From contig JAEINP010000021.1 of assembly GCA_016342355.1 (NCBI GenBank), forward strand, positions 1 to 64,000: 64,000 nt of DNA, read 5' to 3'. The stretch is from Desulfatibacillum sp. (GTDB lineage: Bacteria > Desulfobacterota > Desulfobacteria > Desulfobacterales > Desulfatibacillaceae). This document shows, one piece after another, positions 1 through 64,000 of this stretch; position 1 is the first letter of the stretch; each line of letters begins with the position of its first letter. The position numbers were made by a program, and so were the translations under genes. The notes beneath the pieces are model-generated. The model saw only the letters and a program-made list of their open reading frames with translations, ran no database searches and was not told where the DNA came from.

Positions 1-44
1 CAAGATAAATCCAAATAACATTCTGATTTTATGTATATATTTAA

Positions 45-431
45 TCACACATGACCTTCAAGCCTGAAACTCCTGTTGGACACATAGACCACCGCGCTGC
101 GCCGGTAGATGGCGGCCAGGGCTTTCAGGGGTTCCCCCTGAGCGCGCTTGATGAGCAGATCTTCGGGAGCCATCACTCCAAAAAGGGCGTTGCCCGAAAC
201 CACTGATTGCGCTATATCAATACCCCCACCCCCTTCCAGGAAGGTTACTTCCAGGTTTTCATCGGCGTAGAAGCCTCTTTCTTTGGCCACGTAAAAACCG
301 GCGAACTGGGCCTGATGAACCCATTTAAGCTGCACGGCCACTTTGTCCGGGGCGGGCTTTTCCTCGGTTTTTCCGCAACCAACCAGTGCGAGAGCAGCCA
401 GAAAAATACACCCAATTTTTCGAAAAGTCAT
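45..431 (-). pseudogene. Truncated NMT1/THI5-like ABC transporter substrate-binding lipoprotein
   Basis: 128 codons from an ATG preceded by AAAGGA. The product has a lipoprotein signal (hydrophobic stretch ending LALVGC, lipobox Cys at about residue 19). The start of an NMT1-type ligand-binding domain follows, with KWVHQAQFAGFYVAKERGFY and then VMAPEDLLIKRAQGEPLKA. Family members (nitrate, sulfonate, taurine or pyrimidine-precursor binding proteins) run to roughly 300 residues or more, so more than half of the domain is missing. The frame stops just after the AIYRRSAVVYVS motif, and the sequence beyond it is noticeably A+T-rich, which suggests a deletion or insertion junction. No permease or ATPase gene lies beside it within the window. 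The family call is firm; that it is a dead fragment is inferred from length. Confidence 0.75.
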
Positions 432-896
432 TGTTGTGATTTCCTTTTTGTAGACGCGGTTGCGGTTCTCAAACCAGGGCAAGACCCTTTTTATGTCAAT
501 GATATGGCGTCTTTTAAAAAGACGCATAGACATAATGCGTCTTCATATCCTGCCATTCGTTTACTGGAACTTGCAATTCGCCCCTTTTCAGCCATTGGAC
601 AGTTATTCTGTTATGCCTTTCATCCAGCAGCAAATTGCCCGCTAAAAAGTATCACTCCGTGGGTTTTCAATTTTGATGCAAAATATGTGCCGACAGGCTT
701 GAAAGAAAGCAGGGCTTCCGGTTTTATTGCAAGCAACAGATGCATCCGCGCCATTGCCAGGGGGTTTTTCATTTGATATAATCAGTCAGTGCATTCCCCC
801 TAAGAAAAACCTTCTAACAGTATTCCAATTCATATTAAGTATGGTGGCCGGAGGCTGGTTTCCGTTTAATCCCTAACCCCGGAGATGAAACCCCTT
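432..896. other. Intergenic stretch without a recognisable gene
   Basis: About 465 bases between the divergent broken binding-protein gene and phoH2. Short open frames exist but lack ribosome binding sites and family features. I see no clear promoter, tRNA or repeat. A GGAGG at 850-854 is too far from either phoH2 start to serve it. Confidence 0.5.
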
Positions 897-2198
897 ATGC
901 AAAAAACCTATGTGCTGGATACCAACGTTTTACTCCACAATCCCGAATCCCTCTACGCTTTTGAAGACAACCACATTGTCATTCCTTTTGCCGTCATCGA
1001 GGAACTGGACAACCAGAAAAGGAGGCCGGATGAAGTGGGCAGGCACGCCCGCATTGCCTCACGCCGTCTGGACGCCCTGCGCCAGAGCGGCAGCCTCTCC
1101 GAGGGTGTGGCCCTGCCCGGAGGGGGGAGCTTGCGTGTGGAGTTGAATCACCACTCCACGCACGATTACCCGCCGGGCCTTTCCCTGGACAAGTACGACA
1201 ACCGCATATTGGCCGTGGCCTATAACCTGGCTAAGGAGAGCAAGGGGCCGGTGATTACGGTCACCAAGGATCTGAACCTGCGTATCAAGGCGGACGTTTT
1301 GGGCATGGCGGCCCAGAATTTCACCAACGACATGGTCAATTACAGCAATCTGTACCAGGGCGTGCGGGAAATCCAGGTTACAGCGGAGGATATTGAAACA
1401 TTTTACAGGAGCCAGGGCATGGCGTGGGAGGCTGATCCTCCCCTGTTGCCCCATGAATTTGTGATCTTGAAAAATGCGGCCAATCCCTCCCAATCCGCCA
1501 TCGCCAAATTCTCGGAAGGCATGCTTGTTCCCCTGCACTTTGGGGATACCGTCAACTGGGGCGTGAAAGCGCGCAATAAGGAACAAAAATTCGCCCTGGA
1601 GCTTCTGCTGGACGACTCAGTGCGGGTGGTCACCCTGGTGGGCACGGCTGGCACCGGCAAAACCTTGTTGGCTTTGGCGGTGGGGCTGGAAAAGGTCGTG
1701 GAGCAGAACGCCTATTCCCGCTTTCTCATCACCCGGCCTGTCACGCCTGTGGGGGAGGACCTGGGGTATTTGCCGGGCTCCAAGGAAGAAAAGTTAAAAC
1801 CCTGGATGCAGGCGGTTTATGACAATCTGGAGTATTTATGCCAGAGGGCGGAAGAGCCGAGGCATGTGATTGAAGAACTGGTTTCCCGGGGAGTTTTGGA
1901 CATGGACACCCTTACCTATCTCCGGGGCCGGAGCATCCCCAGGCAGTTTATCCTGTGCGACGAAGCCCAGAACATCACCCCCAAGATGATCAAAACCCTG
2001 GTCACTCGGGTGGGGGAGGGCAGCAAGATTGTTTTCACCGGGGACCCGGAACAGATTGACCATCCCTACCTGGACCAGAATTCCAACGGCCTGACCTATC
2101 TGGTGGAACGGATCAAGGAACAGGAAGTGGCGGGCCATGTGACCCTGGTGCGGGGCGAGCGCTCCGCCGTGGCCGAGATGGGCGCCAAACTGCTTTAG
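897..2198 (+). CDS. phoH2: PIN domain-PhoH ATPase fusion (PhoH2/YlaK type)
   Basis: 433 residues. The N-terminal PIN nuclease domain begins KTYVLDTNVLLHNP and carries the acidic residues of that fold (VIEELDNQK, VTVTKDLNLRIKA). The C-terminal PhoH ATPase has Walker A GTAGTGKT near residues 250-257 and Walker B ILCDEAQN, followed by the family signature FTGDPEQID. Proteins of this architecture are described as ATP-dependent RNA helicase/ribonucleases, often from toxin-antitoxin-like settings, but here no antitoxin gene is adjacent. An ATG at 885 abuts GGAG (881-884), so it is poorly placed; the ATG at 897 is preferred. The gene stands alone and convergent with the next gene, 12 bases away. Confidence 0.9.
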   Translation: MQKTYVLDTNVLLHNPESLYAFEDNHIVIPFAVIEELDNQKRRPDEVGRHARIASRRLDALRQSGSLSEGVALPGGGSLRVELNHHSTHDYPPGLSLDKYDNRILAVAYNLAKESKGPVITVTKDLNLRIKADVLGMAAQNFTNDMVNYSNLYQGVREIQVTAEDIETFYRSQGMAWEADPPLLPHEFVILKNAANPSQSAIAKFSEGMLVPLHFGDTVNWGVKARNKEQKFALELLLDDSVRVVTLVGTAGTGKTLLALAVGLEKVVEQNAYSRFLITRPVTPVGEDLGYLPGSKEEKLKPWMQAVYDNLEYLCQRAEEPRHVIEELVSRGVLDMDTLTYLRGRSIPRQFILCDEAQNITPKMIKTLVTRVGEGSKIVFTGDPEQIDHPYLDQNSNGLTYLVERIKEQEVAGHVTLVRGERSAVAEMGAKLL

Positions 2199-2210
2199 AA
2201 GTTATCCGGG

Positions 2211-3314
2211 CTAATTGGTCTTGGAAGAGCGAAGGGTGATGTTTAGTATTTCTCCCGGATGCCACAACCGCATGCGCGGTCCCCAGGTGCCTGCGCCCCG
2301 GCTTACGACGGCGGTCATGTCCTCAATTTGGTACCGGCCCGCAAACAGGGGATATTTCCATTGGGTGAGATAGCTGAACGGCCAGATCTGCCCGCCATGG
2401 GTGTGGCCGGACAGCATGAGATCCGCTCCGGCTCGGGCTGCGGTGAGGGCGCCGTCGGGCCTGTGTGAAAGAAAAATCACCGCCTTATTCTTGGGGATGC
2501 CAGCCAGGGCTCTTTCCACGTCGGGAAAAGAAGTGCGTTCATCATATCCTCCCCAATCGTTCACCCCGGCCACGATCAAGCCGGGCCGCGCCTCTTTCCA
2601 TTGATTGTGCAGCATTTTCATGCCTGCGGCTTCCAGGAAGCCCGAACCGGCGCCTCCGTGATTTTCGTGGTTCCCGTTGACCGCCCACACACCCAGGGGG
2701 GCGCTCAGTTTTTTGAGGGCCGGAATATTTTCCCATTCGTGGGCGCCGTGGCCTTCAATGATATCCCCCACTGCCAGGATGATATCCGGTTTAAGTGCGG
2801 CGATTTGCTCTGCCCGGGCCTCCATCCACGTGCTGCCGATGATGGAGCCAAGGTGGGTGTCCGTGATGACGACCGCAGTCAACCCGTCCGCCTCGGCGGG
2901 CAGGCCCGGCATGGTTACCTCGTAACTGTTTATGACAGGTCCGCGCATGCCTTGAACCAATGCTACTGCCGAAAGCAGGCAGGCTGCAACCAGGGCGGCG
3001 GTTCTGATGGCAGGCAGGCGGTGTTTCAGCCATAAGCCGAACCCGGTGAGGATGTCAGCTACTCCAAAGCACAGGGCCAAAAGCAGCAATACGCCCATCC
3101 AGTTGGCCCCGAAGACCTCCAGGGGATAGGCCCAACCGCCCGCGTCCATGCGGTCCAGGGTATGGCCCGCCAAAAAGCTGCCCCACACAAAGGCCATGAT
3201 GAGCAGGATAGCGACTCTGGATAACCTTTTGGATATAAAAGGAATGGACGATAGACGCCAGAAAACGTAAAAATGGAATATGGTCCAAATAATAAGCAGT
3301 TTGGTAAAAAACAC
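2211..3314 (-). CDS. Membrane-anchored calcineurin-like metallophosphoesterase (YkuE/YaeI type)
   Basis: 367 residues from a GTG start with AGGAGG upstream. About four N-terminal hydrophobic segments (residues 1-125) anchor a C-terminal metallophosphoesterase domain. All metal-binding blocks are visible: ITDTHLG, VGDIIEGHG, GNHENH, SHRPD and LSGHTHGGQ. Relatives hydrolyse phosphoester bonds, some acting on lipid A precursors such as UDP-diacylglucosamine, but the substrate here cannot be read from the sequence. The gene lies 101 bases downstream of hdrB on the same strand, so it may be transcribed at the end of that operon or independently. Confidence 0.85.
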   Translation of the reverse strand: MFFTKLLIIWTIFHFYVFWRLSSIPFISKRLSRVAILLIMAFVWGSFLAGHTLDRMDAGGWAYPLEVFGANWMGVLLLLALCFGVADILTGFGLWLKHRLPAIRTAALVAACLLSAVALVQGMRGPVINSYEVTMPGLPAEADGLTAVVITDTHLGSIIGSTWMEARAEQIAALKPDIILAVGDIIEGHGAHEWENIPALKKLSAPLGVWAVNGNHENHGGAGSGFLEAAGMKMLHNQWKEARPGLIVAGVNDWGGYDERTSFPDVERALAGIPKNKAVIFLSHRPDGALTAARAGADLMLSGHTHGGQIWPFSYLTQWKYPLFAGRYQIEDMTAVVSRGAGTWGPRMRLWHPGEILNITLRSSKTN

Positions 3315-3415
3315 CCGGTCCTCCTGACTATCCCGCCAAAGCCACGCAATGGGCCAGTAGGGTTGCTATGATGATTTTCCATGTCCTGTGTTTCATGATG
3401 TTGCTTCCCATAAGT

Positions 3416-4264
3416 CTACAATATACCCCTGGCTCTCAAAAGGGGGATGGGGTCTATGATGTGCCGACTAAACCAGTCCTTTTTTCCTGCGTCTCCCATG
3501 GCGATGGCCAGGAGTTCGGAAAAATGCATGACCGGAATTTTCCTTTTGGCCGTGGCCCGGATTTCCAGGTTCAAATGGCACATGGCGCATGCCGTGACAA
3601 TGCAATCGGCCTTGGCCTGAACCGCAGCGCCCATGATTTCGTCCACCAGGGGGGCGACCACATCGGGCCGGACCACCGACAAAAACGTTCCGCAGCAGCG
3701 GGCGCCGTAGCCCCATGGCCTGTCCTGGGCTCCCAGGGTGGTGAGGGCCTTTTCCATGAGGCCCCTGTGGGCTTGGTAATGCTGCATTTCCGGGGGTTGC
3801 GCCAGCATGCATCCATAATAGGCAACAAAGCTGAGGCCCCTCAGGTTTTTGAGGGAAGGCCAGTTCTCCAGGCCCACCCTGTCCAGAAGATCAAAATAAT
3901 GGATGATTTCCAGGTCGGGATCAAAGGGCCTGTCCCACGTTTTTTCGTATTGGCTCCGCGCTTCATAATCCCGGCATAAATGGTGGTGCGCATGACGCAG
4001 GCGCAACAGGCAACTGGGGCACGCCACCAAAAGGGGCCTGTTTTTTGGGGCCAGGGCCAAGTTTCTGGAGGCCAGGTCTATGGCCAGCCCGTTGTTCAGG
4101 CTATGGGCCGAGGAACTTCCGCAACAATTCCAATCTTTGAGTTCAATTAGTTTATGCCCCAGGCTTTCGCACATGGCCTTGAGCGACTGATTGTTCTCCT
4201 TGGCCGTAGTAGCCATGGAGCATCCCGGAAAGTAGGGAATGCGTTTAGGGAGTTTTTTAGCCAT
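3416..4264 (-). CDS. HdrB-like CoB-CoM heterodisulfide reductase subunit B homologue
   Basis: 282 residues with two complete CCG (cysteine-rich) domains: FPGCS, NCCGSSSAH and CPSC in the first; YGCM, RCCGTF and CAMCHLN in the second. In HdrB these ligate noncubane [4Fe-4S] clusters that reduce disulfides. The start overlaps the end of hdrC by 8 bases. The ATG at 4264 is chosen because GGAAAGAG precedes it; an in-frame ATG at 4276 lacks a ribosome binding site. No HdrA flavoprotein is encoded nearby, so the electron donor is unknown. In sulfate reducers such HdrBC pairs usually join cytoplasmic or membrane thiol/disulfide electron-transfer complexes. Position after cysK hints at a link with sulfur metabolism, which is inference. 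Confidence 0.85.
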   Translation of the reverse strand: MAKKLPKRIPYFPGCSMATTAKENNQSLKAMCESLGHKLIELKDWNCCGSSSAHSLNNGLAIDLASRNLALAPKNRPLLVACPSCLLRLRHAHHHLCRDYEARSQYEKTWDRPFDPDLEIIHYFDLLDRVGLENWPSLKNLRGLSFVAYYGCMLAQPPEMQHYQAHRGLMEKALTTLGAQDRPWGYGARCCGTFLSVVRPDVVAPLVDEIMGAAVQAKADCIVTACAMCHLNLEIRATAKRKIPVMHFSELLAIAMGDAGKKDWFSRHIIDPIPLLRARGIL

Positions 4265-4838
4265 TACTCTTTCCATTACTGTAGGAAAACAGGCGACGCA
4301 CCTGCTCGATTTTTTTCACCCGTGAAGGGAGCATATCCAATTTCCGTTTCGCCAGCATTTTGAGCCCAACATCCATATCGGAAAAAAGGTCCAGATTCTT
4401 CATCTTATATCTGAGCATGATTTCCAGCTTGTGGGTTCTTCCATATTTTTTGATGGAATCCAGGATGGCGTTGTGAAAAATCAGAACCTCGGGCTGGGCA
4501 GGGGCGATTCCCCTTTCCAGGGCGATTTGCCGTAAGGCGTCCATGACCGCTCCCATGTCCACATTTTGGGGGCAGATGGTGGAGCAGGTGTGGCAGCCCA
4601 CGCAGGTCCAGATGGTGGTGCTGTTGAGGACGAGTTTGTCCTCGCCCAGGAGCACCAATCGCAGGATTGCCGGGGGCGTAACATCCATGGCCCCCACAAA
4701 GGGACAGGTATTGTAACAGGCCTGGCATTGGAAGCACATGCGGGTGTCCGTATGGGCGAGGCTGTTGACCTTGTTTGCAAAGTCCCGGCTGTGGCGGCTT
4801 AGCTTCAAGGCGGGTTTGTTTTGGCTCGGGCTATTCAC
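4257..4838 (-). CDS. HdrC-like ferredoxin subunit
   Basis: 193 residues from a GTG start with GGAAA upstream. Two 4Fe-4S motifs are clear: CFQCQACYNTCP near residues 35-46 and CVGCHTCSTICP near residues 79-90, the spacing typical of HdrC. The rest is helical and charged, without membrane segments. HdrC passes electrons to the CCG subunit encoded immediately downstream with an 8-base overlap, so the two are translationally coupled. It follows cysK by 47 bases, and there is no terminator-like hairpin between them. Confidence 0.85.
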   Translation of the reverse strand: MNSPSQNKPALKLSRHSRDFANKVNSLAHTDTRMCFQCQACYNTCPFVGAMDVTPPAILRLVLLGEDKLVLNSTTIWTCVGCHTCSTICPQNVDMGAVMDALRQIALERGIAPAQPEVLIFHNAILDSIKKYGRTHKLEIMLRYKMKNLDLFSDMDVGLKMLAKRKLDMLPSRVKKIEQVRRLFSYSNGKSNG

Positions 4839-4885
4839 TATATTTCCGCAGTCGTTCTCTCCTGGCAGTTCCGATCAGGAGGAAA

Positions 4886-5809
4886 TCAATCCTTAAAAAG
4901 TTCCGTGCTCAAATAGCGTTCTCCGGTGCTGGGAAGAATGGCTACTATGGTTTTTCCTTTGTTTTCAGGCTTTTTAGCCACTTCCATGGCGGCCCACACC
5001 GCAGCGCCCGAAGAAATGCCGCACAGGATTCCTTCTTTGGCTGCTAATTCACGGGCTGTGAAAAAAGCCTGCTCGTTAGTAACCGTCACCACCTCGTCGA
5101 TGATGGAGCGCATGAGAACTTCGGGAATAAACCCCGCTCCGATTCCCTGGATCTTGTGGGGACCTTTTTGGCCTCCGGACAAAACCGGAGAGTCGGCGGG
5201 CTCCACGGCGACAGACCAGAAGGAAGGTTTGCGCTCCTTCAACAACTGGCTGATCCCCGTGATAGTGCCGCCCGTGCCCACGCCAGCCACCAGGATGTCT
5301 GCTTTGCCGTCCGTATCCCGCCATATTTCCTCGGCGGTTGTTTTCCGGTGGATGGCCGGATTGGCCGGATTGGCGAACTGGTTGGGCATAAAGGCGTTTT
5401 TGGATGCGTTGACAATTTCCCGGGCTTTTTCAATGGCTCCTGCCATGCCCGCACTGCCGGGGGTGAGGACCAGCTCCGCTCCCAGGTGCTTGAGGAGTTT
5501 GCGCCGTTCCACGCTCATGGAGTCAGGCATGGTCAGGCAGAGCTTATATCCCTTGGCCGCGCAGATAAACGCCAGGGCAATGCCTGTGTTGCCGCTGGTG
5601 GGCTCCACAATCAGGGTGTCCCGGGTGATCTGGCCGCTATCTTCGCCCGCCTGGATCATAGCTGCGCCGATGCGGTCCTTGACGCTCCCCAGGGGATTGA
5701 AAAATTCCAGCTTGGCCAGGATTGTCGCATCCAGTCCCCGGGTGATTGTATTGAGCCTGACCAGGGGCGTCCCGCCAATGGTGCTTCCTATGTCCCCATG
5801 TGTGGGCAT
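4886..5809 (-). CDS. cysK: Cysteine synthase A (O-acetylserine sulfhydrylase)
   Basis: 307 residues, the usual length. The PLP-binding lysine lies in NPLGSVKDR, the substrate loop reads [10 protein letters not shown], the phosphate-binding glycine loop is [10 protein letters not shown], and the C-terminal GISSGAAV block is present. It makes cysteine from O-acetylserine and sulfide, so it uses the sulfide that a sulfate reducer produces in excess. The ATG at 5809 has GGGAGA eight bases upstream; a TTG five codons earlier lies inside that ribosome binding site and is rejected. It lies 22 bases after cysE, which supplies its substrate. Confidence 0.95.
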
Positions 5810-5831
5810 GGTTTTTTCTCCCAAAAGCAGG

Positions 5832-6779
5832 TTAACGGTACGTGAGCGTGGGCGGCTCCATGATTACCCGAGTGCCCGGAGGTACGGACTGGGTGAGCCA
5901 CACATTGCCGCCAATTACCGAACCCTTGCCGATGACCGTGTCGCCGCCCAAAATGGTTGCGCCGGAATAAATGATCACGTCGTCCTCAATGGTCGGGTGG
6001 CGTTTTTTATTCCGCAATGCTTCCCCGGCGTTTTTGGGCAGGGACAAGGCCCCCAACGTTACTCCCTGGTAAATGCGGACGTTCTCGCCGATGGTCGTGG
6101 TTTCTCCGATAACCACCCCTGTGCCGTGGTCTATGACAAAGCGTCCGCCGATGGTCGCCCCGGGATGAATGTCTATCCCGGTGAGGCCGTGGGCGTATTC
6201 GGTCATGGTCCTGGGCATGAGGGGGACGCCCATTTCGTGCAGCTTGTGGGCGATGCGGTTCACAAAAATGGCGTACAGGCCCGGATAGCTGAAAATGATC
6301 TCGTCGTGGCTTTTGGCTGCCGGATCGCCGTCATAAGCAGCCTGGACGTCCGCAGCCATCACATCCCGGATTTCGGGCAGGTAATCCAGCAGGGCCATGG
6401 CTGCTTCAAAACCCCGTTCTCCGCAATCGCTGCATTCCTGGCTATAGCGCATGCAGTCGTGGCGGATGCTGTTGGATATCTGCTGGGAAAGCAGTTCAAA
6501 GAGCATGGTCACTGTACGGCCCAGGACAAAGCTCAGGTTGACAGGGTCCAGTTTTTCCTTGCTGAAATATCCGGGAAAAACCACCTCCCGCAGTTTGTCT
6601 ATGATCCCGACCACCGATTCGGTGGAGGGTATGGGATCGTAATCCACATGGGAGATGCAGGAGTCCTGCCTGCAACTGTCCAGTATCCTGTCCACCACGC
6701 CCGGGAGTTTTTTCCGGTATTGGGAGGTCAGTTCCTCGCCGATTCTGCATGTATGCTGATCTTTTTGGTCCACATCCAT
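5832..6779 (-). CDS. cysE: Serine O-acetyltransferase (cysE/EpsC type)
   Basis: 315 residues with a long N-terminal helical region and a C-terminal left-handed beta-helix of hexapeptide repeats. Hallmarks: [29 protein letters not shown] and [11 protein letters not shown]. The enzyme acetylates serine from acetyl-CoA to give O-acetylserine. The extra ~100 N-terminal residues and the lysine-rich loop ([12 protein letters not shown]) match the EpsC/plant-like form rather than the shorter E. coli enzyme. GAGGT precedes the ATG. It is 13 bases behind nifS and 22 bases ahead of cysK, so the pathway enzymes are co-transcribed. Confidence 0.93.
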
Positions 6780-6792
6780 AATGACACCTCGA

Positions 6793-7956
6793 TTAACGGG
6801 GCCTGTCCGCCCAGAACGGGGACATATCCCTCAGCCTTGCAATGAGGGGAGGCATTTTTTCCACCACAAAGTCGATTTCCGCCTGGGTGTTGTAAATGCT
6901 CAGGGAAAACCGGATGGACCCGTGGGCCGCCGTAAAGGGAACCCCCATGGCCCGAAGCACATGGGAAGGCTCCAGGGAGCCCGACGTACAGGCCGAGCCT
7001 GAGGAAGCGCAAATGCCCAGTTCGTTCATCATCAACAGGATGGCCTCGCCTTCCACATACTCAAAGCTGATATTGGTGGTGTTGGGCAGGCGGTTTTCCG
7101 GGTTGCCGTTGACCATGGAATTGGGGATTTGCAGCAAGCCCTTTTCCAGCCGGTCTCTTAAAGCAGCCACCTGGAGCACCTCCTTGGCCATGTTCTTGCC
7201 AGCCAGTTCAGCCGCCTTGCCCAGGCCGATGATGGAAGCCACATTCTCGGTGCCGCCCCGGCGGCCTTTTTCCTGATGTCCCCCGATGAGGAAGGGGGAG
7301 AACTTGGTGCCCTTGCGGATATACAGGACCCCCACGCCCTTGGGCGCATGCAGCTTGTGGCCGGAAATGGACAGCATGTCCACGGTCGAGGCGGCCATGT
7401 CGATGGGTATTTTGCCCACGGCCTGCACCGCATCGGTATGGAAAACGATTCCTCTTTTCTTGACCTGGGCCGCGATTTCCTCCACCGGAAAAATGGTTCC
7501 GGTTTCGTTATTGGCCCACATGACGCTCACGATGGCGGTTTCGTCGTCCAGGCTTTTGTACAGGGTGTCCAGGTCCAGGTTGCCCTGGCGGTCCACCGGC
7601 ACAAAGGTGGCCCGGTATCCCTGGGCGACAAGTTTTTCCACCAGACTTTTAATGGCCGGGTGCTCCACCTTGGTGGTGACAATATGTTTTTTTTCAGGGC
7701 TGGCGGCCAGGGCCGCTTTGATTGCCGTGCTATCGCTTTCGGTGCCGCAACTGGTGAAAAGGATTTCACTGGGGTCAGCCCCGACCAACGCGGCCACCGA
7801 CGCCCTGGCCTGCCGAATATTTTCCGCCACCTGCCCCCCAAAGGAGTGCATGCTGGAGGGGTTTCCGTACAGGTCGGAAAAATACGGCATCATGGCTTCC
7901 ACCACTTCGGGGGCGACCCGGGTGGTGGCGTTGTTATCCAGGTAAATGGTTTCCAT
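6793..7956 (-). CDS. nifS: Cysteine desulfurase NifS
   Basis: 387 residues. A PLP-dependent fold starts METIYLDNNATT; the Schiff-base lysine lies in SISGHKLHAPKG and the catalytic persulfide cysteine in SSGSACTSGSLEPSHVLRAM, the short-loop NifS/IscS class. It removes sulfur from cysteine and hands it to NifU. The ATG at 7956 uses GGAGG embedded in the last codons of nifU; a TTG two codons upstream would overlap that site. The gene pair lacks nitrogenase genes nearby, so this is a housekeeping NIF system, as known from epsilon- and deltaproteobacteria. Confidence 0.95.
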   Translation of the reverse strand: METIYLDNNATTRVAPEVVEAMMPYFSDLYGNPSSMHSFGGQVAENIRQARASVAALVGADPSEILFTSCGTESDSTAIKAALAASPEKKHIVTTKVEHPAIKSLVEKLVAQGYRATFVPVDRQGNLDLDTLYKSLDDETAIVSVMWANNETGTIFPVEEIAAQVKKRGIVFHTDAVQAVGKIPIDMAASTVDMLSISGHKLHAPKGVGVLYIRKGTKFSPFLIGGHQEKGRRGGTENVASIIGLGKAAELAGKNMAKEVLQVAALRDRLEKGLLQIPNSMVNGNPENRLPNTTNISFEYVEGEAILLMMNELGICASSGSACTSGSLEPSHVLRAMGVPFTAAHGSIRFSLSIYNTQAEIDFVVEKMPPLIARLRDMSPFWADRPR

Positions 7957-7958
7957 AA

Positions 7959-8774
7959 TCAAACCTCCTCCACCACAAGGGTTGGCGTCACCAGTTCACG
8001 CAGCTTGGCCTCCACGTAATCTTTCAGGGTGACCTGGGAAACCTGGCAGGTGGAACACCGGCCCTGGAGCCTGACAAAGACCTTGTCCCCGTCCACGTCC
8101 ACCAGTTCGATGTCGCCGCCGTCCTGCTTCAGGGTGGGGCGGATCTCCCGCTCCAGGGTTTCCTGGATAAGCTGGATCTTTTTGATGTTGGTCATGAACG
8201 TGGGCTTGGGCTTGACGTCTCCCTTGTAGGAGTCCAGGATTTCCTGGATTTTGCCATGGCATTTTTCACAGCCTCCGCCCGCCTTCACGTAATTGGTCAC
8301 ATCCTCGATGCTGGAAAGGTTGTGCTCCTTCACTACGCGATGGATTTCCTTGTCCGTGACGCCAAAGCACTCACAAACAATTTCCCCGTCCACCTTTTTG
8401 GCTTCCTGTCCATGGTAATGGGAAATCGCCTTTTCCAGGGCGTCCCGGCCCATGACTGAACAGTGCATTTTTTCCTTGGGCAGGCCGCCCAGAGCTTGGG
8501 CGATGTCCTCGTTGCTAACCTTTGCGGCTTCCTCCAGGGACATGCCCTTGAGCATTTCCGTCAGCACGGACGAGGACGCAATGGCGCTGGCGCATCCAAA
8601 GGTCTGGAATTTGGCCTCTTCAATGGTTTTGTCCGGTCCCAGCTTGAAACTGAGCTTGAGGGCGTCCCCACACGCCAGGGAACCTACCTCGCCTATGCCG
8701 TCCGCATCTTCCACAACCCCTACGTTCCGGGGGTTGAGGAAATGATCCTTCACTTTGCCCGTGTATTCCCACAT
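7959..8774 (-). CDS. nifU: Modular Fe-S scaffold NifU
   Basis: 271 residues in three parts: an IscU-like scaffold (residues 1-125; cysteines in SLACGDA, FGCASA and MHCSVMG), a central [2Fe-2S] BFD-like domain (CECFGV and CEKCHGK, about 130-175), and a C-terminal Nfu domain with CSTC near residue 240. This full-length layout is the NifU of NIF systems. It builds transient clusters with sulfur from NifS. The ATG at 8774 follows AGGAGG; a GTG two codons upstream is too close to that site. It is the first gene of the run and is preceded by the palindromic control region. Confidence 0.95.
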   Translation of the reverse strand: MWEYTGKVKDHFLNPRNVGVVEDADGIGEVGSLACGDALKLSFKLGPDKTIEEAKFQTFGCASAIASSSVLTEMLKGMSLEEAAKVSNEDIAQALGGLPKEKMHCSVMGRDALEKAISHYHGQEAKKVDGEIVCECFGVTDKEIHRVVKEHNLSSIEDVTNYVKAGGGCEKCHGKIQEILDSYKGDVKPKPTFMTNIKKIQLIQETLEREIRPTLKQDGGDIELVDVDGDKVFVRLQGRCSTCQVSQVTLKDYVEAKLRELVTPTLVVEEV

Positions 8775-8843
8775 AAACACCTCCTGCCCCTATTAAAAGA
8801 GGCTCCCAAGCATATATATTAAATTTTTTTGAACTATTTTTAT

Positions 8844-8901
8844 ATTGTAGCACTTGATTTTCCTCTTGGATAGTACCACATTGTGGTACAATATGTACCA
8901 C
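8844..8901. promoter_or_regulatory. Divergent promoter region with a 17-bp palindromic operator
   Basis: GTACCACATTGTGGTAC at 8873-8889 is a perfect palindrome around one central T. A further half site GTACCAC follows at 8895-8901, 22 bases from the first copy. On the minus strand TACAAT (8849-8844) is a plausible -10 for nifU with a poor -35 (TATCCA, 17-base spacer). The palindrome would then be centred near -44, as for an activator site. On the plus strand TACAAT at 8887-8892 could be the -10 of the HTH gene, so a protein bound to the palindrome would block it. The motif is seen; the promoter assignments are inference. Confidence 0.55.
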
Positions 8902-8975
8902 GAAAGGATAGTTTGTCAAGGGAAGACAAATTGAAGGAATGTTAAATACACACAGCAAAATTGGGCATTGGCGAC

Positions 8976-9389
8976 ATGGACAGCGGACGATTTACCATAG
9001 TGAGAAAGGCGCTGAAAAAAACCCAGGCCGGGTTGGCGGATTTGCTGGGGGTATCCGTGAAGGCTGTCCGAAGCTATGAACAGGGGTGGCGAAAGATTCC
9101 CGCCCATGTGGAACGGCAGATGTATTTTCTCATTTCCCGCAAAGAAAAAAAGGGAAAGCCGCCCCCTTGCTGGGTCATTAACAGGTGTCCATCCAAAGTA
9201 AAAAAAAATTGTCCGGCCTGGGAGTACAGGGCCGGGGACATGTGCTGGCTTATCCATGGGACCCAGTGCCGGGCGCATTTGCTCCATGACGCCAAGGACA
9301 TTATGAGCCGATGCAGAAAATGCCGGGTCATTGAGGAATTGACCCCGGACGACAAGGGTGACGCAGGGGAAGGAGATCAGGATAAATGA
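8976..9389 (+). CDS. XRE-type HTH protein with seven-cysteine C-terminal region; candidate Fe-S or cysteine-responsive regulator
   Basis: 137 residues. Residues ~5-50 form an XRE-like helix-turn-helix (TQAGLADLLGVSVKAVRSYE). The C-terminal half carries seven cysteines: PPCW, NRCP, KNCPAW, DMCW, TQCR and RCRKC, a pattern that suggests a metal or Fe-S site. It is divergent from nifU and separated from it by the palindrome at 8873-8889. Its end overlaps the MOSC gene by ATGA. The ATG at 8976 lacks a good Shine-Dalgarno sequence; a TTG at 8961 is the alternative. I do not recognise a named regulator (it is not IscR, CymR or SufR); the role is inferred from layout. Confidence 0.7.
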   Translation: MDSGRFTIVRKALKKTQAGLADLLGVSVKAVRSYEQGWRKIPAHVERQMYFLISRKEKKGKPPPCWVINRCPSKVKKNCPAWEYRAGDMCWLIHGTQCRAHLLHDAKDIMSRCRKCRVIEELTPDDKGDAGEGDQDK

Positions 9390-9823
9390 AAATTGTATCC
9401 ATAGCCTTGAGCAGGAAAAAGGGAACCCGGAAGACGTGCGTGGAGCAAGCCATGTTGATCAAGGAACACGGGCTGGAAAACGACGCCCATGCCGGTCCCT
9501 GGCACAGACAGGTGAGTTTTTTGTCTTCCGAGGCTATTGATTGGGCCAAGGAAAAAGGCCTGGACGTGAATTTTGGCGATTTCGCCGAAAACATCGCCAC
9601 CACAGGGATTGACTGGAAAAGCATGCCCGTGGGGTCCCGGTTTCGGCTGGGGGCCGAGGCGTTGGTGGAAATCACCCAGATCGGCAAGGAATGCCACAAG
9701 AAATGCGCCATTTACTATCAGGCCGGAGATTGCATCATGCCCCGGGAAGGGGTGTTCGCCAGGGTCCTGGAAGGCGGAACCATTGTTGTGGGGGATGGTA
9801 TTGAGGAAGCAGGCCGGGGATAA
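9386..9823 (+). CDS. MOSC domain protein
   Basis: 145 residues, a stand-alone MOSC domain. Features include DAHAGPWHRQVSFL near the N-terminus, NFGDFAENI in the middle, and the conserved cysteine block GKECHKKCAIY...GDCIMPREGVFARV. MOSC domains are the sulfur-handling part of molybdenum-cofactor sulfurases and related carriers, and are thought to accept sulfur from cysteine desulfurases. The start codon overlaps the stop of the HTH gene (ATGA). Co-transcription opposite nifU/nifS suggests a connection with NifS-derived sulfur, which is inference. In other genomes similar small MOSC proteins sit with molybdopterin genes; none are seen here. Confidence 0.85.
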   Translation: MKIVSIALSRKKGTRKTCVEQAMLIKEHGLENDAHAGPWHRQVSFLSSEAIDWAKEKGLDVNFGDFAENIATTGIDWKSMPVGSRFRLGAEALVEITQIGKECHKKCAIYYQAGDCIMPREGVFARVLEGGTIVVGDGIEEAGRG

Positions 9824-10080
9824 CTAAAAATGAAGTTTCGATTTGTGGTTTGATAATTTGTTCTTTGAACCTGTCAGATAAGTTGGGGTGCGTTTGGCAA
9901 CGATTTTTTCAAATCCTCTTTTTTTCACCAACTTAATGGTCATCTGTCCTTCGTTTGTAACATTGCCAAAAGACCAAAGAGTGCTATGATACATGACGCC
10001 ATTATGGATGTCTGGCGATCACGCATATCTTGACGGAGATTTGGAGCAGTATAACCTACTGATAAATAGGAGGATATCTG
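9824..10080. other. Short intergenic region with a doubtful 56-codon minus-strand frame
   Basis: On the minus strand an ATG at 9994 opens a 56-codon frame ending at 9824 (lysine-rich product containing GQMTIKLVKKRGFEKI). It has no ribosome binding site and no family I recognise, so I do not call it a gene. AGGAGG at the right end (10068-10073) belongs to the next gene. Confidence 0.3.
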
Positions 10081-10881
10081 ATGGAAATTCAATCAGTGAA
10101 GATGGCTTTTTTCTCACCCACGGGAACCTCGAAAGCCATAATTCAGGCTGTTGCACAGGGAATCAACCATGACAAGGTGGAACTCATTGATTTAACCCGG
10201 CCTGACATCAGGAAACAGGCCCTGAAAACCACGGAAAACGAACTGCTGATTGTGGCTGTGCCCGTTTACGCAGGAAGAGTCCCGGGTCTTTTGATGGGTT
10301 GGCTTCAGTCCTTGGAAGCGAACAACACTCCCTGCGTCTGCATTGCCGTGTACGGAAACCGGGAGTACGACGACGCCCTGCTGGAACTGAAAGAGTCTCT
10401 GGAGAAACAGGGCTGTAAGCCTGTCGCAGGCGCCGCCTACATCGGGGAGCATTCTTTTTCCGCCGAAGACACGCCCATCGCCGTGGCCCGGCCTGATGAA
10501 AACGACCTGAAACACGCCGAGGCCTTTGGCGTGAAAATCAGGGAGAAGCTGGATTCCCTGGCGTCCGTGGGCGAAATTCCCGGTCTGGAAGTGCCGGGAA
10601 ACCGTCCTTACAAGGCTATGGGCGGGAAGATTAGCACGGATTTCATCGAGGTCAGCGATGCCTGCACCCAATGCGGGATCTGCGAGGACCTGTGCCCGGT
10701 CAACGCCATTGATTACGCCAACGACATCATGGTGGACCAGGACTTGTGCATCCGGTGCTGCGCCTGCATCAAGGGCTGCCCTGAAGGCGCCCGGAGCATG
10801 AAGGCCAGCCAGGTCAAGGATGTTGCCAAATGGCTTTGCGACAACTGCAAAGCACCCAAGGAACCGGTGAATTTTTTGTAA
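10081..10881 (+). CDS. EFR1-type flavodoxin-ferredoxin protein
   Basis: 266 residues. The N-terminus is a flavodoxin-like FMN-binding domain (FFSPTGTSKAII phosphate loop; AVPVYAGRVPG). The C-terminus is a 2[4Fe-4S] ferredoxin: CTQCGICEDLCP near residues 197-208 and CIRCCACIKGCP near residues 223-234. Proteins of this build (EFR1 family) are cytoplasmic electron carriers of anaerobes with unassigned partners. AGGAGG lies seven bases before the ATG. The gene is monocistronic, closed by a strong hairpin at 10914-10945. Confidence 0.88.
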   Translation: MEIQSVKMAFFSPTGTSKAIIQAVAQGINHDKVELIDLTRPDIRKQALKTTENELLIVAVPVYAGRVPGLLMGWLQSLEANNTPCVCIAVYGNREYDDALLELKESLEKQGCKPVAGAAYIGEHSFSAEDTPIAVARPDENDLKHAEAFGVKIREKLDSLASVGEIPGLEVPGNRPYKAMGGKISTDFIEVSDACTQCGICEDLCPVNAIDYANDIMVDQDLCIRCCACIKGCPEGARSMKASQVKDVAKWLCDNCKAPKEPVNFL

Positions 10882-10913
10882 TCAATTCAAGATATTTTAG
10901 TCCCAGAATAAAA

Positions 10914-10950
10914 AGCCCCTTTGCCGCTAATCCGGCAAGGGGGCTTTGCT
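10914..10950. terminator. Strong intrinsic terminator after the EFR1 gene, probably bidirectional
   Basis: A 13-bp stem (10914-10926 with 10933-10945, one G-U pair) closes a 6-base loop and is followed by TTTGCTATTT. It sits between two convergent genes; on the minus strand the stem is followed by TTTTATTCTGG, so it may serve both. Confidence 0.85.
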
Positions 10951-10996
10951 ATTTCATAAACCCGGACTGGAAATTCTTCGCTGATTCAGGTTCTTG

Positions 10997-12997
10997 CTAT
11001 GCTTCCGCGCCGATCAGAAAACCCTGGTGGATGGCTTCCATGGCCCGGCCTATGGCCCGGGCGTCGCCCACCACTTTGCAGGGTATGCCTTTTTCTTTCA
11101 GGTAGCTTCCCAGAGGATTATAGCACTTTGAGCCAGCCGCAAGCACCACGGTGTCGGCGGCGATGTCTTTTGTTCCTTCCGGACTCTCGACACGGAGTCC
11201 GTTTTCCGTGATGGCCATGGCCTTGGTCTGGGTCCGCAACTGGATACCGGCGGTTTTCACGTCGGCCATCATGGCCCAGCGTGTGGATTTGCCGAAATCC
11301 CTACCAACGGCGTCTTCCATTTCAATGACTACGACATGCTTGGAGCCCTTGGTGGCCAGGTCGAAGAGGTCTTCCACAGGCTCTGCCTGATGCACCAGAA
11401 GGAATTTAAGCACTTCCGGGGAGACGGTGCCTTTTTCCGCCAGGAACAGGGCGGTTTCGATACCCACGGCCCCGCCTCCAATAATGACAACCCGGCGTCC
11501 TGTCCTGGCCTTTCCGGCTAGGATATCCCAGGCCTGGACCACATGGGGGAGGTCGGCTCCTTCCAAGGGGAGCGCCAACGGGATTGCGCCCGTGGCCACG
11601 ATCACCTCGTCCGGGCTTTCTTTTTCGATGAGAGCGGCGTCTACGCTGGCGCCCAAGTGGATGTCCACTCCGTGAATCTCCGCCTGCCTTGTCAGGTCTT
11701 GGGCCAATTCCACGAATTCGTCCCGTCCCGGAGGGGCGCCAGCCAAAAGAAGCTGCCCGCCAAGCACATGGCTTTGTTCATACAAGGATACCTTGTGGCC
11801 CCTTTGTGCGGCGGCAGCGGCGGCGGACAGACCCGCTGGTCCTCCGCCCACCACCATGATTTTTTTGGGTGTGGCGGTGTTTTTAAGACACCGGGTTTGT
11901 TCGTAGCCAGCCAGGGGGTTGCACAGGCATTCCACAGGCGCCAAGGTGGCGACTTTGTCGAAGCATCCTTGGGCGCAGGCCACGCAATGGACGATGTCCC
12001 TGCCTTTGCCGGTGCGGGCTTTTTCAGGCAGATAGGGGTCGGCAATGAGGGCGCGGCCCATGGCCACCATATCGCACATGCTGTCCGAGAGCATGTCCCT
12101 TGCGGTTTCGGGATCGTTGATCCTGTGGCTTGCGATAACGGGTACGTCCACGGACTCCTTGATGCCCCGGGCCAGGTAGGCAAAGGCCCCTCTGGGTACT
12201 TCGGCCAGGATCTGGGGCACCCTGGCTTCGTGCCAGCCCACGTTCACGCACAGGCCATCCACTCCTTGCTCCACAAGGCGGCGGGCGAAAAGGATAAGTT
12301 GGTCGCGCCGGAGTCCGCCGGGCATGAATTCGTTGCCATTGATACGGAAGATCAGGGGGAAATCCGGCCCCACGGCTGCTTTGACGGCCCGGGCCACTTC
12401 CACGCCAAAGCGCATGCGGTTGTCAAAGGAGCCGCCGTATTCATCGGTCCGCTGGTTGGTGACCTTGGATAGAAACTCGCTGATAAGGTATCCGGTGCCA
12501 GCCAGGACTTCCACAGCATTAAAACCGGCTTCCACGCCGCGGGCTGCTGCGGAGGCAAAATCTTTGACGGTTTGCTTGATTTCCTCGTATTCCAGTTCCC
12601 GGGGCGTCTCCCTGGTGAGGCGGGAGGCCACGGCCGAGGGCGCCACGGGCTGTTGTCCGTTAAGGAGCAGGGAGTGGTTGTACCTTCCCGAGTGGTTCAG
12701 TTGTATGGATGCCCTGGCGCCGTTTTCCCGAATAGCGCGGGAGAGCTTTTTCAGGCCAGGGATAAAATCGTCGGAGTGGGCGCCCAGGCATGAGGGGTTC
12801 CCGGCCAGTTCATTGACCGTAGAGTAACCTACCACAATCATTCCGGCGCCGCCCTTGGCTCTTTCCGCATAAAAGGCGATCATGCGGTCTTGGGGGATGA
12901 AATCCGAGGCCATGTTCAAATGCATGGCCGGAAGGCAGATACGGTTTTTCACTTCCAGGCCGTTTATGGTGATGGGTTCGAACAAAGGGTCTTTCAT
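10997..12997 (-). CDS. Old Yellow Enzyme family FMN/FAD/Fe-S oxidoreductase (2,4-dienoyl-CoA reductase-like)
   Basis: 666 residues. The N-terminal TIM barrel (1-340) binds FMN (NRICLPAMHLN; QLNHSGRY; GGSFDNRMRFGVEV). A [4Fe-4S] motif follows (CVACAQGCFD...CLCNP, residues ~350-375). The C-terminal half has two dinucleotide folds, VVGGGPAGLSAA and VIIGGGAVGIETA. This is the DCR/trimethylamine dehydrogenase layout, acting on enoyl or enoate substrates. A paralogue of nearly equal length lies at 48839-50839. The ATG at 12997 follows GGGAGG; upstream in-frame starts are rejected. The gene has no obvious operon partner; the substrate is unknown. Confidence 0.9.
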   Translation of the reverse strand: MKDPLFEPITINGLEVKNRICLPAMHLNMASDFIPQDRMIAFYAERAKGGAGMIVVGYSTVNELAGNPSCLGAHSDDFIPGLKKLSRAIRENGARASIQLNHSGRYNHSLLLNGQQPVAPSAVASRLTRETPRELEYEEIKQTVKDFASAAARGVEAGFNAVEVLAGTGYLISEFLSKVTNQRTDEYGGSFDNRMRFGVEVARAVKAAVGPDFPLIFRINGNEFMPGGLRRDQLILFARRLVEQGVDGLCVNVGWHEARVPQILAEVPRGAFAYLARGIKESVDVPVIASHRINDPETARDMLSDSMCDMVAMGRALIADPYLPEKARTGKGRDIVHCVACAQGCFDKVATLAPVECLCNPLAGYEQTRCLKNTATPKKIMVVGGGPAGLSAAAAAAQRGHKVSLYEQSHVLGGQLLLAGAPPGRDEFVELAQDLTRQAEIHGVDIHLGASVDAALIEKESPDEVIVATGAIPLALPLEGADLPHVVQAWDILAGKARTGRRVVIIGGGAVGIETALFLAEKGTVSPEVLKFLLVHQAEPVEDLFDLATKGSKHVVVIEMEDAVGRDFGKSTRWAMMADVKTAGIQLRTQTKAMAITENGLRVESPEGTKDIAADTVVLAAGSKCYNPLGSYLKEKGIPCKVVGDARAIGRAMEAIHQGFLIGAEA

Positions 12998-13530
12998 GGG
13001 GGCCTCCCGGGTCAGGTCCATAGTTGTCAGCCAAATAAGGATGGGTTCAAGCAAGGTTTATTACAGGCAGTGGCCGGTGTCAATCCTTTGATACCCGGGG
13101 AAAAGTTGAGATTAAGGCTTAGGCGTGAAAACTGGACAACTGTCCGAAAAAGGGGTCCTAATTCCTCCCTCGGCACGGGCTACAGGCTGAAAAGGGCGTT
13201 TGCCAGGGGTCTTCGGAATAAGAACAAACATTTACCAAACAAACATTTCCTTGCCAGGACCTTGTTTTTGGGCTACGCTAAATATTAAATGCTCCATAGG
13301 GGCGCGCAGATATCCAAAGGATCTGCAAGGAAATACTGCGGCTACCCCAGTGGCTGCTAACACCCGGTTATCCATACTATTCTATAATTGGTTTTCACGG
13401 GCATACCGTCTGCCCCCATTGCTTCCGGCTTGTCCGGGAACAGGATGTGCATCCCGCAGCACGGCCAAAGGCCCCTTACATACTGAGGGGGCGTGGCTCC
13501 ATTGCCAGACATTGCAGGATAAAGAGCTTT
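12998..13530. other. Divergent intergenic region, no gene recognised
   Basis: About 530 bases between the flavoprotein and the histidine kinase, so it should contain both promoters. I found only weak candidates. A short inverted repeat GGACAACTGTCC lies near 13133-13144. A GTG at 13447 would extend the kinase by 28 residues but has no ribosome binding site. Confidence 0.4.
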
Positions 13531-15639
13531 ATGCCTTCTTCCCCTCAAAAGCAGCGTTCCTCCCTGGGAAATGACGTCCAGAATACCCTCTCGCTTGTGC
13601 AAAGCTTGGTTTTTGGTCTTCCGTTCCTTTTAATGCTATATCTGCATTATACGGGCAGGGTTCATGTTTCCACCGGAATGGTGCTGCTTCTGGCCTTTGT
13701 CCTTATGATCATCCTGGCGGGGTTCCTGATTTTAAGCCGTTTTTTCGCCAGGGTGTCTGCTTTTTCCGACATGGTCAAAAAGGTTGCGAGCGGACAGATT
13801 GCAGCGGTTCCTTACCTTGTGCCTGCGGGGGAACTCCATGAGGTGGCCGGGGCCTTCAATGAAGTGCTTCAGAAAATGGAGGCCACCAATGCGGAGTTGT
13901 CCAGAAAAGTGACCGGCCTTTCCGTCATGGAGGACTTGCTGGTTGCCGTTGACCAGTGCAAGGACATGGAAGGGCTGCTGGATCTCCTTTTGGAAAAGAC
14001 CATGCGGTTGTCCGGAGCGGAAATCGGGTCGGTGTTCACACTGGACCACAATACAGATAATCTGGTCCTGGTGCGTTATCAGGGGCCGGGAACGCCGCCG
14101 CCGTCCAATTTTCCTGTAGATGAAAGTTCGCCTGTTTTGCGGCGGGTAATTGACTCCCGGCAGCCTCTTTTGGTTCATAATATCGAAAAAGACCCCCGGC
14201 TGGAAATCATCAACAATCCCAAATACGGTGCCCCATCCTTTTTAAGCATGCCGGTTTTTGCCGGGAAGTATTTTGCCGGAGTGCTGAATTTAGCCCGGAA
14301 ATCCGATAACCGGCCCTTTGACCGGGAGGACGAACATCTGTTGGGCATTGTGGTGGGAGAAATGGGCTTTGCCTTACAAAACGCCTTGCTCCAGTCTTTG
14401 TACGACATTCAGGCCGGCGAGATGGAACGCGCCAAAGCTCTTTATCAATCGGAAATGGAAATCAGGAAAAGGCTGGAGGCAGAGAGGAACCAGTTGTCCG
14501 GCCAGATGATACATGCCCAAAAAATGCAGGCCATCGGTACCCTGGCGGGAGGAATCGCCCACGATTTCAACAATCTTCTCATGGCGATCCAGGGGAATGT
14601 TTCCCTGATGCTGTTGACGTCCTCTCCTCATGAGGATTGCTATGAACGGCTGAAAAGCATTGAAAAGCAGGTGTCCAGCGGTTCCAAACTTACAGGCCAG
14701 TTGCTGGGCTTTGCCAGGAAGGGGCGTCTGGAATGGAAACCTGTGCAATTAAACCGGGTTGTGCGGGAATCGTGCGAGACTTTTGCCAGAACGCGCAAGG
14801 ATGTCTCCGTGGAACTGAACCTGGCTGCTGATTTGTTTCCTGTCCGGGCGGACCAGGCCCAAATGGAACAGGTTTTGTGGAATCTTTTCATAAACGCTTC
14901 GGATGCCATGCCGGAAGGCGGCAGCCTTTCTTTAAAAACCTGCAATGCGATGGATCATGACATCCAGGGTGTGGACAAGCCTGTAAAGCCCGGGAAGTAT
15001 GTTCACTTATGTGTGCAGGACACCGGAGCTGGAATTCCTCCTCACATAAAGGATCGGATATTCGAGCCTTTTTTCACAACCAAGGAGATTGGCAAGGGTA
15101 CCGGCCTGGGTCTGGCATCCGTATACGGGGTTGTGAAGGGCCATGGAGGGTATGTGGCCGCCAGTTCGGAATTGGGCTTGGGAACGGCGTTTCGTGTTTA
15201 CTTGCCAGCCTCTGAAGCGGAGATTCCGGCAATGCCCCCCCTATCCCGGGACCCCATAACCGGCACAGGGACCATTTTGCTTGTGGATGACGAAGAATCC
15301 GTGCGGTCGGTGGGGGAGGAAATGCTAACCAGCCTGGGGTATACGGTGTATTCCGCAGGATCGGGCAAGCAGGCCGTGGAAATGCTCAAGACAAGGCTGG
15401 ACGAGATTGATGTGCTTATCCTGGACTTGGTCATGCCCGGATTAAGTGGCGTGGCTACCTTTGACCTTGTGCAGAAACTCAATCCCAAGGTTAAGGTTCT
15501 GTTATCCAGCGGTTTTGATGAAAAAGACGCCTCTGTGGACCTTCTTCGACGGGGCTGCATGGGATTCATTCAGAAACCATTCTCCATCAATTTTCTTTCC
15601 GAAGTTATCCATAACATCATGAAGGCTGAAAAGACCTGA
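13531..15639 (+). CDS. Membrane hybrid sensor histidine kinase/response regulator (GAF, HisKA, HATPase, REC)
   Basis: 702 residues. Two adjacent transmembrane helices (about 24-70) precede a HAMP-like linker, a GAF domain (~150-300), a HisKA domain with the phospho-accepting His in GGIAHDFNNLL (about residue 344), a HATPase domain (NLFINASDAMPEGG; GAGIPPHIKDRIFEPFFTTK; GTGLGLASVYG) and a C-terminal receiver (VDDEES; phospho-acceptor Asp in LILDLVMPG, about residue 632). The periplasmic loop is very short, so the signal is probably sensed by the GAF domain or membrane. The ATG at 13531 has AAAGAG upstream. No separate output regulator is adjacent; its partner is unknown. Confidence 0.92.
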   Translation: MPSSPQKQRSSLGNDVQNTLSLVQSLVFGLPFLLMLYLHYTGRVHVSTGMVLLLAFVLMIILAGFLILSRFFARVSAFSDMVKKVASGQIAAVPYLVPAGELHEVAGAFNEVLQKMEATNAELSRKVTGLSVMEDLLVAVDQCKDMEGLLDLLLEKTMRLSGAEIGSVFTLDHNTDNLVLVRYQGPGTPPPSNFPVDESSPVLRRVIDSRQPLLVHNIEKDPRLEIINNPKYGAPSFLSMPVFAGKYFAGVLNLARKSDNRPFDREDEHLLGIVVGEMGFALQNALLQSLYDIQAGEMERAKALYQSEMEIRKRLEAERNQLSGQMIHAQKMQAIGTLAGGIAHDFNNLLMAIQGNVSLMLLTSSPHEDCYERLKSIEKQVSSGSKLTGQLLGFARKGRLEWKPVQLNRVVRESCETFARTRKDVSVELNLAADLFPVRADQAQMEQVLWNLFINASDAMPEGGSLSLKTCNAMDHDIQGVDKPVKPGKYVHLCVQDTGAGIPPHIKDRIFEPFFTTKEIGKGTGLGLASVYGVVKGHGGYVAASSELGLGTAFRVYLPASEAEIPAMPPLSRDPITGTGTILLVDDEESVRSVGEEMLTSLGYTVYSAGSGKQAVEMLKTRLDEIDVLILDLVMPGLSGVATFDLVQKLNPKVKVLLSSGFDEKDASVDLLRRGCMGFIQKPFSINFLSEVIHNIMKAEKT

Positions 15640-15695
15640 TCTCACCCCTTGGCTTTCCCCTGTTGACAAAGTTATAAAACCCATTAGAATAAATT

Positions 15696-15742
15696 AAAAC
15701 GCCTTGACCCGCGTATGGGTCCGGAAAGGGCGTTTATTTTTG
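15696..15742 (+). terminator. Intrinsic terminator after the hybrid kinase gene
   Basis: AAACGCC and GACCC pair with GGGTC and GGGCGTTT around GCGTAT, with a small internal mismatch, and TTTATTTTTG follows. It lies between the kinase stop and the next ribosome binding site, which argues against an in-frame upstream start at 15715. Confidence 0.75.
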
Positions 15743-15762
15743 TGTGTGTGAAAGGAAAATTC

Positions 15763-16584
15763 ATGAGCCAAGATACCCCAAAAGCCCAACTGGAGCCATT
15801 GCAGCTAACCAAGAACAGCCGGTTTCAATTCAAATGCGGACCGGAACTGGAGTGTTTTACCAAATGCTGCAGAGGCATAGATATTGTCCTGACCCCTTAT
15901 GATATCATTCGCATGAAAAAGCGTCTGGACCTGGATTCAGAGCAGTTTCTCGCCATTTATACCAAACCCCAACTTCTGGAAAAGACCGACCTGCCCGTGC
16001 CGGTCCTGCGCATGCTGGAAGACGAAGAAGGACAGGAGGACAATCCCCCCTGCCCCTTTGTGCGGAAGGAAGGGTGTTTGATTTATGAAGATCGCCCGGC
16101 TGCGTGCCGGTATTACCCCCTGGGCCATGCCACCATGCGTCCCAAAGAAGGGGATGAAACCGAGGAGTTCTTCTTTTTCGTCAAAGAACCCCACTGTAAA
16201 GGGTTTGAAGTGGAAAAAGACTGGACCGTGGCGGAATGGCGCAAGGACCAGGGCGTGGAAGAGCACGACATAATCAATGAAGGATGGAACGAGCTGGTGG
16301 TCCGCAAACGCTCCTTTCCTCCCAATATCAAAATTACCGAACCAGCCAAGAAAATGTTTTATATGGCCTGCTACAATCTGGACCAGTTCCGCAGGTTTGT
16401 TTTTGAAAGCACTTTTCTTGCCCTCCATCCTCAGGACGAAAAAACCATAGAGGCCATTCGTACAGATGACGTGGCCCTGTTGAACGTGGCCACCACCTGG
16501 CTCAAGGGCGCCTTGTTTGCACAGGGACCCATGAAGGTCAGCGAAGAAACGGCCATGAAAAGGGTTTTCAACCAAGGCAAATAG
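15763..16584 (+). CDS. YkgJ-family cysteine cluster protein
   Basis: 273 residues. The characteristic zinc- or iron-binding cysteines are seen as FKCGPELECFTKCCRG near the N-terminus, then PPCPFVRKEGCLIYEDRPAACRYYPLG around residues 100-127, and PHCKGF. This pattern defines the CxxCxxCC (YkgJ/FliB-like) family. Biochemical function is not established for most members. A C-terminal ~100-residue helical region is additional. AAAGGA precedes the ATG at 15763. Single gene, bracketed by two terminators. Confidence 0.85.
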   Translation: MSQDTPKAQLEPLQLTKNSRFQFKCGPELECFTKCCRGIDIVLTPYDIIRMKKRLDLDSEQFLAIYTKPQLLEKTDLPVPVLRMLEDEEGQEDNPPCPFVRKEGCLIYEDRPAACRYYPLGHATMRPKEGDETEEFFFFVKEPHCKGFEVEKDWTVAEWRKDQGVEEHDIINEGWNELVVRKRSFPPNIKITEPAKKMFYMACYNLDQFRRFVFESTFLALHPQDEKTIEAIRTDDVALLNVATTWLKGALFAQGPMKVSEETAMKRVFNQGK

Positions 16585-16600
16585 TTGCTTGATGATTGCA

Positions 16601-16637
16601 AAAGGCCGGCTCCTGTAAGGGGCTGGCCTTTCTGTTT
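16601..16637. terminator. Bidirectional-type terminator between convergent genes
   Basis: AAAGGCCGGCTCC (16601-16613) pairs with GGGGCTGGCCTTT (16619-16631) with two G-U pairs and a 5-base loop. TTCTGTTT follows on the plus strand and TTTTGCAATC on the minus strand. It closes the YkgJ-type gene and could also close the DUF1566 gene opposite. Confidence 0.8.
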
Positions 16638-16702
16638 AACTCCCCGCCCAGTGGCTCAGTTCAAGGAATGGGATCATGACAGATCGTGGCCCGGGCCGCG
16701 AA

Positions 16703-17182
16703 TCAGGGTTGGTTGTTCTCTTTTTGGGGCGGGAGTTTGACAGTCCGTACTGCCATGACTCTTTTCATGGGGCTCCTGTGGCGGGCCGCCCAGGATGCCT
16801 GTCCCGTGTCAAAGGAAAAGCACCATGCAGAGCGGTTTCCTTTTTGTTTTTTTGCCCACACGGTGTAGGCAGAAATTTGAAACATGGAGTTCAGGTTGTG
16901 TTCGCCATTGCCTGCCTCGTAGAGGGTTTCCAGCTCCTGTATGGTGGGCAGTCTCCAGCCGCCGTTGAACTGGGCCGCATACTGTGTCCATCGGGTTGCG
17001 TCGTGCCAGGAGACGTCTATGTCCGGGGCGGGCCACCATTCCAGGTTGGTTTTGGCGTCCCGGACCACCCGGGACTGGTACAAGGTGAATCGCTCGTCCT
17101 GGCGAACCACCCTGTCGGGCGACTGGGCCACAGCCATGGTGGTCATCAAGAGCATGATCAGTAGGAGTGAGAAAGACCGCAT
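16703..17182 (-). CDS. Secreted DUF1566 (Lcl C-terminal type) protein
   Basis: 159 residues with a signal peptide (MRSFSLLLIMLLMTTMAVAQ) and one DUF1566 domain: TNLEWWPAP, the core GGWRLPTIQELETLYEAG, then AYTVWA and AVRTVK. Such domains are common in exported proteins of deltaproteobacteria and in phage or surface adhesins of the C-type-lectin-like group; no enzyme activity is known. The ATG at 17182 gives a clean signal peptide; the frame extends 23 codons upstream without one. It is 31 bases downstream of a membrane-protein gene, so the two may be co-transcribed. Confidence 0.75.
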   Translation of the reverse strand: MRSFSLLLIMLLMTTMAVAQSPDRVVRQDERFTLYQSRVVRDAKTNLEWWPAPDIDVSWHDATRWTQYAAQFNGGWRLPTIQELETLYEAGNGEHNLNSMFQISAYTVWAKKQKGNRSAWCFSFDTGQASWAARHRSPMKRVMAVRTVKLPPQKENNQP

Positions 17183-17213
17183 AAGTCTGGTTTCCTGGCC
17201 TGTCTGGAAAATC

Positions 17214-17792
17214 TTAAATACCTGAAATAAGGGCGTGAGCGACAACTGCAATCAGCACGAGGTAGATAACCACCACCATAATGCGGAGGCCGTCCTTGTC
17301 CTCCGGGTCAACCACTTCCCTCCAAAGACCCTGGTTCCATTCCTGAGCGTATTTCCAGGCCCGGGGGGCCAGGGCAATCAAAGCCAGGTCTCCCAGCCTT
17401 GAGCCCAAAAAGACGGCTTTATACAGGATGAGCATGCCATCCCAATCCCGGGAACTGCCCAGCAGTTCGGCGGACCGGAACAACCCTTCCCCGGTAAGAG
17501 TCCCACTCACAAGCAGGAGGAGGTCAAGAGCACCCAGGACGGCAAGTCCTGCGATGGCCCAACGTTTGAGGTTCCAGACTCCGCTGGCCAAGACCATATA
17601 GGGAATGGACATGAACAGGCATTTCCATAGCATTATGGGCTGAAGCGATGCAGGTTCCAGGAAAAACCAGATACTGGCCTTTAAAACAGCAGTCCAGCCA
17701 AGTGCCCATACATACCAGGGAAAGTCGGTGTAGGAGCGCCATACGGGCGCCAGTTGAAAGGGCGGAAGTTTGTTTTCTGAAGTGCCTGCCAT
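17214..17792 (-). CDS. Integral membrane protein of unknown function
   Basis: 192 residues with about four or five hydrophobic segments: near residues 26-46, 52-75, 80-100, 125-143 and 170-190. The N-terminus is hydrophilic and has no signal peptide. AAAGG lies upstream of the ATG. I do not recognise the family. It lies directly upstream of the DUF1566 gene in the same orientation, with HU on the same strand further upstream. Confidence 0.6.
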   Translation of the reverse strand: MAGTSENKLPPFQLAPVWRSYTDFPWYVWALGWTAVLKASIWFFLEPASLQPIMLWKCLFMSIPYMVLASGVWNLKRWAIAGLAVLGALDLLLLVSGTLTGEGLFRSAELLGSSRDWDGMLILYKAVFLGSRLGDLALIALAPRAWKYAQEWNQGLWREVVDPEDKDGLRIMVVVIYLVLIAVVAHALISGI

Positions 17793-17927
17793 TTGTCAAA
17801 CCTTTGTGTCAGTTATTGAGTGCATACATTCAAGGATATTTAATACCCTTTGGGCGCCTTTAAGTCAACGGTCCGGAAAGGTTTTGGGGCAGGACAAAAA
17901 ATAAGGGTAACAATCATGAGAGACCCA

Positions 17928-17956
17928 GGGGGGAGGTCCATGACTGACCTCCCCCC
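17928..17956 (-). terminator. Hairpin downstream of the HU gene
   Basis: A perfect 11-bp G+C-rich stem (17928-17938 with 17946-17956) with a 7-base loop begins nine bases beyond the HU stop codon. No immediate T-run follows on the minus strand; TTATTTTTTG comes about 15 bases later. It is probably a terminator or an mRNA-stabilising end. Confidence 0.65.
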
Positions 17957-17964
17957 AAATGGTC

Positions 17965-18234
17965 CTAGTTGACGGCATCCTTGAGGGCTTTGCCCGGGTT
18001 GAACTTGGGCACATTGCGTGCCGGGATGTCCAGGGCTTCGCCGGTTCTGGGATTGCGGCCTTTGCGGGCTGCCCTTTTGTCCACCTTAAAGGTGCCGAAA
18101 CCCACCAAGGTGACAGCGTCATCCTTTTTCAAGGCTTCGGAGATGGTGGAGAATACACAATCCACAGCGGCTTGGGCGTCCTTTTTGGTTCCCAAAAGTT
18201 TGGCTACTTCCTCAATCAGGTCTGCTTTGTTCAT
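17965..18234 (-). CDS. hup: HU/IHF-family DNA-binding protein
   Basis: 89 residues, the standard HU length. It begins MNKADLIEEVAKLLG, has the VGFGTF turn, and the DNA-binding arm reads RAARKGRNPRTGEALDIPARNVPKF, ending GKALKDAVN. It is a dimeric nucleoid protein that bends DNA. GAAAGGAG precedes the ATG. It is monocistronic, with a hairpin directly downstream. Confidence 0.95.
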   Translation of the reverse strand: MNKADLIEEVAKLLGTKKDAQAAVDCVFSTISEALKKDDAVTLVGFGTFKVDKRAARKGRNPRTGEALDIPARNVPKFNPGKALKDAVN

Positions 18235-18642
18235 TTAATGCTCCTTTCGTGCTGGTGTGTTATGGGGCCACAAAAAAAAATCAAATTCGTGCTCGTTTTT
18301 CCGGTATAAGTCCGGCCTGCAACCATTGAGGGGTTTTCCCTGTTCAGGGCGAGTTGATCCATAAAAAGATGCACTGCCTTTATCCCACAAGACAGGCAAG
18401 CCAGGATCGTTCCCCCCCAAAATCATGTGTAGGTGAAAGGGCAGTAATATGCCCCTGCTGCGTATAGATCCTGAGCAGCGGTAAAATTACCGTGCCCGGA
18501 CTTCCCAACCAGCAGCAAGTACGGCTTAGATCCGATGAAAAGTAAGTTGCTTAATCCAGGGGCCGCAATTATCAGACCCCAAAACCTTTTGCAACATAAA
18601 AATTTAGAAACAGCAATAGTGACGGGCTTTCCCCGTATTTTC
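18235..18642. other. Intergenic region upstream of HU and downstream of the ABC permease
   Basis: About 400 bases. It should hold the HU promoter, but I see no convincing -35/-10 pair. A poly-A run on the plus strand (18271-18280) precedes the ribosome binding site region. No gene, RNA or repeat is recognised. Confidence 0.4.
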
Positions 18643-20337
18643 CTAACGAGACCCCAGTCTTTTTCGCCCAAATCGCATGGGCAGGAACAGCGTTGCCACG
18701 CATAGGGCCAGCACAAGGCCGAAAGCCATGAACATCCAGGCCCATTCCCCCCCTGAAAGGCTTCGGTTCCGGAGCGCCGCCAAGACCATGGAATACACGG
18801 GCCCCGCAACCAGCGCGACGATCACCCCGATAAAAGCGGCGCTTATGGTCATGAACAAAAGACCTCCGTAGCTGGTCACGGTCTGGGCGGGATTCTCCGA
18901 CTGAAAATCAGGATAAGCGGCCCCCAGGCCCACGGCCAGGGAAACAATTCCCGGAACCATGAGAAAAATCGTGATGGATGAAGTCCACATCATGAAGGGC
19001 GTAACATTCAGCAAAATATTGGTGGCCACAATAAGGATTTCCGAAAGCAGCATCAAGGGAAACAGGTAGATAAAAAATTTGATCCATAAAACCGAGCCCA
19101 GGGAAACCGGCCCGCTTTGGATGATCCAGAAAGCGCTTTTTTCCTGGGAAACCGCTGGAAAGGCGAACCGGGCCGCAATGGCCGTCATCACAAAGGCTGC
19201 CAGAACCATGTTGGCGAAGGCTATAACATTTTGTAATTGTACGGTTTTTATGGGCAGCCTGTCCAAGGGAAGGGCCTTGAAATTATACACGTAAATGATG
19301 ATAAGGGCCGCCAATAGAAAAATTTGGGACCATTGGGTGGAATCCCTGAAAAAAACCCTGATTTCCTTGACCACAATGGCCCTTGTGGGGCCGGACAAAA
19401 AATCAAAATGGCGTTTGCCCTCGTATTTTTTTCGTTCAGGCATGATCAGCTTGCCTGTGCGGGTAACCTGGGCTTTGGACACTCCCTTGAAATAGGCCAC
19501 GCCGGAAAACAGAACTGCCGCAAATATGAGGGCTCCCGCGGCGCTCAGGGCCAGGGCGTTGTGGAACAGGGCCTGGCCATAGTCCCCATGGAGTATGGCC
19601 ACCATGGAGTCGTAAGCCCATGTGGAAGGCAGCCAGGGGACAGAAGGCGTTTGGATGTTGGCGATGTACGTTGCCACGGATGCCGCGGTATCCGGGTTTA
19701 CAAGCCGTTCCGGCCTGAGCAGGCGCACAAACAGGTACAGGGCCACAAACAGGCCCAGGCCCAGGAAAATCAGCAGACCCTTTAAGCGGTTTGCCGGCAG
19801 GACCACGACCACAGCCATGACGCCCAGAGCGGAAAGGGCCGAGGCGCACAGGCAGAAGGGAATCATGACCACCAGCATATTGCCGTAAAAAAGCGGTCCC
19901 TGGTTATACACGATCCCGTAGGAGAAAAAGGCGGGCATGGCATAGACCACGACCATCCACGAGGAATCAAAAGTGGCCTCCAGCCAGCGGGCCAGAAATA
20001 TTTTCTGGTGATCCACGGGGTAGCTGAACACAAGCTGGATATCCCGGCTCAGGTATAGTTTGGATAAGGAGGCGATGATGGAACTGAATACAAGCAGGGC
20101 GAAAAAGGTCAGGAAAACCATGGAAAGCAGTTTTTCGGCAAGCACGTCCCCGAACTCCTCCACTCCTTGGAAATAACTGAGAACCTGATAAAAAACCGTA
20201 AAGATTCCCAGCCAGAAAAGCAATCCAAAACCCGCGAACAGGTAAGCCCGGACCATGTTGCTTTTGCCGTCCCCCAGGTTTTGGTACCGTTTTAGTCCGA
20301 TTACCCTGGGCCTCAGGAGGGTGGTTACCTTGCTCAT
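18643..20337 (-). CDS. ABC exporter permease subunit
   Basis: 564 residues with about twelve hydrophobic segments in two halves separated by a cytoplasmic linker (FDFLSGPTRAIVVKEIRVFFRDSTQWSQ, about residue 320). That linker motif, with KEIRVFFRD, is typical of large ABC-2-type exporter permeases. It presumably pairs with the ATPase encoded one base upstream. The substrate is unknown. It is the last gene of the transglutaminase-ATPase-permease unit. Confidence 0.82.
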   Translation of the reverse strand: MSKVTTLLRPRVIGLKRYQNLGDGKSNMVRAYLFAGFGLLFWLGIFTVFYQVLSYFQGVEEFGDVLAEKLLSMVFLTFFALLVFSSIIASLSKLYLSRDIQLVFSYPVDHQKIFLARWLEATFDSSWMVVVYAMPAFFSYGIVYNQGPLFYGNMLVVMIPFCLCASALSALGVMAVVVVLPANRLKGLLIFLGLGLFVALYLFVRLLRPERLVNPDTAASVATYIANIQTPSVPWLPSTWAYDSMVAILHGDYGQALFHNALALSAAGALIFAAVLFSGVAYFKGVSKAQVTRTGKLIMPERKKYEGKRHFDFLSGPTRAIVVKEIRVFFRDSTQWSQIFLLAALIIIYVYNFKALPLDRLPIKTVQLQNVIAFANMVLAAFVMTAIAARFAFPAVSQEKSAFWIIQSGPVSLGSVLWIKFFIYLFPLMLLSEILIVATNILLNVTPFMMWTSSITIFLMVPGIVSLAVGLGAAYPDFQSENPAQTVTSYGGLLFMTISAAFIGVIVALVAGPVYSMVLAALRNRSLSGGEWAWMFMAFGLVLALCVATLFLPMRFGRKRLGSR

Positions 20338-20338
20338 G

Positions 20339-21067
20339 TCAGGCGGCCTCCTCTGTCAGGCGCAGGAAAACCGATTCCAAATCTTCCCGGTCCACCATGG
20401 CCTGCTCCACCAGGGCTTTGGTGGAGCCCGTGGCAATCACCATGCCCTTATGGATCACGCCCACTCGGGTGCAAATATCCTGGGCCACTTCCAGTGCGTG
20501 GGTGGATACAAAAATGGTCATCCCTTCCGAAGCCAGTTGCTTGAGCATATCCTTGACCAGCCGGATAGCCCTGGGGTCCAGGCCCACCATAGGTTCGTCC
20601 ACAATGAGCACCTTGGGGTCGTGGATGAGGGCGGCGCTCATGATAAGGCGCTGCTTCATGCCGTGAGAATAGGAGTCGATCAGTTCGCCAGCCCAGTCCC
20701 ACAGGGAAAAGGTCCTCAGCATACTTTCGGCCTTGTCGTAAAAATTGCTGTTGCCCATGCCGTAAAGGTCGGCTGTGAACCGGAGGAACTCCATGCCGGT
20801 CAGTTTACCATACAAATAAGGCCGGTCGGGTATGAAGCCAATGCACTGCTTGCCCCTTTCCGGTTCCTTGAGCATGTCTATTCCATTGATAATCACGCTG
20901 CCGGACGTGGGAGCAATCAAGCCGCCCATCATGCGGATGGTGGTGGTCTTGCCTGCTCCGTTGGGGCCGATAAATCCGAAAATCTCGCCTTCGTTGACCT
21001 TCAGATTCAGATTGTTGACAGCAATAATCCTGCCGTATTTTTTTGTAAGTCCGGTAAGCTCAATCAT
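20339..21067 (-). CDS. ABC transporter ATP-binding protein
   Basis: 242 residues with all ATPase motifs: Walker A GPNGAGKTTT, a Q-loop region replaced by the DrrA-like GFIPDRPYLYGKLTGMEFL, the signature YSHGMKQRL, Walker B VLIVDEP and the H-loop STHALE. The signature has SHG instead of the canonical SGG, a common variant in the DrrA/CcmA exporter subgroup. Its start overlaps the transglutaminase stop by 4 bases and its stop is one base from the permease start, so the three products are probably made together. Confidence 0.92.
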   Translation of the reverse strand: MIELTGLTKKYGRIIAVNNLNLKVNEGEIFGFIGPNGAGKTTTIRMMGGLIAPTSGSVIINGIDMLKEPERGKQCIGFIPDRPYLYGKLTGMEFLRFTADLYGMGNSNFYDKAESMLRTFSLWDWAGELIDSYSHGMKQRLIMSAALIHDPKVLIVDEPMVGLDPRAIRLVKDMLKQLASEGMTIFVSTHALEVAQDICTRVGVIHKGMVIATGSTKALVEQAMVDREDLESVFLRLTEEAA

Positions 21068-22533
21068 TTTTTTTGCTCCAATACTTCCAGTTTCAGGCGG
21101 CCGATTAGCCTGGCCACTTCCAACTGCACCTCATAACCGCCTTGTGCGAATTGCAGGTGCGCGGCATCCGTGGGGAATTGCCCCACAGTGGCATCCCCCG
21201 AGATCCATTTTCCGTTCACATAAAAGGAATTCCAGGCATGGTATCCAAAAACACCATGCACATAATACAGGCCCATATTGACCCTGGCGGGAACACCCAC
21301 AGCCCGGGCCATGGCCGCTGTAAGAATGGCGTGCTCCCCGCAATCCCCCTGACCGCTGCGGAGTGTTTCCAGGGCCTGGGGCATGCTGAGAACAGGGAGC
21401 TTTTCCAATTCCTCGTACCCCCACTGGATGATTTTCCGCGCCTTTTCCTGGGGAGAATCGTCTTCGCCCACTATTTGCCGGGCAGCCTGGACGATTTCAG
21501 GATGGTCGGACTGAATAAAGGCATCCGACGATAAAAATGCAGGATCGCCCGTATAGGGTATGTCAATGGTTGGGTCGGGGAGTGTTTCCACTTGAACGGT
21601 TAACACCCCGTCAGAAAAACTCTGCCTTCCCTGGTTAAGATTTTCAGCAACATGATCGGCGCCGTACACTTTCAACTTGAGGAAGGTGAGCTTGGACGGG
21701 TCCATTAATGGGACATCCACCGGAACAGTGGCCAAGGCAAAGAGATCATCTCCCCCTTCAATGGTTTCTTCGTCCAAAGCACGCAGGCGCGACGTTTTTT
21801 CCAGCCTCAGCCCCATAAGGCCCTCCTGGACGAGCATTTCCCCCTCTTCACTGATCCATGCGGTCTGGGTTTGGCCCATGAAGGAGATTTCCAGCTTTTT
21901 GGCGGAAACTGTTTCATCCAGAATCTTAACGGTATCCATGCCCACCATCCTGATGGTGGTGTCCCAGTTTCCCATGGTGGCAGGATCAAAAACCGGATAA
22001 ACCACTTCTTCTCCCGCCTTTAGATTCTTCACGGCCTGCATATGTAAAAGTCCCGCATCAATCATGGGAGGAGACTTCATGGGAAACTCCATGATTGACT
22101 CGTCCTTGCCTTTGCCGGTCCGCACTTTGAGCACGGAGCCCTCCATCCAGGCCCTTGCCGTAAAGGATACCATTTCAGACGAAAGCTGGAAGGTCATGGA
22201 GTCCAGGGTCATGTCCGGGTTGAGGTTGGCCGTTGTGACCATCCGGGTCTTCTGGACGGTTCCCATGGCCGTCAACTCCATGTACGCCGTTTCTCCCACC
22301 ATATAGCCATTTTCCCTTTTTGCCATGGTGGACATCACATATCCGATTTTTTTGCCATTCTGAAGGATATTCAGGTAGTTTTGGGACTGGCCCGGGATTT
22401 CAACCTCCAGATCCAGAAATTGTTTGGGAATCTCTTTGGGGGCTTTGTCAAAATAGCCAATGCGGAAGGAAAACAGAATCCCGAAAACAAGAACTGCTGT
22501 AAGTCCTGCAAACCATGTCCAGCTTTTTTTCAT
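21064..22533 (-). CDS. Membrane-anchored transglutaminase-like protein
   Basis: 489 residues. An N-terminal signal or anchor segment (residues 8-27) is followed by a large beta-rich region and a C-terminal transglutaminase-like domain. The catalytic triad can be seen: Cys in SGQGDCGEHA, His in GYHAWNSFYV, Asp in SGDATVGQ. It lies outside the membrane. Such proteins act as peptidases or crosslinking enzymes. It is first in an overlapping three-gene unit with an ABC exporter, so it may process or sense the exported substrate, which is inference. Confidence 0.85.
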   Translation of the reverse strand: MKKSWTWFAGLTAVLVFGILFSFRIGYFDKAPKEIPKQFLDLEVEIPGQSQNYLNILQNGKKIGYVMSTMAKRENGYMVGETAYMELTAMGTVQKTRMVTTANLNPDMTLDSMTFQLSSEMVSFTARAWMEGSVLKVRTGKGKDESIMEFPMKSPPMIDAGLLHMQAVKNLKAGEEVVYPVFDPATMGNWDTTIRMVGMDTVKILDETVSAKKLEISFMGQTQTAWISEEGEMLVQEGLMGLRLEKTSRLRALDEETIEGGDDLFALATVPVDVPLMDPSKLTFLKLKVYGADHVAENLNQGRQSFSDGVLTVQVETLPDPTIDIPYTGDPAFLSSDAFIQSDHPEIVQAARQIVGEDDSPQEKARKIIQWGYEELEKLPVLSMPQALETLRSGQGDCGEHAILTAAMARAVGVPARVNMGLYYVHGVFGYHAWNSFYVNGKWISGDATVGQFPTDAAHLQFAQGGYEVQLEVARLIGRLKLEVLEQKK

Positions 22534-22642
22534 CGTACCTCTCCGGGCTGCGGGGATGGGTTGGTGGCCCGAGCCTATCCAAAAAATATAGGGGGGCTTT
22601 GGATATCTGTCAAGCTGTTGCCATAATTATATCAAATTATTA

Positions 22643-23812
22643 TCAACATATATGTGATTTGTCAATTGTCGGCCGTGCGCTGCCCAGGGCAAACAGGATG
22701 GCCCCCAACACAGCCATGGCGCCGCTGGCGGCAAAGGCCATACCTCCCCCCAGGCGTTCAAAAAGATACCCGCTCAAAAACAGTCCCACCATCATGCCCA
22801 GGCCATAAGTCATGGAGTTGTTGACGGCCTGTCCGGCGGTTCTTGCCCTGGGGGGGATGAGTTGTTCCATGTACACAATGCTGGCGATGTGGAAGCTCCC
22901 GTAAGTGGCCGCGTGGAGGATTTGCACCGCGCACAAGGCGATAGGGGACAGGGTCCATGCCATGAGGCCCCATCGCAGGGCTGCAACGCACAAGGAAAAG
23001 AACAGGATTCGGCGGGGGTGAAATCTCCCCAGGATTCTGCCTGAATTCAACATGACCCCCAATTCCGCCGCAGATGCCAGCGCCCATGCAAAGCCTATGA
23101 ATGTGGAGGAATAGCCGGCCTTTTCCAGGTAAATGGAAAAAAAGCCGTAATAGGTCCCATGGCTGGCGAGCATGAGAAAGGCGCATAGTTGAAACAGAAT
23201 CACCTTTTTGGTGAAAAAATATTTGGCGGCGCTTTCTTTATCTGGCAGGGATGGGTTGGGGGCAGGCATGCGGGTACTGACCAAAGCCTGGATCGCGGAG
23301 CCGCAGAGGATCAGGGCCAGGATGATAGGGACCCCCCATGCTTCCACGACCTTACCCATGATGAGGGCTGTGGCCACAAACGCCATGGTGCCCCAGGCTC
23401 TTACATGGCCGTACTGGTTCCTGTTTGAACCTAATATTTCCATGGAAAAGGCTTCCACAAAGGAAATAATGGGGGCGTAAAACAGGGAATATAGGATGGT
23501 TATGCCCAGTATGGGAAGGAAATCCGTACTGAGGAAGTAGAGCGCGAACAGAGCAGTGCTGCATATATTGCAAAGGACAAAGATGGATTTGCGTTTGTGG
23601 GTTCTGTCCGCCAGAACGCCCCAGAGCAGAGGCATGAACACAATCGCTGCGGACCGTATGCCAGCAATTATTCCTATCTGGATGCCGTCAAAGCCCATGT
23701 GGTCCAGATACAAGTTAAAATAAGGCAGGACGATTCCAAACACTCCAAAATATAAAAAATAGTGAAGGGAGAGGATGGTTCTATGGGTCTTATTGTCCGA
23801 AGCGTGAAGCAT
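22643..23812 (-). CDS. MFS transporter (MFS_1-like / HcaT-NupG type)
   Basis: 389 residues with about 12 transmembrane segments. The N-terminal LHYFLYFGVFGIVLPYFNLYL and the loop GVLADRTHKRK between helices 2 and 3 are typical of the 3-phenylpropionate permease/nucleoside-symporter-like MFS group. The substrate cannot be told. The ATG at 23812 is used; a TTG directly before it is possible. The gene stands alone, about 290 bases from the divergent NUDIX gene. Confidence 0.85.
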   Translation of the reverse strand: MLHASDNKTHRTILSLHYFLYFGVFGIVLPYFNLYLDHMGFDGIQIGIIAGIRSAAIVFMPLLWGVLADRTHKRKSIFVLCNICSTALFALYFLSTDFLPILGITILYSLFYAPIISFVEAFSMEILGSNRNQYGHVRAWGTMAFVATALIMGKVVEAWGVPIILALILCGSAIQALVSTRMPAPNPSLPDKESAAKYFFTKKVILFQLCAFLMLASHGTYYGFFSIYLEKAGYSSTFIGFAWALASAAELGVMLNSGRILGRFHPRRILFFSLCVAALRWGLMAWTLSPIALCAVQILHAATYGSFHIASIVYMEQLIPPRARTAGQAVNNSMTYGLGMMVGLFLSGYLFERLGGGMAFAASGAMAVLGAILFALGSARPTIDKSHIC

Positions 23813-24100
23813 CAATGCCTATCAGCCCTTGCAAGCCCGCTTGCTCAGCGGAGGAGAGAACGCCGCAATTGGCGGCTCTGTTTGGCAAACCGTTTCTCAA
23901 TTCATAGCACGAAAACAAGCGCCTGGTCACGGAACTATGGACTTTTGTTCGCCGGCCGGCGCTTTTTAGGATTTGTTCTTTGATTCCCATTGATTGATAA
24001 TGCTGCAATCTTTGGTAATCAGCAAGGTTTTGTGGTATAAAAATACTTGCCTCAAAATGCAATGTACCCCAACCTCTTGGAGATCAAAAGGGAAACCCGT

Positions 24101-24613
24101 ATGCTTTATGATTTCTGCCCTAAATGCGGCAAACAAATGCAGGAGTCCATTGCCGAGGGCATCCGCCGGAAGATTTGTTACCGGTGCGGGTTTATTCAGT
24201 ACAGGAATCCTACGGTAGGCGTGGCCGTTATTATTCTGGACAGGGGACGCATTTTGCTTGTGAAAAGGCGGGGCTCCTACGAAGGCATGTGGTGTATTCC
24301 CTGTGGTCACCTGGAATGGGATGAAGATGTGCGGGAAGGGGCCAGACGGGAGATGTTGGAGGAGACGGGACTGGATGTGGAGATCGGGCCTGTTTTCGAT
24401 GCATTGTCCAATTTCCACGATGCCCGGCGCCATACTGTGGGAATCTGGTTTTGGGGCAAACGCCTTAACGGCAGTCCCTTGCCCGGGTCGGACGCTTTGG
24501 AGGTCCGGTACTTTCCCCTGGACGCTCTTCCCCCTAATCTCGCCTTTCCCACGGACCGGATTATCTGTGAAAAATTGCAGGAAACTCAGGAATCTCCCGG
24601 TAATTCCGATTGA
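24101..24613 (+). CDS. NUDIX hydrolase with N-terminal zinc ribbon
   Basis: 170 residues. A zinc ribbon (FCPKCGKQM...[12 protein letters not shown]) begins at residue 5, and the Nudix box is complete: [23 protein letters not shown]. This layout resembles NADH pyrophosphatase-like and ADP-ribose-type hydrolases, which split nucleoside-diphosphate-X compounds. The ATG at 24101 has AGGGA eight bases upstream; a longer frame from 24047 lacks a site. It is a single gene on the plus strand ahead of the hsp20-lon region. Confidence 0.88.
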
Positions 24614-24707
24614 GCGGCAAAGGCTGGTTTTCGGCTGGCGTCCAGCTCTTGCCCAACCATTTCTTTCTTAAAACAGGGGCCTGTAACCTTTACGATGTTA
24701 AAACCCT

Positions 24708-24737
24708 GTGTTATCATTATAGGTAAGAATATAACAC
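24708..24737. promoter_or_regulatory. Inverted repeat upstream of hsp20, possible operator
   Basis: GTGTTAT (24708-24714) and ATAACAC (24731-24737) form a perfect 7-base inverted repeat with a 16-base spacer, 43 bases before the hsp20 ATG. It matches neither the CIRCE element nor a sigma-32 promoter. The spacer TATCATTATAGG could hold a -10. Its function is a guess. Confidence 0.35.
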
Positions 24738-24780
24738 GGCATCGACATTGTGTTGATAGCCCTTAACCCGGAGGTAGAAA

Positions 24781-25224
24781 ATGGATTACATTAAAATCCG
24801 TTTCGGTGGCGGTTTCGGGCAGTTGCAGTCTGAACTGGAAGAGACTCTGAACAGTTTGTACAGGACAGCCAGTCCTGTGTTCTCCGGTTCCTCCCAAGGG
24901 TTCAGACCTGCAACTGATGTGTTTGAAACTCCTGACGAAATCGTCGTGGTGGCAGAAATGGCGGGAGTGAACAAGGACGAGCTTTTTATCGAACTGGACT
25001 CCAGGGCGGTAAAGATATCCGGACGCAGGAGAGAAGTGAAGCGGGATGAGCAGGCCAGGTTCCATTTGGCTGAAATTCCCTACGGATATTTTGAGCGCAC
25101 CCTGTTTTTTCCCAGGCCGGTGGACCCGGAAAAGGTAACGGCCTCCTATTCTGAAGGCATGCTGCAAATCCGTGTTGCCAAGGCGAAAATGGTGAATCCC
25201 CAGAGGGTTCAAATTTCAGACTAA
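24781..25224 (+). CDS. Small heat-shock protein (Hsp20/alpha-crystallin)
   Basis: 147 residues. The alpha-crystallin domain spans about 40-140, with FRPATDVFETPDEIVVVAEMAGV and the conserved ...GYFERTLFFPRPVDPEKVTASYSEGMLQIRV. It is a cytoplasmic ATP-independent chaperone that holds unfolding proteins. GGAGG precedes the ATG. It is 20 bases from lon, so holdase and protease are co-expressed. The window has a second, membrane-anchored Hsp20 at 35497. Confidence 0.93.
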   Translation: MDYIKIRFGGGFGQLQSELEETLNSLYRTASPVFSGSSQGFRPATDVFETPDEIVVVAEMAGVNKDELFIELDSRAVKISGRRREVKRDEQARFHLAEIPYGYFERTLFFPRPVDPEKVTASYSEGMLQIRVAKAKMVNPQRVQISD

Positions 25225-25244
25225 GGAATAATTGGGGTGAAAAC

Positions 25245-27602
25245 ATGACTGATCAGGTTTCGTCACAAGAGGAAATGCAGCCAGGTAAGATCCCGGAAAT
25301 AATACCTATAGTTCCCGTGGTCGATGTGGCCTTGTACCCTAAGATGCAATTGCCCCTGGTGGTTGGCCAATCCCAGCTCATTGAGTTGGTGGACAATGCC
25401 ATGGCAAAGGACAGGATCATAGGAATCATCGCCTCCCGAGAGGCTGATCCTTCCATCCGCCACAAACCGGATGACCTGTTTAAGGTGGGGGCCGCCGCCG
25501 TAATTTTAAAGATGGCCAAGGGAGCTCCGGACAAGGCCCAAATGCTTGTCCAGGGGATCACCCGGTTTAAAATTGAAGAATACACACAGGAAGAACCCTA
25601 TCTTATGGCCCGGGTGACTCCGCTCCAGGATGTGGTTCCCAAGGGCCAGGAGAAAAAAATTGAGGCGCTGACCTCCAATCTGGTGACCTTGTTTGGCAAG
25701 ATTGTAAGTTTTTCCTCCCTGCTTCCCCCGGAAATGGCGGAATGGATCAAGACCGTGGGAGACGCAGGAGTGGTGGCGGATGTGGTGGCGTCCACCATCC
25801 AGTCCACCCTGGATGAAAAACAGAAAATCCTGGAAATCCTGGAAGTGGACAAGCGCCTCGTTGCCGTAACCAAAATGGCCTCCCATCAGTTGGAAATCCT
25901 GGAACTGGGGCAGAAAATCCAGACCCAGGTCAAGGGAGACATGGATAAAAGCCAAAGGGACTATTACCTGCGCCAGCAGTTGAAGGCCATCCAGGATGAA
26001 CTCGGCGAAGGGGAGCAGGCCAATGTGGAGGTCCAGGAATATGAGACCAAAATCAAGGAAATGGATTTGCCCGAACTGGCCCTGAAAGAAGCGGAAAGGG
26101 AGCTTGCGCGCCTTTCCAGGATGCACCCTTCGTCTGCGGAATACACCGTGGCAGCCACGTACCTGGACTGGATAACCTCCCTGCCCTGGCACGCCAGCAC
26201 CGAGGACCACCTGGATATCCATGCGGCCCAAAAGGTTTTGGACGACGACCATTTTGGCCTGGAAAAGCCCAAAAAACGCATTTTGGAATACCTGGCCGTA
26301 CGTAAGCTAAAACCCGATTCCAAAGGCCCCATCCTTTGCCTTGCCGGGCCTCCGGGCACGGGCAAAACATCCCTGGGCCGCTCCATCGCCAGGGCATTGG
26401 GCCGGAAATTCGTGCGCATATCTCTGGGCGGGGTTCGGGACGAGGCGGAAATCCGCGGACACAGGCGCACCTATGTGGGCGCACTGCCAGGCCGGGTGAT
26501 CCAGAATATCCGCCGGGCCGAGTCCAACAATCCTGTTTTTATGCTGGATGAAGTGGATAAACTGGGCAATGATTTTCGGGGCGACCCTTCATCAGCATTG
26601 CTGGAAGTATTGGACCCGGAACAAAACGATACTTTTTCAGACCATTACCTGGACGTGCCCTTTGACTTGTCCAAGGTCATGTTCATTGCCACGGCCAATA
26701 TCCTGGATACCATCCCCCCGGCTCTCCGGGACAGAATGGAGGTTATTGAACTGCTGGGCTACACCCTGGAGGAAAAGGTCAAGATCGCCAAGAAATACCT
26801 GGTCCCCCGTCAACGGGAAGCCCACGGCCTCAAGGCCACCCATATCAAGATTTCAGACGCGGCAATCAAACGGATTATTTCCGGATACACCCGGGAAGCA
26901 GGCTTGCGGAACCTGGAACGGGAAATCGCCGCCCTTTGCCGGGGCGTCGCCCGGAAGATTGCCGACGGCACCGAGGAATCCGTCACCATCAAGCCTGATG
27001 ACCTGCACGACTACATAGGGCATGTGCGCCGGTTCAACGAAAAGGCCACGCGGATTAATGTCCCCGGTGTGGTAAACGGCTTGGCATGGACCCCGTCCGG
27101 CGGGGAAATTTTGACCGTGGAAAGCGTGGCCATGCCCGGGCAGAAAGGCCTCACCATGACCGGCCAGTTGGGCGATGTGATGAAGGAATCAGCCTTGGCG
27201 GCCTTATCCTTTATCCGCAGCCGGGCAGACAAGCTCAATGTGGACCCGGAATTTTTTAAGGATCACGAAATTCACATACATGTGCCTGCCGGCGCCATTC
27301 CAAAGGACGGCCCCTCAGCGGGTGTGACCATTTTAACGGCATTGACCTCCCTGTTTACCGGCAAAATCGTCAAGCGAGACATTGCCATGACAGGGGAAAT
27401 CACCCTTCGCGGACAGGTACTGCCAGTGGGGGGCATCAAGGAAAAGGTTCTGGCCGCTTACAGGGCTGGCACCAAGGAACTTATATTACCCAAATGGAAC
27501 GAAAAGGACCTGGAAGACATTCCGGAGAACGCCAGGGAAAAGATAATTTTCCACTTTGTGGATACCATGGACGAAGTGCTGTCCATAGCCCTGGATGGCT
27601 GA
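25245..27602 (+). CDS. lon: ATP-dependent protease Lon
   Basis: 785 residues, the bacterial LonA length. A substrate-binding N-terminal domain ([20 protein letters not shown]) is followed by an AAA+ module with Walker [10 protein letters not shown] near residue 367, Walker [10 protein letters not shown] and the [22 protein letters not shown] block. The peptidase domain carries the catalytic dyad Ser691 (KDGPSAG) and Lys732 ([10 protein letters not shown]). It degrades damaged and regulatory proteins in the cytoplasm. It lies between hsp20 and rlpA, which starts within about 10 bases of its stop. Confidence 0.97.
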
Positions 27603-27610
27603 TAGGCCGT

Positions 27611-28321
27611 GTGCTTCTGGGAGTATTGATTGTGTTGGGCCTGGCGGTGCTTTATTCCTGTGTCAAGGAGGCGCCGCCGCCCGCCCAGAAGATCCCCATG
27701 CCCCGGCCTTATAAAATCGACGGAAAATGGTACCATCCCATCCCCGATGCCAGGGGCTTCACCCAAAAGGGTCTTGCCTCCTGGTACGGAAAGGATTTTC
27801 ACGGCAAAAAAACCGCCAACGGCGAGATTTACGATATGCACGCCATGACCGCAGCCCACAAGACCCTTCCATTGGGAACCCGGGTGCGGGTGTATAATCT
27901 CACCAATGGTAAAATATGCGACGTGCGCGTTAACGACCGGGGACCCTTTGTGCGGGGGCGGATCATAGACCTTTCCTATTCGGCGGCCAAGGAAATCGGC
28001 TTGGTTGGCCCGGGTGTGGCCAAGGTGCGCATCAAGGCCATGGCCCCACCGGCGGGAGCGGTTCAGGGGGATAGAAACGTTTATTACAAGGGCAATTTCA
28101 CCATTCAGGTAGGGGCTTTTAAAAGCCAGGCCAATGCTGAGAATTTGGTCAAAAAGTTGTCCGGAGATTATAACAACGCCCATTTAATTCGGGAAACCGT
28201 GGGCGATGACATTTTTTACAGGGTTCGGGTGGGCCAGTGCTCCACACTGGAGCAGGCTGCACAATTCCAGGCTGTGATGCAGGGGCGCGGCTATCCCAAC
28301 GCCTTTGTAGTGGCTGAATAA
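27611..28321 (+). CDS. rlpA: RlpA-like lytic transglycosylase lipoprotein with SPOR domain
   Basis: About 236 residues. A hydrophobic N-terminus leads to a lipobox-like LYSC. A double-psi beta-barrel (ASWYGKDFHGKKTANGE ... VNDRGPFVRGRIIDLSYSAA) has the catalytic Glu and Asp of RlpA. A C-terminal SPOR domain (FTIQVGAFKSQANAENLV) binds denuded septal glycan. The start is unclear. GTG 27611 gives a lipoprotein signal without a basic n-region. An ATG at 27494 would add 39 hydrophilic residues and overlap lon by 109 bases. Non-canonical starts between them are possible. It cleaves naked glycan strands at the division site in the outer-membrane/periplasm space. Confidence 0.85.
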   Translation: MLLGVLIVLGLAVLYSCVKEAPPPAQKIPMPRPYKIDGKWYHPIPDARGFTQKGLASWYGKDFHGKKTANGEIYDMHAMTAAHKTLPLGTRVRVYNLTNGKICDVRVNDRGPFVRGRIIDLSYSAAKEIGLVGPGVAKVRIKAMAPPAGAVQGDRNVYYKGNFTIQVGAFKSQANAENLVKKLSGDYNNAHLIRETVGDDIFYRVRVGQCSTLEQAAQFQAVMQGRGYPNAFVVAE

Positions 28322-28328
28322 AGGTATC

Positions 28329-28922
28329 ATGAATACGAAGCATATTGGGAAGGTCGTCTTCTTGGATCGAGACGGGGTGATCAACCGGGACTCCCCCGAA
28401 TATATAAAAAACTGGTCGGAATTCCATTTTCTGCCCGGGAGCCTGGAGGCTCTGGGAATCCTGAAAAGGCATGGATATACCGTGGTGGTCATTACCAATC
28501 AATCCATCATAGGCCGGAAAATGGTCGAGCCCCACGTCCTGGAGGAAACCCACAGGAATATGCGCCGGGCCGTCGCTGAAAGCGGTGGGGAAATCCATCA
28601 TATCTTCTTTTGCCCCCATACCCCGGATGGCCGCTGCCAATGCCGCAAACCCAAACCCGGTTTGCTTTTTCAGGCCAGGGACGCCCTGGGTATTGATCTG
28701 GCTGCCTGCGCCATGATCGGGGACAGCGCCAAAGACGTGCTGGCCGCCAGGAACGCAGGGTGTGGCCAAGCTGTTTTGGTAAGCACGGGAAACGGTAAAA
28801 CAGCTTTGGAAGATCTCCGGGAAAAAGGGGTTTCGCCCGATTACGTGGCATACGATCTGTTGGACGCGGTCCACTGGCTTGTAACCACGGACTGCCAGCC
28901 TTCCGGAGGCCCTCATGCCTGA
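28329..28922 (+). CDS. gmhB: D-glycero-D-manno-heptose 1,7-bisphosphate 7-phosphatase
   Basis: 197 residues, a HAD-superfamily histidinol-phosphatase-like enzyme. Motif I is FLDRDGVIN, motif II ITNQS, the zinc-binding loop CPHTPDGRCQCRKPKPG, and motif IV IGDSAKDVLAARNAG. The zinc loop with C-x-H and C-x-C distinguishes GmhB from other HADs. It makes heptose 1-phosphate for lipopolysaccharide inner core. It starts 8 bases after rlpA and overlaps recD2 by 8 bases, so it lies inside the tight run although no other heptose genes are nearby. Confidence 0.9.
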   Translation: MNTKHIGKVVFLDRDGVINRDSPEYIKNWSEFHFLPGSLEALGILKRHGYTVVVITNQSIIGRKMVEPHVLEETHRNMRRAVAESGGEIHHIFFCPHTPDGRCQCRKPKPGLLFQARDALGIDLAACAMIGDSAKDVLAARNAGCGQAVLVSTGNGKTALEDLREKGVSPDYVAYDLLDAVHWLVTTDCQPSGGPHA

Positions 28923-31101
28923 AATTCAAGGCAAAGTGCAGGGCGTCACCTTTTTTAACGAACGCAATATGTACACCATTGCCAGGGTGGACACGGGCCA
29001 GGACCTGGTCACCATGGTGGGCGCCATGGGCCGCCTGGGCGTGGGTGAATCTCTCAAGGTGCAGGGAGAGTGGGATGTGCACCCACGGTTCGGCAAGCAA
29101 TTCAAGGTGGAATCTTTTGAAGTGATCATGCCCACCACCCTGGACGGAGTCAGGAACTATCTGGCCTCGGGCATGATCCGGGGCGTAGGGCCCACCATGG
29201 CGGACCGCATTATCTCCCGTTTTGGGGAAAAGGCCCTGGAAATCCTGGATGAGTCCCCCCAAAGGCTTTCCGAAGTCAACGGCATCGGCAAAAAAAAACT
29301 GGCGGGGATTATAGAAGACTGGAGGGAAAAACGCACCCAGCGCAATGTCCTCATGTTTTTGGCCAGCTTTGGAATAGGCACAGCTTACGGGGTGCGCATA
29401 TTCCAGACCTATGGTCAGGACACAGGCAGGATTATCAAGGAAAATCCTTACAAACTGGCCGAGGACGTGGCAGGCATAGGCTTTTCCACCGCAGACGGCA
29501 TTGCCCGCAAAATGGGCATCCCCATAGATTCTCCCAAGCGCATGGAGGCGGGCATTCTCCATGTCCTTACCCGGGCTTCGGGCAACGGGCATTTTTTTGT
29601 GCCCAAGGACGAACTGATTCCGGAGGCCGCCGGGCTTCTGGAACAGCATGTGTCGGATGTTGACAATGCGCTCCACACCCTGTGGCAGACCAGCCGGGTG
29701 ATCATCGACAAAATAAAGGATGACCCTGAAAATCCCCGGGACCTGGTTTATCTGACCCCCCATTATGCCACGGAAGTGGGGCTGGCCCGGCGAATGCAGG
29801 CTTTCCTTACTGTTCCCCTTGCCATGACGAAAATCCGTACAGAGGAGGCGCTGGACCGGGTGCATAAGCGGTTCGCCATCCGTCTTTCCCAGGAACAACT
29901 GGATGTACTGGAAAAAATATTCGACGCCAGGATTTCGGTCATCACAGGCGGGCCGGGTACGGGTAAGACAACCCTGGTTCGATCCGTGCAATTGTTGTTC
30001 AGCGCCATGGGCAAAAATGTTTTGCTGGTGGCCCCCACAGGCAGGGCTGCCAAACGGCTGTCGGAAGTAACTTCCAGGGATGCGTTCACCATTCACCGGG
30101 CCCTGGCCTATGATTTCAAAGCCAATGAGTTTCACAAAAACGAGGAAGATCCCCTGGACGCGGAAGTGATTATTGTGGACGAGGCCTCCATGGTGGACAC
30201 GTTTTTGATGTATCACCTGATCAAGGCCATCCCCATGAACGCCGTGCTCATTTTGGTGGGGGATGTGTCCCAGTTGCCGCCGGTGGGGCCGGGAAACGCC
30301 CTGCGCGATATTATTGAATCGGGACAGGCGCCGGTGTTTCACCTGACTAAAATATTCCGGCAGGCAGCTCAAAGCCTGATTGTTCAAAACGCCCACCGAA
30401 TCAACGCCGGCCAGGACCTTTTGACGGATCCGGGGGAGGATTATCCTGACCCGGATTTTTATTTTTTATCGGAGAACGATCAGGAAAGAATGGTTTCTCT
30501 GGTGTTGACCATGTGCCGGGAACGCATACCCGACCGGTTCGGTTTTGACCCCATGACCCAGATTCAGGTGCTCACCCCCATGCACAAGGGGCCTGCGGGA
30601 ACAGTGAACCTTAACCGTCAGCTCCAGATGGTTTTAAATCCCGGTCCCGATGTCCTGACCCGGGGAGATCAGATTTTTCGGCCTGGCGATAAGGTCATGC
30701 AAATCAAGAATAATTATTCCAAGGAGATTTTCAACGGAGATATAGGCACGATCCGCCATATGAATCCCGGCGAAAAAAGCGTGGTGGTGGAGTTTGATAC
30801 CGGTTCTGTCCCCTACACCTTCAGTGAAATGGAGGAACTGGTTTTGGCCTACGCCATTTCCGTGCACAAATCTCAGGGATCGGAATACCCTGCCGTGATC
30901 ATGCTTTTGTCCACGGCCCATTACGCGTTGCTGCAACGCAACCTTGTTTATACCGGATTAACCCGGGCCAAAAGGCTCATGGTGCTGGTGGCCAGCAAAA
31001 AAGCCATTTCGCTGGCAATCAACAATGATACGCCCTCACGGCGCGCCACCCGGCTGGCACACAGATTGCGGGAATCCTCCCCGTCTTTGATTTCGTCTTA
31101 A
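28915..31101 (+). CDS. recD2: RecD2-type SF1B DNA helicase
   Basis: 728 residues. The N-terminal extension (1-330) contains the OB-like and helix-hairpin-helix elements seen in RecD2 (GVGPTMADRIISRFGEKAL; VNGIGKKKLAGIIEDW). The helicase core has Walker A GGPGTGKTT near residue 342, Walker B IIVDEASMVD near residue 418, GDVSQLPPVGPG, and the late motifs VHKSQGSEYP and YTGLTRAKRL. It is a 5'-3' helicase independent of RecBC. The start overlaps gmhB by 8 bases. No recB/recC are present here, which fits the stand-alone class. Confidence 0.93.
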   Translation: MPEIQGKVQGVTFFNERNMYTIARVDTGQDLVTMVGAMGRLGVGESLKVQGEWDVHPRFGKQFKVESFEVIMPTTLDGVRNYLASGMIRGVGPTMADRIISRFGEKALEILDESPQRLSEVNGIGKKKLAGIIEDWREKRTQRNVLMFLASFGIGTAYGVRIFQTYGQDTGRIIKENPYKLAEDVAGIGFSTADGIARKMGIPIDSPKRMEAGILHVLTRASGNGHFFVPKDELIPEAAGLLEQHVSDVDNALHTLWQTSRVIIDKIKDDPENPRDLVYLTPHYATEVGLARRMQAFLTVPLAMTKIRTEEALDRVHKRFAIRLSQEQLDVLEKIFDARISVITGGPGTGKTTLVRSVQLLFSAMGKNVLLVAPTGRAAKRLSEVTSRDAFTIHRALAYDFKANEFHKNEEDPLDAEVIIVDEASMVDTFLMYHLIKAIPMNAVLILVGDVSQLPPVGPGNALRDIIESGQAPVFHLTKIFRQAAQSLIVQNAHRINAGQDLLTDPGEDYPDPDFYFLSENDQERMVSLVLTMCRERIPDRFGFDPMTQIQVLTPMHKGPAGTVNLNRQLQMVLNPGPDVLTRGDQIFRPGDKVMQIKNNYSKEIFNGDIGTIRHMNPGEKSVVVEFDTGSVPYTFSEMEELVLAYAISVHKSQGSEYPAVIMLLSTAHYALLQRNLVYTGLTRAKRLMVLVASKKAISLAINNDTPSRRATRLAHRLRESSPSLISS

Positions 31102-31112
31102 AGGAGGCTTCC

Positions 31113-31850
31113 ATGACAAAATACCCGGGTTATTATCTGATTGTGAGCCTGGTGCTTCTTGCCGCGCTGCCACCGTTTCTTTTTGCTGAATTTTTCAAGT
31201 ATACCGATGAATCCGGGCAATCGGTTTACGTGGACGATGTGAGCAAAATTCCTTCCCAATACAGGGACCAAGTGGATTCCTACACGGAGGATGAGGATCG
31301 CCTTAATCCTGTGGAAAGGATGGCCCTGGAAGCGCAAAAGGAGCGGGAGCAGGCGCTCCGGCAACAACAAAGGGACCAGTCCCTGGATTTAAACCGCAGG
31401 AAAGCGCAACAGAAAAAGGCCCAATCCCCAAAGACCTCCAATCCCCTGCCCACAATCCCCCATCACAAGGGGGCTACCAATGTGGTTATCGCCAACGGGC
31501 AGGTGGCGGTGCCGGTCCAGTTCCGGCACAACGGAAAACGGGTTACGGCCTCCTTGTTGCTGGATACCGGCGCCAATACAACGCTCATTAGCAAAAGTGT
31601 GGGAGATCAGTTGGGCCTGGAAGGCGGCAAGACCGTGGGGATTCAGGTTGTAGGAGGGGCGGTGATCCCCGGACAGCATGTGGCGCTGGACGAGATGGCG
31701 GTGGGGCCTCATAAAAAGAGGCATGTGACCGTTATTGTCCTGGACAAGGCGGGCGTGGGAGGACACCAGGGCTTGTTGGGGATGGATTTTCTCATGGGGA
31801 TCAAATTTCATGTGGACTATGACAGGCAGCGCATTGTCTGGTCAGGCTAA
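31113..31850 (+). CDS. Exported retropepsin-like aspartic protease with DUF4124-like N-terminus
   Basis: 245 residues. It has a signal peptide (residues 1-25), then a short DUF4124-like segment (FFKYTDESGQSVYVDDVSKIP), then a charged Q/K/R-rich linker, and a C-terminal TIGR02281/gag-asp type domain with catalytic LLDTGANTT near residue 152 and the second motif GLLGMDFLMG. It is presumably a dimeric periplasmic aspartyl protease. AAGGAGG precedes the ATG. It lies 11 bases after recD2 and 20 bases before the MetV-like gene. Confidence 0.85.
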   Translation: MTKYPGYYLIVSLVLLAALPPFLFAEFFKYTDESGQSVYVDDVSKIPSQYRDQVDSYTEDEDRLNPVERMALEAQKEREQALRQQQRDQSLDLNRRKAQQKKAQSPKTSNPLPTIPHHKGATNVVIANGQVAVPVQFRHNGKRVTASLLLDTGANTTLISKSVGDQLGLEGGKTVGIQVVGGAVIPGQHVALDEMAVGPHKKRHVTVIVLDKAGVGGHQGLLGMDFLMGIKFHVDYDRQRIVWSG

Positions 31851-31870
31851 GGGAGGGGGAGAGAAACGCC

Positions 31871-32605
31871 ATGGTAAAAAGCGAATGGAAGCCTGAGGAG
31901 GAAATCAGGCTGGCCTTGGAAGGCAAAGAGCGCATTGCCGTCATCTCTTGCGCGGTCTGCGCCAACCTCAGCGGTACGGGGGGCAACCAAGGACTCAAAA
32001 CAATGAAGGGCCTTGCCAAAAAATGGGGTAAAAAAGTTGTTGTATCCCAATGTGTGGTGGCCTGTTGTTCCCGGGAAATCATGGAACACGCTAAAAGAGT
32101 CCACCTGGACCCAGTGGCGGAAAAATGCGACGCCCTGGTCATGCTCAGTTGCTCCGGAGGCGTTAAATCCGCCTTTATCGCCCAACCCGATATGCCGGTT
32201 GTGGCGGCCCTGGATTCCATGGGAAGCGCCGTGGTCACCCGAAAACCCAATCTCATAGCCGAAAGCCTGTGCATCGGCTGCGGGCAATGCGTCCTGTCCT
32301 ATACGGGCGGTATTTGCCCCATGAGCAAATGCCCGGCCAAACGCCGCTATTCCCCGTGCTCCAAGCAACCTGTCGGGACAGATCAATGCGCCGTGGACTC
32401 AACCAGGAAATGCGTCTGGAAGGAGATTGAAAAGCGCGGCGACATGGAAGCCCTCAAAGCCCTGGGCGAAAGGCATAAAAATGGAGACGGTCCGAGACCG
32501 GCATCCATTATCCCAACAGAGTTTCCCAGCCTGGGGAAATCATTGGTGGGCTGGGCCATGGCCAAGGGCGGCCGATTTGCCTGGGTTATCAGTTCCATCC
32601 TGTAA
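31871..32605 (+). CDS. MetV-like (methylenetetrahydrofolate reductase C-terminal/zinc domain) protein
   Basis: 244 residues. The fold matches the MTHFR_C/MetV family: VISCAVCANLSGTGG near the N-terminus, VSQCVVACCSREIM, LVMLSCSGGVKS, then the cysteine cluster ESLCIGCGQCVLSYTGGICPMSKCPAKRRYSPC near residues 137-165. In acetogens MetV is a partner of the MetF methylenetetrahydrofolate reductase of the Wood-Ljungdahl pathway. No metF is adjacent here, although the gene follows six genes in the same orientation. Function in C1 oxidation or fixation of a sulfate reducer is plausible but inferred. Confidence 0.78.
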   Translation: MVKSEWKPEEEIRLALEGKERIAVISCAVCANLSGTGGNQGLKTMKGLAKKWGKKVVVSQCVVACCSREIMEHAKRVHLDPVAEKCDALVMLSCSGGVKSAFIAQPDMPVVAALDSMGSAVVTRKPNLIAESLCIGCGQCVLSYTGGICPMSKCPAKRRYSPCSKQPVGTDQCAVDSTRKCVWKEIEKRGDMEALKALGERHKNGDGPRPASIIPTEFPSLGKSLVGWAMAKGGRFAWVISSIL

Positions 32606-32702
32606 CAAAAATTTCCTCTGGAGATCGTGGGTTTACTAACTGCCTGACTATATGGATTGGCGCCATTGGCGGCAAATCTTTGGGCGGCACGGGATTTTTT
32701 TG

Positions 32703-32742
32703 TTGACCATATCGAGTAGTGTGTAGTAAACACTATTTATAA
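32703..32742 (+). promoter_or_regulatory. Promoter-like A+T-rich region with small palindrome ahead of the papain-like genes
   Basis: TTGACC (32703-32708) resembles a -35. TAGTGT (32717-32722) and ACACTA (32730-32735) form an inverted repeat with a 7-base spacer, and TTTATAAG follows. The spacing of a matching -10 is not ideal, so only the general location is suggested. Confidence 0.3.
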
Positions 32743-32831
32743 GGGTGCAAAAATGCGAGGTGCGGCCTGTTCTGCCAAACTCATGGCTTCTGCACCCATG
32801 TCCGTTCATTAACCTGCAAGGAGGAAAAACC

Positions 32832-33404
32832 ATGTCCAAGGATGTGAACAATCCCCCGGCCCTTGTTGCCCAGGAAACCGGGGCCTGGTGCTTTGCCGCG
32901 GCAGAGCAGATGGCCCGGGCCTATTTCGGCCTTCTTCCCATTTCCCAGTACGAGATAGCCTATAACAGCCTCATGGGCCTGGTGGCAGCCCAGGCGCCGC
33001 CCCACTTCAACCAATGGAATATCGCCTCCATGGCGGACCTGCTGGCCAACATCACCACAAACATCACGCCCACCCAAGTGGCCCAGTCCGGGCAGCCTCC
33101 CAATCCCCTGAGCCAGCGTGTGGCCTTGGTGCGCGCCACCTATGGGGCATTCAACAACGTGCCCTTTAACGGCAGCATCAGCAATGTGTGCACTCCGGGG
33201 AATTTCAGGGCGGACATTGAGGCGAACAAGATCGTGGTCATAGGGAACGCCATTCATTACTACATTGTGTACGGATACGACGACCGGGATGGGTTTGTCT
33301 TGAAGGTGAGGGACCCCTGGCCTCCGGGAGTGGGGGGGCAGGCAACCACCATTGATTACGATACCTTCAATGCCTGGGCAAGCAAGGTTGCCATTCGATT
33401 TTAG
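32832..33404 (+). CDS. Papain-fold cysteine protease-like protein, copy 1
   Basis: 190 residues. The N-terminal block AQETGAWCFAAAEQMA resembles the catalytic Gln-Cys segment of C39/C70 (AvrRpt2-like) papain-fold proteases; His142 in AIHYYIVYGYDD and Asp161 in KVRDPWP fit the His and Asp of the triad. There is no signal peptide, propeptide or membrane segment. AAGGAGG precedes the ATG at 32832. The next gene is a paralogue with all four residues at matching places. Target and role are unknown; effector-like or self-defence proteases are possibilities, not shown. Confidence 0.7.
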   Translation: MSKDVNNPPALVAQETGAWCFAAAEQMARAYFGLLPISQYEIAYNSLMGLVAAQAPPHFNQWNIASMADLLANITTNITPTQVAQSGQPPNPLSQRVALVRATYGAFNNVPFNGSISNVCTPGNFRADIEANKIVVIGNAIHYYIVYGYDDRDGFVLKVRDPWPPGVGGQATTIDYDTFNAWASKVAIRF

Positions 33405-33502
33405 TGGAGACTGATTTTAGGATCTTGTCCATAAGCCGGGACACTGCACTACCCCTTTGTTCCCCGCATGGGCATGACAACCGTGCTCCAGGAGGTGCAT
33501 AA

Positions 33503-34069
33503 ATGTCCAGAACCGTGACCAACCCGCCGCCCTTGATCGCCCAGGAGACCCCGGCTTGGTGCTTTGCCGCAGCCGAACAAATGGCCCGGAAATATCTGGG
33601 GCTGGATGTTCCTTCTCAGTTCAAATTAGCCTATGACTGCCTCATGGTATTGGTGAACGCCCAACTCAATCCTCATTTCACCAACTATATGGTGGCCTGT
33701 ATTTCAGATGCATTTAACAATGTCACCGCCGACAGCACGCCCGCGTTGGTGGCCCTGTCCGGCAATCAGCCCAATCCTAACAGTCAGTTAGTGGGGCTGA
33801 TAAGCAACACCTGGGGATTTGTGAATCACAACAACTTGAATGGAACCATGTATAATGCCTGCACGCCCCAGCAGTTTTGGACTGAAATCCAGGCAAACCG
33901 CATTGTGATCATCGGGAGCGCCAACCACTATTATGTGGTTTACGGGTATGAAGACACAGCCAACGCTCCCTTTATGTTGCTGGTTCGAGATCCCATGGGA
34001 GGACATGCCGCTTCTATTCCCTTTACCACTTTTAACGGGTGGGCAAACAAGGTGGTGATTCGGTTTTAA
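33503..34069 (+). CDS. Papain-fold cysteine protease-like protein, copy 2
   Basis: 188 residues, aligned over its length with the preceding gene: AQETPAWCFAAAEQMARKY has Gln14 and Cys20 at the same positions, followed by NHYYVVYGYED with His142 and LVRDPMGGHA with Asp163. The middle region has diverged strongly, so the duplication is not recent. AGGAGG lies before the ATG. It starts 98 bases after copy 1, with no terminator between them, so the two may be one transcript. It ends 28 bases from a convergent acyltransferase gene. Confidence 0.7.
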   Translation: MSRTVTNPPPLIAQETPAWCFAAAEQMARKYLGLDVPSQFKLAYDCLMVLVNAQLNPHFTNYMVACISDAFNNVTADSTPALVALSGNQPNPNSQLVGLISNTWGFVNHNNLNGTMYNACTPQQFWTEIQANRIVIIGSANHYYVVYGYEDTANAPFMLLVRDPMGGHAASIPFTTFNGWANKVVIRF

Positions 34070-34097
34070 CTGCGAAAGGGTTTGTGTTTACGGTGGA

Positions 34098-34928
34098 TCA
34101 GGCAGCCTTGCTGGTTTTGCCCTTTTCAGCAAGGCGGGTGAGAGTTTTTTGCATGGCGTTTTCCACCTTGTCTGAGCATTGGCGCACATAATCCGGGTCC
34201 TGGGCGGCTTTTTCACCCCTGCGCCGAAAGCGAATGGGCTTCATCACTTCAATGGTTATCCGGGTGGGGTAGGGCAGAAAAACCGGAGCAGGGCCGGGGA
34301 CAATTCCCCATGGAAGGCAAATAGTCAAAGGCCATACCTTGGTGCGGAGCCATTTGTCCATGTGCAAGGTTTTGGCCAGCCACTGGTTGTCGCTCACAAT
34401 AATATTGGCGGAATGCGCCCCTTGGGCCACAATGGGGATGATGGGAACCTTTTCCTGAAGCGCCAGCTTCATGTATCCGTTGCGTCCGCTAAAAACAATT
34501 TTGTTCCTATGCTTGAAAGGCCGCATGGCATCCGTATCCCCGCCAGGATATACCAGCACCTTTCTTCCCCGGGCAAAGGCCTTGGCCGCATTTTCGTGAC
34601 AGGCGCGAACCCCTCCCATTTTGGTGATCAACTGGTTCAGCACAGGAAACCGTATAGGCACATCATGGGCAAGTCCGTAGGGCAGGGCGTCCACTCCTAT
34701 GGTTTTATAGGCCTCGGTGAACAGGATGAAGGTGTCCAGGGTCATCATGCCCATGTTGTGGTTGCCCACATACAGGGCAGGTCCCCGAGGAATATTTTCC
34801 AGGCCGTGGACCGAAGCCCTAAAATATTTTTTCAGAAGCCATCCCCCCAGGGGGGAAACCCAGTCTATGAGGCCAAGATCCCGGTTTTCCAGACTGTCCA
34901 CATCCTGGTTTTTTAGTAAATCAGTCAT
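34098..34928 (-). CDS. Lysophospholipid/glycerol acyltransferase family protein
   Basis: 276 residues. The acyltransferase core includes YVGNHNMGMMTLDTFI (His motif), MGGVRACHENA, VLVYPGGDTDAMRPF (substrate motif) and VPIIPIVAQGAH. It resembles the DAGAT-like/hemolysin-type lysophospholipid acyltransferases that acylate glycerolipids at the inner membrane. The ATG at 34928 has GGAG upstream; an in-frame ATG at 34979 adds 17 residues but lacks a ribosome binding site. The gene is not in an operon. Confidence 0.82.
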   Translation of the reverse strand: MTDLLKNQDVDSLENRDLGLIDWVSPLGGWLLKKYFRASVHGLENIPRGPALYVGNHNMGMMTLDTFILFTEAYKTIGVDALPYGLAHDVPIRFPVLNQLITKMGGVRACHENAAKAFARGRKVLVYPGGDTDAMRPFKHRNKIVFSGRNGYMKLALQEKVPIIPIVAQGAHSANIIVSDNQWLAKTLHMDKWLRTKVWPLTICLPWGIVPGPAPVFLPYPTRITIEVMKPIRFRRRGEKAAQDPDYVRQCSDKVENAMQKTLTRLAEKGKTSKAA

Positions 34929-35496
34929 GCTGTAGGCGCTCCGAATTCCAAAAGGGTGAAAAATTACCCTAAAATTCATCGTTTGGCCAAATATTTAGCA
35001 CATTTTGGGGTATGACGCAATACGTCATGGCAGTATGCTCAGGGCCAATTCCTGTTTCAACCTTGTCTTGAATGTCTTTCTCGTAAGCTGCTTGTTAAAT
35101 GCAATATTAAAGGCATTATAGGGCGTAATATATCAGTGAGTGTCAAAAATTAGGGAAAGACGCTTGACAGGGTCTGATTTTGAATTAAGTTTTGATTGAA
35201 AGTTGAGAATGGAAACAAAACATTCAGTTTCCGCTATATTTTTTCAGCCTTAACCCCGGAAAAGGAGGAAAAAATGCTTTCAAGCCCCTTCCCATGAGTT
35301 ATCCACCCATTGACGCCAGGGAAAAAGGATGGAATTTACCGTCGCAAGATGCAGGCGCACGTTCCTGTTTGATCGCTTTTCCCTGTTTTCAATCAAAGCC
35401 TTAAAGCATTGATCGCACGGTAACATGTGGGGCCCATTCTGGAATGATAAATAGAGTTCCAGGACCGCGACCTTTTGTGCGGAAAGGAGAAGTCAC
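34929..35496. other. A+T-rich intergenic region with a strong ribosome binding site in front of a 7-codon frame
   Basis: Relative to its neighbours this region is A+T-rich. AAGGAGGAAAAA stands directly before an ATG at 35274, but the frame ends after seven codons (35274-35297), and a second ATG overlaps that stop (ATGA) and opens 36 codons (35294-35404) with no recognisable product. This may be a decayed gene or a leader. TTGACA at 35164-35169 is a possible -35. Confidence 0.35.
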
Positions 35497-36165
35497 ATGC
35501 AACTGGAAAAAAAATATTCAATGGCCAAATTGGGTATGGCGGTTTTGCTGGTCATCTGTGTTGGGCTTGGTGTGTCCTTGCTAAGGGATAAAAAGGACTC
35601 AACCACCCTGGACGTTTGGAAGTCGGCCTCAGGGACAAAGAGTTTTGAATCGTTTCCCAAATCTTTTGCCAAGGAATTCAAACAAGGCCAGAATCATGCC
35701 TTTGATATGCTGGATAAGTATTTTGATGACAGCTTTTTTAAAGGATACGGGAAGCCCTTTGAAGAGATGGAAAAAATGAGGGAAGAACTCATGAACCAGA
35801 TGGAAAAGGGCATGCAGGGTTCCTTTGATAATTCTTGGGATGACTGGTACAATTCCAGGTTTTCAGGCGGTGGGTCCATTAGTTTGAATATGGAGGAAAC
35901 TGCCCACTCCTATGTTTATCGGATTACCATCCCCAATCGTGAAGAGCAGAGCCTGAAGGTGGATGTTTCGAAAGACGGCATTAAGATAGAGGGAAAACTG
36001 AACCGGAAAGTTGTCAAAACAGACGGGGACGGTAATGTGGTTTCCAGGCAACAAGTGCAAAGCTCGGTCAGCCAGCATTTTTCTCTGCCCTCAAACGCGG
36101 ACTATGCCAAGGCCGCAATAACCAACAGTGAGGATGAAATTGTTATAAAGATACCCAAAATATAG
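35497..36165 (+). CDS. Membrane-anchored or periplasmic Hsp20/alpha-crystallin protein
   Basis: 222 residues. An N-terminal membrane segment (residues ~10-29, LGMAVLLVICVGLGVSLL) follows a short basic tail. A charged helical linker rich in Phe, Met and Glu (50-115) precedes a C-terminal alpha-crystallin domain (~125-222) with AHSYVYRITIPNREEQSLKVDV, ...SSVSQHFSLPSNADYAKAAITN and a final IVIKIPKI, which holds the I-x-I tail motif. Most Hsp20s are cytosolic, so an extracytoplasmic one is unusual. GGAAAGGAG precedes the ATG. It is single and convergent with the Usp-like gene. Confidence 0.82.
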   Translation: MQLEKKYSMAKLGMAVLLVICVGLGVSLLRDKKDSTTLDVWKSASGTKSFESFPKSFAKEFKQGQNHAFDMLDKYFDDSFFKGYGKPFEEMEKMREELMNQMEKGMQGSFDNSWDDWYNSRFSGGGSISLNMEETAHSYVYRITIPNREEQSLKVDVSKDGIKIEGKLNRKVVKTDGDGNVVSRQQVQSSVSQHFSLPSNADYAKAAITNSEDEIVIKIPKI

Positions 36166-36181
36166 ACTTGGTGGGTATCTG

Positions 36182-37009
36182 TCAGAAAACCCGGCATTTG
36201 GGACCCACAATCACCATGTTATTCACAATCTGGGACTGGATGATCTCCATGTTGCTGCCGAAAAGGGCTTCCCGAATGACTCCGTGGCCGTAAGCCCCCA
36301 GCACTGTCAGGGCGTCGGAAGGCACTTCGTACAGGCAGTTTTCCATCTTGTCAGACTTGAGAACATGCCAATTCCGCACGCCCTTTTCCACGGTTTCGGT
36401 CATTTCCCTTTCAAAGATCAGTTTGTCCAGGATTTCCCGGTTGACGCTGTTTTCCTCCAGGGTAAACAGGTCCAGGGGCATGCCTGCGCGTTTGCTGAGA
36501 GCCAGCCCAAGGGAAAGGGCCTTAAAGGCATTGGTGGAGCCCCCAAAAAACACCGCTATGCTGTTCCAGGGTTTGTAGCACATGCTGGTCACAAGGACAG
36601 GGAAGGGAGCGGCCACGGCAATTTTCCGAACCCGCGGTCCTACATAGCCCAGGCCGATCCGGCTGGTTTTGTCGCTCATGCTCCTGGGGCAGCACATGCA
36701 TTCAAAGGTGGTGGGGATATCCGGCAGGGTGGATGCGGTAAAGTCTCTGGGAATCAGAAAATCCACAGGCAACCCGGCCTCTTTGGCAAGCGCCTCCACA
36801 TGCTCCTGGGCGGTATTCGGGTCTGTCAAATAGGATTGGTCCAGGTCCACCTGGGTGACTTCGTTTTCAAAATACATGAGAAATTTGGAATGGCGCGGGA
36901 TATACACGCGTAGGGAAAAACCCATTTTTTTGCAGAAATACAAAGATTGGAGAAAAGTTTCCCGGCCAAAGGCGTTGTTTCTGAAAACGTGAAGAAGGCT
37001 GTTAACCAT
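36182..37009 (-). CDS. Universal stress protein-like (tandem UspA-fold) protein
   Basis: 275 residues, about twice a single Usp domain. The second half shows the Usp core: IAVFFGGSTNAFKALSLGLALSKRAGMPLDLFTLEE, and then VLGAYGHGVIREALFGS...NMVIVGPK, matching the ATP-binding G-x2-G-x9-G(S/T) region in weakened form. The first half resembles a degenerate copy with no clear nucleotide motif. AGGAG precedes the ATG at 37009. It lies 60 bases downstream of the CLC gene on the same strand, so stress sensing beside an ion channel is likely. Confidence 0.7.
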   Translation of the reverse strand: MVNSLLHVFRNNAFGRETFLQSLYFCKKMGFSLRVYIPRHSKFLMYFENEVTQVDLDQSYLTDPNTAQEHVEALAKEAGLPVDFLIPRDFTASTLPDIPTTFECMCCPRSMSDKTSRIGLGYVGPRVRKIAVAAPFPVLVTSMCYKPWNSIAVFFGGSTNAFKALSLGLALSKRAGMPLDLFTLEENSVNREILDKLIFEREMTETVEKGVRNWHVLKSDKMENCLYEVPSDALTVLGAYGHGVIREALFGSNMEIIQSQIVNNMVIVGPKCRVF

Positions 37010-37069
37010 GGGATTTGCTCCTTGCCTGTTATCTGCCAGGGGCAGACTGCCAATCAAGGCGTTTTAAAG

Positions 37070-38791
37070 TCAGTAGGTGGTCTGTACAATCAGTTCCCGG
37101 CGGTAATGGTCCAGCAGGGTTCCCTTGGAAACCATGCCCAAAAACCGGGCGCCCGAAACCACAGGAAGGCTGAAAGCCTGAATACGGTCCATGAGTTCCA
37201 GGACGTCGGTCAATCGTTCCTCCGGGGAAACCGCCGGAGGATATGGGTCCATAATGTCCACCACAAGAACCGCTCCGTAAAGTTCCCGGCTAAAGAGATA
37301 GGGCCGGACTTTGGCCAAGTCGATCATGCCCAAAAAATTTCCGGTTTCCTGCTCCAACACGGGAAAATGGTTCCTGTGGGAGGTCTTTATCTGGGCCACC
37401 AAGTCCGCCAGGGACATATGATTATGCAGATGAGATACATCTTTTTCCAGAACCTCGGAAACCTGAAGATCCTCCAACACCCTTTCGTCCGTGCCGGGCC
37501 GGATCAACCCTCCTGCGGCCTTCAAATCCTTGAGGTAAAAGGAATCGGACTCAAAATAGCGGCAAACACTGGAGGAAACCAGGGAGACCACAATCAGAGG
37601 CAGAATGACCTCGTATCCGCTGGTGATGTCCACCACTAAAAACAAACCGGTTAATGGCGCCTGAAGCATGCCGCCGATGATCCCGGCCATGCCCAGCAGG
37701 GCGTAGCAGCCTTCGGGCGCCAGGTGATTCACCCCGAACAGGAGATCCAGCAAACGGAAGTACGCCACGCCCGTAAAACTGCCCACCACCAGACCGGGGG
37801 CGAAAATTCCGCCGGACCCGCCTGATCCCAGAGTCAGGGAGGTGGCCAGCATTTTCAGGGCCAGAAGCGCGCATAATAAGAGCAGCCCCGGGCTGTACTG
37901 GCCGTGAATCAGGGAATACACCTGACCATAGCCCTCGCCCAAAACCTGAGGGACTCCCAGGCCGATGAGCCCCACGCAGGTGCCGCCCAAAAGCGCCCTG
38001 CCTGCCGGAGAGCTTGGCAGCTTGGCCCAGATCTTTCCGCTATGCCTGATCATGCGCGACAATGCAACAGAAACCAGGGCCGTGGCCAGGGCAAGCCCGA
38101 AGGCCGCGGCGATGTCCCATGTTCCGGGATTAAAATGGGCGTGGGTGAACCGGATGCTGTTGCCCTGGAGCAGCCTTCCTACGTGGGTGCCTGCCACAGC
38201 CGCTACGCCTATGGGGATGACGTTGATGGACGTCCATTCCCCCAGGACAACCTCCAGGGTGAATACAATGCCCGCTATGGGCGCATTGAATATGGAGGCA
38301 ATGGCCGCGGCAGCCCCGCATCCCACCAGGGTGATCCTGTGGCGGGCAGGGAAACCCAGCTTTTGGGCGATGTTGGACCCTATGGCCGACCCGCTCATGA
38401 CAACCGGCGCCTCGGGACCTGCCGAGCCTCCAGCCCCAATGGTGAGGCAACTGCTGATAAGCCGGGAAAAACTGGACCGAAAACGAAGCAGACCGCCCCT
38501 GCGGGAAACACTGTAAATCAGTTCAGGAACTCCGTGCCCGGCCCCTTCCCGCACTATCTTGTTAAGAAATAAAGAGGACAGGGCAGCACCCAGGCCAGGC
38601 AGAATAAAAACCCACCAGTATTGCTTGGCATGGGAACACAGTTCGGAAAGATGCTCAATGGCGGAACTCAACAAGGCGGCGGCGACACCGCTGCAGCAGC
38701 CCACCAGGACTCCGGCAATCACCAGCGCAACTTTTTCGTGACGCAATATAAAAAGCCGTCTGGCCATGCCTGTTATGGGGTTTTCGGTCAT
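37070..38791 (-). CDS. CLC-family chloride channel/antiporter with C-terminal CBS pair
   Basis: 573 residues. About ten hydrophobic helices carry the CLC signatures GAGHGVPEL, GGSAGPEAPVV (the gating Glu is retained, as in GREGP) and GGIFAPGLVVGS. The C-terminal ~130 residues form two CBS domains (EVLEKDVSHLHNHMSLADL...; DIMDPYPPAVSPEERLTDVLELM). It moves chloride or another anion across the inner membrane, probably regulated by nucleotides through CBS. The ATG at 38791 begins 7 bases after the stop of the HTH-EIIA gene; a TTG 13 codons earlier would overlap that gene. Confidence 0.9.
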   Translation of the reverse strand: MTENPITGMARRLFILRHEKVALVIAGVLVGCCSGVAAALLSSAIEHLSELCSHAKQYWWVFILPGLGAALSSLFLNKIVREGAGHGVPELIYSVSRRGGLLRFRSSFSRLISSCLTIGAGGSAGPEAPVVMSGSAIGSNIAQKLGFPARHRITLVGCGAAAAIASIFNAPIAGIVFTLEVVLGEWTSINVIPIGVAAVAGTHVGRLLQGNSIRFTHAHFNPGTWDIAAAFGLALATALVSVALSRMIRHSGKIWAKLPSSPAGRALLGGTCVGLIGLGVPQVLGEGYGQVYSLIHGQYSPGLLLLCALLALKMLATSLTLGSGGSGGIFAPGLVVGSFTGVAYFRLLDLLFGVNHLAPEGCYALLGMAGIIGGMLQAPLTGLFLVVDITSGYEVILPLIVVSLVSSSVCRYFESDSFYLKDLKAAGGLIRPGTDERVLEDLQVSEVLEKDVSHLHNHMSLADLVAQIKTSHRNHFPVLEQETGNFLGMIDLAKVRPYLFSRELYGAVLVVDIMDPYPPAVSPEERLTDVLELMDRIQAFSLPVVSGARFLGMVSKGTLLDHYRRELIVQTTY

Positions 38792-38798
38792 AGTTTTC

Positions 38799-39488
38799 TT
38801 ACAAACCGGCCTCTGCCACCTTGGCTTCAAATTCTCCCGCCATGGCCAGTAGATCGACAGGCAGGGGTTTTTTGCTCAAAAAATCCACAAAAGAGTTGTC
38901 TCTCAGGCAAAAAGCCAATCTGGAAAGGAGGTGGAGATGTACGTCCACCGAGGGGCTGATTAAAAGAAACAATGTGGATACGGGCTTGCCGTCTATGGCT
39001 TTAAAATCCAGGGGCGTATTGAGAAAACAGGTGGTGATGGAGGCTTCCACGCCCGTATCTTCTATGGGGCGGCGGGCGTGGGGAATGGCTACCCCTTTGC
39101 CTTGGCCCGTGGAGCAAAGGCGTTCCCTGTCCAGGAGTTGCCGGGTGAATTCCGTCAAATGGTCCCGGGGTACAGGAGAAAGGACCGCAGCCTGGGCCAA
39201 GGCCTCGTCCACCGTATCGCCTTGTACATCTGTAAAAACCCCTCCTCGTTCCAAAGCCTGGACCAAGCTGCGCGCAGGGGTTGCTTTCGGGACGCTTTCC
39301 TTGGCTCCGGCGCCTACGCTCAAGTTTTTGGACTTGGCCCAGTTAGTGAGCCAGTCCTTTTCAAAACTGGGCGCCAGGCTGGCGCCAGCAGGAGCTGGGA
39401 GAAACCCTTGGGCAATCCATCTTTGAAGGGTCTGCACCGGCAAATTCAAGTAGTCAGCCGCCTGTCTGATATTCATTCTCATAAGCAT
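38799..39488 (-). CDS. HTH (MerR/excisionase-like) domain fused to PTS EIIA-Ntr domain
   Basis: 229 residues. Residues 5-50 are a short winged HTH (MNIRQAADYLNLPVQTLQRWI). Residues ~80-229 are a PtsN-type EIIA domain with the phospho-accepting His in GKGVAIPHARRP. EIIA-Ntr proteins regulate potassium and nitrogen functions through phosphorylation rather than sugar import. There is no EI or Hpr gene here. It lies 7 bases upstream of the CLC gene, so the pair is probably transcribed together and the EIIA domain may control the channel or its gene. The first of three clustered ATGs (39488) is used. Confidence 0.85.
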   Translation of the reverse strand: MLMRMNIRQAADYLNLPVQTLQRWIAQGFLPAPAGASLAPSFEKDWLTNWAKSKNLSVGAGAKESVPKATPARSLVQALERGGVFTDVQGDTVDEALAQAAVLSPVPRDHLTEFTRQLLDRERLCSTGQGKGVAIPHARRPIEDTGVEASITTCFLNTPLDFKAIDGKPVSTLFLLISPSVDVHLHLLSRLAFCLRDNSFVDFLSKKPLPVDLLAMAGEFEAKVAEAGL

Positions 39489-39814
39489 ACTATACGCAAT
39501 TTCTCCATCCTAATAAAATGGACAGATGTTTTTTGTTACAAGGCGAGCACCATTTGCGCCTTGTCACGGCGCCATAAAGTAAAGGCGAGTGTGTGAAAAA
39601 AAAGGCTGCGGCGGAAAACTAGCCACGGGGGAGCAAATTAAGACAAAGGAGACGTGCAGTCAACCCCTATAAAAAATGGATCAAAGCCGGGAGAATATAT
39701 TGCATCATACTATACTCCAATTTGGCATAAATGAGGTACTAATCCGGAAATTATCCGCCCGTCGGCCTGGGCGGGCCGGAAAAGAGCATTGGGACAACCC
39801 AACGCAAAGAGTCC
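39489..39814. other. Intergenic region with minus-strand hairpins
   Basis: About 325 bases. CCGCCC (39754-39759) pairs with GGGCGG (39768-39773), followed on the minus strand by ATAATTT; it lies about 40 bases beyond the HDAC stop and may end that transcript. A second weak hairpin (39604-39624) is followed on the minus strand by eight Ts. No gene or known riboswitch is seen. Confidence 0.4.
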
Positions 39815-40891
39815 TTAATATAATCCCAAAAGGCTGGTCGGCGCTTTAGCCCGGGCTACTCGCATTGCATTGGCATGGAGGACATTTTCCAAAAGATTGG
39901 TAATGGACCGTGCTATGATTTCGGCGCTTTCCTTGGTGTATCCGCCAGAGAGCACCATGGCAACGGGAACGTTCATTTTTCTGGCGGTTTCGAAAACCAT
40001 GCTGTCTCTTTTTATCACTCCCTGATCAGTGATTTCCTGGTTGCCTAAAGGGTCATTTTCAAAAATATCCGTTCCTGCATTATAGATGATGATGTTCGGG
40101 TTGCATTGGATTATGGCGGGCTCCAGGGTGTCTTTCAAAAGCGTGAGATAGGCCTCATCCTGGACATGGGACCCAATGGGCAGATTGAAGTCTATAAATT
40201 CTGCGGCCTCTGTGTCTCCGGGGTAGATGTTATCATTGTACATGTCATAAATGAATACCCGGGGGTCATCGGCGAAGATGGCTTCGTGGCCGTTGCCCTG
40301 GTGGGCGTCCAGGTCCACAATCATGATACGCATATCCGGGTCTTTGTCCCACAAAACATGGGCGGCTATGGGAATGTCGGCAAAAAAGCAAAAACCATCT
40401 CCCTGGTCTGCTTTGGCGTGGTGGTAGCCTCCGGAAAGATTGATGCTCCAGCCGTACTGAAGAGCCAGTTGGCATGCCAGGATGGTTCCCCCCGTCCCGT
40501 ATTTCATGGGTTTGAGGACTTTATGCTCAAGCAGTTTGCCGGGAAGCATTTTTAAAGCGCCCAACTCGGCGATACGGGCAACATTGGCCGGTTTTTTCAG
40601 GGAGGCCAAATACTGTTGGGTGTGGACCCGCAAAAGATCTTTTTCCGAAACCATGTCCGGCTCAAAAATCCGGTCTTTGGTTATGCCCGCCTCCTTTTTC
40701 AGGTATTTGAAAACCCTGCCGTATTTCTCGCTGTCAAAGGGATGGAGTTTTTGGATGCCAAAGAGAGTGATATCGTAATGCTTGCTGAAAACAATGGGCA
40801 GTGGGGTGTGGTTTTCCTCGCCCAATGCAGCAAAACATAGGCCCAAAACCAGAAAACAAACCACCAGAATCCAACATATGCGCCGCTTCAT
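39815..40891 (-). CDS. Histone deacetylase-family hydrolase with signal peptide
   Basis: 358 residues. A clear signal peptide (MKRRICWILVVCFLVLGLCFAALG) precedes a deacetylase domain of the class IV/AcuC-like group. Catalytic and zinc-binding motifs are intact: GGYHHAKADQGDGFCFF, VDLDAHQGNGHEAIF, YNAGTDIFENDPLG and LSGGYTKESAE. These enzymes remove acetyl or other acyl groups from lysines, polyamines or small amides. Export of a class IV deacetylase is uncommon, so the substrate is probably extracytoplasmic. It is 18 bases behind the diguanylate cyclase gene, and both could share a transcript. Confidence 0.88.
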   Translation of the reverse strand: MKRRICWILVVCFLVLGLCFAALGEENHTPLPIVFSKHYDITLFGIQKLHPFDSEKYGRVFKYLKKEAGITKDRIFEPDMVSEKDLLRVHTQQYLASLKKPANVARIAELGALKMLPGKLLEHKVLKPMKYGTGGTILACQLALQYGWSINLSGGYHHAKADQGDGFCFFADIPIAAHVLWDKDPDMRIMIVDLDAHQGNGHEAIFADDPRVFIYDMYNDNIYPGDTEAAEFIDFNLPIGSHVQDEAYLTLLKDTLEPAIIQCNPNIIIYNAGTDIFENDPLGNQEITDQGVIKRDSMVFETARKMNVPVAMVLSGGYTKESAEIIARSITNLLENVLHANAMRVARAKAPTSLLGLY

Positions 40892-40908
40892 GCCCCCTCC
40901 GTTTTCCC

Positions 40909-41823
40909 TTATATCACTGCCCGGTTGGCACCGGCTTTTTTGCCTTTGTACATGAGCTCGTCCGCCCTTTTCAGGAGCGATTCAGGCGTGTCGTCCTGCC
41001 TGGCCACGGTTCCCCCAATGGAGCTGGTAACGGTGATGGTGTGCTTTTCAGTGCCAACACCAACCGGCACCCTGCTTTTCTCCACAATCCGCAGAACCTT
41101 GTTTGCGATTTGCCCCAGGGTTTCCAAGTCAATACTGGGGAGAATAATCAAAAATTCGTCCCCTCCCCAACGGCAGACAATGTCGGAAGCCCGCAGATTT
41201 CCGGACAGGGTTTTGGCGACAGCTTTCAATACAGCGTCCCCCACATGGTGTCCGTAGGTGTCGTTGACGTGCTTGAATTTATCCACATCGCAAAACAGTA
41301 CGCCAAAGGGCCAACCGTAACGCCGTAATTCATTGAGTTTGGCTTCCAAACGGGCTTGTCCGCAAGTCCGGTTTGATACGTGGGTAAGTGGATCGTTCAA
41401 AGCCAGGTCTTCCAACTCCTTGGCCTTTTCCCTTTCTTTGACCACAGGGGTGGTGTCCTGGAAAACCTCCACGGCTCCCGTGATTTGGCCTTGCTCGTCC
41501 CGTATGGGCAGAATGCGGGCCACCGCAGGAACCAGATGGCCGTCCTTATGGTGATAGGATACGTTGATTTCCCGAATAATGCCGTCCTGCATGGTCAAAA
41601 CGGCTGGACACACGCCGGGCTCGCACAGGTTGTGCCCCCAGTTGTCCACATACATCACCCGGTTGTCCTGGCAGGATCTTCCTACAACCTCCCTGGCAGG
41701 AAATCCGGTGAGCTGCTCGGTGTTGGCGCTCCAATAAGTGATTATCCTGTCCAGATTCACGCAATAAACCCCGTCAAAGAGGTTGTCCAGGATATCTTTC
41801 TGGAATTGATCATCCTTAAACAT
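40909..41823 (-). CDS. PAS-GGDEF diguanylate cyclase
   Basis: 304 residues. An N-terminal PAS domain (DILDNLFDGVYCVNLDRIITYWSANTEQLTG) has a cysteine pair (LCEPGVCP), and a coiled linker (VKEREKAKELEDLALND) joins a GGDEF domain. The active site is GGDEF, about residue 220, and the inhibitory I-site RASD stands five residues before it, so product feedback is expected. It makes c-di-GMP from GTP in the cytoplasm. The ATG at 41823 follows GGGGG; two earlier in-frame ATGs lack a site. It lies 106 bases downstream of rex on the same strand. Confidence 0.92.
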   Translation of the reverse strand: MFKDDQFQKDILDNLFDGVYCVNLDRIITYWSANTEQLTGFPAREVVGRSCQDNRVMYVDNWGHNLCEPGVCPAVLTMQDGIIREINVSYHHKDGHLVPAVARILPIRDEQGQITGAVEVFQDTTPVVKEREKAKELEDLALNDPLTHVSNRTCGQARLEAKLNELRRYGWPFGVLFCDVDKFKHVNDTYGHHVGDAVLKAVAKTLSGNLRASDIVCRWGGDEFLIILPSIDLETLGQIANKVLRIVEKSRVPVGVGTEKHTITVTSSIGGTVARQDDTPESLLKRADELMYKGKKAGANRAVI

Positions 41824-41929
41824 AGGAATAGCCCCCATTTCGTAGTTGCGAACGTATAATCTCAAAAATTAGCATATCAAATGGGCTGGAGGCAAGCAGT
41901 TACGAGGGAGGCTTGAAAGGGCCCGGCGA

Positions 41930-42580
41930 CTACCGGGGATGGCGTTGGGTGACGTCGCTTCCTGTGGTCAGGCTGTAGCATAGGGCGTGAAGGCGCACAG
42001 TGAAATCAACGTTTTCCACAAAGACGTTATCAGGGAGCACAAGGCGTACCGGGGTGAAATTGAGGATGGCATGCACACCGGCTTCCACAATGCGCAGGGA
42101 ACAATCCTGGGCCCTGTCAGCCCGCGTGGCAAGCACGGCTATGTCGAAGCAGCCAGGGCCTTTGATCACCTCTTTGATATCCTCAGACTGGGAAATTTCC
42201 ATACCTGCAACCGTGGTGCCCACCAAGTCCAGGTCTTTGTCAAAGGCGGCTGTGAAAACAAAACCTCTTTGGGCGAATTGTTCAAAGCCCAACAAGGCCT
42301 TGCCAAGGTTTCCCACGCCAAAGAGGCCCAGACGCCATGTGCGGTTGGTGCCCATGACTTCTTTCAGGGCGCCTAAAAGGTCTTTGACATAATACCCGAC
42401 CCCCCTTACTCCGAACTGTCCGAAGTAGGCCAGGTCTTTGCGGATTTGGGCAGGATTGGCGCCGCACATTTTCGCCAATTTGACCGAAGACACCAACTCC
42501 ACGCCATCATTGTGGAGCATTTCCAGATGCTTGGCATATAGAGCCAGACGGATAACCGCTATGTTTGGAATCTTATGCAC
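41930..42580 (-). CDS. rex: Redox-sensing transcriptional repressor Rex
   Basis: 216 residues from a GTG start with AGGAAA upstream. The N-terminal winged helix (IAVIRLALYAKHLEML...SVKLAKMCGANPAQIRKDLAYFGQFGVRGVGY) and the C-terminal Rossmann domain (LGLFGVGNLGKALL) are diagnostic. Rex senses the NADH/NAD+ ratio and represses energy-metabolism genes until NADH rises; in sulfate reducers it controls ATP synthase and sulfate-activation genes. A Rex box overlaps the promoter region at 42602-42619, suggesting autoregulation, and the atp F0 genes lie directly upstream. Confidence 0.95.
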   Translation of the reverse strand: MHKIPNIAVIRLALYAKHLEMLHNDGVELVSSVKLAKMCGANPAQIRKDLAYFGQFGVRGVGYYVKDLLGALKEVMGTNRTWRLGLFGVGNLGKALLGFEQFAQRGFVFTAAFDKDLDLVGTTVAGMEISQSEDIKEVIKGPGCFDIAVLATRADRAQDCSLRIVEAGVHAILNFTPVRLVLPDNVFVENVDFTVRLHALCYSLTTGSDVTQRHPR

Positions 42581-42601
42581 AAGAGTTTCCTAAGGCAGGG
42601 A

Positions 42602-42619
42602 TAGTGAACCTTTTCACAA
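42602..42619 (-). promoter_or_regulatory. Rex operator (ROP) in front of rex
   Basis: On the minus strand the site reads TTGTGAA-AAGG-TTCACTA, matching the Rex consensus TTGTGAA-N4-TTCACAA in 13 of 14 positions. It lies 22 bases upstream of the rex start codon, just after the atp terminator hairpin. This fits autorepression. Confidence 0.75.
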
Positions 42620-42629
42620 GACTGGTGAA

Positions 42630-42661
42630 AAAGAGAGGCCGCCCAAGGGCAGCCCCCCTTT
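42630..42661 (-). terminator. Terminator of the atpZ-I-B-E operon
   Basis: On the minus strand a 15-bp stem with three G-U pairs and a TT loop begins about 20 bases after the atpE stop (left arm 42661-42647, right arm 42644-42630). The stem ends in CTTTTTC. It separates the atp genes from rex. Confidence 0.8.
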
Positions 42662-42682
42662 AAAACAAACTACCGCCGGATC

Positions 42683-42973
42683 TTAGTGTCCTGCACCACC
42701 CAACAGAGCGGCGATTGCGCCAGCTTGGGGATGGGCGAAGATCAGGATCAGAGCGACAACCAGAGCGTAAATGGCCAAGGACTCGATCATGGCAAGACCG
42801 ATCAGCATGGTGGTGGTGATTTTACCGGATGCTTCGGGATTGCGTGCAATACCTTCGACAGCGGCCTTGAGGCCGATACCTTGGGCGATGCCACAACCAA
42901 AAGCGGCGATAGCAATACCAAAACCAGCGGCGGTCACTGCGGCGATAAAAAAACTAAGAGCTGTTGCTTCCAT
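42683..42973 (-). CDS. atpE: ATP synthase F0 subunit c
   Basis: 96 residues, two transmembrane helices joined by the polar loop [13 protein letters not shown]. The ion-binding carboxylate lies in [12 protein letters not shown] Gln occurs in helix 1 (CGIAQGIG) as in sodium-binding rings, but the Thr after Glu-Ser is replaced by Leu, so proton coupling is more likely; this cannot be settled by eye. GGGAGG precedes the ATG. It is the last gene of the F0 operon. Confidence 0.96.
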
Positions 42974-43062
42974 TACGAAAACCTCCCTAAAAAAAGATAG
43001 TTATTATCGGGCTTCTTCCAAAAAACCCATACATACACGTTAAGAACGCGTGGTTTAAAGCA

Positions 43063-43752
43063 TCAGTGCGCGTGTTCCATGGAACCGGAAAAGTACATGA
43101 TGGACAGCATGAAGAACACGAATGCCTGCACAACCGCCACCAAAATACCCATGGCCATGATGGGCAAAGGAGCCAGGAAAGCGCCAGCCAGCATGAACAG
43201 AATCATAAGCACCAGTTCGTGACCCATCATGTTTCCGAAAAGACGGAAGGTCAGGGAAAGAACCCTGGCAAAATGGGAGATGATTTCAAGAATCAGGAAC
43301 AGGGGCGTAAGCGCCAGAATAGGGCCCATAAAGTGCTTCACGTATTTTACGCCGTGGTGCTTGATTCCCAAAAAGTGGGTGAAGCAAAAGACCACAATAG
43401 CACAGGACAAAGGCGTGTTCACATTGGCGGTGGGGGGAAAGAAACCCGGAAGCAGACCCATGAGGTTGCAAACCAGGATGTACAGGAACAGGGTGGCTGC
43501 CAGGGGAAGGAACCAACGGCCTTCTTCGCCCACAACGCCCACCATGAAATCCTCAAGACCGCCTACGATGACTTCCAGAACGTTCTGGGCCTTGCCGGGA
43601 ATCATGTTTATGGTCTTGGCCGCCAGGAGGCCCAGGAGAATCAGAATAGCCATGGCCACCCACGAGAAAACCACATGGTGGTAACTGTGACCAAACTGCC
43701 CCAATCCAACTAAATCAAAAAGCCACGGAAAAAACTCGAAAAAGTGCTTCAC
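43063..43752 (-). CDS. atpB: ATP synthase F0 subunit a
   Basis: 229 residues, five to six transmembrane helices. The essential arginine lies in LSLTFRLFGNMMGHELV. The N-terminus FFEFFPWLFDLVGLGQFGHSYHHVVFSWVAMAILIL is typical of the deltaproteobacterial form. The start is GTG at 43752, directly after the upstream stop, with AAGGAGG in the end of the preceding gene. With subunit c it forms the proton channel of the ATP synthase. Confidence 0.95.
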   Translation of the reverse strand: MKHFFEFFPWLFDLVGLGQFGHSYHHVVFSWVAMAILILLGLLAAKTINMIPGKAQNVLEVIVGGLEDFMVGVVGEEGRWFLPLAATLFLYILVCNLMGLLPGFFPPTANVNTPLSCAIVVFCFTHFLGIKHHGVKYVKHFMGPILALTPLFLILEIISHFARVLSLTFRLFGNMMGHELVLMILFMLAGAFLAPLPIMAMGILVAVVQAFVFFMLSIMYFSGSMEHAH

Positions 43753-44154
43753 TTATCTTGCCTCCTTGCTGAAAACATATTTTAATTCGAGGATCAAGGC
43801 CATTAAAATTCCGGCCACAACCACGGATAATCCGACAAAAAGACCAATGGGATGAACAATTTTAAATACCAGCAAGGCCAGGATAAGCGCCCCGCTGACT
43901 AAAAACCGAAGGTAATACTTTCCCACAACCGCCCCGTTTCCGGCGCCGGGCCTGGGGTCCAGGGCGCTTTGCAAGGTCCGGGACAACAGGTGGAAATTGA
44001 CCACGGTAATGAGCCCGCCGCAAATAATGCCCATGGCGAATGGGGCGGGAGTCAGGTAAAGGCCTACGCTGCTGGCCAATACAAAAATGGCCCAGTTGGC
44101 GTACACCACATGTTTTACCAGACGTTCTTCCAAGGAATCGTTCATATCACTCAC
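43753..44154 (-). CDS. ATP synthase subunit I (AtpI-like)
   Basis: 133 residues with four hydrophobic segments and a GTG start overlapping the upstream stop (GTGA). It fits the ATP-synt_I family, which is found ahead of atpB and helps assemble the c-ring or transports magnesium. It directly abuts atpB and overlaps atpZ by 4 bases. Confidence 0.8.
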   Translation of the reverse strand: MSDMNDSLEERLVKHVVYANWAIFVLASSVGLYLTPAPFAMGIICGGLITVVNFHLLSRTLQSALDPRPGAGNGAVVGKYYLRFLVSGALILALLVFKIVHPIGLFVGLSVVVAGILMALILELKYVFSKEAR

Positions 44155-44369
44155 ATCTTTCGGCTCTTTTGATGGGCGAGCCAGATGTTTCGGTATCCTG
44201 CCGCTATTCCAAAACCCAAAAAAACAAAGGTCAGCCAGGGGGAGGTATCAAAATACCTGTCCAGCCCAACTCCGATGGCTAGGCCAATCACAATGGCCAG
44301 GGCCACGGACAGACCCAGACTGCTAAAATAAGTCATTTCCCTAATAAATTTAAGGGTTTCTTTGTCCAT
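44151..44369 (-). CDS. atpZ: AtpZ/AtpI-family small membrane protein
   Basis: 72 residues with two transmembrane helices (FSSLGLSVALAIVIGLAIGVGLDRYFDTSPWLTFVFLGFGIAAGYRNIW). The G-x3-G-x-GLDRYFDTSPW loop is diagnostic. First gene of the F0 operon; ATG at 44369 with AGGCAG upstream. A weak Rex-like site lies 43 bases upstream. Confidence 0.85.
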   Translation of the reverse strand: MDKETLKFIREMTYFSSLGLSVALAIVIGLAIGVGLDRYFDTSPWLTFVFLGFGIAAGYRNIWLAHQKSRKM

Positions 44370-44411
44370 TATTCTGCCTGATACACGCGGTACTGTATGG
44401 TTTGCACACGA

Positions 44412-44429
44412 ATGTGAAAAACAGCACAT
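44412..44429 (-). promoter_or_regulatory. Weak Rex-like site upstream of the atp operon
   Basis: On the minus strand the sequence reads ATGTGCT-GTTT-TTCACAT, ten of 14 consensus positions against TTGTGAA-N4-TTCACAA. The position, 43 bases before the atpZ start, is right for repression, but the left half is poor. Tentative. Confidence 0.3.
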
Positions 44430-44493
44430 GCGGGTACGGGACGGCGAAAGGTATCAAACACCGGCCTTGAAGTCAACCAAAAACGTACCCAAA

Positions 44494-45771
44494 TTACAAT
44501 TGTGTCAAGACCTTTTCCGCAGCCTCCAAAGTCGCCTGAATGTCCTGTTTTGAATGGGCTGCGGACACAAACCACGCCTCAAACTGGGAGGGCGGCAAAT
44601 ACACGCCATGATCGCGCATGCCCTGGTAAAAACGGGCAAATTTGTCCAGGTCGCATTTTTTGGCGTCCTCAAAATTCTCCACAGGGTCCGGGCTGAAAAA
44701 CAGGGTCAGCATGGAGCCCACCCGGCTGATCGTGACGGAAACACCGGCTTGGTCCGCGGCCGTTTTGAGGCCTTGAGCCAGGGCTGCCGAATATTTTTCC
44801 AGGGCCTCGTAAAATCCCGGGGTGCTGATTTCCTTTAAGGTCGCCAAGCCCGCAGCCATGGCCATGGGATTGCCCGAAAGGGTTCCGGCCTGGTACACGG
44901 GTCCCTGAGGGGCGATTTGCTCCATGAGGGATCGCTTGCCGCCATAGGCGCCCACGGGCAGGCCGCCACCGATGATCTTGCCCAAAGTGGTGAGGTCCGG
45001 GACGATTCCATACAGGGACTGGGCTCCCCCCAGGGCTACCCGGAACCCGGTCATGACTTCGTCCAGGATCAGCACGATTCCGTATTGGTCGGCCACTTCC
45101 CGCAGGCCCTGGAGAAATTCCGGTTTCGGGGCCACTACCCCCATGTTGCCTGCCACGGGTTCCACGATGATGGCGGCAGTCTGATTGCCCTTTTCCTTCA
45201 CATAAGCCCGGACCGCCTCTATATTATTGTACTCCAGGGACGCGGTGGATGCGGCCACAGCGTCCGGGACTCCCGGGCTTCCGGGAATTCCCAGGGTGGC
45301 CACCCCGGACCCGGCCGCCACCAGCAGGCTGTCTCCGTGGCCGTGGTAGCATCCGTCGAACTTGATGATCCCGTCCCGGCCTGTGGCGCCCCGGGCAAGG
45401 CGGATGGCGCTCATGGTGGCCTCAGTGCCGGAATTGACCATGCGCACCATTTCCACGGAAGGGATGGCCTGGACCACGGCTTCGGCCAGGTCGATTTCCA
45501 GTTCCGTGGGCGCCCCGAACGTGCAGCCGTTGGCCAGGGCCGCCTCGATGGCCTTGATCACCGCAGGATGCCGATGTCCCAGGATCAGGGGGCCCCAAGA
45601 GCCAATATAATCAATGTATTGTTTACCGTCCGCGTCAAAGATGGCGGAGCCCTGGCCCCGGGCGATAAAGCAGGGATCCGTACCCACGGACCCGCAGGCG
45701 CGCACCGGGCTGTTCACTCCTCCCGGGATTGTTTTGCAGGCTCTGACGAACAGTTTTTTCGATTTTTCCAT
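44494..45771 (-). CDS. hemL: Glutamate-1-semialdehyde 2,1-aminomutase
   Basis: 425 residues, the normal length. The PLP lysine lies in [17 protein letters not shown]. Further conserved blocks are [31 protein letters not shown] and [10 protein letters not shown]. It makes 5-aminolevulinate, the first committed step of tetrapyrrole synthesis by the C5 route (heme d1, siroheme, cobalamin). The ATG at 45771 follows AAGGAGG; a TTG two codons earlier is less likely. A single gene, divergent from the KptA-like gene. Confidence 0.95.
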
Positions 45772-45914
45772 ATGCAACAGCCTCCTTTCCGGAGATTAAT
45801 AAGTGCCAAGAAAAAAAAGTGCTACCAAAGCGCGCCATATGCGTCAAGAAAGCTTTTGCTTCTTTCCGGGCTTTGGTATTAAATTACCATGAACTTTGCC
45901 TTACGGAGGAAAAT

Positions 45915-46685
45915 ATGGGAACAGGAAAAAGACCCGAGACCTTAAACAAGTTCCTGGCTTACGTGCTGGGGCGGAGGCCGGACGAATTCGGCCTCATTCC
46001 GGACCCGGACGGGTGGGTTAGAATCAAGGACCTGGTAAGGGCCCTTTCCGAAGAACCGGGATGGAAGCACGTAAACAAGGCGCACCTGAAAGAGGTGGCG
46101 TTTACCCTGGACGAAGCTTCTATTGAATTGGAGGAGGAAAAAATTCGGGCCTGGGAGTGGGACCCAGCCTTTTTCAAGGGAGAGGCCAAGGACCTTCCCA
46201 AACTCCTGTATGTGGGAACCCGGACCAAAGCCTATACGGAAATCGACAAAAAGGGCCTTTTTCCCATAGGTGCGCCCTTTGTGATCCTTTGCAGGGACGA
46301 GGAAATGGCCCACCGGATCGGAAAACGACGGGATGGCAGCCCCATTCTCCTTACTGTAAATACGGCCCAGGCCCGGGAAATGGGCGTGACTTTTTACGAG
46401 GCAGGCGAGCTTTTGTTTACCGCGGAATTCATCCCCAAAGGCTGCTTTTCCGGTCCTCCCGTGCTCAAGGCCGAGGAAAGCGCCTCCAAAAAGTCATCCA
46501 AGCCAAAGCCCGCCGAGGACCCGGCTCTCTCCATGGGGACCTTTGCCCTGAATTTGGAAGGGGTGTATGGCAAGGAAACCGGCAAGATCCAGGACAAGGC
46601 TTTCCGGAAAAAGGGAGGCCAACAAAAACGCACCTGGAAAGAGGATGTCCGCAGCCAACGCCGCCACGGCAAGGACGAGGACTAA
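45915..46685 (+). CDS. KptA-like RNA 2'-phosphotransferase-fold protein with altered catalytic motif
   Basis: 256 residues. The N-terminal winged-helix segment (LNKFLAYVLGRRPDEFGLIPDPDGWVRIKDL) and C-terminal ART-like part (LLYVGTRTKAYTEIDKKGLFPIG) match KptA/Tpt1, which remove a 2'-phosphate from RNA using NAD. The catalytic Arg-His of the usual LRHKP motif is Gly-Arg here, and YHGT is YVGT; the IRA arginine is retained (EEKIRAWEW). About 60 lysine-rich residues extend the C-terminus. GGAGG precedes the ATG. It is 9 bases from a SUFU-domain gene. Active status is uncertain. Confidence 0.75.
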   Translation: MGTGKRPETLNKFLAYVLGRRPDEFGLIPDPDGWVRIKDLVRALSEEPGWKHVNKAHLKEVAFTLDEASIELEEEKIRAWEWDPAFFKGEAKDLPKLLYVGTRTKAYTEIDKKGLFPIGAPFVILCRDEEMAHRIGKRRDGSPILLTVNTAQAREMGVTFYEAGELLFTAEFIPKGCFSGPPVLKAEESASKKSSKPKPAEDPALSMGTFALNLEGVYGKETGKIQDKAFRKKGGQQKRTWKEDVRSQRRHGKDED

Positions 46686-46694
46686 GGAAAAATT

Positions 46695-47423
46695 ATGGCT
46701 AAGGACGACAAACTGGTATCTCCGTCCAGGGCGCCCATATACCGGTATACAGACGGTGAAAAAGAGTGGGACTCGCCCCATGGCGAAATTGCCATGGAAG
46801 AAATTTCGGCCCATATTGAAAGACATCTGGACGACATTGAAATGGTTTACCATGAGCTGTTGTCCGATACCGTGCATATTGATGTGTGCCATGTAAAGCC
46901 CAACCAGGAGCGGCCTTACCATACCCTGATCACATCGGGAATGAGCGACCTTCCCATGGCGACTCCCGAGGGCAGTGATGCTCCCAGATATTTGGAATTG
47001 ATGATGACGCTTCCAAAACACTGGCAGTTGAACGACGAGGCTTTTCACGATGAAAACTGGTACTGGCCCATAAGAGCCTTAAAGTTCCTGGCCAGGTTTC
47101 CCCATAAATACGGCGCATGGCTGGGCGTGGGCCACACCATCCCCAACGGCGACCCCCCGGTACCATTTGCAAACAATACGGGGTTCACGGGCATCCTGAT
47201 TTTACCCCCTGTTACCGTGCCAAAAAGGTTTGTTTCCCTGAAAGTGGAAGACGACAAGGAAATCTTCTTTATGTCCTGCATACCCCTATACACGGGGGAG
47301 ATGACTTTGAAGCTGCATAGCGGCACACAAGCCCTGCTTGACCGGTTTGAAAAAAATCGTATTCTGGAGATTGTGGATATCAATAGAAAAAACGTGGCCA
47401 AAAAACGCTTTGGAGTATTCTGA
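46695..47423 (+). CDS. Suppressor-of-fused (SUFU) domain protein
   Basis: 242 residues. SUFU-domain hallmarks are visible: IYRYTDGEKEWDSPHGE at the start, EAISAHIERHL-like helix, TVHIDVCHVKPNQERPYHTLITSGMSDLPM, RYLELMMTLPKHW, WPIRALKFLARFPHKYG and GHTIPNGDPPVPFANNT. Bacterial SUFU proteins are found in polymorphic toxin loci, where they are predicted immunity proteins, and also as stand-alone proteins of unknown role. The gene is 9 bases behind the KptA-like gene with AAGGA upstream, so the two are one unit. Confidence 0.88.
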   Translation: MAKDDKLVSPSRAPIYRYTDGEKEWDSPHGEIAMEEISAHIERHLDDIEMVYHELLSDTVHIDVCHVKPNQERPYHTLITSGMSDLPMATPEGSDAPRYLELMMTLPKHWQLNDEAFHDENWYWPIRALKFLARFPHKYGAWLGVGHTIPNGDPPVPFANNTGFTGILILPPVTVPKRFVSLKVEDDKEIFFMSCIPLYTGEMTLKLHSGTQALLDRFEKNRILEIVDINRKNVAKKRFGVF

Positions 47424-47650
47424 ACTGCGGGGGCCTGGAAGCCAGGACTTTCATCAATACAAAATTTTCGGAATAAGTCCGCCGTCAGCGCCGTCACAGC
47501 AAGATGCAGGAATAGGAAATATGGGGGGACCGCCGTGCTTGTTCCCCCTTTTTTAATCCAACTTCAAAATACTTGTCATCAGGATAAGGCCGGAGTTCAG
47601 TGGCTTTGCCATCTGAACGTGCTCGGTATTCCTTGTGATCCGTAGGAGTC

Positions 47651-48679
47651 TCAACCCGGATGCACAAAACGGCGTTTTGGGCTAACCGGAACAGGCTTCA
47701 GGAGCCGTGTGAAACGATTCCGGTATTCCCGGGGAGAAAGCCCCGTGGTTTTTTTAAACAGCTTCCGAAACGAATTGGGGTCCTCATACCCTACCTGCTG
47801 GGTGATCTCCTCGATCGATTCCACGGTTTTTTCCAGCTTTTGCTTGGCGGCCTCTATCCTGATTCGCTGGAGATAAAGCAAAGGCGAATCCCCGGTTGCG
47901 CTTTTAAACCGGCGCACAAAGTGGCGTGGACTGATCCCGAGATCACATGCCAAAGCCTCCACGGAAATATGTGTGGTAAAACGTTCCTCCATATAACACT
48001 GGGCTTCCTTGACGGCAGTGTCGGTATGGTCCTTTTGGAATTCAAATATGGTATAGGGAGACTGGCTATACCTGGGTTCCATCAACAAGGCCTTGGAGCA
48101 CAAAACAGCCAACTCCTCGTATCCAAATTTCTCAATCAGATAAACGCAAAGGTCAAAAACAGACGTGGTGGCCCCTGAACACAGGAAACCGCTGTCTTCC
48201 GTTAAAATCCGTTCGGGCTTGAGATTGACGGCCGGGTAAAGTTTTTGGAAATACCGCGAAAATTTTAAATTCGTGGTGGCTGTCTTCCCGTCGAGAAGTC
48301 CGGTTTCAGCCAACAAAAAGGTCCCAGTGCAGGTCGTGCCGACCAACACATCCTTTTCATGGTGGCGACGAATCCAGGCCGTCAGTTCCTTTGGCACATC
48401 GCCAATAAAATCCAGCGGGGGAAGAAATCCGGGAATCAAAATAAAATCCGTCGATTCCACCTCGTGAATGGAACAATGGGGCGTAACCGTAACCCGCCCC
48501 TCCGCCTCAACCGGCTTGCCGTCAATGGACGCAATGTCCCAACTAAACAGAGGGGCGCCGTCATCCTCACCCTGATTGAGCTGCCCATACCACCGGTTGG
48601 AAATGGCAAAGGCGTCAATACACCCGTAAATGGCGGACGCCGCACAATTTTGGAATGCAAGCAATGTTAAATGTGGCAT
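47651..48679 (-). CDS. GlxA-type AraC regulator (DJ-1/PfpI domain plus HTH)
   Basis: 342 residues. The N-terminal DJ-1/PfpI-like domain (residues 1-190; LTLLAFQNCAASAIYGCIDAF, GTTCTGTFLLAETGLLDGKTATTN) is followed by an AraC HTH (ISVEALACDLGISPRHFVRRFKSATGDSPLLYLQRIR; IEEITQQVGYEDPNSFRKLFKKTTGLSPREYR). It is a ligand-responsive activator class. The ATG at 48679 follows GGAGAGAT. It is divergent from the OYE-family gene at 48839, which it probably controls. Confidence 0.9.
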   Translation of the reverse strand: MPHLTLLAFQNCAASAIYGCIDAFAISNRWYGQLNQGEDDGAPLFSWDIASIDGKPVEAEGRVTVTPHCSIHEVESTDFILIPGFLPPLDFIGDVPKELTAWIRRHHEKDVLVGTTCTGTFLLAETGLLDGKTATTNLKFSRYFQKLYPAVNLKPERILTEDSGFLCSGATTSVFDLCVYLIEKFGYEELAVLCSKALLMEPRYSQSPYTIFEFQKDHTDTAVKEAQCYMEERFTTHISVEALACDLGISPRHFVRRFKSATGDSPLLYLQRIRIEAAKQKLEKTVESIEEITQQVGYEDPNSFRKLFKKTTGLSPREYRNRFTRLLKPVPVSPKRRFVHPG

Positions 48680-48838
48680 ATCTCTCCTCCAAAACTCCAT
48701 GTCCGTTTTGGCATGTTTTTAGTCAAATTAGCCTCTTTTGATTTTGCGTGTCAAGTTGTAAAAGATATGGACGACAAGACAGGCACCTAACGGTGACCAT
48801 AGTGGACAGGCGAAAACAACAGTATTAGGAGGCGAATT

Positions 48839-50839
48839 ATGGACCCCTTATTTCAACCCATCAGAATAAACCAGTTGGAAATCAAAAACAGGATTTATCT
48901 CCCTGCCATGCATCTGAACATGGCGGTGGATTTTCAGGTTACGGACCAGATCGTCGACTTCTATTCCGAACGGGCCAGGGGCGGGGCGGGCATTATTGTT
49001 GTAGGCAACGCCACCGTGGACGATGTCGCCGGAAACGGCATGTACATAGGCGCGCATAAGGATGAATTCATACTCGGCCTGACACGGCTTTCAGACGCCA
49101 TCAAGGCCGGAGGCGCAAGGTCCGCCGTGCAACTGAACCATGCCGGGCGCTATTCCCATTCGTTCTTGATGGGCGGAAAAATGCCTGTCGCGCCTTCGGC
49201 TCTGCCGTCGCGAATGACCCGGGAAACGCCCGAGGCTCTGGATATTGACGGCATCAAACGCACAATCGCTTCCTTTGGGGAAGCCGCAGAGCGGGTAAAA
49301 AAATGCGGTTACGATGCCGTGGAAGTCTTAAGCGGTACAGGATACCTTATCAGCGAATTTTTGTCCCCGGTTACCAATATTCGTGACGATGAATACGGCG
49401 GATCTTTCGAGAATCGCATCCGTTTCGGGGTGGAAGTCATGAAGGCGGTCCGTAAAGCGGTTGGACCTGACTACCCTGTCATGGTCCGGCTGGACAACAA
49501 CGATTTTATGGAAGGCGGCCAGCGTTCCGACGAATTGACGGAGTATGCCAAAATCCTTGTGGAACAGTGCGGGGTTGACGCCCTGTGCATAAAGGGCAAT
49601 TGGCATGAAGCAAGAGTTCCCCAGATGACCGCCAATGTGCCCCGGGGAACGTACGCCTATCTTGCCCGCAATGTGAAAAATGTGGTCAATGTCCCCGTGA
49701 TCGCCAGTCACCGGATTCACTCCCCCGAGGTGGCGCGGGAAATCATCCGGGACGGTTTTTGCGACATGGTCGCCATGGGCCGGAGCCTGATTGCGGACCC
49801 CTACATGCCGGAAAAGGCCCGCACAGGCAGGGAAAGCGAAATTGTCCATTGCATCGCATGCTGCCAGGGTTGTTTCGACAGCCTGTTTCAGCTTCAGTCG
49901 GTCAAATGCCTTTGCAACCCCAAGGCGGGATTTGAAGGGTCCAAGCTCGTTGAAAAGACCGGCGCCCCGAAAAATGTTATGGTCATCGGCGGCGGCCCGG
50001 CAGGCATGACCGCCGCATTGGCCGCCCAAGAAAAAGGCCACAATGTTACCCTTTATGAAAAGGGCAAAAAGCTGGGCGGACAGCTTTATCTGGCTGGTGC
50101 GCCCCATGGCCGGGAGGAATTTCTGGAGTTGGCCAAGGATTTGACCACCCAGCTCATACTCAACAAAATCAACGTCAAACTGAATACAGCGGTGGATGAG
50201 GCGTTATTGGATGCGGAAAAGCCGGACATGGTCATCCTGGCCACAGGGGCCGCGCCCATTACGCCGCCCATCAAGGGGGTTGATCTGCCCCATGTTGTCC
50301 AGGCCTGGGATGTGCTGCTTGGCAATGTCTCCACCGGCAAAAAGGTGGTTGTGATCGGCGGCGGGGCCGTGGGTGTGGAAACGGCCATGCACCTGTCGGA
50401 AATTGGGACATTATCCGGCGAGGCCATCAAGTTCCTGCTGGTTAATGGGGCGGAAACCCCGGAAACCCTTTTTGAATTAGCCACCAAGGGAACAGTGGAC
50501 GTCACCCTCATTGAAATGTTGGGAAAAGTCGGTATCGGCATTGGCAAAAGCACAAATTGGGTCATGAAGCAGGACATGGGCAGGCAACGCCTTGCTGCAA
50601 GAACCATGACTAAAGCTCTGGAGATCACGCCAACTTATGTCAAGGTTCAAACAGGCGATGACGTGGATACCATTCCTGCAGATACGGTGGTTCTTGCTGC
50701 TGGCGCAGTGCCGGTGAACAGCCTTGGCGAAATTCTCGAAAAGAAAGGTATTGCCCATAAAGTGGTTGGGGACGCCGGGGGTATTGCTTTGGCCTTTGAT
50801 GCGGTCCATCAGGGATTTGACGCGGGAAGAAGCATATAG
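48839..50839 (+). CDS. Old Yellow Enzyme family FMN/FAD/Fe-S oxidoreductase, second copy
   Basis: 666 residues with the same layout and many identical blocks as the protein at 10997-12997: FMN barrel (NRIYLPAMHLN; QLNHAGRYSHS; GGSFENRIRFGVEV), Fe-S motif CIACCQGCFD...CLCNP and two dinucleotide folds (VIGGGPAGMTAA; VVIGGGAVGVETA). TTAGGAGG precedes the ATG. A divergent GlxA-type regulator 159 bases away suggests inducible expression by the enoate or related substrate. No further catabolic genes are adjacent. Confidence 0.92.
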   Translation: MDPLFQPIRINQLEIKNRIYLPAMHLNMAVDFQVTDQIVDFYSERARGGAGIIVVGNATVDDVAGNGMYIGAHKDEFILGLTRLSDAIKAGGARSAVQLNHAGRYSHSFLMGGKMPVAPSALPSRMTRETPEALDIDGIKRTIASFGEAAERVKKCGYDAVEVLSGTGYLISEFLSPVTNIRDDEYGGSFENRIRFGVEVMKAVRKAVGPDYPVMVRLDNNDFMEGGQRSDELTEYAKILVEQCGVDALCIKGNWHEARVPQMTANVPRGTYAYLARNVKNVVNVPVIASHRIHSPEVAREIIRDGFCDMVAMGRSLIADPYMPEKARTGRESEIVHCIACCQGCFDSLFQLQSVKCLCNPKAGFEGSKLVEKTGAPKNVMVIGGGPAGMTAALAAQEKGHNVTLYEKGKKLGGQLYLAGAPHGREEFLELAKDLTTQLILNKINVKLNTAVDEALLDAEKPDMVILATGAAPITPPIKGVDLPHVVQAWDVLLGNVSTGKKVVVIGGGAVGVETAMHLSEIGTLSGEAIKFLLVNGAETPETLFELATKGTVDVTLIEMLGKVGIGIGKSTNWVMKQDMGRQRLAARTMTKALEITPTYVKVQTGDDVDTIPADTVVLAAGAVPVNSLGEILEKKGIAHKVVGDAGGIALAFDAVHQGFDAGRSI

Positions 50840-51306
50840 ATAGCGAGCGAAACGATTAAAATACCCCGAAAGGGTTGGACAACGCAGGGGCCTGGACGCA
50901 GGCCCCTGCATCCTGCTTCTGGCAAGGCCGTCAAAAAAATGCGGCATGGAACGCCAGGACATCCATCAAATCCTCCGCCGCTTCAATATCTCCGTACAGA
51001 ATTTTCGCGACTGATTAAGCATTTCTTGGAAGAATCATCCACTTTTTTTTCAGCAATTTCCGGTTAGGTTTTTACAAAGGGCGGATGGGGTTTTCTTGGG
51101 GGGATCATTCGATGAGCCTATCTGGTCATCCTGCCCTGAATATCGCAATTCGTTTTGTTTCGTGATGCGCAACTCGCGGACCCGTTTGATGGAGTCATTC
51201 ACATGGTTGTTTTCCTGACAGTGGATCGCCAACAGCAAGTCGGTAATCAGGCCGCCAAGGATCTGAACCATCATCCCGTGGAAACTTTTGGAGATGAGAT
51301 GGTACA
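50840..51306. other. Intergenic region; small frames of doubtful status
   Basis: After the terminator-like hairpin there are a 22-codon frame at 50946 on the plus strand and an 85-codon frame at 51050-51307 on the minus strand. Neither has a convincing ribosome binding site or family, and they may be remnants. A run of eight T follows 51043. Confidence 0.35.
50884..50909 (+). terminator. Perfect hairpin after the second OYE-family gene
   Basis: GCAGGGGCCTG (50884-50894) pairs perfectly with CAGGCCCCTGC (50899-50909), loop GACG. It lies 44 bases after the stop codon. The expected T-run is replaced by ATCCTGCTTCT, so termination strength is uncertain. Confidence 0.65.
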
Positions 51307-51969
51307 CTATCGGAAGCCAAGCACCGGCCAGCCCTTTTCCAGCGCCATTTGACGCAGGGGCTCGGTGGGCTCCACGGCGAATGCGTGGCCCACCATGGAG
51401 AGTAGGGGAATGTCGGCCTGATGATTGCCATAGGCGTAGGACCGGGACAGGTCAATGCCTTCCGCTTCCGCCAGGGCGCGGGCCTGGATGACCTTTTCCT
51501 CATCAATGCACAGGGGACCCCTGGTTCGGCCCGTGAGCAGGCCGTCCGGTCCGGTTTCCAGGTCGCTGCACAATAGATGGTCAAAGCCCAGGTCAGCCCG
51601 GACAGGCTCCAGGGTGTAGCGCAGGGAACCGGAAATCAGCACCGTCACATGGCCTTGTTTTTTATGGTGGAAGAATTTTTCCAGGATATTTTTGGACAAA
51701 CGGGGCCGGATCAGTTCTTCATAAAACTCGCAGATGCCATCCACAAAGGGGTCCAGAGGCTTGCCCTTGTAAAAGCCCAGGAGGATACGGGCCATGGTTT
51801 CTTCGGAGATCCAATGGCGTTTGTACAGAAGGCTGGAACCCCAAACCTTGAGGATGTACGGCAAGGGGGCTAAGCCTGTTTCCCACAAAAAGCGGATTCC
51901 CTGGGCTGCGGAATCGGTCTCCAGTAAAGTCCTGTCAAAATCGAAAAATGCTCCAATGCGTTGGCTCAT
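51307..51969 (-). CDS. HAD-IB family hydrolase (SerB/PgpC-like)
   Basis: 220 residues. HAD motif I is FFDFDRTLLETDSA, motif II VTVLISGSLRYTLEP, and motif III/IV YAYGNHQADIPLLSMVGHAFAVEP. The insertion between motifs I and II holds the helical cap of the IB subclass, as in phosphoserine phosphatase-like and phosphatidylglycerophosphatase C proteins. The substrate is not resolved. The ATG at 51969 has GGGAG upstream, unlike an ATG two codons earlier. Confidence 0.85.
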   Translation of the reverse strand: MSQRIGAFFDFDRTLLETDSAAQGIRFLWETGLAPLPYILKVWGSSLLYKRHWISEETMARILLGFYKGKPLDPFVDGICEFYEELIRPRLSKNILEKFFHHKKQGHVTVLISGSLRYTLEPVRADLGFDHLLCSDLETGPDGLLTGRTRGPLCIDEEKVIQARALAEAEGIDLSRSYAYGNHQADIPLLSMVGHAFAVEPTEPLRQMALEKGWPVLGFR

Positions 51970-52124
51970 TGCCATCTCCCTGTGTTTGCCAAGCATAAAC
52001 ACAAAACCACGTTATAATGCAAGCAGGGATAGTGGGCGACAAGTTCCGCAAGCGGGACTCCGCACCTGGCTTGCCGATTGGAAAACATGGCGCCCTGAAA
52101 CCCCACAAAGCAGGCGCCGGGCAA

Positions 52125-53006
52125 TCACATGTTCAGACGGGGCGGCATGAGTTTGAAAAGGGATTCCTTGCCATAATGTTCTATCGCCGCATTGAGGTGA
52201 GATATCATCTTTTCTCTGTCCCTTGGCAGCACGCCGAACATGGGGACCGTGTTGGTGGGATGGTTGGCTTGCAAGATCACGTTATCCAATGAAATTCTGG
52301 ACAGTAATTCTTTCTCCTCTTCAAGGACTTCCAATTCCGTAGGGAGAGAAAAACGGCCTGCCAAAACATCTTCATACAAGGGAACTGTTTTGAAGATTCC
52401 CAGGGTTCCAAGCCAGATCAGATTAGGCCGGACTTCATTGAGCAAAGCCGCTGTCAGGCGGGCGTTTTCCACGCCTTTGCCCTTGCCAGCCGCGCCCAGC
52501 ATAAGGCTTGTGGCGTAGTTGATTCCCACATTGTTAAGCCTTTTTAAATGATATATTGCCTCTTCCCGGGTATGCCCCTTATTGAGTTGCTTGAGAACGG
52601 CTTCCGAGCCTGATTCCACGCCCACATGCAGGTCGTTTATCCGGCAATTTTTCAGGTCGGCAAGTTCCTGGTCCGTCTTTGTTTTGATGTTCCCAATGGA
52701 CGCGTACATACCGATATTCTGGCATTCGGGAAAATATTCCACGATTTTTCCCGCGATGGCCTGGAGCGTTTCTGCCTTAAGTACAAAGGCATCCCCATTT
52801 ACCAGGAAGATTCTTTCCGCTTTTGGATAGATTCCCCGGGCTTCCTGGAGGTCCTTTTCAATTTCTTCCATGGATGCCACCCGAAACCGCACATCCCGGT
52901 ACATGTTGCAAAAGGAGCAACTATTGTGGGAGCATCCCACGGTCACCTGCAGAAGCAGTGAGTCGCTTTCCACAGGGGGGCGATATGTGGCGCCTTCGTA
53001 ATTCAT
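52125..53006 (-). CDS. Radical SAM protein with C-x4-C-x2-C cluster motif
   Basis: 293 residues. The SAM cluster motif reads GCSHNSCSFCNMY, that is C-x4-C-x2-C instead of the usual C-x3-C-x2-C, with the SAM-binding GGE-like position IFLVNGDAF and the helix LHVGVESGSEAVLKQLNKGHT. The C-terminal part is elongated without extra Fe-S cysteines. The variant spacing is known from a group of uncharacterised radical SAM proteins. It lies 10 bases behind the DsbA-like gene on the same strand. Reaction unknown. Confidence 0.8.
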   Translation of the reverse strand: MNYEGATYRPPVESDSLLLQVTVGCSHNSCSFCNMYRDVRFRVASMEEIEKDLQEARGIYPKAERIFLVNGDAFVLKAETLQAIAGKIVEYFPECQNIGMYASIGNIKTKTDQELADLKNCRINDLHVGVESGSEAVLKQLNKGHTREEAIYHLKRLNNVGINYATSLMLGAAGKGKGVENARLTAALLNEVRPNLIWLGTLGIFKTVPLYEDVLAGRFSLPTELEVLEEEKELLSRISLDNVILQANHPTNTVPMFGVLPRDREKMISHLNAAIEHYGKESLFKLMPPRLNM

Positions 53007-53016
53007 CGACTATCCT

Positions 53017-53637
53017 TTATAGCAATTGGCCATTGGCCGAACTTATGAGAGCCGCCATTTTTTCGTAGGATTTGGCGCCTATCAGGCGGTTTTCTCCGTA
53101 TACCATGGTGGGTACGGCAGTGATTTTCATGGTGCGAGCCAAGTCCCAATCCTTATCCACGGCTTCATTATAAGTGCGTTCTGTAAGAACTTCCCCGGCT
53201 TCATCCCTGGGCAAGCCCGCGGCTTCCGCAATATCCAACAGGATATCGTGGGAAGCGATGTTGAGCCCTTTGGCGAAAAATGCCTGAAAAGCGGCCATAT
53301 GGTAAGCATGGCCCTTGCCCTGGTCAGATGCCCACTGACCCAATTCCTGGGCCATGCGGCTGTTGTAGGTTTTTCCCAACGGCTTGAATGGCAACCCCAG
53401 TTGAGAGGCGGCTTTTGCAAATTCCCTGCCCCATTTTTCTACCTCTGAGGACGGCACATTCAAGAGATCTTCCAGACGGATGCCGTCCCGGGGAACTTCC
53501 GGGTGCAGGGGAAAGCAGCGCCACCTGATGGGAATCTCAAATTCTTTTGCCAGTTTTTCAGCGCTCTCCATATTGAAATAGCAAAAAGGGCATGTGTAAT
53601 CGGAAAAAATTTCCAGCACCCGAGGGGTTTCCGCCAT
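53017..53637 (-). CDS. DsbA-family (FrnE-like) thioredoxin-fold oxidoreductase
   Basis: 206 residues without a signal peptide, so cytoplasmic. It begins RVLEIFSDYTCPFCYFNMESAEKLAKEF; the CPFC active site is at about residues 16-19, and the cis-proline loop is ITAVPTMVYG. FrnE-like proteins of this size reduce or isomerise disulfides or bind glutathione-like thiols. The ATG at 53637 has AGGAGG upstream. It directly precedes the radical SAM gene, so the two are probably co-transcribed. Confidence 0.88.
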   Translation of the reverse strand: MAETPRVLEIFSDYTCPFCYFNMESAEKLAKEFEIPIRWRCFPLHPEVPRDGIRLEDLLNVPSSEVEKWGREFAKAASQLGLPFKPLGKTYNSRMAQELGQWASDQGKGHAYHMAAFQAFFAKGLNIASHDILLDIAEAAGLPRDEAGEVLTERTYNEAVDKDWDLARTMKITAVPTMVYGENRLIGAKSYEKMAALISSANGQLL

Positions 53638-53899
53638 TTTTAGCCTCCTGTTTGTCCGTGTCTGGCTTAGCAGCATTGTGAAGCTGCATATGCCGTTAAA
53701 TATCTTTTACATTATGCCCGGATAAATGTTTGTCAATCACTTCTTCCCGGATCGGGTCAATAGACCTTCCGGCCATTGCTCAGTTGGTGGTTGGAATGGT
53801 GCTGTGGCAACTCGCCCCTTTTTCACGCGATTCGCTTGACATGTGTATGTTGCTATAGTAGGTTCACATCATTCCGAAACAAATTCAAAGGAGAATCCT

Positions 53900-54457
53900 A
53901 TGAAGAAGATGCTTCTGGCTGTCTTGCTTTTCATTTGGGCTCTTGCTCCGGCTTTTGCTGACATTCAAGTATATGACGCCAACGGGGAGTATCTGGGCGT
54001 ATTGGTTTCTTTGGGGAATGATTTTTGTCAAGTATATGTTCCCTCGTTGGGCGTTTTCGCTCAAGTTGACGATGACAAGGTTATTTCAAAAACCTGCGGG
54101 TTGCATTATGGACGTCTGGTTTACGAAACAACCGACTGCACAGGCACTCCCTATTATGAATATCCTATCCACAATAATTCTCTCTATGATCAGCAAGGGC
54201 AGATTCTAAAGACCGGCGCTACAGTCACTTTAATCACTATAAAAAGCGAAAAACAAGGCAACAGGTATGAGTGTGAACTAAGAAATGACAAGGACTTTCC
54301 GGTAGTTAATGTTGTGGAGGTTGAATCCTTGCCTTTTTCTCTGCCTATTCAAGGGCCTTTGGAATTCCGGTATTCGCCTAACGACACAACGGGCGATGGA
54401 AAGACAGGCCTGGAAGAAGCCATTCAGGCGTTGCAAAATGTCGCCAATGTCCCTTGA
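53900..54457 (+). CDS. Secreted protein with C-terminal calcium-loop tail
   Basis: 185 residues. It has a signal peptide (MKKMLLAVLLFIWALAPAFA) and a beta-rich middle with GEYLGVLVS, which resembles repetitive exported proteins of deltaproteobacteria. The last 25 residues read DTTGDGKTGLEEAIQALQ, an EF-hand/dockerin-like loop with Asp1, Asp5, Gly6, Gly9 and Glu12. Such tails at the extreme C-terminus are frequent on exported proteins of this group, but the sorting role is unproven. GGAGAATCCT precedes the ATG. A strong hairpin follows. Confidence 0.7.
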   Translation: MKKMLLAVLLFIWALAPAFADIQVYDANGEYLGVLVSLGNDFCQVYVPSLGVFAQVDDDKVISKTCGLHYGRLVYETTDCTGTPYYEYPIHNNSLYDQQGQILKTGATVTLITIKSEKQGNRYECELRNDKDFPVVNVVEVESLPFSLPIQGPLEFRYSPNDTTGDGKTGLEEAIQALQNVANVP

Positions 54458-54527
54458 TTCGATTCAAGCCGCAGGCACAAATCTCCAAAAACCAATCATG
54501 AATGGTATCCGTCAGAATCATACCGTT

Positions 54528-54557
54528 GTCAAAAAGGGTTTGGAAAACCTTTTTGAC
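54528..54557 (+). terminator. Intrinsic terminator downstream of the secreted protein
   Basis: GTCAAAAAGGGTTT pairs with AAAACCTTTTTGAC (13 of 14 pairs) around a 2-base loop. A short stretch lies between the stop codon at 54457 and the stem. The stem itself supplies the T-tract. Confidence 0.75.
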
Positions 54558-54619
54558 AAAGCATGTGAATGCTATTAGAAATACCCCATGTCGGCTTTCT
54601 TTCCAAACCGGGATAGACA

Positions 54620-54650
54620 GGCAGGGATTTAGGCTAAATCCAACCCTGCC
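54620..54650 (+). promoter_or_regulatory. Strong hairpin just upstream of the cbiK ribosome binding site
   Basis: GGCAGGG pairs with CCCTGCC and ATTTAG with CTAAAT, with a 4-base bulge on one side. It ends ten bases before AGGAG of cbiK. It could be a processed 5' end, an attenuator or another terminator, as TTAAAAT follows. It does not contain a B12-box, so it is not a cobalamin riboswitch. Confidence 0.45.
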
Positions 54651-54674
54651 TTAAAATAGCAGGAGACACGCTTG

Positions 54675-55445
54675 ATGAAGCCCCCCATAGTTCTGGCGGC
54701 CTTTGGCACTTCCACCCGTGCGAAAGCCACTTACGAATCCATAGACAGCATGTATAAAGAGATTTTTCCAGGCCATGAAATCCACTGGGCTTACACATCT
54801 CGCACGGTGGCCTCCAAAGTAAAAAACCGTGGCGGCGGGGAAATGCCGCATCCCGAGGATGTCATGGAAATGCTGCACGCAAAGGGCCATAAATGGGCTG
54901 TGGTGCAATCACTTCATTTAACATGGGGACACGAATTCTTCCGGCTGGTGAATGACGTGCAAAGGGGATGCGTCCGCCCCTCCATGGGGCTGCCCTTACT
55001 GACCTCCCCCGAAGACTGTCTGGCGGTGGCCAGGAATTTTTCCCATTTGTTCGAGGGACCTGAAGACGAAGTCATCGTTTTTGTGGGCCATGGCACAGAC
55101 CATCCTGCCTGGGCCATGTTCGCGGCCATGGGGAGCATTCTGCGTGATATGTACGGAGACCGGGCCTTCATGGGAGTGTTGGAAGAAGGATATCCCGACC
55201 TGGAATTTTTAATTAATAAAGTGGCCGCCAAAGGATACAAAAAGGCTCGGCTGGTCCCTTTCCTGCTGGTTTCGGGCATGCATTTTGAAAAAGACCTGGC
55301 AGGCAAAGAAGACTCCTGGAAAGCACAAATGGAAAGCCAAGGCATCGAGGTGGCGCTGGAAAACACGGGACTGGGCCAGAACGAAGCCGTGGTGCGCCTT
55401 TTCGCCCAACATACTAAAGAAGCTCTGGATTTGATCCCCCTATGA
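54675..55445 (+). CDS. cbiK: Anaerobic cobaltochelatase CbiK (sirohydrochlorin cobalt chelatase)
   Basis: 256 residues. It starts PPIVLAAFGTSTRAKATYESID; a metal-binding His is in FVGHGTDHPAW, Glu in VLEEGYPDLE, and a second His in VSGMHFEKDLAG. It inserts Co(II) into sirohydrochlorin for cobalamin. There is no signal peptide, so this is the cytoplasmic form, in contrast to the periplasmic CbiK-P of Desulfovibrio. The ATG at 54675 has AGGAG upstream. The gene stands alone; the other cobalamin genes are elsewhere. Confidence 0.92.
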   Translation: MKPPIVLAAFGTSTRAKATYESIDSMYKEIFPGHEIHWAYTSRTVASKVKNRGGGEMPHPEDVMEMLHAKGHKWAVVQSLHLTWGHEFFRLVNDVQRGCVRPSMGLPLLTSPEDCLAVARNFSHLFEGPEDEVIVFVGHGTDHPAWAMFAAMGSILRDMYGDRAFMGVLEEGYPDLEFLINKVAAKGYKKARLVPFLLVSGMHFEKDLAGKEDSWKAQMESQGIEVALENTGLGQNEAVVRLFAQHTKEALDLIPL

Positions 55446-55463
55446 TTCCCTGCCGGAAACATT

Positions 55464-56591
55464 TTATTTGGGCGGCGGATCATCTCCCAGAGCCCAGAGG
55501 ATTCTATCGACCGAATAGTGGATTTTAAGCCCGTTCTTTTTCCCCTGCCTGGCCAGGGCCGCGTAACAACCCGGGCAATAGCAGTAGACATCCGACACCC
55601 GGGTCTCCTTGATCTGTTCCACCCGTTTTTTGGTTTCAATTTTTGCCTGGGAATGATCGTAATTGTTCCGAAATCCGCTGGCGAATCCGCAACACAGGGC
55701 ATCCTGCTTGTTGTTGGCCGGGTCCACAATGGTCAGGCCCGCGGCTTCGTGCAATCCACGCACTGCTTCGTAAAATGGCTCGCCCAATTCGCTGCTGTAA
55801 CAGGAATCATTGATGACCACCTTGCCTTCCGTTTTGCGCTGGATAGACAATTCTCCGGCCTGGACTTTTTCCCACAACCATTCCCACATGGAGATCACCT
55901 GAAACGGCAGAGTCACGCCATGGAAATTGGGCCAGATATTCCCGAAATAATTGCCGCATGATCCGCAATAGCAAACCAGCCGTTCAGTCTCCAGGTCTTT
56001 CAGGTAGTTGTATGTACGGTCCACGGTTTGGGTAAATGCCTTATAATCGCCGAACCGATAGGGGATTTCGCCGCAGCAGGCGTTACGCGGAGCGAATTTG
56101 GGCAAGCCGGACAAGGCCCGGGAATGCTTGATGGTGTGGGGAGCGGTCCGGCCAAAGCATCCTATGAACAGGGTATCCTTGGATTTGGCGGGAACCTGGG
56201 ACCATTTGTCCAAGATAATTTTGTGGTCATCCGGGGCGGCTTTGTACTGGTCCAGGAAATAGCCGGTATCACCCTCGCCGGTGAACATATACTGAATGCC
56301 GGGGGGGACGCCCTGGCCGCTTTCCTGGTTTTTTGCGGTCATGCGCTCCATGATGAGGGCGTAGGGCTTGAGCCCTTGGGGACAATAGTGGTTGCAGGTC
56401 ATACAAAAGGTGCATTCGTTCAGGACCCGTTCCGGTTCCTCGCCCCGGATCAGCCTTTTGATTTCCGCCTTGGATTCCTCCTTGCCCATTTTCATGACCG
56501 GGCATTTTTGCAGGCAGATTCCGCAGTTGTTGCAGGCGTCTTTGTTTTTTCCAATCGGAATAAAGGCATCAATATAGGATGTGCTGGTCAT
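55464..56591 (-). CDS. HdrD/GlpC-type (Fe-S)-binding protein
   Basis: 375 residues. Two 4Fe-4S motifs open the protein (CNNCGICLQKCP and CTFCMTCNHYCP), and two CCG domains follow: IGCFGRTAPH...ACCGEIPYRF...CYCGSCGNYF and SCYSSELGEP...LCCGFASGF...CYCPGCYAAL. This is an HdrC-HdrB fusion (HdrD-like), taking part in disulfide or quinone-linked electron transfer. No catalytic flavoprotein or membrane partner is adjacent, so the donor and acceptor are unknown. It is convergent with cbiK. Confidence 0.88.
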   Translation of the reverse strand: MTSTSYIDAFIPIGKNKDACNNCGICLQKCPVMKMGKEESKAEIKRLIRGEEPERVLNECTFCMTCNHYCPQGLKPYALIMERMTAKNQESGQGVPPGIQYMFTGEGDTGYFLDQYKAAPDDHKIILDKWSQVPAKSKDTLFIGCFGRTAPHTIKHSRALSGLPKFAPRNACCGEIPYRFGDYKAFTQTVDRTYNYLKDLETERLVCYCGSCGNYFGNIWPNFHGVTLPFQVISMWEWLWEKVQAGELSIQRKTEGKVVINDSCYSSELGEPFYEAVRGLHEAAGLTIVDPANNKQDALCCGFASGFRNNYDHSQAKIETKKRVEQIKETRVSDVYCYCPGCYAALARQGKKNGLKIHYSVDRILWALGDDPPPK

Positions 56592-56751
56592 GGTCGCCCC
56601 CTCGATATTTTATGGAATAAACATGGAAAGTGGATAACGAAACCAATAATCATGAGAATGGTACATTAAATCATACAATCGTGCAAATAAAAGACCCTTG
56701 CAAAACGGGGATTTCGCAAAGGTTGTCAATCCCGCCAAATTACCAGCAAGA

Positions 56752-57483
56752 TCAGGACTCATCCTGAGGCATGCTGAAAATATATTTGCCGTTCTGCACT
56801 TCCACGTTGGGCGGCTTCCTGTTTTCCTCAAAGAAATCATACCCTTCCTTCAGGTTTTGCCAGAATGAAAACCATTCATTGCCTTTGTTTTTTTTCATGT
56901 TTTTGTCGGTCATTTCAAAAGGGAAAATGTGGACGCGGAAAAAGGGTTGGCCGTTTCGCAAAGCCGCGTCGGCGATTGTGTAAATCTCTTCAATGCGTTT
57001 ATCACGCATGGCGTAGCATCCGATGGAAACACAATTCCCATGGACCATTAAAAGGCCGCCGGTCCGGCCATGCGCCCGGTCATATTTATTGGGATAACCC
57101 AGGTTAAAGGCCAAGTGGTAATTGCTGGAAGGATTCATTTGGCTGGGAGTCACAAAATAAAAACCTTCCGGCGCTTTCCAATCCCCCTGCTTGAGTTTGG
57201 GGCCAAGGCCCTTGAGACCATAGGTACAGATTGGGTATGATTTAAAATGATGATAGCAATCATCTTTCCAGGCCCAGACCTCCAGCCGTTTTTCCTTTTT
57301 AAAGATCCTTATAAAAATCGGAGAGCCCCGGGTAAGGCCCGCTGCAGCAAACTCTCTTTCCAATCCGGGCTTAATTCTGGCAATGACCTCCCTGGACCGG
57401 GCGCTGGAAGGAACCTCCTGAGCGTAGGCTGCTACTTGCAGGATTGAAAGGACGAACACCAGAATGAATGCCAGTCGCTTCAT
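56752..57483 (-). CDS. YafK/DpaA-like L,D-transpeptidase-family protein
   Basis: 243 residues with a signal peptide (MKRLAFILVFVLSILQVAAYA) and a YkuD-fold domain. The catalytic motif reads MVHGNCVSIGCYAMRDKRIEEIY, giving H-G-x9-C at the active Cys. This spacing and the following GCYAMRD resemble YafK/DpaA, a hydrolase that detaches lipoprotein from peptidoglycan rather than a crosslinking transpeptidase. The ATG at 57483 is used because GAGG stands 11 bases upstream. It is outside the cytoplasm. Confidence 0.88.
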   Translation of the reverse strand: MKRLAFILVFVLSILQVAAYAQEVPSSARSREVIARIKPGLEREFAAAGLTRGSPIFIRIFKKEKRLEVWAWKDDCYHHFKSYPICTYGLKGLGPKLKQGDWKAPEGFYFVTPSQMNPSSNYHLAFNLGYPNKYDRAHGRTGGLLMVHGNCVSIGCYAMRDKRIEEIYTIADAALRNGQPFFRVHIFPFEMTDKNMKKNKGNEWFSFWQNLKEGYDFFEENRKPPNVEVQNGKYIFSMPQDES

Positions 57484-57568
57484 GATCTTCATTTCCTCAT
57501 CTTTTCAGGTTCAAGATCACCATAGCGTATATCAAGCCCGAATAACAGTGGAGGAAAAGTTTAGGCTG

Positions 57569-58030
57569 TTATGAAAAAATCTTTTTCAGCCGCCAGTGGC
57601 GGTATTTGAAAAGCAGGGTGAACAGGGGCTTTTGAAGATATCCGGTATAAGGGATGCGTGGGATAAAGGTGATTTCGTCCGTAACCCGGCTACCTGTGGG
57701 AGTGTCCGTAATGGTTCTTTGGTGCTGCCACAAATTTTGGGCCAGCATGGAGGATTTTTCACAAAAACCGTGACCAGGGTTGACTTCCGCCAGCACAATG
57801 TCATCGTATTCCACCGGAAAAATCCCAAACAGCAAAATCCAGCTACGAAACACTCTTTTACCGAGGGTGACCGTGTTTGGAGTCAACTCACTGGCGTTCT
57901 CAGGGTAGGTCATTTTCAGAAGGGGAAAAAATTCCCGGTTCACAAGGGCCAGGTCCGTGGAGTGCTGCCATAAGGTGTCCCGGTCTGCGAAAAGATCGGA
58001 ACAAACGCAAAAAGAATATTCAATTTTCAT
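57569..58030 (-). CDS. SRPBCC-family ligand-binding protein
   Basis: 153 residues without signal or membrane segments. The pattern YSFCVCSDLFADRDTLWQHSTDLALVNREFFPLLKMTYP, the strand-rich middle, and the end RVTDEITFIPRIPYTGYLQKPLFTLLFKYRHWRLKKIF are typical of the polyketide-cyclase/START-like fold, but no specific ligand can be named. The ATG at 58030 follows GGGGGAAG. It lies downstream of the YafK-like gene's strand and the pyc genes and is not clearly in either unit. Confidence 0.65.
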   Translation of the reverse strand: MKIEYSFCVCSDLFADRDTLWQHSTDLALVNREFFPLLKMTYPENASELTPNTVTLGKRVFRSWILLFGIFPVEYDDIVLAEVNPGHGFCEKSSMLAQNLWQHQRTITDTPTGSRVTDEITFIPRIPYTGYLQKPLFTLLFKYRHWRLKKIFS

Positions 58031-58141
58031 TTCTTCCCCCAAGTTATCAGACTTTTTCGTTACATTCTCTTGGCGCGGGATGAGCAAGCCCCGGGGAACG
58101 GCTCCCCGGAGCTTGCCATTTAGTTGTCTGCGGGTTTTCCT

Positions 58142-60067
58142 TTATGCATTATCCTGTGTGCGCAAGGGCCTTACACGGACCAGAAGATCGCCCTTGGCGA
58201 CCTGCTGGCCTTCGGTGACCGGCAATTCCGTAACCACGCCAGCAATGGCCGAATCCAGGGAATTGAGCATTTTCATGGCTTCCAGCACCAACAGGGTGTC
58301 GCCCTCGGCCACTTTTTGCTCCAACTCCAGGGAGATTGTGGCCACCACACCAGCCATAGGCGCACGAACCTCTCCCATTTCCGCAAGGGCTGCGATTTCC
58401 TTCTGGTTGAGTTCCTTTTTGGGGCCGATCGCTCCCCGGGATGCTTCGGGATAATGATGGAAAGGCTCCAGATGATGGTCCACGTACACGTAATTCAACT
58501 GGCTTCCATCGGGCAATTCCTGGCTGCTGGAAAAAGACACCTGATGGTGCTTGCCAGTATGGTCCGTAAAGGTGACCAGTTCTTCCGCCTCGAATCCGCC
58601 CTCCTTCAGCCATACCGATGGCGGTAAAACGTAGGTCTTGCCGTATTCCTCCTCAAACAGGAGGAAGTTCACCGCGTCTCGGGGGTGCTGGAGATAGAGC
58701 ACCAACTCCTCGGTGCTGGCCGGACGGTTGATGCTTTTTTCCAGGGCTGCCTGTTCGGCATCGATGTCCACGGGCGGGCAATCTTCTATGCCGCTGTCCC
58801 GTGCCACAATGGCTTTCCAGTCCGGGCCAAAGGCTGCTTCGTAGATTTCGTCCGCGGGCCTGTAAAAGGGGAATGGCCCGTAGCGCTCCAGGAGCAACCT
58901 TTTGAGATCCTCGGAGGCGTTCACATAGCGCTTGCCCGACAATGTATGCGTGACCGCCGTGGTCCACAGAATCTGGGACCCTGGCGTGACGCTCCAATAA
59001 TTGCCCAACTCCTTGTGGACCCTGGGCAACTCCTTCATAAGAATATCGTTCATACGATCCAGAAATCCGCCTTTGACGGCCTGCTCAAAGCTGGAGCCCA
59101 TGGCGCCGCCGGGCAGCTTGTGGGTATGGACCGTGGGATCAAATCCCTTGAACTGGGACTCGAACACCGCATACGACGGGCGCTCAATTTTGAGCTTGTC
59201 CGAAGTGGCGATAACCGCATCCCGGTTGATGCCTTCGGCTTTGTAACCCATGTCGGAAAGCAGGTCCAGCACCGTAAGGAGCGGCGGCGGGCCGAAAAAG
59301 CCTGTCATGGCATGATCCGCCGCGTCCACGATTTTCGCCCCTGCCTGGACCGCCGCCACAATCCGGCCCACGTCGTTTCCATCAGTGTTATGGCCGTGGT
59401 AATGGATGACCAGATCCGGGTAAGCGTCCAGGAGAGCTGAAACCAAACGGCCTATGCGTTGGGGAGTCCCCAGACCTGAGTGATTCTTCAGGGCCAGAAG
59501 GATGTCCGGGCCTGTGACGTCCAGAATTTCCCCCACCTTTTTAACGTAGAAGGCGTCCGTGTGTTCCGGGCCGGTTGAAAAGCAGAGGGTGGCTTCCAGG
59601 AACTTGCCAGCCCTCTGGACCTCTTCGAACACGGGAATCATGTTGGGAATGTGGTTCAGGAAGTCAAAAACCCGCCAAACGTCCACGTACCGGGCGAATT
59701 CCTGCACCGTCAACCGCAGGACGTTTTCCGGGTAGGGTCTGTATCCAAAAAGGTTAACGCCCCGGCACAGGGTTTGGAACATGGTTTGAGGCATTAGGCT
59801 TCGGAGGAGCGTAAGGCGCTCAAAGGGGTTGATCTGCTTCCTGAGCATGTCCACATGCACGGAAGCTCCGCCTGTGATTTCCAGGGAAAAGTATCCGGCC
59901 TCTTCCCGTTCCGGCGCTACCAGGATGTCCGTGTGGGCCAGAATACGGTTTTTGAAATCCGATTGGGACAAGTCCCTGGCTGTGTTGGTCAGGAAATAGG
60001 AATCCGAGCCGCGTATGGCCCTGAGGGCCTCTTTGACATCCGATCCCGGAGTGATGCGAATAGACAT
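58142..60067 (-). CDS. pycB: Pyruvate carboxylase subunit B (carboxyltransferase plus biotin domain)
   Basis: 641 residues. The N-terminal HMGL-like/carboxyltransferase domain (LTLLRSLMPQTMFQTLCRGVNLFGYRPYPENV; HYHGHNTDGNDVG; DAADHAMTG), a conserved linker (PGGAMGSSFEQAVKGG) and a C-terminal biotinyl domain (VLEAMKML, biotin Lys near residue 605) form the transcarboxylase half. With PycA it makes oxaloacetate from pyruvate and bicarbonate. It could also act as oxaloacetate decarboxylase alpha, but no beta/gamma genes lie nearby. GGAGATG precedes the ATG; it follows pycA by 42 bases. Confidence 0.93.
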   Translation of the reverse strand: MSIRITPGSDVKEALRAIRGSDSYFLTNTARDLSQSDFKNRILAHTDILVAPEREEAGYFSLEITGGASVHVDMLRKQINPFERLTLLRSLMPQTMFQTLCRGVNLFGYRPYPENVLRLTVQEFARYVDVWRVFDFLNHIPNMIPVFEEVQRAGKFLEATLCFSTGPEHTDAFYVKKVGEILDVTGPDILLALKNHSGLGTPQRIGRLVSALLDAYPDLVIHYHGHNTDGNDVGRIVAAVQAGAKIVDAADHAMTGFFGPPPLLTVLDLLSDMGYKAEGINRDAVIATSDKLKIERPSYAVFESQFKGFDPTVHTHKLPGGAMGSSFEQAVKGGFLDRMNDILMKELPRVHKELGNYWSVTPGSQILWTTAVTHTLSGKRYVNASEDLKRLLLERYGPFPFYRPADEIYEAAFGPDWKAIVARDSGIEDCPPVDIDAEQAALEKSINRPASTEELVLYLQHPRDAVNFLLFEEEYGKTYVLPPSVWLKEGGFEAEELVTFTDHTGKHHQVSFSSSQELPDGSQLNYVYVDHHLEPFHHYPEASRGAIGPKKELNQKEIAALAEMGEVRAPMAGVVATISLELEQKVAEGDTLLVLEAMKMLNSLDSAIAGVVTELPVTEGQQVAKGDLLVRVRPLRTQDNA

Positions 60068-60109
60068 ATCATCTCCTTTTTATATGCAAAGGCCTGGTCA
60101 AAAGGCCTG

Positions 60110-61564
60110 TTATTCGGCGAATATATTCTTTCCGTGGTAATGGATGGCGGAAAGGAGCTTGGCCACCTTGGCTTCCTGAGCTTCCTGGTCCCGGTAATCG
60201 TAGAGTTCGGGATGGCGTTCCAGATACCCTGTATCAAAAGTGCCCGAGGCGAATTCTTCTTCCGCTACCAGCTTGCGGTAGAACGGGATGGTGGTTTTGG
60301 GACCCACAATACGGAAATTCTTCAGAGCCCGCACCATGCGGGATACCGCCTCTTCCCACCGGAATCCGTACACGGTGAGTTTGACCAGCAGGGAATCGTA
60401 CTCCGTGGGAATGGTGTATCCCTGGTAAACCATGCCGTCTAGGCGGATACCAGGCCCGCCCGGAGAGTTGTACACGGCTACATGCTTGCCGCTTTCCGGG
60501 GCGAAATTTTGCTTGGGATCCTCGGCATTGATGCGCATTTCAATGGCGTACCCCCGGCAGAAAACTTCTTCCTGGGTGACGTCCAGTTTTTTTCCCGCCG
60601 CCACACGAAGCATGCGCCGTACGATGTCGATGCCCGTGATTACTTCCGTGACTGTATGCTCCACTTGAAGGCGGGTATTGATTTCCAGGAAATAGAAGTT
60701 GTCGTCTGCGTCCACCAGAAACTCCACGGTGCCCGCGTTCACATATCCCACATGCCTGGCATAGACCAGGGCCGCCTGGCAGATTTTATCCTCCAGGGCA
60801 TGGTCCAGGAGGCTGGGGGCGATTTCCACCAGCTTCTGGTGCCTGCGTTGGATGGAACAGTTGCGGGCGCCCAGGTGGATGAGGTTCCCATATTGGTCCC
60901 CCAGGATCTGCACCTCAATGTGCCGGGGCCGTACCAACCCCTTTTCCATATAAAGGCGTCCGTCTCCAAAGGAGGAAAGGGCTTCGTTCTTGGCGATCTC
61001 CACTTGCCCCAGGAGTTCCTTTTGGGAATCCACCCTGCGGATTCCCCTGCCTCCGCCCCCGGCCACAGCCTTGAGCATCACCGGATACCCGCATTTGGAG
61101 GCGAAATCCACGGCTGCCCGTTTGCCTTCCTCGCCCGGAGGCAGGATGCCGCTACCAGGGATGGTGGGCAGCCCGGCTTCTTCAGCCAGGCGGCGGGATA
61201 TGGTTTTGTCGCCCAGATCCTGGATGGTGGCTGCCGAAGGCCCTACAAAAATCAGTCCGGCCTCTTCGCAAGCGGCGGCGAATTGGGGGTTTTCCGCCAG
61301 GAATCCGTAGCCCGGATGCACGGCCTGGGCGCCGCTTTTTCGGGCGGCCCAGATGATGCGGTCAATATCCAGGTAATCCTTCCGGGGACCGGGGCCTATC
61401 CATACGGCTTCGTCTGCAATCCGCAGGTGACGGCTTTCCGCGTCCGGGGATTCATAGACGGCCACTGCCTTCATCCCTTCTTCCTGGACGCCGCGGCACA
61501 ATCGGATGGCTATTTCGCCCCGGTTGGCCACGAGTACTTTTTTAATGGGGGGATTTGTGTTCAC
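60110..61564 (-). CDS. pycA: Pyruvate carboxylase subunit A (biotin carboxylase)
   Basis: 484 residues. ATP-grasp biotin carboxylase with VLVANRGEIAIRLCRG, HPGYGFLAEN, the P-loop region AVAGGGGRGIR, and the catalytic stretch GTVEFLVDADDNFYFLEINTRLQVEHTVTE. It carboxylates the biotin of PycB. The start is GTG at 61564 with AGGAGA upstream. First gene of a two-gene unit; anaplerosis, or pyruvate-to-oxaloacetate supply for the TCA or propionate routes in sulfate reducers, is the likely use. Confidence 0.95.
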   Translation of the reverse strand: MNTNPPIKKVLVANRGEIAIRLCRGVQEEGMKAVAVYESPDAESRHLRIADEAVWIGPGPRKDYLDIDRIIWAARKSGAQAVHPGYGFLAENPQFAAACEEAGLIFVGPSAATIQDLGDKTISRRLAEEAGLPTIPGSGILPPGEEGKRAAVDFASKCGYPVMLKAVAGGGGRGIRRVDSQKELLGQVEIAKNEALSSFGDGRLYMEKGLVRPRHIEVQILGDQYGNLIHLGARNCSIQRRHQKLVEIAPSLLDHALEDKICQAALVYARHVGYVNAGTVEFLVDADDNFYFLEINTRLQVEHTVTEVITGIDIVRRMLRVAAGKKLDVTQEEVFCRGYAIEMRINAEDPKQNFAPESGKHVAVYNSPGGPGIRLDGMVYQGYTIPTEYDSLLVKLTVYGFRWEEAVSRMVRALKNFRIVGPKTTIPFYRKLVAEEEFASGTFDTGYLERHPELYDYRDQEAQEAKVAKLLSAIHYHGKNIFAE

Positions 61565-61870
61565 GTCATTCTCCTATATTTGGATTTCCGGCCCCTATGC
61601 AAGCATAACCGACCGAAGGAACCTTTAATTGTAGCACAGGATTTGAGAATCCACAAAAGCAATTTTGTTCGGGTGTACAAAAATGGAAAATCGACGCTGG
61701 ACTGCCTCTATGACCTATTTCCCACTCTGGGTGTGAGATGCATTGCAATTCTCGTGTGAAAGGCTTCATTTACATCTTACGGGACATCCGTTAGATACAT
61801 AGCATGGCTCCCAGCGGCCATACACCGAGTGTCCAATATAACTTTTCCGCTGGGGAAGGAGGCATGAACC
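61565..61870. other. Divergent intergenic region, no gene recognised
   Basis: About 300 bases between pycA and the small membrane protein. It must hold the pycA promoter. I noted only weak candidates and no repeats or RNA gene. Confidence 0.4.
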
Positions 61871-62281
61871 GTGAAAAAGCGCCCTCTCTCCATCACAATC
61901 ATTTCCTGGCTGCTTATCATTATAGGACTTAATACTGTCTTTTTAACCCTGCTTGTCATGCCTACATCTCCCGCTGTGAAGGGGTATAGTCTGGCTAACT
62001 TGCCCCCGGATCTTTTTTATATCCTGGCTTTTTGCTCCGCCGGTATTTGTCTGTTTTCGGGAATGTTTATGCTTGGCGGCGCCAACTGGGCCCGTTACCT
62101 TTTTCTTGTTTATGGAGGCGGAGGCCTGGGATGGACCTTTGCCACCACAGCGGGCAAGGGTATTTTGTTGCCAGGATTGGTGGCTTTCGGAATCACGCTG
62201 TTTTTTTTGTTCAAACCCGGAGCACGGGCATTTTTTGACCCTCGTGCCGTCACCGCCACACAAGACCATGGAATTTTTTAA
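61871..62281 (+). CDS. Small integral membrane protein of unknown function
   Basis: 136 residues with four hydrophobic segments. Basic N-terminus KKRPLSITIISWLLIIIGLNTVFLTLLVM and the last helices resemble DUF-type DoxX-like small membrane proteins, but no family is certain. The start is GTG with GGAGG eight bases before it. Isolated on the plus strand downstream of the divergent pyc promoter region. Confidence 0.6.
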   Translation: MKKRPLSITIISWLLIIIGLNTVFLTLLVMPTSPAVKGYSLANLPPDLFYILAFCSAGICLFSGMFMLGGANWARYLFLVYGGGGLGWTFATTAGKGILLPGLVAFGITLFFLFKPGARAFFDPRAVTATQDHGIF

Positions 62282-62516
62282 CTAACGCCCGCCTTTCAAT
62301 TGCTTTGCGTTTCCTCATGAAACCCTATCATTTTCCATATAGGGGATAAGGCGCCCATGCGCCTTATCCGCTTAAAACCGGATTGACATGCGGCGGGGCT
62401 GCGTCGTACTATGCTTTCCATGAAAGTATAATGCGGCGCCGACCCTGTCGGCTCCTTTTTTTATCCGGTTTTGTCCTCGCCGAAGGATAATGCCCTTACA
62501 TGGAAAGGCTTCTGCA

Positions 62517-62708
62517 GTGGATACACTTTGGCAGTATAAGGGAATCATTTTTGCCGTGGTTATTGCCGTGGTTTATTTTTTTTTCGTCAGGCCTCGGCTA
62601 AAGGCGGGTATAAAGATCCAAGAACCCAAGGGCCCGGTTTACGAGTGTGACCAATGTGGGGAGACAGACTGCATTTGTCATAAACTGGATGAGAACGAAA
62701 AGTCCTGA
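62517..62708 (+). CDS. Small membrane protein with C-terminal cysteine knuckle
   Basis: 63 residues from GTG 62517, or 72 from ATG 62490. One transmembrane helix (GIIFAVVIAVVYFFFV) is followed by a short cytoplasmic tail with CDQCGETDCICH, a small zinc- or metal-binding motif. AAAGG stands eight bases before the GTG; the upstream AAGGA is only two bases from the ATG. I do not recognise the family. Confidence 0.55.
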   Translation: MDTLWQYKGIIFAVVIAVVYFFFVRPRLKAGIKIQEPKGPVYECDQCGETDCICHKLDENEKS

Positions 62709-62796
62709 CACCGGTTCCGCCGTACTACCCTTAGCCGCTTTTGGATGGATACAGATACATCACATTTTGTTTTTGATTCAATTAGGAGGACATGCC

Positions 62797-63717
62797 ATGA
62801 GAATTTTGACTCGTTCTGATTTTGACGGCCTGGGATGCGCCGTTCTGCTAAAAGAAGTTGGAATTATGGATGACATCAAGTTCGTGCATCCCAAAGACAT
62901 TCAGGATGGAGTTGTTCAGGTTACCTCAAACGATGTCCTGGCAAACATTCCTTATGTGCCGGGTTGCGGAATGTGGTTCGACCACCATTCCAGTGAAGAG
63001 GAAAGAAAACTTCATGGGCAATTTGAGGGAAAATGCGATCCCAAGGCCCCCAGCGCCGCACGCGTTATTTATGAATACTATGGGGGCAAGGAAAAGTTTG
63101 CCGATCCCTTGTTTGAAGAATTGATCGCCGCAGTAGACAAGGCGGATACCGCCAGTTTTACGGCAGAGGAAATTCTCAACCCTTCCGGGTGGGTGCTCCT
63201 TTCCTTTATCATGGATCCCCGCACCGGCCTGGGCAGGTACCACGACTATCGCATCAGCAATTATGCTCTCATGCTGGATATGATCGAATACTGCAGGTCC
63301 AAGACCATTGATGAAATTCTGGCCATGCCCGATGTGCAGGAGCGGGCCCAGAGATACTTTGAACAGGATGCGCTATTCCGGGACATGGTCGGGAAAAAAG
63401 CTGTCATCCGCGACAATGTCATTGTCCTGGACCTCAGGGACCAGGAGGAAATTTATACCGGCAACCGTTTTCTCGTGTACAGCATGTATCCCAAACAAAA
63501 TATTTCCATTCAGGTTATATGGGGATTTCAGCGCCAGAACATCGTCATGACCTGCGGCCACTCCATCATCAACCGGACATCCAAAACCAATGTGGGCTCC
63601 CTGTGCCTGAAATATGGGGGAGGGGGCCATGATAAGGTGGGAACCTGTCAGGTCCCCATTGCCAAGGCGGAAACTATCCTGGAAGAAATCATTACAAAAA
63701 TGAACCAGGACGGATAA
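62797..63717 (+). CDS. DHH-family phosphoesterase (NrnA/exopolyphosphatase-like)
   Basis: 306 residues. DHH motifs are clear: RSDFDGLGCAVL (first Asp motif), MWFDHHSSEEE (DHH) and, at the C-terminus, a DHHA1-like GGGGHDKVGTCQV. Members hydrolyse phosphodiester or phosphoanhydride bonds in nanoRNA, pAp, c-di-AMP or polyphosphate. This one has no membrane segment or CBS domains. The ATG at 62797 has TAGGAGG upstream; a longer frame from 62647 has no site. A terminator follows. Confidence 0.85.
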   Translation: MRILTRSDFDGLGCAVLLKEVGIMDDIKFVHPKDIQDGVVQVTSNDVLANIPYVPGCGMWFDHHSSEEERKLHGQFEGKCDPKAPSAARVIYEYYGGKEKFADPLFEELIAAVDKADTASFTAEEILNPSGWVLLSFIMDPRTGLGRYHDYRISNYALMLDMIEYCRSKTIDEILAMPDVQERAQRYFEQDALFRDMVGKKAVIRDNVIVLDLRDQEEIYTGNRFLVYSMYPKQNISIQVIWGFQRQNIVMTCGHSIINRTSKTNVGSLCLKYGGGGHDKVGTCQVPIAKAETILEEIITKMNQDG

Positions 63718-63746
63718 ACTGCCGGTAACGTATTTTATGTTGGAAG

Positions 63747-63776
63747 GGAGGAAAACTGGCCTGCCTGTTTTCCTCC
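63747..63776 (+). terminator. Terminator after the DHH gene
   Basis: GGAGGAAAAC (63747-63756) pairs with GTTTTCCTCC (63767-63776) around a 10-base loop, followed by TTGATATTTTTGG. It lies 30 bases after the DHH stop codon. Confidence 0.75.
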
Positions 63777-63787
63777 TTGATATTTTT

Positions 63788-63832
63788 GGGGCTTGGGTGG
63801 AGCCGCTATAACGGCGCGCTCACAATAGCCCC
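63788..63832 (+). other. Nested hairpin in the 5' region of the last gene
   Basis: GGGGCT (63788-63793) pairs with AGCCCC (63827-63832), and inside it GAGCCG can pair with CGGCGCGCTC (via GAGC/GCTC and CCG/CGG). It lies between the terminator and the ribosome binding site of the next gene (63889-63898 region), so it may be a structured leader. It does not match any riboswitch I can recall. Confidence 0.35.
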
Positions 63833-63898
63833 GTTTCCCTGAACCCCAACCCTATCCTGCCTGTCAGGGCAACCAACCGGACGTAAATGGAGGAATTC

Positions 63899-64000
63899 AT
63901 GAGAACCGTTTTCGAATTGATGATGGCAATCACGCTCACAGCCCTTTCCATCGCTGCCGTGCCTTTTGCCATAGCATATGCAATGATTCCGGAAAATCGC
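63899..64000 (+). CDS. Partial exported or membrane protein, truncated by the window end
   Basis: 34 codons are present, open at the right edge. GGAGGAATTC stands before the ATG. The translation begins MRTVFELMMAITLTALSIAA, one hydrophobic segment with a basic tail that could be a signal peptide or first membrane helix. The rest lies outside the window, so no family can be given. Confidence 0.55.
   Translation, partial: MRTVFELMMAITLTALSIAAVPFAIAYAMIPENR

Follow-up and report, generated by a model that had tools for sequence, protein, structure and literature searches.

A small HTH protein with a two-CW cysteine domain and a shared operator: a candidate regulator of sulfur assimilation in Desulfobacterota

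The locus described here raised the question of what is controlled by a small protein that joins a DNA-binding half to a row of cysteines, and what the cysteines respond to. The window, i.e., the whole stretch of DNA that was analysed, comprises 64,000 nucleotides of a Desulfatibacillum sp. contig (JAEINP010000021.1, assembly GCA_016342355.1), from a genome of 5.26 Mb (G000). The gene lies on the forward strand at 8976..9389, starts with ATG and encodes 137 amino acids. An in-frame TTG is present upstream at 8961, but the alignment of homologues, which are mostly 124-138 aa long with the longest at 149, supports the ATG at 8976. The original prediction had described an XRE-like HTH followed by seven spaced cysteines, and had set the protein apart from IscR, CymR and NsrR. 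All seven cysteines were present in the open reading frame, C65 in PPCW, C71 in NRCP, C79 in KNCPAW, C90 in DMCW, C98 in TQCR, and C113 together with C116 in SRCRKC. The HTH was recovered as Pfam HTH_3 at residues 9-42, with 24.2 bits against a cut-off of 23. Six Pfam families were matched at E<=1, and the Rrf2 winged-HTH family of IscR, NsrR and CymR was not among them, in agreement with the proposed separation. Judged on its sequence, the protein is probably a DNA-binding regulator outside Rrf2 with strictly conserved cysteines.

The XRE/HTH_3 domain occupies residues 1-57 (8976 to 9146, forward strand). Residues S27, K29, E35, Q36, W38 and R39 were invariant in the 82 aligned sequences, while the window protein carries R32 at a position occupied by H in 70 of the 82. 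AlphaFold2 modelled the HTH confidently (block pLDDT >=86 over residues 1-50), and the cysteine domain of the window protein poorly (block pLDDT about 50-70). For a typical homologue (L105) the mean pLDDT was 82.7, and its cysteine domain was predicted as short helices only. The best matches of the predicted HTH in fold comparison were XRE proteins, e.g., SO3848, Aca2/Aca10 and HigA2. Against 2ox6, 7ezy and 7xi5 the rmsd was 0.8-1.1 over 54-57 residues and Z was 7.0-7.6, values common among small helical domains. Proteins of the Aca2/Aca10/SO3848 type have this HTH fold in common with the regulator, and they are not known to carry the two-CW cysteine domain. Searches of PDB folds with full-length models gave matches anchored in the HTH, and none by Foldseek at E<=0.001. 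Likewise, notable matches from a sequence search of solved structures were confined to the HTH region; the best was 8vd6 (7.5e-08), with no single stretch passing on its own. Two named families were tried and rejected. The MqsA-type antitoxin model reached 17.6 bits against 30, over the HTH part only (TIGR03830, 21 against 61.8), and the VC1465/XafT family model NF040522 reached 26.7 bits against a cut-off of 70.

The cysteine half matched NF045718, the NCBIfam "two-CW" model, at residues 64-121 (9165..9338, forward strand) with 36.6 bits against a cut-off of 35. The region is thus already catalogued, but solely as a named domain; the model gives no function, ligand or operator. It was matched by 82 of 82 aligned sequences at E<=0.01. 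Variation of the cysteines among orthologues had been named beforehand as evidence against the prediction; it did not occur, and all seven were invariant in the 82 sequences. The 80 loci behind this set were collected with peptide seed patterns that include C90-W91 and C98, so in it the invariance is unbiased for the remaining five cysteines only. In an alignment built on similarity alone (the window protein and 25 homologues), C65, C71, C79, C90, C113 and C116 were found in 26/26 rows and C98 in 25/26. Five loci (L016, L019, L028, L034, L042) were excluded from alignment A1 for stop codons within the matched region; L094, with no stop within its contig, was included in A2 and not in A3, and L105 was placed first in A3. 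Other invariant residues in the 82 rows were W66, P80, A81, G87, W91, G95 and T96, and E83 was nearly so (81/82). Two Cys-Pro pairs stood out, C71-P72 in 80 rows and C79-P80 in all 82; such pairs recall Fe-S ligands. No highly conserved histidine was found in the two-CW domain among the 82 rows. An eighth cysteine occupied one alignment column in 31 of the 82, and the window protein has A106 where 80 rows have tryptophan. Outside the HTH, the cysteine domain was the most conserved part of the protein.

The two-CW domain is not restricted to this architecture. At E<=0.001, 47 of the 118 genomes sampled from the phylum had a match, and the 14 control genomes had none. The domain also occurs as stand-alone proteins in open frames of about 70-150 aa and joined to cNMP-binding and protein kinase domains. 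Of 26 further two-CW loci that were tried, 21 matched a seven-cysteine pattern, and these included stand-alone proteins and kinases. Inspection by eye of the genes around 11 stand-alone loci gave no evident clue to a ligand. In G000 itself there are two more such proteins. A second copy of the regulator lies on contig C9 (55% identity over residues 6-121), with a cupin-like gene, assigned by eye, directly behind it (L003:8329-8679). In the third (G000:C39:31272-31508; L047:4252-5886) the two-CW domain is N-terminal to cyclic-nucleotide-binding and Ser/Thr protein kinase domains, and a gene resembling a PP2C-type phosphatase by eye follows. Further, HTH-two-CW forms the N-terminus of proteins of 750-760 aa with PAS repeats and an apparent histidine kinase (by eye). 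One is a 761-aa protein on the reverse strand at L229:464-2749, with a histidine-kinase-like C-terminus, and open frames of 752-759 aa were found at the match in G168, G200, G254 and G278. Sensor kinases do not usually carry a DNA-binding domain. One two-CW open frame resembled, by eye, a chemoreceptor.

Divergent from the regulator gene in the window are nifU, encoding the Fe-S scaffold (7959..8774, reverse strand, ATG at 8774; TIGR02000, 342 bits with a query lacking the first two residues), and the cysteine desulfurase gene nifS (6793..7962, reverse; TIGR03402, 634 bits). These are followed on the same strand by a cysE-like serine O-acetyltransferase gene (5832..6779; TIGR01172 with 159 bits, below the cut-off of 210.65, and Pfam Hexapep) and by cysK for cysteine synthase A (4886..5809; TIGR01139, 465 bits). 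In the direction of the regulator, a MOSC-domain gene (9386..9823, forward) overlaps the regulator stop by four bases and is probably its operon partner. Over 80 loci from named genomes, neighbouring genes were clustered by similarity and the labels were assigned by us from sequence and from the window proteins; metX, metY, nifU, cysE and a cysK-like protein of relatives, one each, were checked with NCBIfam. The clusters comprised cysK (33), cysE (24), metX (24), metY/Z (20), metW (20), nifU (10), nifS (10) and MOSC (8). These counts are lower bounds, as genes were called crudely as longest ORFs and the labels miss genes such as nifS and cysE of L048. The order regulator-metY-metX-metW-cysE-cysK recurred in many loci. 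At least one of cysK, cysE, metX, metY, metW, nifU and nifS was found in 51 of the 80 loci, and in 47 such a gene and the regulator belonged to one run of codirectional or divergent genes. The 29 loci without a labelled sulfur gene were many of them on short contigs.

The divergent intergenic region (8775-8975) contains a palindrome, GTACCAC-ATT-GTGGTAC, at 8873..8889, which we designate the operator. When the nifU/regulator intergenic regions of the window, L048 and L072 were aligned, the block CCACATTGTGGTA was identical in all three, as was TGTCAA, the complement of the -35 hexamer TTGACA of nifU. The putative nifU promoter, TTGACA-18-CATATT (8890..8919, reverse strand), was picked by a promoter scan and agrees with the TGTCAA conservation; the operator follows immediately downstream and covers the probable start of transcription. 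On the other strand, a putative regulator -35, TTGGAT (8866..8871), is separated by the operator, which fills the spacer, from a weak putative -10, CAATAT (8889-8894). The scan did not select this promoter; L048 has TTGAAA, 17 bases and TATACT at the same place. An extra half-site, GTACCAC at 8895..8901, forms GTGGTAC-N5-GTACCAC with 8883-8889, which results in overlapping palindromes of opposite polarity; it is absent in Desulfatibacillum alkenivorans, the species of L048. No riboswitch was found in the window among Rfam models at gathering score.

The same dyad was common upstream of the homologues, which are spread over sulfate reducers and related bacteria. After removal of 4 near-identical regions out of 81, the exact dyad ACCAC-N3-GTGGT was found in 22 of 77 upstream regions, while no dyad exceeded a count of 4 in 50 dinucleotide-shuffled sets. 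Allowing up to two mismatches at 12 positions, TACCAC-N3-GTGGTA was present in 51 of the 77 against 0.38 per shuffled set, and 26 had no such site. In 40 of the 51, a TTGACA-like -35 (<=1 mismatch) closely preceded the site, compared with 4 of 47 control windows; with such a hexamer a few bases before it, the site sits inside promoters. In some loci the best site starts as far as 205 bp ahead of the start codon. The 753 kb around regulators contained 53 sites (<=1 mismatch), 40 of them no more than 320 bp upstream of the regulator and another 6 in front of metY or nifU.

The site was considerably commoner in genomes that have the gene. Among 96 relatives, the exact site was found in 22 of 39 genomes with the gene and in 2 of 57 without it (P=3e-9). 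The gene was here scored as present by a strong homologue (>100 bits), and ten genomes in which the hits were no more than weak and partial (E 1e-7 to 1e-3) were scored as gene-less. A reversed control pattern showed a weak excess in the gene-bearing genomes of this sample (12/39 against 7/57, P=0.04). In a sample of 297 genomes of the phylum, the corresponding figures were 22/51 against 10/246 (P=3e-12), with G306 scored as gene-bearing though it matches profile positions 1-77 only, and 20/46 against 10/240 after genomes of the first sample were taken out; the reversed control gave 9/51 against 29/246 (P=0.25). The exact site was absent from 17 of the 39 gene-bearing relatives. Two gene-less genomes, G064 and G080, had four exact sites, all inside called ORFs, two of them short (216 and 381 nt), and one in G064 (L221) resembles a true promoter site. 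Sites inside spurious-looking ORFs also occur in gene-bearing genomes, three in G000, so the location within an ORF says little.

The 22 gene-bearing relatives carried 42 exact sites. By our reading of the neighbours, sixteen adjoin the regulator or a gene of the cys, met or nif type; three others are beside larE/ycaO/tauE or an mnmA-like/ycaO pair. On computational grounds, an operator common to the regulator gene and to sulfur operons supports placing the protein among regulators of sulfur assimilation, with 23 of the 42 exact sites elsewhere, adjoining no recognised sulfur gene by our reading of the neighbours. Genes at the latter sites, some identified by eye, were cytidylate-kinase-like, ResB, RnfC-like, EamA-like and FG-GAP-like; these sites may reflect a wider regulon, or some may be chance occurrences. 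Sites in trans, off the contig of the regulator, were found before metY-metX (L197, L205), before nifU-nifS (L210) and before a cysK-like gene (L200); the L206 site precedes a run of cysE, cysK and the regulator gene. In L211 the trans site (L211:3078) precedes cysE-metY and faces a type III sulfide:quinone reductase gene, which suggests that sulfide oxidation may belong to the regulon. The best family model for this reductase was NF049943, the selenoprotein subtype. In G029 an exact operator lies upstream of a gene that is cupin-like by eye (L217:345).

Four exact sites were found in G000: the operator in the window, a tandem pair at 75994 and 76016, and one on contig C73. The tandem operators (G000:C65:75994 and 76016; L044:11994, 12016) are on the contig of the window, outside it, and upstream of a cytidylate-kinase-like (PF13189) gene. 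The site on C73 has a larE operon on one side and a TauE/SafE permease gene on the other. Both outside locations recur in D. alkenivorans (L198, L199), L199 being the cytidylate-kinase-like place. A further site with one mismatch lies 86 bp before the second regulator copy on C9; as sites with up to one mismatch are at control level in this genome (14 against 22 for the reversed control, no excess), it is the position that singles this site out. The nameable targets taken together share one theme, the transfer of sulfur from sulfide or cysteine to cysteine and homocysteine, to Fe-S clusters and to thiolated products.

Starting from the computed gene, domains, cysteine conservation, operator, co-occurrence and neighbourhood, we consider it fairly probable that the protein is a homodimeric, autoregulated XRE repressor of sulfur assimilation and Fe-S biogenesis, with a two-CW domain that likely holds Fe-S or another metal. 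Each HTH of the dimer would bind DNA directly and read one half of TACCAC-N3-GTGGTA, a palindrome of 15-17 bp. In its own promoter the site lies in the spacer between -35 and -10 or overlaps these elements; bound there, the protein would block RNA polymerase and so limit the regulator itself, and it would also repress from sites before cysE-cysK, metY-metX-metW and nifU-nifS. A site that overlaps the promoter core usually means repression. The seven cysteines would most likely carry one or more oxygen-labile Fe-S clusters, the occupancy of which would report the sufficiency of cysteine and Fe-S supply; the loaded protein would repress, and the empty protein would release. We favour an Fe-S cluster because all cysteines are fixed and no histidine is, because of the Cys-Pro pairs, because Fe-S assembly genes are among the targets, and because sulfide is rarely scarce in these organisms. 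The two Cys-Pro pairs and the lack of a highly conserved histidine appear to fit Fe-S better than a Cys/His zinc site.

The same regulator and regulon could be combined with another chemistry, in which the two-CW domain holds a structural zinc and one or several free thiols sense sulfide, persulfide or redox state. Seven cysteines would allow one Cys4 zinc site and three thiols, E83 could serve as a ligand, and the regulon concerns sulfide fixation (cysK, metY), with a type III sulfide:quinone reductase at one site; moreover, MqsA-type HTH proteins combine an HTH with zinc-binding cysteines. We nevertheless regard this as rather unlikely, as all seven cysteines are invariant and no subset resembles a spare sensor, and as sulfate reducers are bathed in their own sulfide, which would make its scarcity an odd signal. 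The direction of control may also be other than repression. XRE proteins can activate, and the distance of up to 205 bp from the start codon in some loci would suit an activator or a dual role, but the site following directly on a -35-like hexamer in 40 of 51 cases, and thus overlapping the promoter core, makes this improbable.

It is also conceivable that the two-CW domain is only structural or serves protein interaction. The actual signal would then be either a metabolite bound elsewhere (cysteine, O-acetylserine, SAM) or a partner protein; one candidate partner is the MOSC protein, whose gene follows the regulator in the window and whose cluster occurs in 8 of 80 loci. A precedent for a metabolite input is CysR of Corynebacterium glutamicum, which, according to the parts of the paper available to us, needs O-acetylserine or O-acetylhomoserine for DNA binding (PMC2580772). 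We give this explanation a small chance, since a further ligand pocket would hardly fit into proteins that are mostly 124-138 aa long, and since it is the cysteine domain that is most conserved outside the HTH. An HTH protein that belongs to a prophage or a toxin-antitoxin pair, unconnected with sulfur metabolism, would agree with the matches to RstR, HipB-like, MqsA and NadS models, and with Aca2, Aca10 and HigA2 being among the nearest solved HTH folds. These matches of the window protein are, however, all below the family cut-offs and confined to the HTH side, and with gene neighbourhood and operator distribution pointing to sulfur genes we find such an origin extremely improbable.

Compared with known systems, the Fe-S-responsive repressor that we prefer resembles IscR and other Rrf2 proteins (NsrR, CymR) in being small, cysteine-bearing and autoregulated, with Fe-S and cysteine genes as targets and a likely similar logic. 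Rrf2 regulators, unlike the present protein, have the Rrf2 fold and clustered cysteines. We rate the protein as a putative HTH repressor with a cysteine sensor domain outside Rrf2; relative to NF045718, whose domain forms its C-terminal half, it adds the HTH. MetJ, MetR, SahR and the SAM riboswitches have other folds and ligands than the HTH-two-CW regulator. They control methionine genes in proteobacteria according to a survey with Desulfovibrionales and Desulfuromonadales as the delta groups of its table, the main text of which does not contain the term XRE (PMC4239095). CysR, like the regulator proposed here, is dedicated to sulfur assimilation and has an inverted-repeat site; it differs in belonging to the ROK family, in its dependence on O-acetylserine or O-acetylhomoserine, and it activates as well as represses, as far as the available parts of that study go (PMC2580772). 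The predicted LysX box of Desulfovibrio has half-sites that look alike, GTGGTAC/GTACCAC; in the accessible text of its source the half-sites are in opposite order with another spacing (GTGGTACTNNNNAGTACCAC), and a COG1378 regulator and lysine genes are named, so we rejected it as the same system (PMC545781).

Literature searches on two-CW or NF045718 gave no relevant paper, and those on met/cys regulation in sulfate reducers gave, by title and abstract, none on an HTH-two-CW regulator. A function-linked operator and regulon for the two-CW domain was thus not found in the literature searched. Sulfate reducers produce sulfide in bulk, yet few reports came to our notice on the control of its incorporation into cysteine, methionine and Fe-S clusters. 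Two surveys of delta-proteobacteria name other regulators there, in the parts accessible to us (PMC545781, PMC4239095). The analysis offers a candidate regulator with its operator and a regulon that can be tested, and for the first time it places a conserved cysteine domain, so far no more than a name, in a function-linked setting. With somewhat less than even confidence, we suggest that the protein may represent a new class of Fe-S-sensing transcription factors, in which an XRE repressor with a two-CW cluster domain would tune the synthesis of cysteine, homocysteine and Fe-S clusters in many Desulfobacterota. One circuit would then take on IscR-, CymR- and MetJ-type roles that are kept apart elsewhere, and the two-CW domain may also supply kinases and chemoreceptor-like proteins with a redox or Fe-S signal.
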